Source: Onchidella celtica (taxonomy: Eukaryota; Mollusca; Gastropoda; Systellommatophora; Onchidiidae). Taken from it: 64,000 bases of DNA. A model generated the notes under the pieces. The model was given only the letters and a program-made list of their open reading frames with translations. It was not told the DNA's origin and ran no database searches. Shown here piece after piece: positions 1 through 64,000 of the stretch. Where the stretch lies: contig OZ007582.1 of assembly GCA_963931925.1 (NCBI GenBank), positions 20,185,292 to 20,249,291 of the forward strand, read 5' to 3'. The translations under genes and the position numbers were made by a program. Numbering within the stretch: the first letter of the stretch is position 1; every line of letters starts with the position of its first letter.

Positions 1-2
1 GG

Positions 3-554
3 TTGGGCCGGAAAATCCTGAGATCTCGAGTCCCCAGTCCATGGAAACTGACTGGATTAGAATATGAGAAAGAAATTAGTAAGTTGATCCTGAAAGAGGC
101 AGAGAAAATTAAGGAGAAGGCAAAGGCTGAGAGCCAGGGCAAAGGTAAAGACAGTGCCTCGAAGGTGGAGAACAATGCGGTAGGTCAAGGCCAAACAGAT
201 GACACTGTTCTGGAAGGAAACGCAGTATTGTCTGAAGAGAAGAGCGAAAGTGGGAAAGTTGACAGTCAAGCACAGAAGAATGATGATGATAGTCGGGAAA
301 CAGACATAAAATGTCCACAAACTGGGAAAGAGAGTTTAAAAAAGGGAGATAAAGGAGAGGAGATCAGGAGAGATAACTTCAATATTGAATTCACCTGTGA
401 GATTCTCCACCAGTATCATATAGCTTCTGACCTTCCGTACATCTTCATCAAAATGCAACCAACAGCAGTGTCTATCAATAGTTTTAAAAATTTGTATTGT
501 TCCTTTAGGTCTATGATTCTACGCTTGGTGAAGTCAGGACTGTTTGATCAGTGA
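3..554 (+). CDS. 3' end of an unrecognised gene (partial, open at left edge)
   Basis: The frame is open from the left edge with no initiator ATG and ends at a TGA at 552-554, so this is at most the C-terminal part of a gene. The first 40 residues are basic. They are followed by a low-complexity Lys/Glu/Ser/Asp-rich, probably disordered stretch to about residue 125. A more globular tail then includes EFTCEILHQYHIASDLPYIF and ends in KSGLFDQ. I do not recognise the family. A good 3' splice site (pyrimidine-rich tract plus AG at 507-508) and a possible GTGAGA donor at 397 lie inside the frame. The last 15 codons may therefore be a separate exon, with 397-508 as a short intron rather than coding sequence. 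AATAAA motifs occur well downstream (about 2032, 2470, 2848), but none is clearly the poly(A) site. Confidence 0.45.
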   Translation: MGRKILRSRVPSPWKLTGLEYEKEISKLILKEAEKIKEKAKAESQGKGKDSASKVENNAVGQGQTDDTVLEGNAVLSEEKSESGKVDSQAQKNDDDSRETDIKCPQTGKESLKKGDKGEEIRRDNFNIEFTCEILHQYHIASDLPYIFIKMQPTAVSINSFKNLYCSFRSMILRLVKSGLFDQ

Positions 555-574
555 CGCGTATTTGTTAATGTGGT

Positions 575-650
575 TGGAAGCCATCCATAAAGTATGCACG
601 CTCGATTTCGGTGATTTTTTTTTACCCTCCTCTCCCCATGTATGCATTTC
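575..650 (+). repeat. Dispersed repeat fragment related to the 195-bp satellite
   Basis: The sequence from about 581 (catccataaagtatgcacgc, then cgatttcggtga) resembles a stretch of the 195-bp satellite unit in the DUOX intron (tatccatgaagtatgcatgc, then ttgatttttgtga, from about 35,706). The match runs for about 38 nt with a handful of mismatches. It lies directly after the stop codon of the left-hand gene. I interpret it as a fragment of a dispersed element that also contributed to the satellite. Confidence 0.4.
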
Positions 651-2931
651 ATATGTTTGGCTTCAACCCCCTCTGTACAGTGTATGACCATTATAAAAGG
701 GAATATCAATGATTAGGCCCTGATGTTTTAAAATTTGTAAGTGGCATTCTGTGTGGACAGTTTGTCTGTTTCAGTAGATACATGGCTTGTTTATTCTATT
801 CTTGTTACATATAGTCCCACAAATTGTTTTGTGGAAAAGAACAAAATAATTAAAACCAAACTTTTTGGATTCATTACTTTTATTTCAAATATATATTTTA
901 TATTTTATTTAATATGCCCCCCCCCCCCTCCCTTTTTTAAACATAAATAATGCTTCCCCCACCAAATTCCCCTCACCCCTTCGCCAAATGTACATGTTTT
1001 ATGGATGACCCCAGTCTAGAATTGAGAACTCTGGATCTGTGAGTGCTGCATGTATGCGATGGTTTTACGTAAGCAAGGCACCCATCCCTTTGCAGTGTCA
1101 TGAATTTATGTGTGAAAGAAAAGTAAAGCCTGTGAAAGATGGTACGTAGGGTGCTCAGTGGCAGATGGTGTAAAGGGTGCACTGTGAAAGATGGTGTAAA
1201 GGGTGCACTGTGAAAGTTTCCATAAAGGGTAGTGACTATGAAGCACATTCTAATCATTTAAACTGGTGGTTCTCGAAGGTTTTACAACTGCAAAGCTGCT
1301 AGAATGACCTGTCATTTCCTCAAGAACAGTCTTTCAGAAACATGGCACAGTTTTACCTTTGTAATGCCAAATGGGGAAGTAGAGCTGTTCTCTTACTTAC
1401 AATGTCACATTATAAATATTTGTTAAACAAACAACAGCAAAGAGTAACAAAAGCAAGCCATAATGAAAATATGTGACAAAGTGAAGTTATTCATAAGCAG
1501 ATTTTTTTCTCATTCACAACTAGCAAATAGTTTTAAGTGGCTCATTTTTACCAGCTGTACAACACTAATGTAAGAGTCATTCACCTTGATTGTAAAACTT
1601 GAAAAAGTAGGGGTCTATAAGTAAACTGTTTGAAGACATCATTTCATGACATCGATTGCCATCCTTAGTTTATCTGTTACTCTGACAGATGGAAGTAACT
1701 GACTGTTTAGTGAAATCTACATGACATGAAGTTTTGTGAAACATTAAAATCCCAATACCAATTCCAGCTTGGGTTTGCATGTAAGTTTGATTTTTCTGTG
1801 GGAAACCTAATTTTAATGTTAAAATTGCAGCTGTGATTCTGAAGTCTTCGAGAGATACAAATGATCTTAAAGATACTTGAAAACCCCATTGATAAAATCC
1901 ATGGACATCCACAATAATAATAATTAAAAAAAAATCAATGCTAGTTATAGAATATTTGGTTTTGTGTTTTATATAAAGCAAACTGTTTTCATGTGCATTG
2001 CTGAATTATTCCATCTGTTTTCTCATACAACAATAAAAACAGGCGTTAAATGTAACGTTATTTTATAGAAGTATGCCATTTCAGGGCGATTAATCCTACT
2101 TCTTCCTTCAGCTGATTCAGATTAAATCTGGTAATTTCTCAAGGCAGTGCTGCCGGAACCAAAAAAATTAATCTTTCCAGGAACATGAACTTTTTGGGGT
2201 CGTCAGTGTAAGGTTTCCCCTAGGAACCCAGTCAGCCTCACCATGGCAAAGCAATTTCTCCGTGGCAGTGATAGGCTTAAAGTGAAAGATTGAAGAACTT
2301 TTCAGTACAAGACGATTTTGATCAAACAACATGGACTAAATTTGTCCCTACTGAAGAACTTCCTTGTTTCTATGGTCATCAAAATGTGGCTTAATACTTT
2401 GTTTTTATTCTGCATAGGCCTAGAATCTGTATCTTGACCAAAGCAGATGGTACTGTTTTAGCCCTGGGAAATAAACACCCAGATATTTTAGATATGCCCT
2501 AGCTTATGTTTAATTTTCTGTAAGTAAAAATGCATTGTAAATAATATATTTGAAATAAGAATTATACAGTGTTAATAATTACTTTATATTTGCATTTTTC
2601 AAGAAGTAAACAATATAGTAGGGACAGAATACAGGTGCTTGCTAGATTTCATTTGCTTTTTTTTAAATTTTGACCCACATTACATAGAACAGAGGCATTC
2701 ATCGGGAACTTTTTTTTCAATGTGAACTTCAAGTGGATGTTTGATGAACCATTGTGATATCTGTGCTATGGTGTGTCTTTTTTCAGAATGGGCAGGACTG
2801 ACATTGATTTTTAAAAAAAATTGTTTGTTGGATTACTTGAGGCTGTAAATAAACATGAAGAAGTGAATGCACATAATCTACATGATGTGGCAAATATAGT
2901 AAACATCGTCTTCACGTCTTCCACACATTAC

Positions 2932-3342
2932 TATATGTGAGTGTGCATGAGAAAACCCACAATAAGTCGACAGAGCTGATTTTGAGAAAAACGGCTTTGA
3001 AGTGAAAATATGGGTTCGACACAAACTTCCAACTTGGCTGTTGTTTGGGGGACCGTGGCATGTTACAGGGTAAACTGTAGATGAGCAGTGAACACTACTC
3101 AGTATGATCTCTATAACGGCTTAGTTATTAGACTACGGTCTCCTAACAGCAATCACTCCAATATTAATGGGTCAATTAGCTATTGCCACTTTTAGGATTA
3201 AATGCCGTTTTCTCACAATCTTGTTTTAGAGGGGTCACTGACTTCAATTTATCAGAAATGTCTTGTCTTTTATGATATGTACAGAACTCAAAATGTCATG
3301 TTGCCGACTTATTGTGGGTTTTCTCATGCACACTCACATATA
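2932..3342. mobile_element. MITE-like element with perfect 38-bp terminal inverted repeats
   Basis: The 38 bases at 2932-2969 (beginning tatatgtgagtgtgcatgag) are the exact reverse complement of 3305-3342. The termini fit a TA target duplication (TA|TATGTG...CACATA|TA), as in Tc1/mariner-type elements. The interior (about 335 bp) has no coding capacity, so this is a non-autonomous element. Identity between the arms is complete, which suggests a recent insertion. Confidence 0.8.
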
Positions 3343-5092
3343 TGGAACACTTGTGAGAAGTAATTTTTATCACCATCTGGGATAAGAGGCACACACTTAT
3401 TTTTTTAAAATAGTAATTTGTCACAGACTTCTTTATTGATACATTTTACACTCGTATTGAAGGGTTTTAGATCTTTTATTTTCAAATTTCAACTGATTGG
3501 GGACCAAATCTGTGAAGGTAAAACATTTTTCACTCTTTCGCCCAAGGCAGTGCATGTACACAATAAAAGTATTGTTTGTGAATGTATCAAAGATGCTGTC
3601 ATGTTTAGGGTTCTACATCAGCATCTAGTTTTTTCAAGTTGTAGTGCATGAGATAATGACTGCTCATTGCCACATGATTTTTGTTCCTTATCTGAATGAA
3701 ATTGTGATTCCAGATTAAATGGTGTATTTAATAAGTGCGCAAAGTTTTGATGTAATCGGCTTACGAAGGCCTACTTTTCACGGTGATGCAATGAATTGTC
3801 TTGAGTTTGTGTATACTTTTCAGCAGTTTGCTATAAACCCATAACTGTGGTCAACACCGTGGTGCTTGCAATGGATATCTGTAAAGACTGGTGAATGAAT
3901 GCAATTTTTTTTTTCATTTTCTTAAAATGGAAGATTGTCCAGCAACTGTTTTGAATTCTTATAATATAAAGCAAAAATGCTTTCGGCATAATATCACAGG
4001 AGAGGATGGTAGAAAAATATGTGTGTGTATTTTTTCCATCTATTTTGAGAATTTTACGGCAATACTATATCAGTACCATGGAATACTTTTCCAATTAATT
4101 TGTCATACCTACTGTTCTAGTTCATCCACAGTCAAATTGCCAAAATGAAATAAATTATATCCCAAACGATGTGGTGTTACTGTATTCCTGATCCTTGTGC
4201 ACGTTTTTGTCTACTATTTCAGTGTTATCTCAAGATCTGCTTTGTCTTGCCAGCGTAGTCAAATCTGAAATCTTGTAAACATGAGAAAAGTTGACTGTTT
4301 TATTATTTCAATGTGGAACTTTAAATGGATACAAAAAATGCATGGAGACAGTAAGTTTGTTTTTTGTTTTTTTTTGTCTTTTGTTATAGTTATAATCTTA
4401 ATTTGCACTTGTTAATCATGGGCAATTCTTAAGCCCCTTAATTACTGTTGTGTGAAAGACACTGAAAATTTTGATGATGGAGATGACCAGCACCTCCTTT
4501 AAGTAATATGTCCTTTACAATGGCACGGTCTGTCTCAGAGCTGACACACAATGAGCACCAACACAGCAAGAACATCTAGAACAACGAAAGCAAACTTCCT
4601 GGTTGAAGACATTACTGCTAAAAGTAACGAAGTCACAAAAACAAGTAGAAAAAAGTACCGAAGTCACTTAGATAAGTGAAAGTAGTGCCATAATCCAAAT
4701 AAATAAATCACATTTGTGAGGTGTCGAATTGATTTTGAAAGCTAAACCTGGCATGTTGGCACATCAAACATCACAGAATGTGAGGCAATGCTCAGAAAGC
4801 TTATAACAAGATGTGCCTGATTCCATGAGAAATTTCATTTGCGGGACCAATTTTCTCAAAATAGACATTGTGTGACCTCAGTCCCTTTAGCAGCAGGGTT
4901 TTCAATTACAACACAATTTATAACAAAAATTCCATGCAGAATTGTATACAGACAGCACTTTATTTCTGTTTTCCATTTGTTCAATTATCAACAAGCAATC
5001 ATGAAAAGCCTGATACAGTGAAGTCTCCATTCCTAGTTCTAGCCTAGCTTCATAAACTAAGGCGTGCAACAGAGCAAGAATGGCGTAGGCGC

Positions 5093-5230
5093 CACACTGT
5101 TGGCTTGCCACCCATAAATTTTGCTTCAAACTAACACAATAAGCGCTGCTCACACCACGACCCAGCAGGATACAGTGGGCAGTACCAACTGTGCTAGTGT
5201 GAAGCAAAATTTATTGGCAGGAGCCACCGG
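5093..5230. repeat. Inverted-repeat hairpin
   Basis: The segment around ataaattttgcttcaaacta (about 5114-5133) is mirrored by tagtgtgaagcaaaatttat (about 5195-5214) in reverse complement with very few mismatches. Weaker pairing extends outward on both sides (ttggcttgccaccc against ggcaggagccaccgg). Arms of 40 bp or more around a loop of about 50-60 nt suggest a degraded foldback or MITE copy. Confidence 0.55.
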
Positions 5231-6421
5231 TCTGGCGTTCACACCAGCTTTAGACTGCTTCACCCCTAAAGTTTGTATTTTTACATGTATTCTTTCATTC
5301 TATTTAAGCCTCATCTATGAACTAGCCTCACTGAGCTGAGAAGGGACATAACATCCCATTCCTCAAATGCCATACTTCTTTCCCCTTCCTTTCTTATTTG
5401 TTCAATTAACTTTGCTGGTACATGTAGACAGGTCCATGTGGGAAGTGCATCATGTAGAAAGGTCTTCATTATGTCCATCCTGTTCCATTCTTTGGCTGCT
5501 TATAACACTTTAACTCAATGTAAATAAACATAAATAAAATGCCTGGAATAATGTTTTGTGGCAAAAAGAATTAAATGAAGAAAATGGACTCTACCACCGG
5601 ACAAAACATTATACTAATAAAACAGCACCTATCATGACTAATATTATTCTTCCATGGATTGAAACAAAAAAGACACAACATATACATGTAAAGTGTACAC
5701 AATGAACATTTCATTATCTAACAACAAATAATAAATTTTCATTGCTGTGGAAAGTACAGAAATTTAAGAAAAAAAGATATACACAAAATGGAACAGAATT
5801 TCTAATAATTACAGTAGCTGTTCTTGTTTCAGTTCCATGATGAATGACATACACGTATATATATCTTAGAATAGACTTTGATGAATGTGATGCATTTCAA
5901 AGCATAATGTAACTTGGCAAGTTGTCTATGAGGTGCTACGTGTTGCCCACAAATGGCAGACATAAAAAATTTTAGACCTGATCTTGGGGTAACTCTAAAC
6001 GTGCCTCATTTGTGGTTTGATAAATTTTAAAACGATGTCCGAAAAAGGCCCCAACAAAACAAAAAAGTGCAAATATGCCATGCTGAAAATGAGGTAAGCC
6101 CATTCATTGAAATGTGTCATTATGTATAGAAAAGTACCAGTATACTATAGTAAGACAAACTAAAACACTGACTGGGCCATGTGCATATATACAAGGAAAT
6201 AAAAATAATGAATTTCACATTATTACTTTTTGAAACAAAGTGAATCTCAATAAAATTCAAATTTAAAATTATTCAAAGGAAAATTCTTTCTGTATCAATA
6301 ATGGTATGAAGTACACTAATGTCTTTTGCTCACTTGTAGTACCACAGGGGAGGCAAAAAGAATGAGAGGCTTGGGTGTCTTTGAGAAAACTGTTCATAAC
6401 ATGATTGCAGGCTGCGTAAAT

Positions 6422-6799
6422 CAGTGGTTCTCAAAGTGGGCGATTTTGATTTGGGGGGTGGGAGGTGGAGAACAATTTTGGGGCGAATACAAGGCAGCCA
6501 CTGACTTGTACAACAGCCTTCAACCCCCCCAGATGGGTTTTATAAGCGGGAAGGGCCTGCCTTTTTTTTTTTTTTTAGTGCAATTGATAAAGAATATTTT
6601 TGGTTTTATAATGAATAATCATCAGGCCCATTGTCATTAACAAAGCTTTGAAAAAAATTAACATCATAACTTGTGTGTAGTCTGTCTCCTTGTGAAATGT
6701 ACATGTATCTGTTGGTTTGAGTATTAATTGGGGGAGGGGAGATGAAAGAAAACTTGGAGCCTAAGGGGGCGATTGTCTGAAAAAGGTTGAGGACCACTG
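6422..6799. mobile_element. hAT-type MITE (CAGTGGTTCTCAAA... family)
   Basis: It begins CAGTGGTTCTCAAAGTGGGC at 6422 and ends GGTTGAGGACCACTG at 6799, forming inverted ends typical of non-autonomous hAT elements. The flanking 8-mers gcgtaaat (6414-6421) and gtgcaaac (6800-6807) agree at 5 of 8 positions, and all three differences are transitions. This is consistent with a decayed 8-bp target duplication. There is no transposase coding; the interior has poly-T and G/C runs. Confidence 0.75.
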
Positions 6800-9292
6800 G
6801 TGCAAACGCAGTGCAAAAAGTTTTCGTCCTTAGTACATGGGAACAAAATAAAAAATAAGAGATAACAATTGTGCAGAAAGTATCCAGGGTCTTTTACAAC
6901 TACATGAGCTACAATGTGTCTTGAACTGCAAATGGAAGGCAAATCAAATGGAATTATAAAAACCTTTGAATCTCAATAGATTGGTTTCAAACATATTATG
7001 ATTCTCAAGACTGCACAGTATTTACACAAATGCTGAAATTGGAATTTGGCTGGTTCTATAAAACTGGACAATACCTATATAAGTGGGAGTCACATGTACA
7101 TTGGGTATAATAGTATAATATTAATATAATATCGGGAATGAAAATAATTTTAAGCTTATTGAAATTATTAATCATTTGTTGTGGGGATACCTTGCATTGC
7201 TTGAGATACAACTGGAAGGCAAAAGCATAAAACATGGAAAAAAAACCACACAAGGCAAAAGCTGTTTGAAGAGTTATTCATAGCCAGGAAAATTACAAAG
7301 TTCAACTTGCAAGACATTAAATGCCAATTTTATGCAACTACAACTAGAATCACTAAGCAGAAGATATTTATCAAGAAAGACAAATAAGACTTTAGGATGC
7401 TTGATTGTCAAATGCACATTTATCTTCGGAACAGAACAGAAATCAAAACAACTGCTATATTATATGGTTGATAATGGTGAAATTGTACTCAGCCTTTGTC
7501 ATGTAAATGTTTGAATATTTCATAAAATACATAATTGGTAAAATCACATAAACTGAATTGTGTGATTCCAAGTAAATTGAATTACATGATACAATTCATT
7601 TCATGTGATTGGGTACACATCAAACCATACAAAACAGAGCTGATAAGAGCATCATAAGGCAATGGTAAGGGCCCGGGAAAGCAATAACAGTAGTGGCTGC
7701 AAATGATGAAGAGAGAGTTGGCTATAGCATTGGGTCAAGTGGCAAATTGTATTATTCGAATGAATATCCAAAAACTATCAATTACTATTACAAAATCTGA
7801 GGCCACTTTGAAAATCTGAGTATTTCCACCCAAAAAATACAACTCCAATGAAAAACACAGTGAAACAGGTGAAAGCAGTGTATTTCTCATTTCCTCCCTT
7901 CAGTAATTCACACCACTCAAAGACTTTCTTTGCAACTAAAATAATTACTTTCAAATGAACATGTTAAATTTTGAAACTGTCTCCCCATCAACTGCTTATG
8001 TAAAAAAAATAATCACAGACCTCAGTGTCCAATACTTCAAAACCATTTGAACTAATACTTGACGCAGGTGGCTTTTTAAAATATTTATGTCAAATCCCAA
8101 ACATTAGTTGTCTTTCTCTCCCCCCCACAAAAACAAACCAACAGCTTCAATGTTTTGGTTCTTTCACATAAAATGAGTTGGTTGACCAGTTGATATAAAA
8201 TGAGTCAGGGCAGACATAGTATCGTATATCTGTAAACACTGTCAAGGCGGGTAAAGTTACTGTCGTTCAAATTTCTAACTTGGTATCATAAAAGTCTGCC
8301 AAATTCTTAAATAAATTTGATTAAATAAGTATTAATAAATACACCAATGAAAGCCTGAAATTCTGAGAAAGTCATAATCTTATCATGTTTACAGCCAGGG
8401 ATTATGAAGGGGAGATGGTCATGCAAAAATGATTAAATATCAGATAAAATTGTGAGTACTTTGCACCATTAAAATGCAATTAAATACAAAGTTCTGGCAT
8501 GTATGACCACTTATGTTCCTCATGTCATGTCCCCTTCATATGCACGTACTCTGCACATTGGGCTAGATCATGCCCATCCTGTGACAGATTATTATTTTAA
8601 TCTCAATCAAGGTAATCAGTTTTGATTTACATACATGTACATACTATAAATTGTTTACGTACAGCAGCCATAATACAAATACATGTATTGCCATCTACAT
8701 TACATAATTTAATGTTATTTATATATATAGAAATCTGCAAATATAATGCATATTTAACCCTTTGCATCCTTTGCCCATATTTGTTTGGATGTTTCTAAAG
8801 CCTCTGTACATCTGAATATTCATATTTTGGGATTCCACCCGTAATTTTCATAGAACTCTAATTGTAAGAAAACAGTTTCACTATACAGAATTATCAGAAA
8901 CTTTGGTAAATGTGTTAGTTTGTTTAGATTTTGAGATCTGTGGTGACAATTTACAGCCAAGTTACTAATGGAAGGGTGGAGGGGATTCTGTGTTTGTGAG
9001 GCTCTACAACAACGGGCAGGTGCAAGAAAGCTGAATTTAGATGGAAACCATGTGCCGCATAATAGCAGTCTTCGGTTGACTAACTAGATGGAATGTGATG
9101 CCACGACAATAAGTATCAGTGAGGCCTCACACACGATCCAACTACTTGAATCTCTCTGAAAGTCAATGTTATGATGTAACCATCCAACCAGTCAACTGAT
9201 CAAAATCAGTAAGCGCGCCTCTCGGATGACAAACTTAGAAAGGACATCAACCGGTTTTATTAACATTTCTGTTTACTTATATTCATCCATTA

Positions 9293-9728
9293 CCATATGT
9301 GTAGCCGCCTGACAAAATGAGGTACTTCGTGCATTTTGGAGGTATGGAGATACTGGTATCAACAAATAGATTATTCAAAGTACTTTCATTTGGTAAACAA
9401 AAAAAAATTGCTGTAATTTAATTAGCAGAGAAAATATGGCCTCTCACAGATAGAAAGTGTCCGAAGCACAGCTTTGAGAAAAGCCCTTTTAAAGTTTCAG
9501 CTTTTAATCAAAATTATTGCTAGTGACTCGATTCAAAGTCAGTTTTGAGGCATTTACCCTTCTTAAACAGGATTATCATTTGGAAAAGGAATAGTAAAGA
9601 GGCTAAACTTTTAAAAAATACTGAAAACGCTAAATCGACAAAACTGACCCTATGATGCCTTTTAACGATTTTCTCGAATCAGGTAGTGCTGAAATGTGCC
9701 TCACTTTGTCGGGCGGCTACACATATGG
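9293..9728. mobile_element. MITE-like element with about 30-bp terminal inverted repeats
   Basis: The left arm 9293-9322 (ccatatgtgtagccgcctga...) and right arm 9699-9728 are reverse complements with about two or three mismatches. The terminal TATGTG/CACATA and possible TA duplication resemble the 2932-3342 element, and the sizes are similar, but the rest of the arms differ. There is no coding capacity. Confidence 0.75.
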
Positions 9729-10324
9729 CTCTGCAAATCATTTTCTTCCCCCTACTGTAAACTTGTACTCAGCCTTACAGTAATCAACTGCATATCTGTG
9801 CTAGATATTAGAACTTCATCATTTTCTTATAAGGTATCCATTAAGATCAGGGTCCAAAGATTAATTTACATGTGAACATTTTGATTCTTAATGCATACCT
9901 GGGTTAAAAGAAAGCTTTGTTTGAGGTATGATACTGAAAGACATTATATATGAATGAAAATAATAATAAAATGGAATCTTTGAAACCAAATCTTGGAAAA
10001 ACCAAAAACTGAAATAAAATATATATCTCATACAGCCAAAATCAACACATCACATGATCAAATCAGATCATACACACCATGTACTGGTACATAAGGTCTG
10101 CAAAATTACAGAGGGGTTGAGGGGAACAGACAGGGAATAAGGTACTGAACATCTAGTGCTGTGTTGTATGCCAGATAGACTTCAAAACACCTGTTCTGTG
10201 TTGAGGTCTTGGTTTTCAGAGGCACTATGCCCTTGGTATTTCCACCTCTCCTTTTCTTGTTTTTTTTTTTAATTTCATCTCCTTGTTTTTGTTGTATTTG
10301 TATACTTGTTTGATCCACTGGGGA

Positions 10325-10640
10325 GGGGGGGGGGGTGTGATGGGATTAGTGTCTTTAATTCTCCCTGGGCAGCCGGCCTTGTTAGGCCTACTCTTTATGA
10401 CTTTCCGCTGCCAAGGTATCTTTAACATGCACAACTTGCACATGGGCCATCTGAGTTTTGCGTCCTCATCCGAGAAGACTAGGTGCTCAATCCTACCTAC
10501 TATAGGATCAGGGACAGGAATTCCCAAAAAATTTCTAACAAATTTCCTGCGCCGACCGGGAACCGAAGTCGATGCCTTTGGCACGGGAGGTGAACACCTT
10601 ATCTCTAGACCAATGCGTCCCTGCTCTATTGGCCCAAACA
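10325..10640 (-). mobile_element. tRNA-derived SINE-like element
   Basis: Read on the minus strand from about 10,625, the sequence has an A-box-like segment (ttggtctagagataagg). About 35 nt later comes a B-box-like segment (cggttcccgg), in the spacing of a tRNA gene. A body of about 230 bp follows, ending near a G-rich (plus-strand) run at 10,320-10,335. The unusually high GC and a long shadow open frame on both strands fit an inserted element in AT-rich surroundings. The exact 3' end and any target duplication were not resolved. Confidence 0.6.
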
Positions 10641-11624
10641 CATTTTAAACTGCTAGATTGACAACCTGCAAAAGTTCTTAACCTGTGAGCTTTTGCTGTA
10701 ACATTAACAATTATTTAGACAAATAAGCAAAACTGATGCTGCCCTGCGTTTCAATGACTAAGTGTTCAATTAAAAAAAAAAAAAGCTTTCTCGTACTCGA
10801 TAATGCGTAAAAATCTGGTTAAAATAACTGTGAAAAGGAGAGGTGATTTCAATAAATACAGAGCAGGCTAAATGTTAATAGAGACACAGATGTTCAACAA
10901 AACTGACAATAAATATATCTTAAAGCTGTGTTTTCATGTGTACAGAAACAGCAACGGAAATGTCAAAAACCTTTCAAGTGGTGAAACAGAAAGAAAGTTT
11001 TCACGTCTGAAAATGCCATTCCGTACTCATAAGGAAGCATTCTTTCTTTTTACTAGTTCATGAGTGTTTGCCGTTTCTGTTGCAGTTCCCCTTTCCGTCC
11101 ACACGAAAACACAGCTATAGGCTATGGAAAGCTGGAGTAGCAATCAAATTATCACACTCAGTCTGATACATTTTTTTTCCCTTTCAGTATGTATAGGATA
11201 TCATGTTTACAGGGGTTCCGCTACCTAAATAAACAGGTAATATGAATAGGCACATATGCAGTGTAGATTAAATATTACAATCCAGTTTTACAATGTGATA
11301 TATGGCAGAACATTATGATACAATCTGCAAAAGAAGCCATTCATAAAGAATGTACATTCAGGAAAGCGGGGTTTCTGAGGAGAACATTAGTATGCTTTTC
11401 AATTATATGTAATGGCAATGAATTAAAACATTTGCATTTATATACCTTTTTCAAGCAAATTAAGCTGCAGAACTATAAAAAAATCAAGTTACTAATGAAA
11501 CTGTCAGCTGGCCCATTCAAAATGCCATTTAAATTCTCAGAATCTAATTGCCAAAATCAAATTTATATACTTTGAGGATGGCCCAAAAAGCTACAACAAG
11601 AAATAAATCTGTGGGTATATTGAG

Positions 11625-11862
11625 GGGTGCCTGCGCAAAGTCCGTATCACCAGTTTTGAAAATTTTACAGGAGAGCTATTTGAAAGTTTGACATGAAGTA
11701 TCAAATGTCTGTTGAGACCTATAAATCCTCATCAATAATTAGGTCAATTAATTTGATAATGAAATTCGCATCATGCCAAAATGTAGTACTTACCAAGGCA
11801 AAACAATATGCAAAAAAAACAAAAATTGAAAATTTTCAAGTTGCAGTGTCTGTGCAGGCACC
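11625..11862. mobile_element. Possible MITE with GGGTGCCTGC ends
   Basis: The sequence gggtgcctgcgca at 11625 is mirrored by tgtgcaggcaccc ending at 11862. Further in, the left arm has ttttgaaaattttac and the reverse complement of the right arm has acttgaaaattttcaa. The inverted ends are short and no target duplication is evident, so this call is tentative. Confidence 0.35.
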
Positions 11863-13886
11863 CTTTGATATCTCAAACATAGAAATGTGCCAGAGTTCCA
11901 AGATTTTAACACACACTTGGATAAATAGAGATCAAGATTAGTGGAAGACAGGTGATGCTGAAAACTGTGAAAAGGGAAAATATACATCTAGTAGAAAAAA
12001 ACAAGACTTGACTGAAGCTGCTTTAAGAAATCAACAATCTTCTGCATAACATGACAGATTTAAGGATAAAACCGCAAAAGCAACACAGAATGTAATTCTA
12101 CTGATTGTCATGTACAAGAACAATACAAACATTTAATAATGATTGAATATATAATGGAAAAAAGCAAAGTCCACTCTGCACATACAGGTCAAGCGAATTT
12201 AGTTTTGTTAATGGCCCATATTTCACTTGCTTTTTGTTTTTCGAAAATGTGTTTTGCAATATAATATTTAAAAAAAAAAGAGATAAGAAAAGAAAACATA
12301 CAAATACATCAGTCATACAATATATTATATATATATGTATATATGTATATAAATTACATCTGACCCAGCTGTGCAGTTGTGGGAGGGAAGCTTGATAATT
12401 TGTGTTATAAAATATTTGAAAAAAAAAAAAAAAGGAACAAAACAATAAAACACCTTCATGAAATCTAAAAATGTACAAAATACTTCTGTATTTTGTGCGT
12501 GGTTTCTCATTCATGCATTTCTTAGTGAAAAAATATAGTAACATCTTATCCCATTCTGTATATCTGCATTTCAGAAAATACTGTGGACATCCGTATGCTG
12601 ATAATAAAATGTTTACGTAAGTACAAGCTACCAGTGTGTATCAGTATACACAAACATCCTGATATGAGATAACAGGCATCCAAAACTGTCAGCCAAAATT
12701 GTCAAAATGGAAAGCTGGCGATGTGTGGGTTGCTTTGAAGAAAATATATATACTTGATAAACCCTTAAATTTTTCAAGAAGCAGTTAAGTATCGACTTTC
12801 AATTTGTGTATGTTGCTACACAATTTTACAATGCCTCTGTAATTCATAAAATCTTTTCATACGACACACGTATATTTATGGTTATGTTCATTTATACTGA
12901 ACACATGTTTCAAACTTTAGTAGCACTCTTCAACCAAAAATGGGAAGCCAACTTCATTCATCAACATCTTTCGCTCCCTGAAAGAAGGCTGTTTGCTCAG
13001 ATTCAGATGCGGGATGTCCTTTGTCCAGCCATTCCGCAAAAAGTGTATTGATCATCGCTAGACCAGTGTTCACTGAGATAGTTAGCATCATTTGGCCAAA
13101 CCAAAACAAAGCATAATCCTGTCTGGTGGTTGTTTGTGGCTGTACCATAAGAAAGCAGAATGACCTATTTCCACTTTGAATCTTCACATGTAAGTTTCTA
13201 TGAAGCTTACACACATGAATGTCCATATGTAGATAGCCACCCATTTTATTTAATGCCCAGTTTTAATTTATGGTTGAATGCAGAAATAACATTCTGTTAC
13301 AAAATATAAGGCTTTGAAAAGAGAAACAAATGCAATCCAGCCAACCAAATGATGCCCTCTTCCTGGATGTAAACACAAGTTGTGGCAGTGTATTAAGCTT
13401 TTTCACAGTGAAGGCGCTGGCCAGACAAAAGATAACTCCATAGGAATGCTAATAATAAATCCATTCATCGACTCGAATGTTACAGAATGAGCAACTGTAA
13501 ATAATCTGATTAATTTTTTATCAATACTGCCATATTTTAGTAACCAATCATTAAAAATATCTTTCTTTGTTTTTAATATTTGATGACTCATTTACAAAAT
13601 GTCTTAATAAAATCTAAATCTGTATCACTTAAATTCTGACAAACTTTGACATGTCCAAGTCTGGAAGCAATGAACAACTAGATCTATCAAACTTTACTGT
13701 CTGAACCAGTTTTGTCCAATATTAAGACTACTTCTGTATTCATCACTGCTTTGTGGTCTTTCACTGTTTCCAAACATGGGAAGGAAATATGGGAAAAGTT
13801 CAAACAGAGGATTCATGAGATGAATGGTTCCATGGTACACTAGATCGGTGCATCAAGCATACATGTTTCAGTTTTTAATGTCATGA

Positions 13887-13910
13887 TTGTATTTGTATTT
13901 GTATTTGTAT
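13887..13910 (+). repeat. (TTGTAT)4 microsatellite
   Basis: Four perfect hexamer units. About 100 bp downstream (14,011-14,043) lie a poly-T and then a poly-G run. Confidence 0.85.
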
Positions 13911-16004
13911 AACTCTTTAATCCCATTTGGGAAATTTTGCCTTTGTGCCATTGCAGCCCAGTTATAACTGGAGCAGGCACATCGTCGCCACAGTGCAGCG
14001 CCGGTCGGCGTTTTTTTGTTTTTTTTTTGGGGGGGGGGGGGGGAGATGAAGGGGGAGGGGGAGATTGAGGAAGGCTTATTATATTAAGGAGTAGTACTAG
14101 TAGCTTTTGAGTTTGAGTTGTACTGCGCGTTGGAGTGGTAGGGGGTGTGAATAGTTCTTGAAACTATTCATCAAGCTAAGAATCTATACAGTACATCCCA
14201 TTTTGTATGAAAACTTTGATAATGTATGTAAAGCCAACTGAGTCTCCGATTACTAAGTGATATAAAGGCACTGACAAATGACTGTACCATACTGCGATTC
14301 TACATGGACCTAAGTTTGAACACCAAGACGAACTTACACAATTTGAGCCGATTCCACAAAAATTAACACATTATTCAAGCCCAAAAAAACACCAAAAACA
14401 CATAAAAAAATGCCCAACACTACCAGGAAATAAATATAAATGAATACATGGTCAATTCAAATGTGACTTTGTTTGGATAAAAATGATCATTGCACTAGAA
14501 ATGGAATGACTTGCAAGTGGCAGATTGTTGATTGGGGTTTGAAAGGAACAAACATGAATTTCAGTGGCCTCACTGAATTTTCATGGGGTGTGGAAAACAC
14601 TACGTCTGGCAATATGCCACTCTGGCAATGTAATAATGTTGGTTCCTCTTCACTAATGTGAAAATACACACTGCAATACTACTGTGCAAAGGCAGAGCGA
14701 CGTTACTGACAGCAAGGCCTTTTTTCTATTTCATTGAGTTTATGAGTTTGTCTCACACATAATTCTGTTATGTCAAAGGCAAATACTATTTGAAATAGAT
14801 ATATTTGCTTCTGAAATAGTAATTTGTAGTGTGTCAAACTCATACATAAAAGCATTTATTTGGCAACGATACACAAGTTTTTTTTGTGTTTTTCTCAAAA
14901 CTATGAAATGAGCAGATACGACGCTCTGCCTTTGCATGGCAGAATACTTACAAATGACCTGGACATGACAGTACAATCACTTTCACATTGTGCATCCATG
15001 TCTCTGTTGTTATATGTCATAAATTACGCATATCAAACAGGAACTGGTTCTTTCACTTCCTGGTTGCTGCTGCGTCATCAAGTACTCTATTGTGTTAAAG
15101 TGTCCTCTGACTAATAACATTAAATCATTTGGGAGCTTCTGACCACTTCATGTGCTTCCTTCTCTCCGTTCCCATCTCTCTGTAGCACCAATAAACTATT
15201 AGTAAATCTGCTATTCAAAGATGGTATATCAAAATGTTTGGAAAAGTATAAAAAGAAGTGGAAAAAATTAGAGGAAATGCTTCTGTGATATATTCTACAT
15301 TTCTTCATATTGTTTCTCATCCTGGTAAACTTCACAGAACACTTGAAATGCATGGGATAAATAATTAAATGTTTGACTCTTCAGTAAACAACCTGGCAGT
15401 ATCCTGTCTGCTCTGTTCTAACTGCTCACTGATTGATGCAATTTCACCCTGGCTGGGATCTTGATCTTCTATTAAAGCTAAGCAAATGCTTTGAGCTGCT
15501 ATCACTGCCTAAACAATTTGTTCACTGCTGTGTGGTTAACTGGACTGCTGCAGCAAGGACATTACCATAATATTCCGGTTAAAAAATGTGCATTAAATCA
15601 CTACAGAAAAGGACAAGCTTAATGCTACAAACTGCTTCTTCTCAATCAAATTTTAGGAAAAACTGTTAATCTGTACCATTACCTAAAGGTGAGCAGGATG
15701 TAGGTAAAAAAATTGGCTTTTGATGGGAATTTTCGATACTTCTGCTTTCAGCTGGAACTGAAATAGTATAGTAGAATGCACAATTCACTTTGAACAGATT
15801 TCAGAAGGCATTTTCTCAATAAACAATTAGATGCTATCCAATTATATTTCCATGACAGCAGATAAATCAAAAGATAACTGAAACATGTGAAACGCAAACA
15901 TGAAATATACTTTTAAAATTTGATCAAATCTTCAAAATATTTAATCTACTTGAAAGGATCGACAAGCTGTTGGAAAAGTAAAAATTCGGACATATATCTT
16001 TAAA

Positions 16005-16759
16005 CTAAGGTACCATTTCATAGGCTGGAGTTAAATATGACTTGGGTACCAGACCAATCTTCCCATCCAGCTCACCCACCCACCAACTGTCTTTCTCTAA
16101 ATCTCTACTGATGACATGTACGACATCTCCTCTCTTGAAAGTAAGTTCATCATCAGATGTGCCCTTACAATTCCAAACTCCATAAAACATATTCTCAAAG
16201 TCTTCAGATGGAGTGAGGATTTTCCCTAAAGCTGGGGTTGTCTTCTTGTTCGGGGTTTGTGGAATTGCTGGTAAAGGGTTTTTAGGTGGTGGGGGAAGAG
16301 CTGTACGATTGGGTAAGGCTGGCGGGGGTCCTGTATCTTCTCCTCTTACTGGCAAAGGAGGAGGTGCTGGTGATGAAGTGGTTTCTGGATTAACCTGTCG
16401 AGATGAAAGTGGCGGCAGTGCGGGGGGTGTTACTGTGGTTGGAGATGGCAACTTGTCAAGCTTCTTAGGAGTTGTAGGAATTGGTGATGGAGTATCAACA
16501 TCGATGGGTTCATAGATCATGTCATCATCTTCAAAATCCTCTGCTTTTGTGTTGTTTTTCACATTTTGATTGAGGTCCACTTTGACATCTTTTTTCGGAG
16601 GGGAAATGGGAGGGATACTTGGTGGAGACACTCGTGTGGTTTGGGCCACACTGGTGCCTTCGTCATACAACATGCCATCTGCATCATTTCCCACATGTGG
16701 CATATTTGTGCTAGGGGTGATTGCAAGCTCATCCAGAGGTTCGTACACATCATCTCCAT
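16005..16759 (-). other. SKAP last exon: YEP motifs, proline-rich linker and SH3 domain
   Basis: This exon encodes residues 217-467. It opens with GDDVYEPLDEL and later has DDMIYEPIDVD, two tyrosines in acidic settings like the phosphotyrosine sites of vertebrate SKAPs. A proline-rich stretch follows (PPALPPLSSR, PAPPPLPVRGE, PPPALPNR, PPPPKNPLPAIPQ), a likely SH3 ligand region. The SH3 domain runs from FYGVWNCKG through DELTFKRGDVVHVISR and WWVGELDGKIGLVPKSYL, keeping the WW, G-LVP and Y ligand-groove residues. The stop TAG is at 16005-16007. Confidence 0.93.
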
Positions 16760-19700
16760 CTGTGAAAGAATTAACAAGCAAAAAATTAACTCTCAGATTC
16801 AGATCTAGTATGAAAACCCTCATTTTGTGTGTTGAATGCCTAAAAAAATGGTGAGCAGTGCATAACCTCTCCAAGCCCCCCCCTCCCTCATAGTCATGAG
16901 ATTCTGGTGCTTCATAAAATTCCCACATGATTCTGTGCCCAGTGAAAAGCAGGGCGAGAGCGAGATTAAAATAGAAAGCAAAACATCTGTACCTTATTGA
17001 TTCCGCTCTTTACAACTAAATGCACCTTTATCGATTCTGCTCTTTGCAACTGAATGTGCAGTTATTGATTCCACTCGTTGCAACTGAATGCACCCTTGTT
17101 GAGTCCGCTCTTTGCAACTGAATGTGCAGTTATTGATCTTGTTCTACTACGATAGAATGCATTTTCGATTAACATGTTTATTTCACTTCCTGGCAATGAA
17201 GCTGCTTGAGCAGGGTGATTGGGTGTAACAATCATTTTGCTACCAGATAGCACTGAAACTTTATCATAAAAACCTGACATCGATATATATTGGAAGTCAA
17301 AGTTGTGCATGATTTTCAGTCAGGATTTGGGTTGGGTGATGTCCTTCGCGTATATTTACAAACTATTCTTGATCTCAGTTTGGGTGTTGAGGATGAAACT
17401 GAATCAGACATTAAAGCAAGTGTCAGAGAATGAAAATGGGGGTGACAATAATCCTGTTGGTGCAGATATGGACAGTGATAATGGATCTCTGGATCTATTG
17501 GAAGGGTGAATGAGGTTGATGGACTGATCTGGGCAGACAATCAACCAATGTGGCTGACATACTTAAATTGACAGAAGTAAGCAATCTTCATTTTTCCTTC
17601 ACTTTTAATGCCATCATAAGACAAATGAGGCTCTTTTATGTGAAAAATAATAAATAAATAACAATAACGATAACAAAATAACAACAATGTGAATGTCTGG
17701 AAAGGGTTAAGAAGATGAAATTCAGATTTCAGTACTCACTTTCTGCCACCAGAGTTGCCTCTTTTTTTCCACTGGCAGCTGCAACCGCTGCCTTCCATGA
17801 CTGCAAATCTTCTTTATTATCGGCCAGAAACTAAGGAATAAACAGCAAATTTCAAATTTCTCACATTCTTAATGGCCCTGGGTCAGTCACTCGAACTGGC
17901 GGACTTTCAGCATAATGGGACGCGCTGCACTGACAACAAAAATCTACATCTTACCTATACTGATGCATTTTATGCCCTGATATTGTGTTACTTAGGTGAG
18001 AAAAACAGCTCAGGGGTTCAATATTAATTGGCTACAACTCCAACCATTGCCATGGTAACTGATTATATCATCCGCCATAGTGGATTTTATACAAACTCTT
18101 AAACATACTTATCTATCCTTCCCTATCGTTCAAATGTCATGAAACTGCACACACATACATTCCTAGTTCTATTTCGAAAGTTTTGTCGACATATTTTGTT
18201 CGTACACTGAAGCTGTATTCTTTCTAAATTTTCAAAATTTACATACACATTTTATAAAAAAAACCATGCATTTCTGTTTAAAACAATGAATAGATAAAAA
18301 AAAAAAAAGGGATTAAACAATTTTTCAAAACTCTCTTCACAAAATCACACCAAAAAGATGGAAAGAAATATGATCACCAAATATTTTTGTGTGAAGTATT
18401 TGAACAAGCAAGAAACGTGCCATTTTTGTCAGACTAGATTATCTGCCTTGGTCTATCATTTAAAATTTAGAGTTATTTATTTGAATTGAAACTTCAGACA
18501 TGAAAGATAAGTGGGTAATTGATTGAGAATTACCGAAAACACAAAATCTATAATTTTAACTGAAACTATGATTTTAAGCGCTGCATTTTCTCTTAAAAAA
18601 TAACCAACCCATTTATTTTTGGACATGGCAGGCATGTGGAATGAGGCAAATCTGCGAGTATGTCCTGAGCATGGCATTCTTACTGCACATAAAAGTGTTG
18701 GTTTACAAAGTCTTATGTGCAATAGACCATATCTATTGACATAGATACAATGTTGGCAAAGAAAGTGTATGTCTGACAGACCACATTTACTGAAGCAGAC
18801 TTAGTATTTACTTTGGCCAAAATTTTTTACACAAGGTGTGTAAAGCATGTTCCATTTATATATCATGATGACAGGACTCTTATGTTCTTTGTTTTAAGTG
18901 CAATCTTTGGCAAGTTCATCAAAAGATAGGTCTGGATGAACAGCTGCATCCAACAGATTTTAAAGTATAACAGAACATAAAGCCAAAAAGATGTGGATCT
19001 TCAAGAAAACCACTGTCAGTCATCATTAGATCCCAGACATTTCTACATCAATGGAGTTGTCCAGAATCTCCACCCGCCTGATCAGAAGACAGCTGATGTA
19101 AAGGTTTTCAAATTCTTAAATGAGTACCCTTATATATGAACAGCTTCAAAAACGTCAGGATTATTGGATTCTCAAATTTTCATCCCATAAAAGCAACTTG
19201 CCCCATGACCAACTGTAGGATCCGAGGAACTCCACAAGAGATATCCATGACTTTCCAAACATAACAGCTTAAGTGTCTCGTTGAGTTTACTATTTTCACT
19301 TTACACTGTGATATTTCTCATGGAACAGTGTTTTCAATGAACATCTACAATTATGCCTACAGCAAAGTGTGCTCAAAGGTCATATTGTTGAGCTGCAGAC
19401 TTTTTGGTGTAAGAATTAATCCGTAATACATTCAACTCACCTGGTATGATTTCTTTCCAGGGCAGACAATCTCAAAGCTGGACTCTTTCTTTGCTGCATC
19501 CTTCACATTTTGAGGGGCTTCTCTCACTTCATAATCTATATAGAATTTGATAAACAATTCGTGTTAGTAGTTTTCCAAGATGATACACTCAGAGTTAAAT
19601 GTACTAATAATGTGCATAGAAATCTGAAGACCTCAATCAATCCACATATACCTGTAAATGTAATAACTAAGAAACCTCTCAATGTTACACCTGGCATGTC

Positions 19701-22700
19701 CTATGTGTAACGAAGGACAAAATTGAACTTGTATGCAAAATTTCAAAATGATCAGTTCTGAAAAAGAAAATCTTCAGCTCCCAACCTGAGTTTTTTTTTT
19801 TTGATACGACACTACATAACAAACTCAATAATGCTTCTCTTGAAACTGAATGCAGTCATAAAATAACATTGCCTAAAAAAACAATAACAGCAAATCTCTA
19901 GATTAAAAACTAAAAACCCTCACAGTTTGTTACTCTCTGTTGCTGTAAGTTATTGATATAATCAACTGCATCTACAGGACCTGCCATAGGCAGAAAATAT
20001 TTAATAACATTATAGAGTCTTCGGAAATCTGATAATTTCAGTTAGACGTGATTTTGCATTTCCAAATTATTGTATATTTTCCTTGCTATTTGTTGTTAAG
20101 ATTAAACTTTGCATAATATATGTTCTTGTTTTTTTGGTATCTTCCAATTATGAACCAAGCTCTAACGTGATCTTTTCATATTTCCATTGTTTCTTAAACT
20201 TTTCAAGTGGCACCACACTTATCTCTTGGTTGAAACAGATTGTGGGCAAATTACCGACCTGTCAGAAAGAAGGCTCCTTGCTGTTTCTTGTCTCCAGGTT
20301 TCTTGAAGGTGTACATGATGTTTTGGTCTATCACACAATAACGTTTCTGCCATGTTGTACGCAGTAAATCTGTGGAATGAGAAAAATGGCGTACGTTATA
20401 CAGAATACATATCATCATGGTCATAACACAATTGCCTTGGTCATTTTTTAATGTTCTTGAAGAAAGGCCTAACACCCCAGATAAAATAAGGTTGGTATAT
20501 TTGTTCCCTGAAAAGCATGAAGTTTTGCATTGAGCCTTTAAAGTCTGAATTATGACACAAAACCAGTTTTGTACAAGTTACAAAATTTGCAAGGTAATGA
20601 TACTTTTTCATGCTTTCTGAAAATATTGTAAAAATGACCCAGGCAAATGTGTTATGGCTGTGGTGATAATACTGATGTCCTGTAAAGGATGCGGAACTGG
20701 ACTATAATAGAATCATTGTCACAATAAGAGAAAGAGGCACATAATAATAATGACACATGCAAAAGAGCGAGGAGCTATTCTGTGTATCATAATGTTTGAC
20801 TGTGCAGGTTAAGTAATGTACTTCTGACAAAAAAAACAACAAAAAAAAAACAAGCCTGATGCACCTAAGCCAGAAAAAAAAGGAGGTGAATATGAAGATT
20901 GAGAAAGAGATAACTACTTAACTAATAACACAGAGGAAAGAATTTTAACCTCTCTACTGCTAAATGATTTTCCGATATGTATGCTGAAAAGTGCACACTC
21001 GTTATAGATTAAAATTTTATGAGGTAAGGACTTCTGATATCGATTTCAACACATGCGATGTAAGTAGTTAAGAAAACAAACTTTCATGATAGAATTGCAT
21101 ATAATTAAATATCTCTTTAAAAAAGTTCAACTTCTCTGGCATGCAAGAATTACCTATTTAGCTATTTTATCTATTCTAACCGGCAGAATCTGCATAGATA
21201 TTAATTGTGCGAAGTTCTGTGAAATCTACAAGCAAATGAATATGGCCGGCGATTAAATGTAATAAAATACTTCTGTTAAATAGTCACTCTTGGTATTCAG
21301 AAGCATTGTGATAGAAAAAAATATTTAAATTTACTATAGATATACTAAAGTTTAAAGAATAATAATTACACAAGCAAATAGAATCAGAGATATACGTATT
21401 CATAAGGGCTCGTTTATTTTTTGTATGAAAATGTATTTATATTAAAGATAAGTTGCTTGCTTTTTTAACAGAGAAAAAGAAATGTTTCATTGGATGCATT
21501 AGATATAAGCAAAACGAATTCTGAAACATTACACCTGCGAATGGAGTTTCAAATAAAAATTTGCCATTAATGACTGTCAGTTGTAAACTGAAAATTTAAT
21601 CGAGGAACTCAATGACATCTCTCTTTTTCTTGTCATTCAGAATAAAGAGACACAAACTGACGTAAATACTTCAAAGTATAACACTAACCTTTAAATTCAG
21701 AAGTCATGAAGACATAATGTGTTCTCACCTTTCTGTCTCTTGTCCAGATAACCAATCTTTGTAGTATTTGTCAAAGCTTTCACTGTTGTATCTGGAATGT
21801 CTGGAAAATAAAGAAAAAATAATTAAAAATTAAAAAACTTTTGAGCCTGGGAAAATTGGTTTCCAGGACTTCCTCTTTATTTACCATTGTTGAAAAAACT
21901 TCATGGAGATAGCTGTACTTTATGATATAGGTTCACAAACTAATTGTGCCCCATATGACATGCAAAAGTCATGATAAAACTGAAGATATGTATTAAATCC
22001 TGTATTAAATACTTTCTTCAAAAAGAAAATAAGCACTTAAAATATGTATGCAGAACTAAGTACTTCCAATCAACAAATACACGGATTAATATTTTTCATA
22101 ACAATAAAAACAGTCTTGGCTATTTTTGTGCACATTATAAATGCACTGACTGCCAAGGAAAATGTAAACATCGTTATAATTTTTCCCAGTTTTGTCAAAC
22201 TTGCTGGTGTATTGAATCAGTTATTCTGAACAGCTGCTAGTTTGCTCCTAAGCTGAGACAAAGTACACACCTTCAAAGTCTTTTAATTTCTTAATTCATC
22301 AATAAATAACAATAACTTACTGTCGGAGTAACTGTCATCCTCACTGCCATGGCTGCTGTCAAAGGTGTTACGAGATTCATCTGTGATAAAAGCAAAATCA
22401 GAATCAGGAAATACAGGCTGAATAGTACTCAGATTTCATACTGACACCTTCCCTTTAACAATAAAAAAAGATCTGATTTCAGATTCCAAAGTTGACCCAG
22501 ATGAGATGACATCTCTCAGAAACAATCAGACCTAAGATATCAAAAACACTCATGTCTTGTAATCTGCTACTTACTGAAGGAAGAAATGAGTTACCTGTGA
22601 ATAATGAACCACATACTTGGAATGACTAAAACAAGATGAGAAGTGTTTTTTTTAAAAACTTTTTTGTCACAATTACAAAAACAACTTTATTCAGTTCACA

Positions 22701-25700
22701 TGGATATGCTGCATAGTTACCTTGGGAACTATTCTGGTCTCTTGCACTAGATGTGCTACCTTCATCTCCTGAACTTGGTGCCAGGCTGTCATGGTCTGAA
22801 TAAAGTTTCTGCAAGAGCTCAGTTAATTTGTTCCTCTCCCTCACAGCCGGTATACTCAAAATTTCTGACTGCAAGGTAACATTGATGAACTTGTTGACAC
22901 CTGTAGAAAGGGAAAAACAAATGTCAAAATTTGGTCTGGTAAGTTTGCAGTAACATTTTTCAGCCTTTATATCAATTTGCAGAGTTTGTGAGGAAGGAGT
23001 TGTTTCAAGTATAGTGGAGTCCGCATAATAATGACAATTCAAAGTTGACGGGAAATGAATGAAGCTTTGATTTACCAGAGTTCGATTTACCTCTGAGCAA
23101 AGAATTAACAATTATTACACTGTTTGCCGCATCCCGCATATCATACATAACATGTCACCCCCACCCAAACAATAACAACAAACACATGGGCACCTGTACA
23201 AGACCTTTAGATAAATTATTTCTTCTTCAGAAGTGTCCATAACGCGTTATCCCACCTGTCAACCTTGCTAAGAGTGGCGTGAAGTGACTATTATGCGATG
23301 CAAAAATGCCCTACTTTCATCCCCCCTCCCACCATTTCACGCCCTGTTGCAGCAATGCTCACTGCATTACATTACCCTAACCATTCCTTTCCCTGGATCA
23401 TTGATTGACTGAAGCTAAAAGTGTTTGGACAGGACTTATGTGGGTACTAAGGTTTTCTGCCGGCAGGAAATTTGAAGTTACATAGGGATGAGTGAGCTTG
23501 ATGACTTCGAATTATCAGAAATTGTTTAAATTAAATAGAAAAAAGATTAAGAGATAAGGAATCTAAGTGGAAAAACAAACTGTGAAGTTACTTCTATTTA
23601 ACCCTTTTGTTTTTCTATTCTGGCTACTTGTGAAACGCTCTACTGGCCGACTTCTGGCTACATGGCCGCCCTGATTTGTTTAACATTTTTCAGCTCTATG
23701 AATTATCAGAAATTGGTCACTGCGAGTTTAAATTAAATAGAAAAAAGATTAAGAGATAAGGAATCTATGTGGAAAAACAAACTGTGAAGTTACTTCTATT
23801 TAACCCTTTTGTTTTTCTATTCTGGCTACTTGTGAAGCGCTCTACTGGCCGACTTCTGGCTACATGGCCGCCCTGATTTGTTTAACATTTTTCAGCTCTA
23901 TGAATTATCAGAAATTGGTCACTGCGAGTTTAAATTAAATAGAAAAAAGATTAAGAGATAAGGAATCTAAGTGGAAAAACAAACTGTGAAGTTACTTCTA
24001 TTTAACCCTTTTGTTTTTCTATTCTGGCTACTTGTGAAGCGCTCTACTGGCCGACTTCTGGCGGCCGACTTCTGGCTACATGGCCGCCCTGATTTGTTTA
24101 ACATTTTTCAGCTCTATGAATTATCAGAAATTGGTCACTGCGAGTTTAAATTAAATAGAAAAAAGATTAAGAGATAAGGAATCTAAGTGGAAAAACAAAC
24201 TGTGAAGTTACTTCTATTTAACCCTTTTGTTTTTCTATTCTGGCTACTTGTGAAGCGCTCTACTGGCCGACTTCTGGCGGCCGACTTCTGGCTACATGGC
24301 CGCCCTGATTTGTTTAACATTTTTCAGCTCTATGAATTATCAGAAATTGGTCACTGCGAGTTTAAATTAAATAGAAAAAAGATTAAGAGATAAGGAATCT
24401 AAGTGGAAAAACAAACTGTGAAGTTACTTCTATTTAACCCTTTTGTTTTTCTATTCTGGCTACTTGTGAAGCGCTCTAATGGCCGACTTCTGGCTACATG
24501 GCCGCCCTGATTTGTTTACATTTTTCAGCTTTATGGCCGCTGCTGCTGCCTGCCTTCACTAAAATGGAAATTGTAGCACCACGTCGCATCTATGATAATG
24601 AATTTTGACATACTTTATTGACAAATGAATGAACTAAAAGATGAAGCTATTTATATCGGAATGCCAAGATCTGCTTGTTGGTTTTATGAATGTGAAATGC
24701 TGAATGGAGATGTGTGACACTACCACGGAGACAGAAGGACAATACAGTATTACACACTATTGCATCCCATCTCGTTTGTTATCCAAGCATACGACACTAC
24801 CCACACAAAGGCACCATGCTAGTATAATATGCATGTATTATCGTAACTATATACTACAAGCATGTGCTGACCAATACATGATGTAGGCTCAGAAGGAGGA
24901 ACAGGCCTGTTGGATGACCATGTGTAATACAATACAGTACTTGTAGGCTTAACTCATGCTTTATGGTTCAAACTGGGTCAGTGGACATCTGAAGATTACC
25001 TGGTGATATCATTCACTATTTACAGCTATTCATGCACTGTTCTTCCTTTCAAAATTGTATACAAAACTGGGGGACACTGGCCGGCTGGATACGGCCCGGT
25101 TGAACACATGGCAGCGTCATAGACAAAGCTGGATTCGGCTGAGTTGAAAAAATCGCAGGCCATACTTAAGTTAAAGGCCGGGTTCAGCCGGGTTAAATAC
25201 GAAAGGGTTCAAACAATTCAGATTAACAATTTTGATTTACATAGTATAGACTCCACTGTATTTCTTTAACCCTCTTTTCATCCTGATATGACACATAAAA
25301 TCTTGTATCTACTTTCCCAAACAGCAAGATGTCTCCAAATTTCTGCTTTTTTCCATCTCTCCATTAACACATTTTGCAAAAATTGTTTCTAAAATTTTGT
25401 AATTAAATTAAGCTTTAAAAAGTGTTAGGTTGAATTATTAAATTTAAAATATTTCCTGTAACAAACTTCATGTTTTTCTTTCCTTCACTGCATTCTATAT
25501 CAAAATACCTTCAAATTGGCATAACTTGTGTGATTGACTGACAAATATGGAAAACATTCAGACATGATCCATTTTCTGGGTGTGGCAATTTGGGCAAATA
25601 TGTCCAATGGTTGTAAAACATTTAGGGTTGAAGTAGTTGAATGAGTTTTAATATTTAATTTTAAAGGTACATTTTAAATCAACAGGGAAATTAGATCTAG

Positions 25701-27444
25701 TATGTGAACTCATTTTAATCAGAAGGGAAAATCAAGATCATGGATTGTGGATAGGTGATGCCACTTTTATAGGCCTGATCATCTCAGTTGTATGAAATAA
25801 AACAAATAGCCTAATAATTAATGGCCACGCTTATTCGCAGACGTCTGCGAATAAGATCAGAATCTTATTCGCAGATGGATTTTCTGTTTGTGATTTTTAT
25901 TTAGGAAGAGTTCCTTATGCGTCACCTGACAACCTCCTCGGCGTAAAATGGAGTTATCGATGAAACTTTCACCAAAACATTTTTGATGGCGGGAGCTGTC
26001 TATGGGATACAAAATCGCCAAATTACCACAACAAGCAGGCGAGAACCAAAGCCCTCTGAATTTTAGCGAGTGATAAAAGTCTAGAAAGATTAGATTAATT
26101 TCACACACATACATTGAAAAGCTGAAACGAACAATTCCTTCGCTCAATGAGTGAGAGGCCAGCGGCGGCCACCCGAGCGTCCATCTCAATCACATGACCA
26201 AAACAAACGATGCGCATCACTTCTCATTCAGAAAACGGACCAGAGTAAACAAACAGCGTGTCTAGGGGGGAATCGGAAAGCCAGAAGAGTTCGTCCTCTG
26301 CCCCACATTCCTTTTCTTGTATTCCAAAACCTATCAGAACTAAACTCGCCTGCCGAGTTGGGGAAGGGGGGGATTCGAGGCTCCGCAAGATCTGACTTTT
26401 TTTTGGGGTGACTTTTTTACTGCGCCCATCCCCCACCCCCCAACTCTGATCATCGTTGCTTTGCTCCAGAGTATAAAATTGTGGCTAGGATTTCTTAAAA
26501 TATTTTTTACAATTTTTTTTAGATGAATTATTGTTATTTTAGCCAATTTTGTCGGGTGTGAAATCACAGAGAAAGTCAGACAGAACAAATAAAAATGAAT
26601 TAAACTTCCATGGAAACAAAACATGTAATAAAATATAACATGACAAATAGATCCAGGTTACCGTGGAGAGAGATGAGCTGTTCAATTCGCACTGACTCAA
26701 ACAAATCATTTACATGTTTAAAATTTGATTTTACATTTTTATTTCTGTCCCGTTTAGTGAACAGGAATAAAGTTATCTGGCGCACACTAGATCTAGTAAC
26801 ATTGATCAATTTCCCCACGACATCAATTTTGCAAATTTAAAAAAAAAAAAAAAAAAAAATTTCCTAAAAATGAGCAATCCTAGGTTAAAAAAAAAAAAGA
26901 TGCTCCTCCGTAGGTTTGAACCCATGATCGGACCTATAGTCTCTGACTGATAACCGCGGATGCTAGCCATTGCGCCGCCGCAGGCTGCAGATTACAGGAG
27001 AACTTTCGCATAGTAGACATCACAAAATCAAGAAACCCCCCATCTGCGAATAAGATTGGGATCTTATTCGCAGACGTCTGCGGTTAAGATTGGGACCTTA
27101 TTCGCAGACGTCTGCGAATAAGCACTTCGATAATTAATACGGATGTTAATTGTTATCTCTCAACAAGGTTTCATAGTTTTCACTATGAAACTCTTCTACA
27201 GTTAATATATCTGTGGAACTTTAAATAAATCATAAGCAAAACGGAAGATCCTTGTCGTGGGAAAACAACCACATTTCCAACTAGAGTCTAGATCTAGAAT
27301 CTAGATCTAGGCCTACTTGACAAACACTAATTATATCACAATGTTTATATTGATTTAACTCGTCTTTCATTTACTGTAGTTACAATATAATTTTATTAAC
27401 TCACTTGAAAGGAATCGCTTGACAGCGTCGTGATATGCGGACAT
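16005..27444 (-). CDS. Src kinase-associated phosphoprotein (SKAP)-like adaptor, complete, 8 exons
   Basis: Minus-strand coding exons: 27405-27444, 22721-22900, 22321-22380, 21729-21800, 20259-20369, 19441-19535, 17740-17830, 16005-16759. Phases match at every junction and the total is 1,404 nt, or 467 aa. The start ATG (27442-27444) has an in-frame TAG nine bases upstream and A at -3. The order is: a short helical N-terminus with VNKFINVTLQSEILS, like the SKAP dimerisation segment; an acidic Ser-rich linker; a PH domain (about residues 105-213, KIGYLDKRQK...WQKRYCVID...SFEIVCPGKKSYQF...DLQSWKAAV); a linker with two YEP motifs and a proline-rich tract; and a C-terminal SH3 (about 407-467). 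SKAP proteins are cytosolic adaptors that couple Src-family kinases to actin and integrin signalling. Vertebrate SKAP1/2 are about 359 aa, so the linker here is longer. The exon 5 donor is non-consensus (G|GTCGGT), chosen because it keeps the PH frame. SKAP1/SKAP2 orthology cannot be assigned. Confidence 0.95.
16994..17140 (+). repeat. 34-bp minisatellite, about 4.3 copies
   Basis: Units of 34 bp begin ttattgattccgctctttac. Copies end alternately in gcacc(t/c) and gtgcag, so the underlying period may be a 68-bp dimer. It lies in the last SKAP intron, about 235 bp from the final exon. Confidence 0.8.
19441..21800 (-). other. SKAP PH-domain exons (with 17740-17830)
   Basis: Exons 21729-21800, 20259-20369, 19441-19535 and 17740-17830 together encode the PH fold. 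They include strand 1 (TKIGYLDKRQK), the WQKRYCVI core, the KQQGAFFLTGDYEV segment, FEIVCPGKKSYQF, and the C-terminal helix with its invariant Trp (DLQSWKAAV). PH domains bind phosphoinositides. A Lys/Arg-rich first loop is present, but lipid specificity cannot be read from the sequence. Confidence 0.93.
23010..25260. mobile_element. pogo/Tigger-like non-autonomous DNA transposon in SKAP intron 1
   Basis: The left end TATAGTGGAGTCC (23010) and right end GACTCCACTGTA (to 25260) are inverted and bounded by TA, as in the Tc1/mariner-pogo superfamily. Past the terminal 12 bp the arms are only weakly similar, so the pairing of these ends needs confirming. The interior of about 2.2 kb has no transposase-like open frame. 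Its core is the tandem array at 23508-24534. Confidence 0.55.
23508..24534 (+). repeat. Tandem array of 202/216-bp units, about 5 copies
   Basis: Copies of a unit beginning ttaaattaaatagaaaaaag start at 23526, 23728, 23930, 24146 and 24362, giving spacings of 202, 202, 216 and 216 bp. The last copy is partial. The longer units carry an extra piece duplicating gcggccgacttctg. Copies are nearly identical. Two of them contain the same 68-codon open frame (23971-24177 and 24187-24393), which I treat as a by-product of the repeat. Confidence 0.92.
25823..27129. mobile_element. Foldback element with 26-bp palindromic ends and 9-bp flanking repeats
   Basis: Perfect 26-bp palindromes (half-site CTTATTCGCAGAC) occur at 25830-25855 and 27097-27122, with a one-mismatch-pair version at 27063-27088. 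Next to them, further half-sites (cttattcgcagatgg at 25862; ccatctgcgaataag near 27040) extend the ends into inverted repeats of about 50 bp. The 9-mer ATAATTAAT flanks the block at 25814-25822 and 27130-27138, as expected of a target duplication of MULE size. The interior shows no transposase. It lies in SKAP intron 1. Confidence 0.7.
26895..26990 (-). other. tRNA-like sequence inside the foldback element
   Basis: Read on the minus strand, aatggctagcatccgcgg resembles a Pol III A box and gggttcaaacc is a good B box. The two are about 50 nt apart, and a T run of about a dozen bases follows shortly after. I cannot fold a convincing anticodon arm, so this is more likely a tRNA-derived SINE head or pseudogene than a working tRNA. 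Confidence 0.4.
27281..27312. repeat. Clustered CTAGATCTAG palindromes
   Basis: Two copies of the palindrome ctagatctag lie within 30 bp (27289 and 27301), preceded by ctagagt. The cluster sits in SKAP intron 1 about 100 bp from exon 1. Whether it is a binding site or chance low complexity cannot be told here. Confidence 0.5.
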
Positions 27445-29453
27445 GATGAGCTACTGGTAGCGACCGATGGTCAGTGCTTTCCCTCAGAGAAGAATAAAAA
27501 CATACTTCGTAGAAAATCTGACAGAGTTGCCAACTCTACCAGGAAGTTAATTGGGCCAGAGATTGGAGCAGGAAGATAGTCATTAGCAGTGGGATGAGTT
27601 ACACGATTTACCTCCCCTCTGACTACCTGTTGTCTCCACCGTGTTGATTGGTCAGTAGAAAATTAAAATCGCAGTTTTTAACAAACCTATGAAACATTCG
27701 CGAATTCGTTCTCCTGGTAGGCCTAGCAATTTTCTCCTGCCACAAGTGCCACCTTGCAATATAATCCGCCTCCGCCAGACGGTTACCTGTGAACGGAGCA
27801 CTAACTTCTCCCCTCCCTTCTTGACAGACAGAGAGATAGAGAGATATGATTCATCGCTCATTCTGCCACGTTTCCCCTACCTTTAATTGTTTCGTCTCGC
27901 AAGCAGGCGCTCATAGCCTAATTGTATTGGGAAAAGGTAGCATAGACTTTTGGAGTTCTGCCATTCTCGCTGAGTAATCTTCTTTGTTTCACACTGAAGG
28001 GAAAGAAATATAAGTTTCCTACCACAGTTAACAAAGGATATACCGTTTCTTCTCAAAAAGCGAGAAAAAGAACTTTAACTTCATTCACCGCCTCACTCAT
28101 TTCTATGGGAAAGTTATAATAGCTGCTTCAAGTTACATACCATTTATGTTCCAGAAAATCGTTACAAGCGTAAAAACATATATTATATTATTTACAAGCA
28201 TCCCGTCGCAGTTGTCCACACATTCCCAATCACATAATAAACACGTACTAATAAAAACTGGAGTCTTTCCCTCCACAACTTTCACATCCCTCAAACTTTC
28301 CTTTCATACTTGAAAGTAATTAGATATCGCCAGTAAACCATGAACGAAGCCTGTAAAGTCGTTAATGAGCTGACACACCGCAAAACATAAACTTAACCCC
28401 CCCCCCTCCATTTCTACTATAAATATTATGATCTATTTTACTCCTCTGACCTCCTTCCCGACACACAATTGACCTTGCCCGTAAAGCAGATTAAATGATA
28501 ATTAACTTGGTTGTCTTCATAAAACGGATAGTGCTAGTGCTAATACCGGTATAAGTTCAAGACAGTCAAGTCACTGATTGTATGTCTTCAGGAGATTAAT
28601 CTAATTGGAAAAGTCAGAGACAGCTAATTAAGAGCGGTGCCTCTTCAAAAATAAATAAATAAATAAATAAAATAAATATAAAATTTGATAAACTTGAGCC
28701 GCCCCAACAGTTAAAGCTGACGTCGCAGAAAGACGCAGAACCAATATATTGTTACAAAAGAAATTACTCCTCTGTTCGGCTGATTGATTGAATAATAATA
28801 AAAATGATCTTTGAAAATATTGTCATGAGTGCGCTATTACATGTCTTCTCGATTAAGACAATTAGACTACATGTATTCTCAATGATGATGAGACAAAACT
28901 GATGTTGATCCACGGAGTGTTTGCAATTTCACACACGATGATTTGATAATAATATAATCATTTATGACAAGAGAATGATGTTAAGTAACATTTATTAAGA
29001 TAATTAACGTTACCGATATAAAAGTGAAAAAAAACTTCACACAAATTGATTGAGATCTTGCAGGTTCGTGGGTGCATTACGAAACTTCCGAAGCAGAACG
29101 AGGGAGATTTTGCAGCGACCTGATGCAAGCGTGGCAGATTCGGATGTTTACCAACACTCAACAGATGCCCTGGCTGAGCTTTGAATGAATCATGCGGTTA
29201 TCCTGACCTGGAACTCCACAGCTAACATGGAATCTGTAGATTCATGCATGTGCGGGGGTGTGTGACTGTGCGTACCTGGTTCCATTTTTCGCACGTGAGA
29301 AAGTGCGCGTTATTGTGTAGAAGGAGCGTTTATGTTTGCAAGAGACAGAACAGCGAGTGAGGAAAGGAAGAGAAAAGACAAAAAAGGGGATGAAGATAAG
29401 AAAGGATTTAAATTTTATTCCTTTTATCGAAAATGGTGAGTACGTGTGTGTGT

Positions 29454-30030
29454 GTGAGAGAGAGAGACAGACAGACAGACAGGCAGGCAGAAAGAGGGGC
29501 GAGGGAGATAGACAGCTAGACGACAGAGAAGCAGAAAGAGGAGCGAGGGGAGAAAGAGAGAAAGAGAAAGACAGAGAGAAAGAGAAAGACAGAGAAAAAG
29601 AGAAAGAGAGCAGAGAGACAGACACAGAAAGAAAGAGAAAGACATATATACACTCACACACAGAGAGAGAAAGAGAAAGACAGAGAGAGAGAGAGAGGAG
29701 GGGGGGGGGAGAGGGAGAGAAGAAAGACAGGCACAGAAAGGCAAGAGAAAGAAAAACACACACATACACATACACAGCAAGATAAAGACAGAGAGAGAGA
29801 GAGAGGAGGGGGGGGGGAAGAGAGGGAGAGAAGAAAGACAGGCACAGAAAGGCAAGAGAAAGAAAAACACACACATACACATACACAGCAAGATAAAGAC
29901 AGAGAGAGAGAGAGAGGAGGGGGGGGGGAAGAGAGGGAGAGAAGAAAGACAGGCACAGAAAGGCAAGAGAAAGAAAAACACACACATACACATACACAGC
30001 AAGATAAAGACAGAGAGAGAGAGAGAGAGC
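29454..30030 (+). repeat. Long polypurine/CA-rich tract with 111-bp tandem repeats
   Basis: The plus strand is almost pure A/G, with interspersed GACA and CACA, for nearly 600 bp. From about 29,680 it resolves into about three units of 111 bp (gataaagac at 29781, 29892 and 30003), each with an AG run, a G8-G10 run, and a cacacatacacatacacagc segment. The long minus-strand open frames here encode only Leu/Ser/Cys/Phe low complexity. Confidence 0.9.
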
Positions 30031-32258
30031 ACAACACTGGCAAATGAAAGGAGAAAAAGACCGACATAAAAAGTAACAACAGCAGATGGCAGCTCTCCAA
30101 ATACAACTAAGAATATTTATTATTATTTCAAATTTTACATTTATCTCAGCAATCATATTCACATAATTTATATCTGGTCAAACTGAAATCACCAGCTTAG
30201 AATTGTACAATGTGACCTCTTGTCTTGGATGTGACCTTGCAGCCAAGCATTAAGAAAGTACAAATAGCAGGTTTAATTACCCAATGATTTAAATACAAAT
30301 TTATTGCATTGAAAAATTTCATTGATCACATTGTAGGACACAGTCTAATCCCCCCCCCCCCCCTTTCCCCTTATAGCAGTAAGAATAAGACTTTTTCAAA
30401 GAAAAGAAAATTAAGAAAATTATCCAGTTAAAAATATTGGTAGGATTGGGACTTTCATTATGGAAATATGGTAAATATCAAATATTCCAATTTGTCACAA
30501 GGATTAAAAAAATATACATTATATATAAAATAAAATCAAACAAGCCTACATTACATTTCATTAAGAAATAATAGGTTTCTAAGGCAAACCAATTCTGTGT
30601 CCGATTTATAATCAGTGTCTCCCTGGATTTAGGCCAGATACTTAACACTGAATCTGAAAACAAAGCAGGTCTACTAAGCTGATCATTGGAATAATAGTCT
30701 GCGTCTAACAAATATACGTCTCTGGTCTAATATGATGAATTTCAAGACATTTAAACTACATCTGTGAATTATGAATCTGATTATAAAACAGGCCTGCTGA
30801 TCTGTGATTTTGTTATAAAGATTTTATAATAATATTCTGGCAACCTGGTATGTACAACCCGCTTGGTCTGATGTGACTGAAATTCAAAGATGTTTACTTC
30901 AATGAACACATAATTTAAAATTCACACCACCTTGACTCACTGCATGGATGTCAGGCTAAACACCTAACCATATGCGCTAACTACCAAATGCTGATCCCAA
31001 TGAAAATCTGAAAAGTTATGGCTGCACAATCATTAATTCTAATGCTGTCTTTACTACAAACATTAACAACACATTTTAGAACAACAAAGAAATGATCAGT
31101 AACAAAATAAGGAACACAAAATTCCTCAGCTGTAAACTGGTTAACTACATCTTTGTAATCTTAAATATCATATTATTATTATAAAGAAAGTAAGACCTCC
31201 AGTGTAATCATGAAAGGATTTTTAACCGCCAAGCCTTAAATCCCCAAAACATCAAATTACGCACAGCAAGACGTAAAGGTGCATGTGGGCATAATTATTG
31301 TAAAAGGTCTTCAAGTTCGCTTTATTTTTAACACCTTCGTTGATTTTGAGCCACAACTGAGTTGAGTAGAAAAAAGTGTTCCGGCATTCTGGGCCGGAAA
31401 AAAAAAAGACGCATTTTCTTTGAGTAGAATTAAAAAATATGACAGAAAATGTCGTTCTGTGCCTCAATTTATGCACTGGTGATCAAAACTCAACTTTAAA
31501 ATCACATCTGTATATTCCCCCACTCGGCAGGCCAGCTACCTTATCAGCATTGCTGATTTTAAACAAGAATTATAAAATTAATTTTCTCAAGGGTCAACTA
31601 ATCTATCCCAATTGCTTTTGTATCGACCTATTGTGTTTATCCAAAGTATCAAGCATTTTTTTTTTCAATTGTAGAAATGTAAAATACAGTGATCTTTGTT
31701 TTGGCTCGCTTTAGTAAGCCCACCCTAACGGAAACAATATTATACATTCAATCTTCAAGAAATGAGTGCGTAGTGCTCTGGTGCGCATGAATTCTATAAT
31801 AAGACTGTAGAATATGGGCAGTTTTGCAGACCAAAAAGAGAGATGAGTTCACAGGTTTGTCCCAGATAATGCCATGTAGCTAATCTAGCGGTAAAAAAAA
31901 AAAAGTAGGCCTATCTTGATTAAATTTTATGTGAAATTAATTCATCCATGCTTCCATGTGTTTCCTCTAGCAAATATATGAATAGGAGTCACAAAAAGGG
32001 TTTAAGATAACAAAATAACTAATGAAAATATTGATATTGCAACTCATTTTCTAATGAAAACTCTGGAGGAACTACAAAATCAAAACATTGAAAACCTTCA
32101 ATCCCTCATCCATCATTAGCCAGAATTCATAAAACCCATACAGACATACAAAACCACAGTGTAAAATTTCAGTTTGCTATTGTACAAACACAACCTGGCA
32201 AATTCTGTAAGAAACAATGAATATTTGCTTTCTTGTTTGGACTTTCATGAATGCACAG

Positions 32259-32503
32259 CAGGGCTCCCACTCTTCCGAGGAAACGCGGAAATCCGCGATG
32301 GAAGAGATCAGCGGTAATTTTTCCGATGTCCATTTATTACTATTATTTAAGTATTTTGTTGTGTATTTCTGTGTGTAGGTGTAATGTATGGTCCCTTACA
32401 TCAAATTTATGCGCAGAATATGGTCAATCATTTAAAATTTACGCTCCGCATATGTGCCGTGCATACATTTCAGATGTTTTTTCTCACTTGAGTGTGAGCC
32501 CTG
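32259..32503. mobile_element. hAT-like MITE (CAGGGCTC ends)
   Basis: The ends CAGGGCTCCCAC (32259) and GTGTGAGCCCTG (to 32503) are inverted with about 10 of 12 matches. The 245-bp interior has a local inverted motif (cgcggaaatccgcg) and no coding. The flanking 8-mers do not match convincingly, so the call rests on the termini. Confidence 0.5.
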
Positions 32504-33399
32504 ACAGATGTAATTGTACTATATAAAGTAAAGCTTTGTGGTCCATTTATTAACAACACAATGGAAGACATGATAAGGTTAGAAATTATTCAGTTATACA
32601 TAAAGCAGAATTGTAAATGAGTCTGTTGAATGGAATGACATATTTTTGCTCTCTCTGTGCTGCGGGAAACACTTAAACTTTATTTTTCTTTGAGAGAAAC
32701 GCATCTTCTATCACCTGGTTTCTCATCATTTTGCATATTGTATTCACACCTGTGATCTATGTATAAAAATATTACACTTTTTCTAAATGACATAAAGACG
32801 AAACAGAAGAAAAATATATTGTAGCAGGATAAACTCTGCCACAGATAGTATTAAAGCCCTGCCTTCATTGTGATAATATCTGATGTGATGGAACAATTCA
32901 TAATATCTCCCATATACTAATAATAATGAGAGCAATCACAACAACAATAACAAATGTATTTAATCATGCAGAAACAAAATTTCTCCCCAAATTTTTCTTT
33001 AAGGTGCCAAATTCATATTGAAAGAACACAAAAAAAAAAAAAACCCCTATAAATTACTGCTGAAAGAATGGAACCAAAAAAGGTCAATTCTCAGAAACTA
33101 CTACAAACTACAAGTACTCTCATTTTGATATTTGATTCCCCTTAAGTAGGTAGCCAAGGGCACATTTTCACTTTGTCTCAAAGAATGATCACAACAAAAG
33201 GTGAAACAAGCATGACTCTGATGATGGTCAAAAGAAAAGAATTTATGAAGCATATTACTAGTATTGTACTACAAATGCATATGATGATAACAACACTATA
33301 TCACAATAGCACTACATCATCAAACTATTTAGTTTGGAACTGAACGAAATTTTCCAAAATAAAAAGAATAATTACGATAGTGATAATAAAAACAATAAT

Positions 33400-33520
33400 C
33401 AAAATAATAATAGATAAATAAATAAATAAATAAATAACAATAGCAACAACAACAACAATAATAATAATAATAATTTAATAATAATAATAATGATAACAAT
33501 AATAATAATAATATTAATAA
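33400..33520 (+). repeat. AT-rich microsatellite, (AAAT)n / (AAC)n / (AAT)n
   Basis: Compound tri- and tetranucleotide repeat (aataaataaataaataac, caacaacaacaat, aataataataataat) a few hundred bp beyond the DUOX stop codon. Confidence 0.9.
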
Positions 33521-33887
33521 CACTGATAAATCTTCCAGGAATTTTTGTGTACGTGGTCTTGTCATGTCCAGATGAAGTATATGCTATTGACCTTTTCCCA
33601 CTATATTACAGAGACATGTTTATCTCAAGATGTAACTGGTTACCACAGAAATTACATACACGGGTGAGATGTAAAAGGTCTCTTTACTTTTTTCTTTTCT
33701 CATCTTTTGCATATAATAGAGAATAAGTATAACCATCTATCATATAGCATACATTTCACTAAATTGGATTAAACTTTCTCAAACAAGGCACATTCCATTC
33801 GTTGTGGGATAATTTTGCATAAAATTATGGTTTACTGTCAAATTGAACAATGGATTTTGTGATGCCAGATCATATTTCAACTGCTGC

Positions 33888-36800
33888 TTAAAAGTTTTCA
33901 AAGTGGTGCTCGAACATTGCTTTGGTGACCTTGCTTGTATCCACACATGCACGTTCGACTCCTTTGGTGACCCCTGGAGGACCGCAGCTGAACACGCCCA
34001 CCTTGCGAACCTGATGATTGACAGCACAAGTAATAAATTGGTTAGCACTGTTATAGGATGGACTGATGGATAGGTGGATTGAACATGGTGGTGGTGGTAG
34101 GGATGGGGTGAATGAGTGAATGACTCCACGAATAAATACACATGGCTGGATGATTGAGTCAGGAAATGAAAGATGAGGAGAGGGATATCGTCGGTCAGCT
34201 GTTGGAACCTCCTTAAAACTACGGTAACCTTTGAAACTGTTGGTAGGGGACCACAGTACTTTACATAGAATGCCTCACTTGAGTAGTGAACACAGCTTAG
34301 TATCTTATACATATACTGATAAATCTGTACGACATATAATTCACAAATTCCTGACCTTTGAATACAAATGCCTTTTTTATTAGGCCACCTACAGTAACCA
34401 AATTTTGCATGCGGGGTTTCAAATACTGTGGATAGTGCATCGAAGTTTAGATTTTTCTTTATTGCTTTTGTTTTTCTATGTGTTTGAGTTTGCTTTGTGT
34501 CGGTGGTGAGCATCCTTTTTTTCCACGAGCACATGACCCATAGTGTGAACACTTCCTGTCATATGCAGGTTACTGCTGTGGGCTGATTTAAGCTATTCAT
34601 CGTGCTCGCCGCTTAAGTTTAGAACATAGGAAGACCATGTAGGAAGGATAGAAAGTGATAGGTGTGGCAGTGGTTGGTGGTGGCGGGGGGTCTGGGCGAG
34701 GCGTGGCTTTTAAGCTTGTTTTATCTATTTGGCTTGTAATAGACTATGGTTCCCTGAACAATGGCTGGTTTTAACAAGGTTCCAACACCAGACCTATGAT
34801 TTGTAATGGATAGAGCAAAGGATGAAAAGCTCTTGCAGACGATGGTTACAATTTTGCCTGAATTACTTTATCAACAAATGTCACACCTGGATAAATAATG
34901 ACGTTAAATAATATGAATTATAAACAAAGGGAGTGAAAGATAAATGTATAAAACACTGCATTTAATGGTAGACTGGATTAGCAGATGAACAGATGGATGA
35001 ACAGTAAACGGGGAGTATGAATCATGAATGGATGTATGGACAGATTTGGGGTGGGGCAGATACATTTATGGATGGCTGGTGGGATGGGCGGATGGAGGAA
35101 AAAATGGAAAGATGGATGGTGAATGAGTAAATGGCAGGAAGCATAATGGGTATATGGATGGATGGCTGGATGGACAGATGGAATGATAAATGGGTGACGC
35201 AATAAATGACAGTGAGGACAGGTTAATAGAAGCAGAGAGAAACCTATAAGATTAAAATAAGAAATAATTTCTTTAGTAAACCATTAGTATTTAAAAACAA
35301 GAATTTGAGTACATACTTATTATATAAAAACACAAAAAACTGTAAAGGCCATACCTGCGGGTGAGCTCTATGTACAGCACCCATGATTTTGTTCATCTGT
35401 GGTCGACCAAAGTGGGTGGTGGCTTTCAAACCTGTGAACACACTCTTGCCACCATTCATCTTTTGGAAATGTTCTTCGAAGATATACTGAAAAGAGTGAA
35501 ATGAAGCAATTAGGAGACAATCCTAAGAAAATTCTTGATGTCGAGGTCTGGCTGATTTCATAATAAAGAGAACAAAACCAAGAGGGAAAAGGCTGAATGG
35601 ATGGAATGTAGCACTGAAACGACAGACTGAAGGATAGGGAGAAGTTTCTAGAGGTGAGTGCATTTGACAAACTATGTACGGTTTGTGTTTGACAAATCTA
35701 TGGGACTATCCATGAAGTATGCATGCTTGATTTTTGTGAGTTTTGACATGAGATAATGAGATGATTACAAAACCAAAAGGGAAAAAGTTGAATGGATGGA
35801 ATGTAGCACTGAACCGACAGACTGAAGGATAGGGAGAAGTTTCTAGAGGTGAGTGCATTTGACAAACTATGTACGGTTTGTGTTTGACAAATCTATGGGA
35901 CTATCCATGAAGTATGCATGCTTGATTTTTGTGAGTTTTGACATGAGATAATGAGATGATTACAAAACCAAAAGGGAAAAAGTTGAATGGATGGAATGTA
36001 GCACTGAACCGACAGACTGAAGGATAGGGAGAAGTTTCTAGAGGTGAGTGCATTTGACAAACTATGTACGGTTTGTGTTTGACAAATCTATGGGACTATC
36101 CATGAAGTATGCGTGCTTGATTTTTGTGAGTTTTGACATGAGATAATGAGATGATTACAAAACCAAAAGGGAAAAAGTTGAATGGATGGAATGTAGCACT
36201 GAACCGACAGACTGAAGGATAGGGAGAAGTTTCTAGAGGTGAGTGCAATTGTCAAACTATGTACGGTTTGTGTTTGACAAATCTATGGGACTATCCATGA
36301 AATATGCATGCTCTATTTTGGTGAGTTTTGACATGAGATAATGAGATGATTATAAAACCAAAAGGGAAAAAGTTGAATGGATGGAATGTAGCACTGAAAC
36401 GACAGACTGAAGGATAGGGAGAAGTTTCTAGAGGTGAGTGCATTTGACAAACTATGTACGGTTTGTGTTTGACAAATCTATGGGACTATCCATGAAGTAT
36501 GCATGCTTGATTTTTGTGAGTTTTGACATGAGATAATGAGATGATTACAAAACCAAAAGGGAAAAAGTTGAATGGATGGAATGTAGCACTGAACCGACAG
36601 ACTGAAGGATAGGGAGAAGTTTCTAGAGGTGAGTGCATTTGACAAACTATGTACGGTTTGTGTTTGACAAATCTATGGGACTATCCATGAAGTATGCATG
36701 CTTGATTTTTGTGAGTTTTGACATGAGATAATGAGATGATTACAAAACCAAAAGGGAAAAAGTTGAATGGATGGAATGTAGCACTGAACCGACAGACTGA

Positions 36801-39800
36801 AGGATAGGGAGAAGTTTCTAGAGGTGAGTGCATTTGACAAACTATGTACGGTTTGTGTTTGACAAATCTATGGGACTATCCATGAAGTATGCATGCTTGA
36901 TTTTTGTGAGTTTTGACATGAGATAATGAGATGATTACAAAACCAAAAGGGAAAAAGTTGAATGGATGGAATGTAGCACTGAACCGACAGACTGAAGGAT
37001 AGGGAGAAGTTTCTAGAGGTGAGTGCAATTGTCAAACTATGTACGGTTTGTGTTTGACAAATCTATGGGACTATCCATGAAATATGCATGCTCTATTTTG
37101 GTGAGTTTTGACATGAGATAATGAGATGATTATAAAACCAAAAGGGAAAAAGTTGAATGGATGGAATGTAGCACTGAAACGACAGACTGAAGGATAGGGA
37201 GAAGTTTCTAGAGGTGAGTGCATTTGACAAACTATGTACGGTTTGTGTTTGACAAATCTATGGGACTATCCATGAAGTATGCATGCTTGATTTTTGTGAG
37301 TTTTGACATGAGATAATGAGATGATTACAAAACCAAAAGGGAAAAAGTTGAATGGATGGAATGTAGCACTGAACCGACAGACTGAAGGATAGGGAGAAGT
37401 TTCTAGAGGTGAGTGCATTTGACAAACTATGTACGGTTTGTGTTTGACAAATCTATGGGACTATCCATGAAGTATGCATGCTTGATTTTTGTGAGTTTTG
37501 ACATGAGATAATGAGATGATTACAAAACCAAAAGGGAAAAAGTTGAATGGATGGAATGTAGCACTGAACCGACAGACTGAAGGATAGGGAGAAGTTTCTA
37601 GAGGTGAGTGCATTTGACAAACTATGTACGGTTTGTGTTTGACAAATCTATGGGACTATCCATGAAGTATGCATGCTTGATTTTTGTGAGTTTTGACATG
37701 AGATAATGAGATGATTACAAAACCAAAAGGGAAAAAGTTGAATGGATGGAATGTAGCACTGAACCGACAGACTGAAGGATAGGGAGAAGTTTCTAGAGGT
37801 GAGTGCAATTGTCAAACTATGTACGGTTTGTGTTTGACAAATCTATGGGACTATCCATGAAATATGCATGCTCTATTTTGGTGAGTTTTGACATGAGATA
37901 ATGAGATGATTATAAAACCAAAAGGGAAAAAGTTGAATGGATGGAATGTAGCACTGAACCGACAGACTGAAGGATAGGGAGAAGTTTCTAGAGGTGATTG
38001 CAATTGTCAAACTATGTACGGTTTGTGTTGACAGATCTAAGGGACTATCCATGAAGTATGCATGCTCTATTTTGGTGAGTTTTGACCTGAGATAATGAGA
38101 CGATGTCACTATTGTCAATAGGAAACATATTGGATGAAAAGACATTTTCACTCACCAACAATGATGTTCTCAGATCAAAGTTCTGGAAGAATTGTGTGAT
38201 GAAAATATCAATGGACACCATTCCTTGTGTATCTACTTCCTCCACCTCTCGCAAAATGTCAATTAGCCACTCAAAATGTCGCTGACTTCCAGTGATCCAA
38301 ATGAAGTAGAGCTGTGATTGATAAGAAAATTAAACATTATTCCAGTATATTTTTAATCCAGATTGAAAATTTTAATCAACAGCAATGCTGGGGGATGAGT
38401 GTCCTCTCCCTTTCCACACAATTTGTAATTATTTATGACATTACAGTCCAATCCACTTATCTCGACATGGCTTTTCTCGACATTCTGGGTAACTCGACAC
38501 AATTTTTAAGTCCCAACCTGTTCCTTCTTTAATGCTACTAAATATTTCCCCGTAACTCGACATGTTATTCCATTCTTTCCTCTTATATCGACACATTTCT
38601 CTCCGACCGCGGCAAAACAAGTGCACTAGATCTACTGTGCTACCCAAAATGCCCATGCAACTCCCCGCATATAAGATCTCTTTATTTCTTTTTGCGGTGT
38701 TGGCGGGGAGGGGTAGGAGAGGGGTGTGTGAACACAGAGGGGTGTGTGGACACAGAGGATGACCCTCGGCTTTAGTAACGCGAGTGTCGAGTGCCATGCA
38801 TACGCGCACGGCAGTAAAAGTAGGCCTACAGAGTACTACAGGTAACAGACTGAGTAATTTTTTCCCCCCCTCAAAACATTCGTGCGCCGTTGATACTAGG
38901 CCTTGACCTAGATCTCTTGGTTAACTGCCGTACTGTGTGTATTGGTATCATCACTTCTTCTGAAGAAACAGTCAGGTTGAGGTTAAAAAGAAAAAAGTAA
39001 AGCACTGCGCATATGATTGGTACAGCATTTCGCCGATATCGGCAAATCTTTTCCACGCAACTGCTCCCACACAACAGTAATATTGGGGGAGCAGGTGACA
39101 GTATGCCAATAATTAAAAGAAAAGGGGACATAATTGCGTTATCTATTGGACACTTCCAATTATGGTGATGTTTTTGTTTTGTTTTATCTCTTGTAAGATG
39201 ATTTAATTTCTAACAAATTATATTAGAATTGTCATCTCTAATTGGCAAATGAAACGTTTCACCTTCATTGATGATACTGTCATTATAAACTGGGTTGGAT
39301 GCAACATTATTGTTATCAAACTAATATACTGTAAAACTCAAACTTCACGTTTTCTATTCATGTCCCCAAAAACTCATCTTTAACTGACTCTACAATCTTT
39401 CTATGCACCCTCCTTCAGCCTTTCATATCCTTACCTTCTGACATTTGACCTTGTACCTCATGTTGATGGATGCCATGTGAACAAAATCTTTCAAGATTGA
39501 AGCATAAGGTGTGACACCGATACCTGCTCCCACCAACACACTGACGTCATACTGATACCAGTCCTGTTGACCTGCACCATAGGGTCCATCAAGATAAAGC
39601 TGTGGATGACACCAGATTAAAAAACACATATATATATATTTGGTACTTCAGGTAAAATCAGCAGGGCCGGTCTCAAGAACTGCCGGGCCCAATAATTATA
39701 ATCGCAGGTGTTCTCTGTAAAATCTTCAGTCTGGTGTTATGTGTGTGTCGCAATGTCTTATATGTACTTGAAAGGCTACATTACCCTCGGGACCAAATAG

Positions 39801-42800
39801 GGAGCAATTGATCCAATGCACTTAAAGCCAGCCATGAAAATTAGGGTCAAAGTGGAAAAACTTGATTATAGGTCCATATTATATACATGTACATTCTCCT
39901 ATGATAAAACAAATGCTGTCCACAAATAGAACCATTAAAGTATAATTTATTTCACTTTAAAAAATGTATATTTTGAGATTTTGCCCTATATTCATGAAAA
40001 TAACCATCTGGTAGAGACTAATTGGACCATATTGCCAAAATGCTCTCATCAAGCTTCCTTGTAAACAATTTGTGGCCAAATTTCCAAAACCATCACTGTA
40101 ACCATTTTGCAAAGAAAAAGGTTGTTGTGGCGATTGGGCCAAATATAATTCTAACCCAAATGCTAATCTTAACCCTTGCTTTCCCAAAAATTTGCTGTGC
40201 AAACAAAACCCCAAATTGACCACATGGGCTAAACAGTCATTTCCTTTGCCAATTTTTATGTATAAAAATTAAACTTTAGCCGATCTTACATTTTTTATGG
40301 TTATTTCCATGATAACATCATAACAAACCTATTGCTATTTATATGAAAAAATAAAAAATGAGTGGATGGATGACAGAGGATACTTAATGGCTGAAACAGT
40401 CATGATAATCAGCACCATCAAATATTTTGCAACAGCAGAGTGTAATAATGCTGCAGATAGTGCAGTGAGCACTATGGTTAAGTGATTACAGAAAAGAAAA
40501 TACATCCCAGCGAGTATCCCTGTGTCAGTCGGGTGCAGACTTGTATAGGATATCCATGACTTTGGCAGGATTATCGTACGGGTCGTTTTCTTACATCAAA
40601 CTGATATCAATACGATGTCATAACCAGCGGTATTAACTCGGAATGATGTCATTCATATGAAGAAACTTGATGTCAATCTTATGCTTTGGATTTCCATAGT
40701 GTTGCTGGCTGGGATGCTCACTATTGGATGTTTGTTTGTTGTGGAATTTGCATGCATATTTGCTTACCTTAGGATAGGCCTTGTTGTTTTTCTCATCATC
40801 AAAAATATGTCTCAGGTTCCAAGTCCAAGGTCCAAGTGCTCGGATGTGAAGTTTGAGTGAGTCTTCATGAGGGGCAGAGGTCAGAGTAAAGGGATGGTAC
40901 TCATCTTTACCCTGGGCAAGGCAGGCAATTCTCACCCACTGGCCAGATTTGTACTCAAAACGAGGTGGGCGTTTGAACTCAATCATTGTCACATCTAGAA
41001 TGCAGAGGATAAAATGTCTCCAGTTTCATATCTCAATCTATTTTGATGCTTTTGTTTAAAATAAAATGCATATTTGGGACTGACAATTCACATGACAAAA
41101 ATAACTAAACTAAAATTAACAATATTTTTTTTGAAGAATGTATGAAGTTTAATGGATGAACAGAGGAATTTATAAGAAGACACATGGATATCTAATGCTA
41201 ATATATTCTATGTGGCTGAAAGATCCAACGGACGGATGGACAGTCATCTAGAAGCCTAAGCATTTTTGTTTTGTTTCCTTGTTCATTTGATGAGGTTTTA
41301 TATCACTTTGCAGCACAGTGAGACTATAACAGAGATGGGCTTTGGGATTACTCAGTTACTGGTGAACAAGTGCTTTTAAAACACCACAAGAAATCAGTTA
41401 AACTGAACTACTGCCCTGAATGGGATTTGAACTTGACCCTGCCCCACCTGGGTTATCCACTCTTAACTACCATGCCATTTTACTGGCAGTGTTGTAGTCA
41501 GAGGATGATAATTAATTGAATGCGTGGGCATATAGTGTGTTTGGAACCAATCAGAAATATTACAAAAAAAAAAAAAAAAGGTATAAAGAACTCCAAATAG
41601 AAAGATGACTTAATAAATGAGGAGAAAAAAAAAAGGGTGAAGATGCATTAAAATGATAAAAAGAAATAAAAAGATAGAAATGAAAGAGAAAATGATGATA
41701 GAAACAAAACCCATATGGCACATTAGCTTTCAACCCCAGTCCTTTGTGTCTGTGAGACCATTTTGCTCACCATCTACGCGCTTACCTGAAGGCAGATTCT
41801 GGGCTTTGATGATGTAAAGCTCTGTCTTCTTGCGACTGAGAGAGATAAGCTTGTCAGCCATGAAACAAACAGCTGGACCAATCAAGTAAGCAAAGAACAT
41901 AGGCTTCTGGACCACTACACTGGCACCGTGAATGATGGTGAGCACATACAGAAAAATGAAGAGCTTGTGAGTAAGCCAGAACAGGTTGAAGATATGACGG
42001 CGAGCAGTCTGGGTCGCAAAGACATACATGATGCAGAGCACCAGCACCAAGAGGACACCAGTAAAACCTATTCGGTGGAAGAAATAAAAAAAACAATGCA
42101 TTAAAACTGGAAGTATCAGAACAACGAAGAGCAAAAAAAAAAAAAAAACAGCTATATGGAAAAAGAGACTGCAAATAAATATACTATTAGACATATATAA
42201 AGATTTGTTTAACGTTGTGGAAAATGCTTGTAAACTCTTATCAGGAAAGAGAATCTTAATATTATGTATGGAAGTGGAATGATGCATGAGCATTGAAAGT
42301 ATAGCAAACAATATAAATGAAATTAATGCCAGAGTTTAAAATTTCTACTGGAAGCAAGAGTTCATTATATTCATCATGCAGCTGCATTATAGATCCATGT
42401 GTGAAGGAGTCAAGTAAAATTGGGAAGGATAGATATTTTATTCCACTAGCTGCGGAACCCAATGTTGCATGGGATAAACCTATTTCCACCCCTCCCCACC
42501 CTCTCACTATCTCTCCATCCCTCCTCTTCTCCCAATCTCTCTCCCTCTCTCAGATAAATCCTATAAAGCCAGATCTGCCCATATTTTCTTTTCACTTAGG
42601 TTTTTCCCTTCATGCAATGAAATCGTATCAAATTGAATATGGAAACTACTGTCTCCCATGCTCATTAGTGCTTTTATTATTTTTTTTCTAAAAAGACCCC
42701 TGAAAACAAAATTATCCACAAAAAAAATGTTTTTCTAAAAATTTGTACACAGTAAAGGGTTGCCAAACTTTCACAGACCCATTTTTTACTCTGAAAGTAA

Positions 42801-45800
42801 ACAGTGTTGAAAATTTCAAGTGAATTGGTCAGACATGAGACCTCCATGCATGACACCTGCTTTAAGTCGCCTTTTTTATTACAGCAAATTTATAGTTTAT
42901 TGACCCCATAAATTCTTAACCCTCCGCTGCCCTCCTATGGGTGCCATGATTCACAACACTGACAAAAGAACTTCACTTATTCTAGCTAGTTATTCACTCT
43001 ATCATAGAAGCATCAGTAGATAATGTCATTAAAAAAAAAAAACAGGATGGAAAGAAAAAATACCTGTCATTGTTCCAAAGAGCCAATCCTGGAATTTGAA
43101 TGGATACTCATGTCTGAGGGTAAAAAGAAAAAAGCCAAAAGCTCATCAAACACATAGTTATAAAGAAATACATTGTACAAACAAGTATCTGATAAACTGG
43201 AGTATAGCTGTCTGAAAGAAGAGTGACGAAAGACTCAATTAAGAAAATGGAGAAAACTATGAGAGCAATAACAAACTAAGCCTCATCTCTGAGATCTGTC
43301 AGTGTTTCCAATTATTAGACAAAGGGAAAAAAAAAATAATGAGTGTAAACTGATAATGAATGATAAGAAAGCTATTATCTGTAGAGGGAGCCACAGAATC
43401 ACACTTTAGAGAAGAAACAAAACAAGCAGTAATTAAATACTTCAAGTCATTGGCATATAAAATATTGTTACTATACCCTACTATCCACCTACTTCTAATT
43501 TGGAAATTTTCTTCAGGAGACACAAAAAAGTGAATAAAGGTTGGCTGGCAAACGTTTAAATTCCAGGAAATGTATTAAGAGATTGTAACTGCAACACTTC
43601 AAATGTCTAATGTTGTTTAAAAATATGTTGTTTAAGTAGGCCTACACAATACCCCAAGCGTTCTGCACCAGGGGCACATACGTAAACCTACTATTCCTAA
43701 GCTCGTCCTTATCCTCAATTCTTAATCCTATCAAATCCATAATCCTGCCTACTACCCTTTCAACCAAAAAAACAGGAGGAAAACAAAAACAAAATTTGAA
43801 AGAATAATTACTTAAGGCTGTTGATAGGAGTATTTTGGGAGGAGGGAAGGTGAAACACATGAGCGTTTAATGTTTTCAGGGATTAACATTACATATAGAA
43901 ATCAATCTTTGCTCACCTGAAGACCAGACTCGTAAACACACAAAGGAATCGTGTCGGCTGGGTCACCAGATGGTAAAAGTTGAAACTGTAGCCAATGATG
44001 TGGATTGCTGGGGATTTTCAAATGTCAACAAAACCATAATCATACATGTCGATATCAGTCCAAGATTCAATTTACTCTTCTTGACAAATTGTCCCCTTAG
44101 AATGACAAGGTTCCATCTCCACCTTTTTTTGGCTGAACTGAGTGACAATATTTTTTTAAATTACACATTACTTCTACAGGCCTTCTCCATTGTCTGTCAA
44201 AGTAAGATTCGGTGTGTTATTTGCAAATATCACTGAAAAGACAAAGAATCGTACCTCTAAAAGCTATGAGCACATGAAACTTCAATCATAAATTTCTCAG
44301 AAGTTGACGGAAAGGAGTTAGAACCTTGTTATTCTAAGGGCACGAAATGTCATCATTGCTGTTAAAATGGTAGTTTATCATCACTGCCATAACCAAGATC
44401 ACTTTCATCTTCAGTATTGTTACTTTCAAAATCATCATCATCACCATCTACGTCACTTGTTATCATTTGCATAACTGCTGCTGTCGTCATCACTCTTTAC
44501 GTCACCATCATCAGCCATCTATATCATTACAGCAGATATGATATGTATCTAATTTTAAATCTCTATCATCATCACCATCATTAGAATGACTTTTATCTTC
44601 TGAATTACCACTTTTAAAATCATCATTGATGTCTGCATCACTTATTAACAGTTGCATAACTGCTAAGTATTCGATACTGTCGTGTTGAAGTAGGTTTATG
44701 CCAGCTTAAGTCATAACTACACCATTGTTATCATCGTCATCTTCTCATTAATCATTAATATCATCATCCTAACCATCATCATCATCATCATCACCTTTAC
44801 CAAAAGCGCATTATTCTGAGCATGATTATTACTGACAGCTCATGTTCTTTTCCTCAAAGCTAAATCCCAACCACTTCTAATTCTTACCTGAGAAGAACAG
44901 AGCTGTCCATGCCACAACCTTATGGAATGAGATGTGTGAGTCAAAAGGAATGAAAAGATTCAGGGGTGTCGACCTCAGGTAGGTGATGGTATTTCTACAC
45001 ATGGTCAGAAGCAGGAAACTGTGGAAGTGAATGGGAAATCTTCATTAAAGTATGTTTGTATATGTGAGAGGATGAACGATTTTCTATTTTTAATATGTGC
45101 TTTCATGGTAACTCTAGTGCGTGAGTGAGGGACGGCCACTCATAGTAGTTTATGGACACTTGGCCGAGTACCATTAATTGGATTATTTCCCTTGTAATAC
45201 TAGCGCGGGACCCGTTATTCACATCACGGTGAAAAGCGCGCATTTTGATTAGTCAGTTGGAAATGTACCGGGCTTCCAACTCTTATATCATGGCTTTGAG
45301 TTTCTTACAACTCGCTCACTCGTTGTTATCCACCGACAGAAAGACGGGAACCCGAATTCATTTTTGAGAGTAGACAATACCCTATCGGTACAAAATGGGT
45401 ACTCATGATAACGTTTGTTATCAATGGAGATACGTCGTATTAATGGACGAAAGTATCCCGCACAAAATTGTCGAATGTTGTTAGTCCTGACACTTTGAAA
45501 ATTTATATTAAAACTATTCCCGGGTTTCTGGTATAAGTAGTCAGTTAGAATTTTAGCAGCAAGTTTCTACTTTATAATGGTACCAATTTTGTTGTACTTT
45601 GATGCACATATCCTATTGAAATAATTAATAAGAGGATCTCGGATTTAAAGTAAACCACGAGTTGGACGCATGTTATCCCCGATAAATCCAACCTGGGTCA
45701 AATTTATTCAATTATTGCTGGAGGGGTCGTTAGAGTAATTTCTGCAGTTTACTGGGATACCTAATTGACTTTTGTGTGCACCCTTTTAACCGTACTGTAA

Positions 45801-48800
45801 ATTCGATTGTGTTAGGACCCTAACCGGTTATGTTGTCGGGCTGGACTCCATGTCCGAGCCTTTCACTTGTGCAACACGGGCTACGTAATAGCTCTCTCGG
45901 ACGTCCGCGCGGGCTCATAAATAAGATGCGGTTCGAGTGGTCAACACACTCCATCATAGACGCAGGAGACAAGAGCCGACAGCACGGTGAAGCTAGGCCG
46001 GCGGCGGCCTGCCGTGGCGCGCCTCGCCCAAGACATGGCCTAGTCCAGTTGCGCCAGTAGCAGAGAAACTTTGGGTAAGTTGGAGACTATTATATTAGAA
46101 GTGACTTTAATTTGCGCACCCCCCCCCCCTTTCTTGGATGCCGCGTAGAGAATGCTGATCTACAGAGACCATTATGAGTCCGGCTCAACGGTAATTGCCA
46201 TTGTCATTATTCGTGTAAGATGCGCTTTGCAGTACAGTGTCTTGATATTGTGACTTTATTGTCAAAGTTAACGTTTGCGGTGCTAGATGATAATGATGGC
46301 TCGCTAACCAAGCTATCAAGATTTGCTTGTGTGCATATATATAGTGTATGTGTAGCATTGCCTTGTTGTGGTAGGCAGTGAGGATTTCCTGACATGTTGA
46401 TGTGGATGGCTTATGTTACAGCGAGCGGCACTATACGCTTGATTGTATTACGGGTATTTGTGTACCTTGCCAGTACCACTATGCTATAGAGAGCAGTGTG
46501 ATTGTGATTGCGTGTTTAGTGTTTAAGATGTGTAATTAATTACATGTATTGGAGATGTATAATATTAGTTGGGCCTCACATGGGTGAGCCCCAGGATTGT
46601 TCTATGTGCGGCGGTGGATGAACAATGTTTCAGTGAGTCTACACATGTTGCAATGAGTCTCGCCGACATATATATATATATCATGTGCATGCATTATAGT
46701 TATCCAGATGTATTATGCTTCTATGAGTTTCGTAAGTGTGTGAAGGGCAGTTTCATTTTAAGGAATGTACACATTACTTTATGTATCTAGTGGTGTGTCA
46801 TACACATGTTAGCCTGGCGGCATAGCTCCGCGGCTAAGGTCAAAGGGCATGACCCTTCAGTATCGATTGGGAAGGGAAGTAACCAATACAATAGCCCTGG
46901 GGCGGGTTAGTACTAATAATGGGAGTGGGCCTATGAGGATGGCCTGCATTGGGATGCAGCGTCTGTGTTATGGACGGTCAGTGGGCCATGTTGGCCACTG
47001 CGTTATTAAATGGAATGGCCACTCTGGATGTGCTGTACACCGGCTCAGTGGAGCGAAACTATTGTGTTCTTGCCCCTTCATTTGTTATGTCCTTCATACT
47101 TTGATTAGTACATTAATTAGTTTATGTTGCCAGTGTACTAGGAAACTCCTTGTGTATATGATATAGCCACTTGTAGTTGTTATTCATTAACCTTAGCGCT
47201 ATACATATCCAGTTGGTTATTGCTTAAATTCTATATTATGTTGTTGTTGTTTGATTTAATACTTAATACTATTACTATGTATGTCCACCATTGATTGCCT
47301 GATTAATGTTGTCATTATATCCTAATCATATTTTCGTCTTTTTCTCTTGTTCCAGCTTATGGCTGGTTGGGCTTCTTTTTTTGGGCTTCTTTTCTGGGTT
47401 TCTTTTCTTTTTCTGGGTTTCTTTTTCTTTTTCTTGATAGGGTTTTCCCTATGCCTTTTGGTAGCGATACCTTTGTTAGGCTTTTGAATAAATAAGATTG
47501 CCAGCAGAACCCTGTGTTTGTTAATCCTGTGTATCCTTAAGGGAGTTACTATTGAACCCACGCAGTAACCACATTAGCCACTCGTAGTTCATCCAACATA
47601 TAGATAACATAATAATAATGACTATTATTTGCCATGAATAAAGACTTTCATCTGAGCTGAATCATAGAAAGTAAAGAGATTATTTTAGCAACTTTGAATA
47701 TCTCATCTTCTGGAGCTTCTCTGCGGCAAAGTACCGGTACCCTTCACAAGAGGGTTCTACATGGCTGAAATTCCCCCCTTCCCCCTTTTCCCAGACCCAT
47801 CTAGCTTAATACTCTCAAGGATAGTAGGGTTTATACAAGATGGGACAGTGGGAAAACATCTTCTTTGCCCTGCTAATAACAGCATGCTAGCATGCACTTA
47901 TCAGTGCTTGCTTGGTGCTGGGTGACGTGCACAAAACACAAAATGCTCCTCCACCTGTTCCATCTTATTGTTTATCATATTTGACAATATTAATTTCTGT
48001 GCATACCTGAAAGTAAATGACATTGAAGCAGCAGCCCCTCTGGTCATACTGATACCATAACTCATCAGTTGTCTGAAGCCAGCATGTTCTTGTTCCACAG
48101 TGTAGTCTGATCAGAAGAGGAAACAAAAGCTAAACCTATTAGTTACTCTCATACTTAATAAGCCTTTCACTCATTAGTATCTTTTTATCAATTTGAAAGG
48201 CAGAGAAAAAAAAAAGTGAACATGAAGCAGGAAGGAAAGGCAAAATAATAAAATGACAAAAAAGAGACAGAGCGGAGGAACTGAGGTACAAGGCAGAAAC
48301 AGAATAATTAATAAATACATAATTATGGTTTTGAGTTTGGAGAACGCACATCGACACCATAATGGTAACATTGTGCTGGAAAAAAGCAAGACAAAGTACA
48401 GAATATATGAGAGCAATAGAACAGAAACCCTACCAGGAGTGTCCACCAACTACCCGCACATAATTATGGTAATGATAATGATATTGAACAGGAACAATAA
48501 GATGAAAATGATGAAAACTGAAGAAACCTAAGAAGCAAATTTGAAAAAAAAAACCAAGATCCTGAAAAAAAAAAATATGAGTGAGAGATGGAAATAAATA
48601 AGAAAAAATGGGTAGAAGAATAGAACAGAATAAGAAAAAATGGGTAGAAGAATAGAACAGAATAAGAAAAAATGGTGAAAAGAAGAAAACTGGGGTGAAA
48701 TCACAGAAAGAAGAAAAAGACAGACGGAAAAGGAAGACTGAAAGGAAGGTAAGAAAGAGAGATGAACTGAACAAATGAAGAAAAATAATTCTCCTGTGTG

Positions 48801-51800
48801 TATCAGAGAGAACAAAATTGTACCCAAGCTGATAATAATTCATTCAGACCTGCCAACTGTCTCTTATTTTACAGGAATCCCCCACATTCAGGACATTATT
48901 ATCAGAAAGACATGAGTAATAACTTGTTTCCAAAACAGAAGTTCCTCCCTGGTTTGAGCATAAAGGCCAGTCCAGTAATGTGCTAGGCTGTGGTTACCAG
49001 TATGCACATCATACCTTACAAGTAAATCCACGAAGTACATTATGTGTTGTGTGAAATATGTTACATTGTCTTGTATACGTGTTCTGTTTTCTACTGAAAT
49101 CATAACTAACTAACACTTTCAGTTTGCCTCTATACAGATGGGTTTATGTGCCCCGTGAGGTGTCCCTCATTATCACTTAGTTGGCAGGTCTGATAACTCT
49201 ACATTCATATTTGTTTGTGAGGCAACAATACAAAATCAGCAATATGTCATGGCTGGCCAAGATGAGGAAATTGAGCAAAATATTGTTTGGAGCTCAAAAT
49301 ATCAATTTTTATATTTTTGCCAGTTTAGATTATCAGTTTCTGTCAGTGGAACAGTAAATTTATATCCCTACCATTATTTTGCACTATTTTGAGTGACAGC
49401 AATGTGATATCCAGTTTGTGCTGTTGCCTTACATTTTGACCATGCTAAATTTACTCACAGTAAAATCTCTCAGCAAACAGGCCTATACAGATTCCGTAGA
49501 AGAGGATGAGGAAGAAAATGTGCTGCCGGTAGTTTTCAATGAAATGCTTGACGAGTTTAATCTTGGCCTTGACAGGTGTGTAATGTTCCCGAACAGCCAC
49601 GATGTGTTGCATGAATGAACTTCCTGCCGAGCCATTGTCTATGTTTGCTAATGAGGCAGTTGAGCCTGATCTTTTCTTCATCTCGGGTTCAAGACTGTGG
49701 GAAATCAATGAATCAAAATATCCATCAGTCTGTCAGCCACTGAAACTTCTGACAAAAACATTTAATCGAACCAATCAATTAATGAACAAACACACGAATC
49801 TATTTCTTAGTTCCTTCCTTCCGTTCTTTCCTTCCCCCCTCCTTCCATCCATCCATCCATCCATCTATCCAGTCATCCACCCACCTACCCATCCATCCAT
49901 ATAAAAAATCATGTGTTTAATAGCCATTAATACTCCATGGAGAATAAAACAAGGGTAAAAAACTTCAGGAAATAAAAAAAATTTTTTTTACATCAATCCT
50001 ATAACCCCCCCCCCCCCCCAAAAAAAAACTCAGTCATTTAGTGATCAGCTCACCTGTTCTTCTTTGTTTTAACTTTTGGAGGAGCCACCTTTGCTACACC
50101 TGAAAATACACAACAATAAATAATTAACCAGTCTGCCAAACTCTGTAAAATGATATGAAAGAAAGCCTGAAATTTCTCTGGTGACTTTCCGAGGAAACTA
50201 AAGAGCATCCTCCATTGGGTTTTCTGTTTCTAGCAGCACAGAAAAGCTACAGAGATGAAGAGAGTAGATGATCAAAGCTGAAGAGAATAAGAAAGTGATA
50301 ATAGAAAGGCAAGAGGATGTGGAAAAGAAAGGAGGAAGGAGAAATGGACAAAAAACAAAAAGAGAACAAAGAGAAGAACTCAGTGAAAAAGAAGAAATGG
50401 ACAGAAAATAAGAGAAGAAAAAGTATGACCTTTCCAATCAAAGGATGCGTTTCTCAGTTTGTCCATTTGAGGAGACAGCAGCTGGCAAAAATCTTCAAAG
50501 GAGAACTGTTCCTTGACTTCTATACCTGACTGTTCACACAGTGATTCCACTAACATGTTCACATCGTCATGGTCAAACTTGCTCTGGGCCAGTTCCAGGA
50601 AGGATCTGAAAATAGATCAAGTTGAGGCTGCCAAAGTGTTCCATTTACCCAAGTATCAATAGATAACTTTGTTCGCACAGTTGGATTTGCATGAAATTTT
50701 ACTTGTGCCTCCTTTTCCACCTGCAGAATGTTTTTTTTCAGATTTGGAGACTTGAAAAGGAACAAAGTTGGAATGTTGATAGTCATTGAATGCTTTAAAA
50801 CTGGGACAAATTCAATCCTGACCTGAACATTTGGCCAATCTGCTTGAGGCTCATGTAACCGGTACCATCAATGTCGTACATGTAGAACATGGTCTGTAGC
50901 TTCTCTTGGAGAGATCCTGGATGAGGGTGATAAGAGGGCAAGATAATAGATTAATATTATGAGAACAAACATTAACTTAATTGCTTCTCTTTTTTTTTTT
51001 TTGATATTTCATTCGTTTACATTAAACTGGGTTAAAATTTTAACCACAGGAGGTGCAAAAACTGCTGCGTTTCAAAGAAATTTATAAAAAGATGAGAGAA
51101 ATGTTTCACAGTGACAATTTTGGCAATGTTCATATCTTTACTAGGAGAATAGTATCTGCAATAAATGAATTTTTGAAGTTTTGGGCTTTCTTCCATATCA
51201 CTTGACAGAATTTGCTAGACCGGTTTGTTATTTCGTATTGTTTATTTTGAGGTGTACTAAAGGCGGCTCCTTTTTGAATTATGGGAATCTTGTTGACTAA
51301 CAATCATTAACTCATACAGTGCCAAGGGGATTTCCATGTCTGTGTCAAAGCAGTCCAAAAACACTATCTTTTAGGGGGTGTCATGAAAAATGATACTCTG
51401 TTGATATGTCACCGTTTATTGAGAAACTATAAAAGTTTGATTAACTGAACCTAAGCAATAAAACAATGATATCATCTACATTAATAATCAGCACAACCCT
51501 GTCAATCCATATCATCTAAATGATTGGCACTGAATGAGTTAAACATCAATACTCCTCTGACTGCAAATGATTGTACATTACAATAATAACAACAAAGTCT
51601 GAAGTTAAGTGGCAATCATCAACAAACTTTAGTCTGCTGCACAAGACAACAGATACATTAGAATCAGAATCTTTCTTTATCTCAGATGAGAAATTCGTCT
51701 TGGTAGTGCAAAAAATGAAAATGAATTTTAATACTTAAATGTTTCATATAAACTCAGCGAAGTTGGGTTCAAAAAGGGACGCTCACCTTTGGAGAAGAGA

Positions 51801-54800
51801 ACAACAGCATTGAGGAATTCCCTGAAGGAGATGTAACCATTTCTATCTGAATCGATCAAGCTGAAGAAATGTTCCACAAAGTCTGAGTTGGCCTTGACCG
51901 ACATGGCCTCTGCAAATTCTTCCTTTGACAGTTCCACCTGTGGAAACGAAGATGTAAACCAGTTGTAGATTAGATTGCATATTAGAAGGTTTTTTAGTGC
52001 TGGAAATGACAGGCTGTTGACACTAACTATTAACTAAATCACTCAATTGCCACTGTTCTGCGTTTTGATTTAGGAAATACAGCACCCCCCCCCCCCCCCC
52101 TAAAAAGGAAAAAAGGAAAAACATACCCAAAGAAAACAATAGTATCGTGGACAAATATAATATTAACATGAAAACAGATATATATATAAAAGTGATAACA
52201 AAAACAATAATAACAATAAAAGCACTGTGAAATGACCTCCAAAATATCCTGTCTGTGTTTCTTTATATCTACACGACCACTGTCCAAGCTTGGGTCATAG
52301 TCCATCTGGAAAGCCTGTATAAAAAGAAAAGACAAAAATTCCCTGTGACAATCTAATGAGCAAAATTTCATGCTCAGCCACCCCATCACATCTGTTACTG
52401 TAGCTTAATGAAATGATAATAATCCAGAGAGAGAGAGAGAAAGAGAAAGGGGCAGAGACAGACAGGCAGAGAGAGAGACAGAGACAGACAGACAGAGACA
52501 GAGACAGACGGACAGAGAGAGGGAGACAATGAGAGACACGGAGAGAGAAAGACAGAGAGAGTTTTTGATGAAAGACTAAAAAAAATATTTACTAGTTTTG
52601 AAAGTTGTAATTTCATACACTTTACAACACTGTGTAAAAATACAAGCAATAAGACCAGAATGTCTCAGCCAATGATCAATTAATAATTAATACTTGAGCG
52701 GTTTTGAAAGCTGTAACTTTATATCTTCAAGTATTTCACAACAGTACAATTCTGGACCACCATTACTAGTGTTAGTATTACCTCTGAGAAAACTGTCTTG
52801 AAAAAGCGTTCAAGCATACGAGTTCGCTTCTCAATGGTAGTGGCGGTGTTGTAGAGATCGTTCAATTTCTGCTCAGTCACAACCAGTTCAACATTGTGAC
52901 TCTGCACAAACCCACACAGGACAGCCACAAAATCGTTCCTCATTGGTTCAGAGGGGAACTCAACAACCTGAAATGTCAAAGTTCACCATAGTTACTTATC
53001 CAAACTATGTCAGATTTACATAGGAATACCCATTTGGTGTGTCTAAGTCACAGAATGAATGAATGAGTGATGAATAAATGAACGAATGAACGAACGAACG
53101 AACGAACGAATGAACGAACAAACGAACGAATGAATAAATGAATGAATGAATCAATCAATCAATCGGCCAACCAATCAATCTGCCAGCCAGCTACACAGCA
53201 GACAGTAAGCCACCTGTCAATCAATCCACTCACCAACTCGCCAACCAACCAACTGACCAACCAACCAGCCAACACCAATAAGCAAGCACTCACCAGGTCA
53301 TATTCTCTGGGCATGATAATGGCCAAGATATTGCGTTTCTTGTTGGAACTGGCCTTGACATTCAAAAGTGGTAGTAGACTCAGCTTCATAGATCTGTGAA
53401 ACAAATTTTTAAAATAATAATTATATTAATATTAATAATAATAATAATAATAGTAATATTAATAATAATAACAGTAGTAATAGTAATAATAATAATAATA
53501 ATAATCAAGTACATTTACAGAGCACTCTTTGGACAGCTCAAGACGCTTTACAGGGAGAAAAACAAACTAATAATCCACCCTCATAATGTTAACCTGCATA
53601 CAAACAGAACTACAGAAGTGTATGATCAGTGCACATATGCACACAGGCACAACAAAAACCCCATTTATTAGACATGGCACAGAATTTCCACCAGCAATCA
53701 AAATACTTTTTCAAGAAATGAGTTTTTAAACTACATGTATTTTTAAAGAATGGCTAATTGTGGAATTTGTTAACGTACCTAAAATAGCATCATATCTCAT
53801 CATCAAAATCCCCCCACCCCCCACCCCCACCATCTCCACCACCATCATCCTAATCCTCATTTCACAGCCACTGTTGTTATACAATTTAATCTTCATATCA
53901 TCATCATTAATGATCATCTCATTAACCTCACTGCTATCATTATCACCATTAACAGCAACAACAGCAATAAAGCAAATACTAGTAACAACAGCAACTGCAA
54001 CAACAATGTGGACAATACTAAGACTGACACATGTATCGTGTGCTACACAACATATACATACCAGCACAAACAACCACGAGAATATTGACAATAACAACAG
54101 CGGCAATGACAATAGAAATACTGATGGGGACAACAATAAATACAACAGCAAAAATACTAGCAACAACTACAACAGCAACAAAAATAGAAATACTGACAGT
54201 GTCAAAAAGAACAACAGCAACAACAACAACAACAATAGAAATTCTGATGACAATAACAGCTTGCAACAACAACAACAACAATAGAAATTCTGACAACAAC
54301 AACAACAACTGCAACAGCAAGAAAAATGCTGTCAACAATAACAAACGCAACAGTATAAACAACACCAAATATGACAATTTAATCTGTTACCATAGAACAT
54401 GCGTAATACTGGCACAAGTGAAGTACTATTTTCTACCACTACTTACCGTACGTGTGCACCTGTCAGGCTGAACACTTCCAGACAGCCTCTGGTAGTCAAG
54501 TGTAGCTCTATGGGTCTGGGCAACTGTTCTTTGCCGCGCCATTCCACAGCGTCGTGCACTGGAGCGACAGAAAGTTTGGGTTTTTGACAGATGGATATAC
54601 AGATGGATGAACAGATGGATGGAAGGAAAGATTGATATATTGATAGATGGGTGGACTAGTGGGTGGATGGACAGACAGGCAGATGGATGGAATAGATGGA
54701 TGAAGGGAACAATGGTTGGATGGACTGACTGGATGAATGACCTGATGGATGGATGGATGGACAGAAAGTAAGAGACAAAAAACGGGCAAGAAAAAAAAAA

Positions 54801-57800
54801 TTTTAAAAACGAAACAAAAATAAAACACGCACACAGTAAAATCATGTCTTGTCACAGAAGTGAAGGAAAGCAATTCTAACTAAAACTATTGGGAAAAGAA
54901 TGTCATATCTCTATTATTCCACTTTTACATGTCTCGTACAGATTTCGAGCGCTGCAAAATTTCTTCGGAAAACACCCCATTCTTCTATATCACCAGTGGA
55001 TGTACTAAAAATGATCACGCCATGCAAAACAAGAGGACTGACCATATTCCAAACCATATCGAACCCAGTCCAGCCCAACCCTTATCCCTTTCCCCTCCCA
55101 CCAGAGAGCCCTAGCTTACCTGAGACACTGCAGGAAGGTGTTCGTCTCAAATTTCTTCTCCGCTCAGCCTGCGACTTGAGATCGCTGACTCTTTGCTTAT
55201 GTCGGAACTGCTTGCACTTGGCCAATAGGTAAGCAGCCAGGATACACACTGAAAATTGAGTTTTGAGTTTGAGTTTTGGCTTAACGGTCCGTTGACATGA
55301 AAACAGCCATTTTAAGCCATTCACGTTTTCTTTTTTTTAATTGAATACTTTATTGCAGTTTAATTATCAGAGCTTGGTCAATTATAATATAGCAAATAAA
55401 TTTTTAATGGAAAAAAGCCGATATAACATAGTGTTATGTAAATATGTCAGAAATCTTGAAATTAATTTGTATCTTTATTTCAGCCTCCCTCGGGAAGGAC
55501 AGACTGTGCAAACAGGAAAGGTGATACTTAGAGAAGTTTCCAAATTTCGAATGTTTGCCTGGGCTGAAGACTAAAATAATGGTAAACTGGATGTGTCCAG
55601 ATGAGAAGACAATCTTTATTCATACAGCTGAAAATTGAAATATCATTCAATAAAGAACACTAAGTAGGTTGTTGTCAGCACTCGGTTGTTAGAATGAATC
55701 ATCTGCTCCCAATGCCAAAGCATACTCAACTGAAACAGATAAGCCTGCCCCTCCACTTGCACTTAAAACAATAACTTAATCTCCAACATAGGCAAGTGTA
55801 AAAGCGAACCTGCACTGTCAAATCAGTAATTAAGTATGATTTTGATACTTGGTGTCACACTTGACTTAACTCATATGGGCATATCATGCACCAAAAATAA
55901 ACATTTTGTACATACACAGAAGAGACATAGCGGACAAGTGCAGTATTCCCTGCTCCACCCCCGCGTCCCCGTAACTCATTTGAGAAACTCTGTTATAACT
56001 TACTAACTACACCATTCAACCAACCAACTGCCCAATCAATAAAAGTATAATATTAAGAAAATATGATGCTACCTGCCTTCTCTTTTGGTTCCCTGTTCAT
56101 TGTATTGTTTGGGTATTATTTCTTGCGCTAGGCTTTGCTACATACAACTTTTTCTTTTTGCCAAAATTAAATTTTAACTTTGCATCATAGCCTAATTGCT
56201 GCGACCCCACAGTTTTTCTGTGGTTTTTATAATACCTGCCCCAGTATAATTGCGAACTACAAAAGCGCATGTTCCACTTAACAAATTCATTACATGTAAC
56301 CACAATCCAAGGCCCTATGGTGAAATATTGTAATAATCGAATTTTTCAAACAGTGTGATATTTGGCATGCTTGTAGCCTTGGCACTATACAGATAATATT
56401 ATACGATTGGGGGTTAAATTATGAAAACTAAGGGTTAAATAACATTTTCCTTTCAATATCTTCTTAAAAATACTTTTGAGAAAGTTATCCAGCTTCTTGT
56501 TTCTCCTGAAAAATGTGAAAAAACTGAGTTACGGTAGTATACCGCCCAGCCAACCAATCAGCCTGCCAAACTACCCACCCAATAAACAAATCTACTTAAA
56601 GAATCAAATTAATACCGAGTTGAAAAAAATATATTTACACGTTGAATATTTTATTACTACAGTGTCTGTTACGTCACATCCTGGACTTCAAATTCCAAAC
56701 GCCAGATGTGTAAGTATTTGAGTAATCACTGTGTGTTCAAACAGGTGGCAGTTCTGGGCCAGACACAGATGAGAACGCAATAGAGCTGCAAACAACACTA
56801 AGCAGTTCAATGAGTGTATAAATATACATTTTTTGAGACAGAAGGTACAAGGCTGTAATGCATACCTAAGGGCAATAACCCAAGGCAGGTCCAGATGATG
56901 ATGTATGGGACTTCACTCCCTTCAAAGAAGTCATAGCCCTTGTGGTCAGGGCAAGAGTCCAAGTCTGATTCGTTAAAGACTATACCACTGCCACAAGGAT
57001 GGTCTGTAAGGAGGAAAATATGGTACATTCATGACACCAGCACCTGTAATATCGTCATCATCACTATCATCATCATGACAAGGAAGTTTAGATGGTTATT
57101 AAATCTTTGTTTGCCCTCATCCACTTTCTCCCCCTTTCTTTTCCTTATAACACAGAGGCAAGAATTTTGAAATAGCTCTGTGGAATAGTCGAGATATACT
57201 AACATATTGAGCAATCACAGATCCACTCTATCTGTCTGTCTGCAGACTTTAATTCTCTCTCTCTCTCTCTCTCTCACTTACAATCGCACCTCTAACTTGC
57301 CCCAATTCAGTGAAATAGTGTGACATCTCTTCAGATGAACATGGCCAGGCAGCAAAACACAGAATGCAATGACGTGCCATTGCAAGAAAAGCTTCAAAGA
57401 CTTTTGAAGAGGCTACAGTATTTTGACTCAAAACCCAGGCAACAGGGTGTTGCCACCGGGCTGAGTTCATCCCGGCCACAACAGCAGACATCCATTGCCC
57501 TGTATGCTCCCAAACCTGCAAATCCCAACTAGGTCTATGGAGCCATTCGCGTGTACTCAAATGACTACACAGATAAATCTTCCTCCAGATACAAGGGATC
57601 ATTACTAGTCAACAAAAACATTTGCTTCGACTGCAAAATACTCAGCAGACAAACGTGCAGTTTTCCCCACTCAACACCATTAACCATTTGAGAAACTCTG
57701 TTATAAACCGCTAACCACACCATCCTACCAAGCAACTGATCAAGCAACAAAACATTTTACAAATCACAATGTCTAGATTACCACAGTTTCCATCCCTTCT

Positions 57801-60141
57801 CATTGCCGTGAACACTTGTAATTGTCTTCTTTAACCCCCCACCATTCATTCTTCTCTGCTGCACTCTCAGCTTTGGTTTCTCCCTACCACCCCTTCTCTC
57901 TGTTGCACTCATTTTTTTCTACCCTTCCCTCTTATTTCTTTTCAATGTATCATCCATCCCCCATCCCCCCCCCCCCCCCCAAAAAAAATTCTCCCACCTA
58001 GTCCAGCTACTAACCATTCTGCACAGTAAATAAAACATTCTACTACATCCCTACCCCCAGTGTCAATGCTCCGTCCATTATAGTCATTGTTCTGTTAACA
58101 TCCCTCCCCTCTCTCCCCCCCCCCCCCTCCCCTACCACTCCTAAATCAGCAACTCACTGTCATTCACTGTAAACACATCGTCCTGTAGCGCTTCCATCCC
58201 AGTATTCTTTGTGACGTTGGCGATGATGTAGCTCAGTGTAATGTTCTCGATTTCCTGGATATCTTCTTCGCTAAACAGCCTGGTCAATGGATCATTGGGA
58301 CAGAGTCAACATTTGACATGATTAAAATCTCTAGACTAACACAGATTCTAGTCCTATTAAAATTTAATAATCAAAGTCAAAATGTGGCAAAAAGAAAATG
58401 TCTGTAGCAAAGTCTCTTTTTTTTTTCTTTAATAGTGCCTGTATTTAACAATCACAATGTCCAGATTATTCCAGATCATATTTCCATTATTCCACAGATT
58501 CTATCCCACAATTTAATAGTCACAATATCCGCATGGCAACAGATTCTATCTCTACTATGTGGTGATCTCTGATTAACAAAGATTCTATCTCCACTATTTA
58601 ATAATTATAATAGACACAATGTCTACATTACCATGGATTCTATCCCTACAGGAAACACGTAATGTCCAGATTATCATAAGTTCTATCCCTACTATCTAAT
58701 AACCACTATGTCCAGATTAACACAGATTCTATCCTTACTTTTTAAAATCACAATGTCTAGATTGCCGCATACAATTTTAATAACCACAATGTCCAGACAG
58801 CCATGGATTCCATCCCTACCAAAACACAATGTCCAGATTACACTTATCTAGATTACACTGCATTCTGTTCCCACTAAAACACAATGCACAAATTCAATCC
58901 TTACTATTTAGTAATCACAATGTTCAGATTACCCCAGATTATATCCATACAATTTAATAATCACAAAATATCTAAATAGCCTTTGATTCTATCCCTACTA
59001 AAACTCAATGTCCAGATTACTATAGACTTTATCCCTACTATTTAATAATCACTATATCCAGATAATCATGGATTATATCCTTACAATTTATAATCACAAT
59101 GTCTGGATTACCACAGATTCTGTCCTTACAATTTAATGCCACAATGTCCAGATTATCATAGATTCTATCCTTACAATTTAATGTCACAATGTCCAGATTA
59201 CCATGCATTTTATCCCTACCAGTATCAATGTCCAGATCACCACAGATTCTATCCTTACAATTTAATGTCACAATGTCCAGATTACCATGAATTCTATCCC
59301 TACTAGTCGAAATGTCCAGATTATCACAGATTCTATCCTCACAGTTTAATGTCTCAATGTCCAGATTACCATGGATTGTATCCCTGCTTAAAGAATCACG
59401 AAGTGCCAAATTCTCAACAAACCGGCCAGCAAAGGAACTAAGGTAATGAGACACGAACATAGGAAGAAACAATTTTTCCAAGGTTGAGAGACTCTGTTTT
59501 CACCACCAGCAACAACGAACTCACCCATGCTCCCTGTTCTCGTACCAAAAGCGATCTCCATCTCGCAGACGGATGAACTGGTCATACAAGATATGTTTGA
59601 ACAGCTCCCCTGGTCCGTCAGGTGTGGTCTCCATCATACCTCCTACAAACATGTCTATTTTGGACAGGTCACCATGCACCTTTTCCAATTTCGCTATCAA
59701 CTGATGAGACAATAAAAGTTTGATTAATTCTCAAGAGGTTTTGTTAACTTCAGTGTCGACTTCCACATTATATATATATTTTCGTGATAACCATTGCGTG
59801 TTAAAGTTTTATCCATTAAAAACAACAAGCAACTACAACCACAACAACAACAATGACAACGACAACAACAAAAACAACAATGAAAAAGGTAAGAAGATTT
59901 TATTCAAAGACAACTCAAGAAACACACGACATGCAGAACAACAAGATATTTTCATAATTTATTAAAGGGTGCAGATTATGTCTTGGCTTTGAACACTTTA
60001 ATTAGTCTAGATAGAAAATGATGTTAAACACGCAAATTTTGACGAAATCCGAGTAGACTAATTGATACATGCAATAGGACACACAGACATGGACACATCA
60101 ATAGACAGCCACATGGACAGGCAGGTGGTGAGAGTGAGAGT

Positions 60142-60181
<40 letters not shown>

Positions 60182-61612
60182 TGGGCGGGCAGACAAACAG
60201 ACAGAGAAAGACAGATCTACAAAAGAGACTGCGACTTAAACCTAATTATTACCTACTAACACATTAATCTTGCCCCAATACTACCTAATAATATACTAAT
60301 ATTGCCTCTGTATTGTCTAATAACATATTAATATTGCCTCAATATTGTCTGATAATATACTAATATTGTCCCAATATTGCCTAATAATATATACTAATAT
60401 TGCCTCAATATTGTCTAGTAAAACACATGTACTAATATTGTCTGATGATATACTAATATTGCCTCAGTATTGTATGCTAATATATTAATTAGTATTGCCT
60501 CAACATTGTTAAGTAATACACAAAAATGTTGCCCCAATATTGCCTAATAACGCACTAATATTCCTTAAATATTACCTCCTAATACATTAACATTGCTTAC
60601 TTATATACCCCCAATATTACCTAATAATGTGCTAATATTGTCTCAATATTGCCCGCTAATAATGATATCAATATTGACCCAACATGACGTAGTAGTACAC
60701 AAATATTACCTCAATATTGCCCACTAATACAGATGCTAAAATAATACCACAACTACAATAATAACATACCTCAGGGTTAGATGCATTGAGCAGTGGGTTG
60801 ACCTCAGCGAAACTCTGCACTGGTTTGAGTCCCATGCTTTTCCGGACTGTGTTGTAGTCAGGTAGACCAAAGTCCCGGCCTTTCATAATAGCCAGCACAA
60901 CAGCGTCATGGGTTGAATAGTAAAGTGGTCCATAATATTTGTCTGGTAGAACAAAGATGTCAGCGTGATTATAGTGTACAAACCACAACGTTGAAATATC
61001 ATCTCCTTGGAATTACAATGTTCTAACTCCTTCCATCAACTTAAAAAAAAACTGATGACTGAAGTTTCATGTGCTCATAGCTTTCTGAGATGCCACTTTT
61101 TCTCACTTTAGTAATAAAAATTACACACCGAATCCGCTTGATACTTTGACACACAATGGAGAAGGCCCGTAGAAGTAATGTGTAGTGTGTAACTCAGTTC
61201 AGCCAAAAAATTTGAGATACAACCTTATTCTAAGGAGTTGAAATGGAAAAAGATAAAAGGGAAAAGATTGTATATTACACAGACCCCGGTGTAAGAAAGA
61301 ATTTTAATAAAGAAGCACTACAATTAACCAGATATAAAAAGGTAAAACAGCACAATTGTCGGTTGGCTGTTAGAGCCTCATTCAACCCCGCCTCAAACTT
61401 TTGAGTTGAGATTTTCAGTTTGCCAAAATCTTCGTCGGGAACAAAAGGGAAAAAATAAAAATATATCAAGTTGATGGATGGATAGAAAGATAGACAAAAC
61501 AAAGGTTGCTACATAGATAGACGAACAGACATCTACTGTCTGACGGATGGCCGATAGACAAACAGACAGATCGGCAGGTTAGTATACAGACAGAGAGGTG
61601 GGTAGATAGACA

Positions 61613-61645
<33 letters not shown>

Positions 61646-61647
61646 AC

Positions 61648-61686
<39 letters not shown>

Positions 61687-63689
61687 TCGATAGAAATGTG
61701 TCCCTTGTGAATATTTGAGAAACTGAACCCATCCAATGTAATTAGCAACATATACATTACACTATTGGTAAGCTATTGCACCGCAAAGGTTACACATACT
61801 AAAACGAAAGAAAATTCAGACATTAATATCTCATATTTCCCAGTACTCACTCCTGTAATCTTCCACGACATAGGTGTCTTCTGCCTCTGCCAGTTGGACT
61901 GACAGACCTCTCATAATTTCTGAAATGCCATGTTCACGCGAGTGTACAACCTCCTGCGGGAGAGATACAAAGGTATCATCAACATGGGGGAGACTTCAAT
62001 CAACACTACTAGTGTAGTACTTCTATGGTCAGTACCATAATTATGTTTCCTTTTTAGTTTTCCTTCCATTCCTTTCTTCCTTCGTTCTTCACAAGTAATA
62101 TGCTTCTCCTTCGCTTCTCTCTCTCTCGCCTTTTATTATATCATTACCCATGTGATAGTTCTTTCATTCTCTCTGTATTTTTTGTTATTGAAAATTATTT
62201 CTCTGACGTTTTTTCCATTTTCTTGTCGGTTCTTTTCATGTCATCTCTCCCAAGCTAGCCAACCCTTCCTTTCTTCTACCTCCACCCCCACCCCATAAGC
62301 CCTATCCCAAACATGCCCCCCCCCCCCCCCCCAATTTCACATCCACTTACCCCTCATGTACGCAACACCAGAGGCATAGCTAGGCTTTAATGACAGCCCT
62401 GGGGAAATTTAAACAACAACGCCTTTCCAAAACCGCTCTTTATAATTCTTGCATTTTTTTTTTTGCGTGTTTGTTTTAACTCATGTCATAATTTGCCGAC
62501 CATGGCACGAGCACCCTATGGCCCACCACAGTTACGCCACTGCACCACACCGAAACATACTCAACTCACCAGGGCTTTCCAGTAGCTGTTACACAGCCTT
62601 TTTGACGAACGCATTATGGGCCGACAATTTGGGTTCACTTTGCTGTCAATACAAATAGAAAAAGAAAAAGAAAACATTCAATACATAATAAAATTCAAGA
62701 ATCTTTGATAACAGAGGAGACAGAAAAACCTCACAGCCCCCCCCCCCCCCCCCCTTCCTCTCAATTCAACACAACAACAATAACAACAAAAAGTTGACAA
62801 AGACAGTCCCTTACTGCCCCCCTAACCCTTTCGTTAACCAAATATCTTTGGCTTAACTCTAAAGGGGCAAATTAACGTGCAGTGTGTAGGTCGTGCAACT
62901 TCCAAATCCTCCAATAATGCCAGAGTAGGTCGATCAAATTGAGCTCTTAATACACCAGAGGAGTAAAAGAAACATGATAAAGCACTATTTCCTTGATCCT
63001 GCTGTTCGGAAATAATGATCAACAGAAAATTGGATATTTTTGCCCAAAGGCTTTATAATAAACAATACACAGATAAACAGAAACTTACAGTTGATTGATA
63101 ACAGGAGGTATTACAGTCATTATGTAGTTCATCGCCCCGGCATCAAAAATGTCTGTGGCGTCACTCTTCACCCATGGCTTGTACCCTGCCGAGACGAGTC
63201 AAGCATTTCAATTTATGGGGACAACTTAATGGCTTCACATCTTACAATCAACCAACTAACCAAGCAACCAACCAACCAGCCAATCAGCCAGCAACCAATC
63301 AACCAGCAACCAACCAACCAACCAGCCAACTAAACAGCCAACCAGCCAGCCAGCCAACCAACAAACCAACCAGCCAGATAGCCAACCAACCAACCAACCA
63401 ACCAACCAACCAAAAGACCAGCCAACCATCTATCAGACAGCCAGACAACCAGCAAACCAAGCAACCGACCGATCGATCGACCGACCGACCAACCAACTGA
63501 CCAAGGTACTAAATTTTCACCCACCAATAGGTCAGATTAGATCATTCAGCCCACCAATCGATGAAATCAGCAAATCGAATGCCAGCGTTTTTAACAGTCA
63601 AGGATACAACGAAATTTCTTACACTCACCTGTGTAGACTGGCAGGGCTCCGCCGATCAATTTGGGAAGCCAGTCCTTCACGATAATTTT
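33888..63689 (-). CDS. DUOX: Dual oxidase (DUOX), 28 exons, 5' part beyond the right edge
   Basis: Minus-strand exons: 63629-63689, 63089-63185, 62570-62642, 61851-61953, 60770-60942, 59525-59700, 58158-58279, 56866-57003, 55120-55248, 54447-54558, 53294-53393, 52782-52967, 52237-52314, 51787-51937, 50823-50916, 50430-50605, 50054-50099, 49459-49694, 48007-48106, 44888-45018, 43917-44007, 43064-43113, 41786-42067, 40768-40994, 39435-39599, 38156-38311, 35355-35486, 33888-34010. All phases agree; 3,708 nt encode 1,235 aa plus TAA. The order is half a haem-peroxidase domain, a first membrane helix, an intracellular region with two EF-hands, the six-helix NOX core with four haem histidines, and the FAD/NADPH-binding dehydrogenase ending in HHFENF. 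DUOX moves electrons from NADPH across the membrane to oxygen, giving hydrogen peroxide outside the cell. Vertebrate DUOX is about 1,550 aa, so roughly 300 N-terminal residues lie outside the window. Donors GTCATA, GTCATT and GTCAGG are non-consensus but phase-supported. Confidence 0.97.
34978..35200 (+). repeat. Degenerate (GGAT)n repeat
   Basis: Interrupted gatggatg/gaatgg tetranucleotide repeats in the last DUOX intron, about 150 bp from exon 35355-35486. The minus-strand Pro/His-rich frame here is a repeat shadow. Confidence 0.8.
35566..38103 (+). repeat. 195-bp satellite, 13 copies, with a 780-bp (4-mer) higher-order period
   Basis: The landmark atgattacaaaacc recurs every 195 bp (35761, 35956, 36151 and so on to 37906). 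Diagnostic variants recur every fourth unit. The combination caattgtc + aatatgcatgctctatttt falls at about 36246, 37026 and 37806, followed each time by tataaaacc at 36346, 37126 and 37906. The variant gaaacgacag recurs at about 35617, 36397 and 37177. This gives three nearly identical 780-bp tetramers plus a diverged final unit. The array occupies about 95% of the intron between exons 35355-35486 and 38156-38311, starting about 80 bp from one exon and ending about 50 bp from the other. Confidence 0.95.
38450..38620 (+). mobile_element. Possible pogo/Tigger-like transposon end
   Basis: From about 38451 the sequence TTACAGTCCAATCCACTTAT is followed by several spaced tctcgaca/aactcgaca motifs. 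This resembles the terminal region of pogo/Tigger elements (CAGT ends with repeated TAACTCGA-type motifs). No matching right-hand end was found nearby, so it may be a truncated copy. Confidence 0.35.
41290..41500 (-). mobile_element. tRNA-derived SINE-like element
   Basis: Read on the minus strand from about 41,500, an A-box-like segment (tggcatggtagttaagagtgg) is followed by a B box (agttcaaatccc) at tRNA-like spacing. A body of about 130 bp then runs to about 41,290. It lies in the DUOX intron between exons 40768-40994 and 41786-42067. No target duplication was identified. Confidence 0.55.
44094..44340 (+). mobile_element. MITE, family A, copy 1 (247 bp)
   Basis: The left end cccttagaatgacaaggttc and right end gaaccttgttattctaaggg are inverted repeats of about 27 bp with three or so mismatches. 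The whole element matches 61004-61236 in reverse orientation, including the internal segment ttctacaggccttctccatt and agctatgagcacatgaaact. It is non-coding and lies in a DUOX intron. Confidence 0.82.
44395..44800 (+). repeat. Diffuse (ATC)n-rich region
   Basis: Interrupted catcatcatcacc trinucleotide runs spread over about 400 bp of DUOX intron, densest around 44,430-44,590 and 44,765-44,800. Confidence 0.75.
45118..47564 (+). mobile_element. Candidate solo LTR (about 2.4 kb) in the largest DUOX intron
   Basis: The block starts TGCGTGAGT and ends ACCCACGCA, an inverted TG...CA terminus. It is richer in CpG than its surroundings (about 45,890-46,050). It has a TATA-like cataaataag at about 45,916 and a donor-like gggtaagt about 155 bp further on. 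An AATAAA (about 47,488) lies about 75 bp before the right end. GTAAC occurs just outside the right end and also 9 bp upstream of the left TG, so either the duplication has slipped or the true left boundary is at TCTAGTGCG. No gag or pol coding is present. Orientation is opposite to DUOX. An alternative is an unrelated non-coding transcription unit. Confidence 0.4.
48845..49192. mobile_element. hAT-type MITE (CAGACCTGCCAACT ends)
   Basis: CAGACCTGCCAACT at 48845 is the perfect reverse complement of AGTTGGCAGGTCTG ending at 49192. The element is 348 bp, non-coding, and lies in a DUOX intron. The flanking 8-mers do not match well, so the insertion is probably old. Confidence 0.7.
49844..49905 (+). 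repeat. (ATCC)n microsatellite
   Basis: Tandem catccatccatccatc with some interruptions, in the DUOX intron next to exon 49459-49694. Confidence 0.85.
52423..52562 (+). repeat. GA/GACA microsatellite
   Basis: A purine-rich run of gagagagaga and gacagacagaca units in a DUOX intron. Confidence 0.85.
53045..53290 (+). repeat. Tetranucleotide repeats (GAAT/GAAC, then CAAT/CAAC)
   Basis: aatgaatgaatg and cgaacgaacgaa runs are followed by caatcaatcaatc and ccaaccaaccaac runs, right next to exon 53294-53393. The repeat ends only a few bases before the exon's donor site. Confidence 0.85.
53410..53508 (+). repeat. (AAT)n microsatellite
   Basis: ataataataataat with scattered agt interruptions, starting about 17 bp outside the acceptor side of exon 53294-53393. 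Confidence 0.88.
53930..54365 (+). repeat. (AAC)n-rich repeat
   Basis: An extended interrupted caacaacaacaa / aacagcaac tract of about 430 bp, with a recurring piece aatagaaat(a/t)ctgac. The Asn/Thr-rich and Leu/Val-rich open frames over it are shadows of the repeat. Confidence 0.88.
54588..54770 (+). repeat. (ATGG)n repeat
   Basis: gatggatg/gacagatggatgg units with interruptions, about 30 bp outside exon 54447-54558 on its acceptor side. Confidence 0.85.
57252..57276 (+). repeat. (CT)n microsatellite
   Basis: A run of about 12 CT dinucleotides in a DUOX intron. Confidence 0.85.
58440..59395 (+). repeat. Diverged minisatellite, 40-50-bp units
   Basis: The motif cacaatgtccagattacca recurs, alternating with gattctatccctac. 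Spacing varies in the older left part and tightens to about 41-46 bp between 59,090 and 59,370. Because many units are multiples of three, a 147-codon minus-strand frame (59038-59481) stays open and shows a repeating [13 protein letters not shown] pattern. It ends next to exon 59525-59700 but is not part of DUOX. Confidence 0.8.
59820..59885 (+). repeat. (AAC)n microsatellite
   Basis: Interrupted acaacaacaa repeats in a DUOX intron. Confidence 0.8.
60120..60215 (+). repeat. GAGA/GACA microsatellite
   Basis: gagagagagagagacagacagacagacagac followed by interrupted gacagaga units. Confidence 0.85.
60262..60735 (+). repeat. AT-rich minisatellite (TAATATTGCCTCAATATTG units)
   Basis: A motif of about 35-45 bp (actaatattgcctcaatatt followed by gtctaataatat) recurs around ten times with substantial divergence. 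It runs to within about 35 bp of DUOX exon 60770-60942. Confidence 0.8.
61004..61236 (-). mobile_element. MITE, family A, copy 2 (about 233 bp)
   Basis: This is a reverse-orientation copy of the element at 44094-44340. It shares the terminal repeats (tccttggaattacaatgttc and its counterpart gatacaaccttattctaagg) and the interior (aatggagaaggcccgtagaa, gaagtttcatgtgctcatag). It lies about 60 bp outside the acceptor of exon 60770-60942. Confidence 0.82.
61470..61692 (+). repeat. (GACA)/(GGCA)/(GATA) microsatellite
   Basis: gacagacaggcaggcaggcagg, then gatagatagatagacagacagac, with flanking gatggatg units. Confidence 0.88.
62369..62542. mobile_element. hAT-type MITE (CAGAGGCATAGCT ends)
   Basis: CAGAGGCATAGCTAGG at 62369 pairs with CAGTTACGCCACTG ending at 62542, differing by a few substitutions. 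The flanking 8-mers cgcaacac and caccacac agree at 6 of 8 positions, as expected of an 8-bp hAT duplication. The 174-bp element is non-coding and ends about 27 bp from the donor of exon 62570-62642. Confidence 0.65.
63240..63505 (+). repeat. (CCAA)n / (CCAG) / (CCGA) repeat
   Basis: A 265-bp run of ccaaccaaccaa, ccagccagcc and gaccgaccgacc units between DUOX exons 63089-63185 and 63629-63689. The Gln/Pro/Asn-rich and Trp/Leu/Val-rich open frames over it are repeat shadows. Confidence 0.9.
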
Positions 63690-64000
63690 CTGCGAGTATT
63701 GTAGGAAGAATTTATGCTTATGTTCAAACTTGTAAAGAACACTTTGGGTATATTTCAATTCCGTTTGGGGTTCAACGTGAAGGATGAAAGAATGAACCCC
63801 CAAAATGTAATGTGCATTGATGCAAAGTCTTGGAAATGATGAAGAAAAGGTAATGATGACAATGATGATGATCTAATAATTAACAAGAATCAAACAAATA
63901 AACAGACATAGGAATGGAGATAGACACATGAAAATGGAGAGAAAGACAGGAATGGAGACAGATAGGAATGGAGATAGACACATGAATGGAGAGAGACACA
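63690..64000. other. DUOX intron continuing past the right edge
   Basis: No coding exon is visible upstream of 63689 within the window. The last 100 bp consist of imperfect gacaggaatggagataga repeats. The missing DUOX N-terminal exons must lie beyond the edge. Confidence 0.7.

Follow-up and report, generated by a model that had tools for sequence, protein, structure and literature searches.

An intronic tandem array with a recurring four-unit block in a mollusc DUOX gene

The penultimate intron of the DUOX coding region in the mollusc Onchidella celtica is occupied almost entirely by a tandem array with a period of 195 bp, in which a block of four units (780 bp) recurs three times. This is probably a local, non-coding array, made by head-to-tail duplication of a single unit and two block duplications, and its likeliest cause is unequal exchange or slippage acting on a short repeat within the intron. 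The array was studied within a window of 64,000 nucleotides, which is the whole stretch of DNA that was analysed, and all coordinates given here are positions in that window.

In the output of Tandem Repeats Finder, the array spans 35572-38104, with a period of 195, 13.0 copies, 97% matches and a score of 4793, and an alignment and difference matrix of the individual units resolve it into 13 head-to-tail units. When the units are cut from position 35572, 12 of the 13 measure 195 bp, while the last (u13) measures 193 bp up to 38104 as a result of a one-base deletion and an end that falls one base early; the thirteen units of exactly 195 bp given in a preliminary description of this DNA are thus correct for all units but one. 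Only 19 of the 195 alignment columns are variable, and the units fall into types whose sequence along the array is A B B C A B B C A B B C D when u1 is scored as A and u3 as B. In the difference matrix, members of a type are mostly identical: the B units u2, u6, u7, u10 and u11 show no differences, nor do the C units u4, u8 and u12 or the A units u5 and u9. The exceptions are u3, which is a B unit with one substitution, and u1, where four sites, all inside its first 22 bp, depart from u5 and u9. The D unit, u13 (37912-38104), differs from all other units at 9 to 17 sites, its nearest relatives being the C units (9 differences) and the remainder lying 13-17 differences away. The arrangement expected from the preliminary description, three nearly identical 780-bp tetramers and one diverged unit, is what the alignment of all 13 units gives, with ABBC three times and then D. 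Exchange homogenises the interior of an array and leaves diverged units at its edges, and the two diverged portions seen here, the first 22 bp of u1 and the whole of u13, lie where this would predict.

The four-unit period is evident when the array is compared with itself at different lags. The 2365-bp tract 35594-37958, whose ends were placed at the onset of mismatches, shows a single mismatch when shifted by 780, at 36113 in the first tetramer, among 1585 compared sites. Over 35572-38019, identity is 99.5% at lag 780 and 98.0% at lag 195, and eight of the nine pairs of units that lie four apart agree in type, a level reached by 28 of 200,000 random orders. Blocks are thus more alike than neighbouring units are, which defines a higher-order repeat, and the earlier observation of variant sets returning every fourth unit is borne out. 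The tetramers of the repeated tract are at most one site apart, whereas between units inside one tetramer 0 to 8 of the 195 sites differ (a maximum of 10 when u1 is counted), and the two adjacent B units of each block are either identical or distinguished by a single base. This comparison gives good support to recent block amplification or conversion, as proposed from the first reading.

The host gene was identified from the exons around the array. The intron runs on the minus strand from 38155 (GTGAGT) to 35487 (CAG), a length of 2669 bp predicted from GT...AG splice sites and the translations of the flanking exons, and the array fills 2533 bp of it (94.9%), leaving flanks of 85 and 51 bp. 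The upstream exon lies at 38156-38310 (minus strand, 5' boundary approximate) and the downstream exon, which encodes YIFEEHFQ...RAHPQ, at 35355-35486 (minus strand); both are supported by translation and by a match to DUOX1 (6wxr). The figure of about 95% in the preliminary description stands, but the intron was not quite correctly placed there among the last exons: because a last coding exon (FEHHFENF and then a stop; minus strand, approximately 34010-33888, from an open reading frame with the splice site chosen by eye) follows, the intron is the penultimate one of the coding region. Together with pieces of three further upstream exons, the flanking exons match DUOX1 6wxr with an E value of 9.2e-125 over query residues 2-321. 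The domains NAD_binding_6 and FAD_binding_8 score above their cut-offs and Ferric_reduct below its own with this partial query. The gene thus has NADPH oxidase C-terminal domains and a dual oxidase as its best match. For a partial 648-aa query built from exon pieces, the best protein match is a DUOX2 fragment from Bulinus truncatus, a snail, with 89% identity over 56% of the query (7994 candidates scored; the best 120 of 1000 matches considered). Among these 120, it is followed by six unnamed proteins at 68-84%, and the next named matches, at approximately 45-60%, come from birds, ticks, fish, mammals and other molluscs. An open frame at 59524-59730 resembles a peroxidase domain by eye and putatively belongs to the same DUOX gene; it adjoins a tandem array of low identity at 58892-59385, with periods of 45, 84 and 129 bp.

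The observed order of units can be accounted for by a short series of events. An intronic sequence of about 195 bp, part of which resembles the end of a MITE-type DNA transposon, would have been duplicated head to tail, and four types, A, B, C and D, would then have emerged among the early units by divergence. The A-B-B-C block would subsequently have been copied by two events with a shift of four units each, either misaligned exchanges or slippage or conversion, which left three nearly identical 780-bp tetramers. In a symbolic model, two four-unit duplications lead from ABBCD through ABBCABBCD to exactly the observed order. It is from this arrangement that we infer the order and kind of events, and a single sequence is compatible with unequal exchange between sister chromatids or homologues, with slippage and with conversion. 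A toy simulation of random duplication and deletion (20,000 runs, crude and with arbitrary rates) yielded 6305 arrays of 10-16 units, of which 370 had a best period of at least two units at a level of at least 85%; in such a model, multi-unit periods would be nothing extraordinary, yet they would not be the usual outcome either. It is plausible that copy number differs between alleles. As to function, nothing is attributed to the array other than removal by splicing with the rest of the intron.

A feature that was absent from the first reading, and is new in this analysis, is the likeness of the unit to the end of a putative transposon at 582-1007. This single-copy element looks MITE-like because it carries 18-nt terminal inverted repeats at 582-599 and 990-1007 (83% complementary and 390 nt apart); its end-to-end pairing score was reached by 5 of 500 shuffles, and no target-site duplication could be assigned to it. 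When the unit was compared with the window by blastn, the match at 583-619 was the only one of low E value outside the array among the matches listed (5.3e-6 with u2 and 4.3e-7 with u13). Local alignment extends the likeness to approximately 45 bp of units B and C, which align with 575-619, and to 37 bp of unit D, which align with 583-619; the scores are 51, 51 and 54 for B, C and D, and none of 500 dinucleotide shuffles reached any of them. In u4, a type C unit, the stretch falls at 36286-36329 on the plus strand (coordinates derived from the unit offset), where the score of 51 compares with a shuffle maximum of 32 (0 of 500). A core pattern, composed after its matches had been seen, occurs with up to three mismatches 14 times, namely in all 13 units and at the element end only (0.03 expected). 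A shorter pattern of 18 bases from the element end, again with up to three mismatches, has extra matches at 5261 and 11338, with 0.65 chance matches expected in all.

The likeness is confined to one end of the element. The right end matches reverse-complemented units no better than it matches shuffles, which do as well in 244 of 500 cases with unit B, 335 of 500 with unit C and 288 of 500 with unit D. A second transposon end inside the unit is not supported by these figures. Nor is the interior of the element convincingly similar to unit C, its score being reached by 114 of 500 shuffles in forward and by 350 of 500 in reverse orientation. Because one end only is detectable and the right end and the interior remain at shuffle level, a candidate source is available for approximately 45 of the 195 bp and the other 150 or so are without one. 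By eye, two sites of the element are matched by C and D but not by B, one is matched by B but by neither C nor D, and at one more site only C departs from the element, and therefore neither type is simply ancestral. Since about 45 bp in every unit match the end of the putative element, a transposon fragment may have seeded the array, an origin that we infer from this resemblance. An exact word from the element end gave no hits in viral contigs or in genome contigs, an exact word from the unit gave none in viral contigs, and the full array had no match among plasmids, all of these being collections that are not expected to contain animal DNA, so that the negative results carry little weight. 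Publications matching the letters of the element end included titles on miR-142 and, by title, none on repeats.

Alternatively, the array could have arrived from elsewhere, as a dispersed satellite or as the cargo of a mobile element of the Helentron type known from oyster, with its four-unit pattern inserted ready-made. The oyster genome has been reported to hold many short satellite-like arrays on mobile elements (PMC7492417; PMC8268682), and a transposon-end-like stretch within the unit would fit such an origin. However, this is unlikely on the evidence of the window itself, where a second full 195-bp unit was seen neither among the blastn matches listed (all of those for u2 and part of those for u13) nor when the window was scanned in 700-bp pieces with unit C. 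The piece 5601-6300 gave a match score of 48, as against 51 for the best array-like match; its alignment is long and heavily gapped, and it was rejected as a copy of the unit and taken for chance. The 85- and 51-bp flanks of the intron also speak against insertion, as the best inverted match between them is 8 bp (from 35490, a bit of the array included); a weak, gapped direct match between the flanks was also seen.

That a single tetramer was expanded to three by the assembler is more improbable still. The near-perfect agreement at lag 780, with a lone substitution (36113) in 1585 sites, is what such an artefact would produce, although that one substitution weakly favours separate copies. Furthermore, exact repeats are more commonly collapsed than expanded by assemblers, and long reads commonly exceed the 2.5 kb of the array. 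It is very improbable that selection maintains the array, for instance in nucleosome positioning or in setting the rate of DUOX splicing. Nucleosome spacing is near 195 bp, and the unit is close to it in length. Satellites of 160-180 bp predominate in oyster (PMC8268682). Against selection, the unit shows no remarkable structure, RNA family match or reading frame, and recency accounts for the low divergence among its copies. Local duplication by unequal exchange or slippage remains the reading that we prefer.

The preliminary description had also likened the array to centromeric satellites, in which higher-order repeats are typical. This analogy is not supported, and a centromeric satellite was rejected as a conclusion, because two block duplications suffice for a four-unit period and the array is short; the B unit moreover is without a CENP-B core, and the window contains a second recent array of two unit types. 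The best candidate for the core in the B unit mismatches at four of the nine defined positions of the motif on either strand, an absence that is not decisive, since the CENP-B box is not universal among centromeric satellites. Such satellites form long arrays at centromeres and are bound by centromere proteins; what is seen here is an array of 13 units in an intron. Two other readings of the unit were discarded. Although 195 bp would correspond to 65 codons, each of the six frames of the B unit contains one to six stops, and a coding repeat was rejected for this reason. An array of RNA genes was rejected in view of the absence of any Rfam match at gathering thresholds in 35000-38700 and of the unremarkable folding of the B-unit RNA (gene strand; z -0.50, with 61 of 200 shuffles folding at least as well). 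Within u4-u5, the inverted repeats consist of two overlapping pairs only, one of 16 nt (75%) and one of 13 nt (85%), in one palindromic stretch.

The array is a further case of a known kind, its nearest counterparts being tandem repeats derived from transposon ends and the short arrays scattered through the oyster genome, and is a product of ordinary genome turnover. In block structure it resembles the higher-order repeats of alpha satellite, in which diverged monomers are likewise assembled into nearly identical blocks; here, however, there are three blocks only, they lie inside the intron of a gene, and the B unit has no CENP-B core. Divergence within a block is also far lower, at up to about 5%, in contrast to the 20-40% by which alpha monomers differ. 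Intronic minisatellites and VNTRs are similar as local arrays for which variation in copy number is expected, but a unit of 195 bp is longer than most of theirs. Satellite-like elements associated with genes have reportedly been found in Tribolium (PMC3411249; PMC5844308). Terminal inverted repeats and MITEs are an established source of tandem repeats, as in the TIR-220 repeats of Tetris in Drosophila virilis, and the units described there share with ours a length of about 200 bp, a terminal-inverted-repeat-like stretch and a head-to-tail arrangement (PMC12628747; PMC4079207). The present array differs from these in that one element end only is represented, most of the unit is without a source and no element with internal copies of the 195-bp unit was found in the window. 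In the Pacific oyster, short satellite-like arrays are scattered through the genome, and they resemble the DUOX array in being short and in having a unit of nearly nucleosomal length (PMC7492417; PMC8268682), whereas no Helentron-type flanks were recognised by eye around the array in the DUOX intron. The genome paper of the snail Biomphalaria glabrata enters 'Satellites' at 0.00% in its repeat table, and neither DUOX nor dual oxidase occurs in the available part of its main text. Among the literature matches listed for intronic higher-order repeats, snail satellites and repeats in DUOX introns, nothing on this locus was found by title or opening of the abstract.

This intron provides a compact example of a four-unit block pattern that two duplication events inside a gene would be enough to produce, and a pattern of this kind does not by itself point to a centromere. 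It is a tentative and rather doubtful possibility that the array is a newborn satellite, seeded by a transposon end in the intron of a gene and observed at an early stage, when its first higher-order block already exists. If this were true, it would mean that block structure can arise before an array has grown beyond about a dozen units and that a centromere is not needed for it. General views are left unchanged by the array. However, should its length prove variable among snails, the intron would serve conveniently as a marker at a gene involved in oxidant biology.

Several other tandem repeats occur in the window. The second recent array, at 23524-24535, consists of four complete units (202, 202, 216 and 216 bp) plus part of a fifth, and its units are alike save for a few bases and a duplicated 14-bp insertion in the third and fourth. 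Weaker arrays are found at 58892-59385, as noted above, at 60247-60489 and, downstream of DUOX, at 29598-30027, the last of these being a 111-bp repeat of 3.9 copies (92%) that is rich in GA runs.
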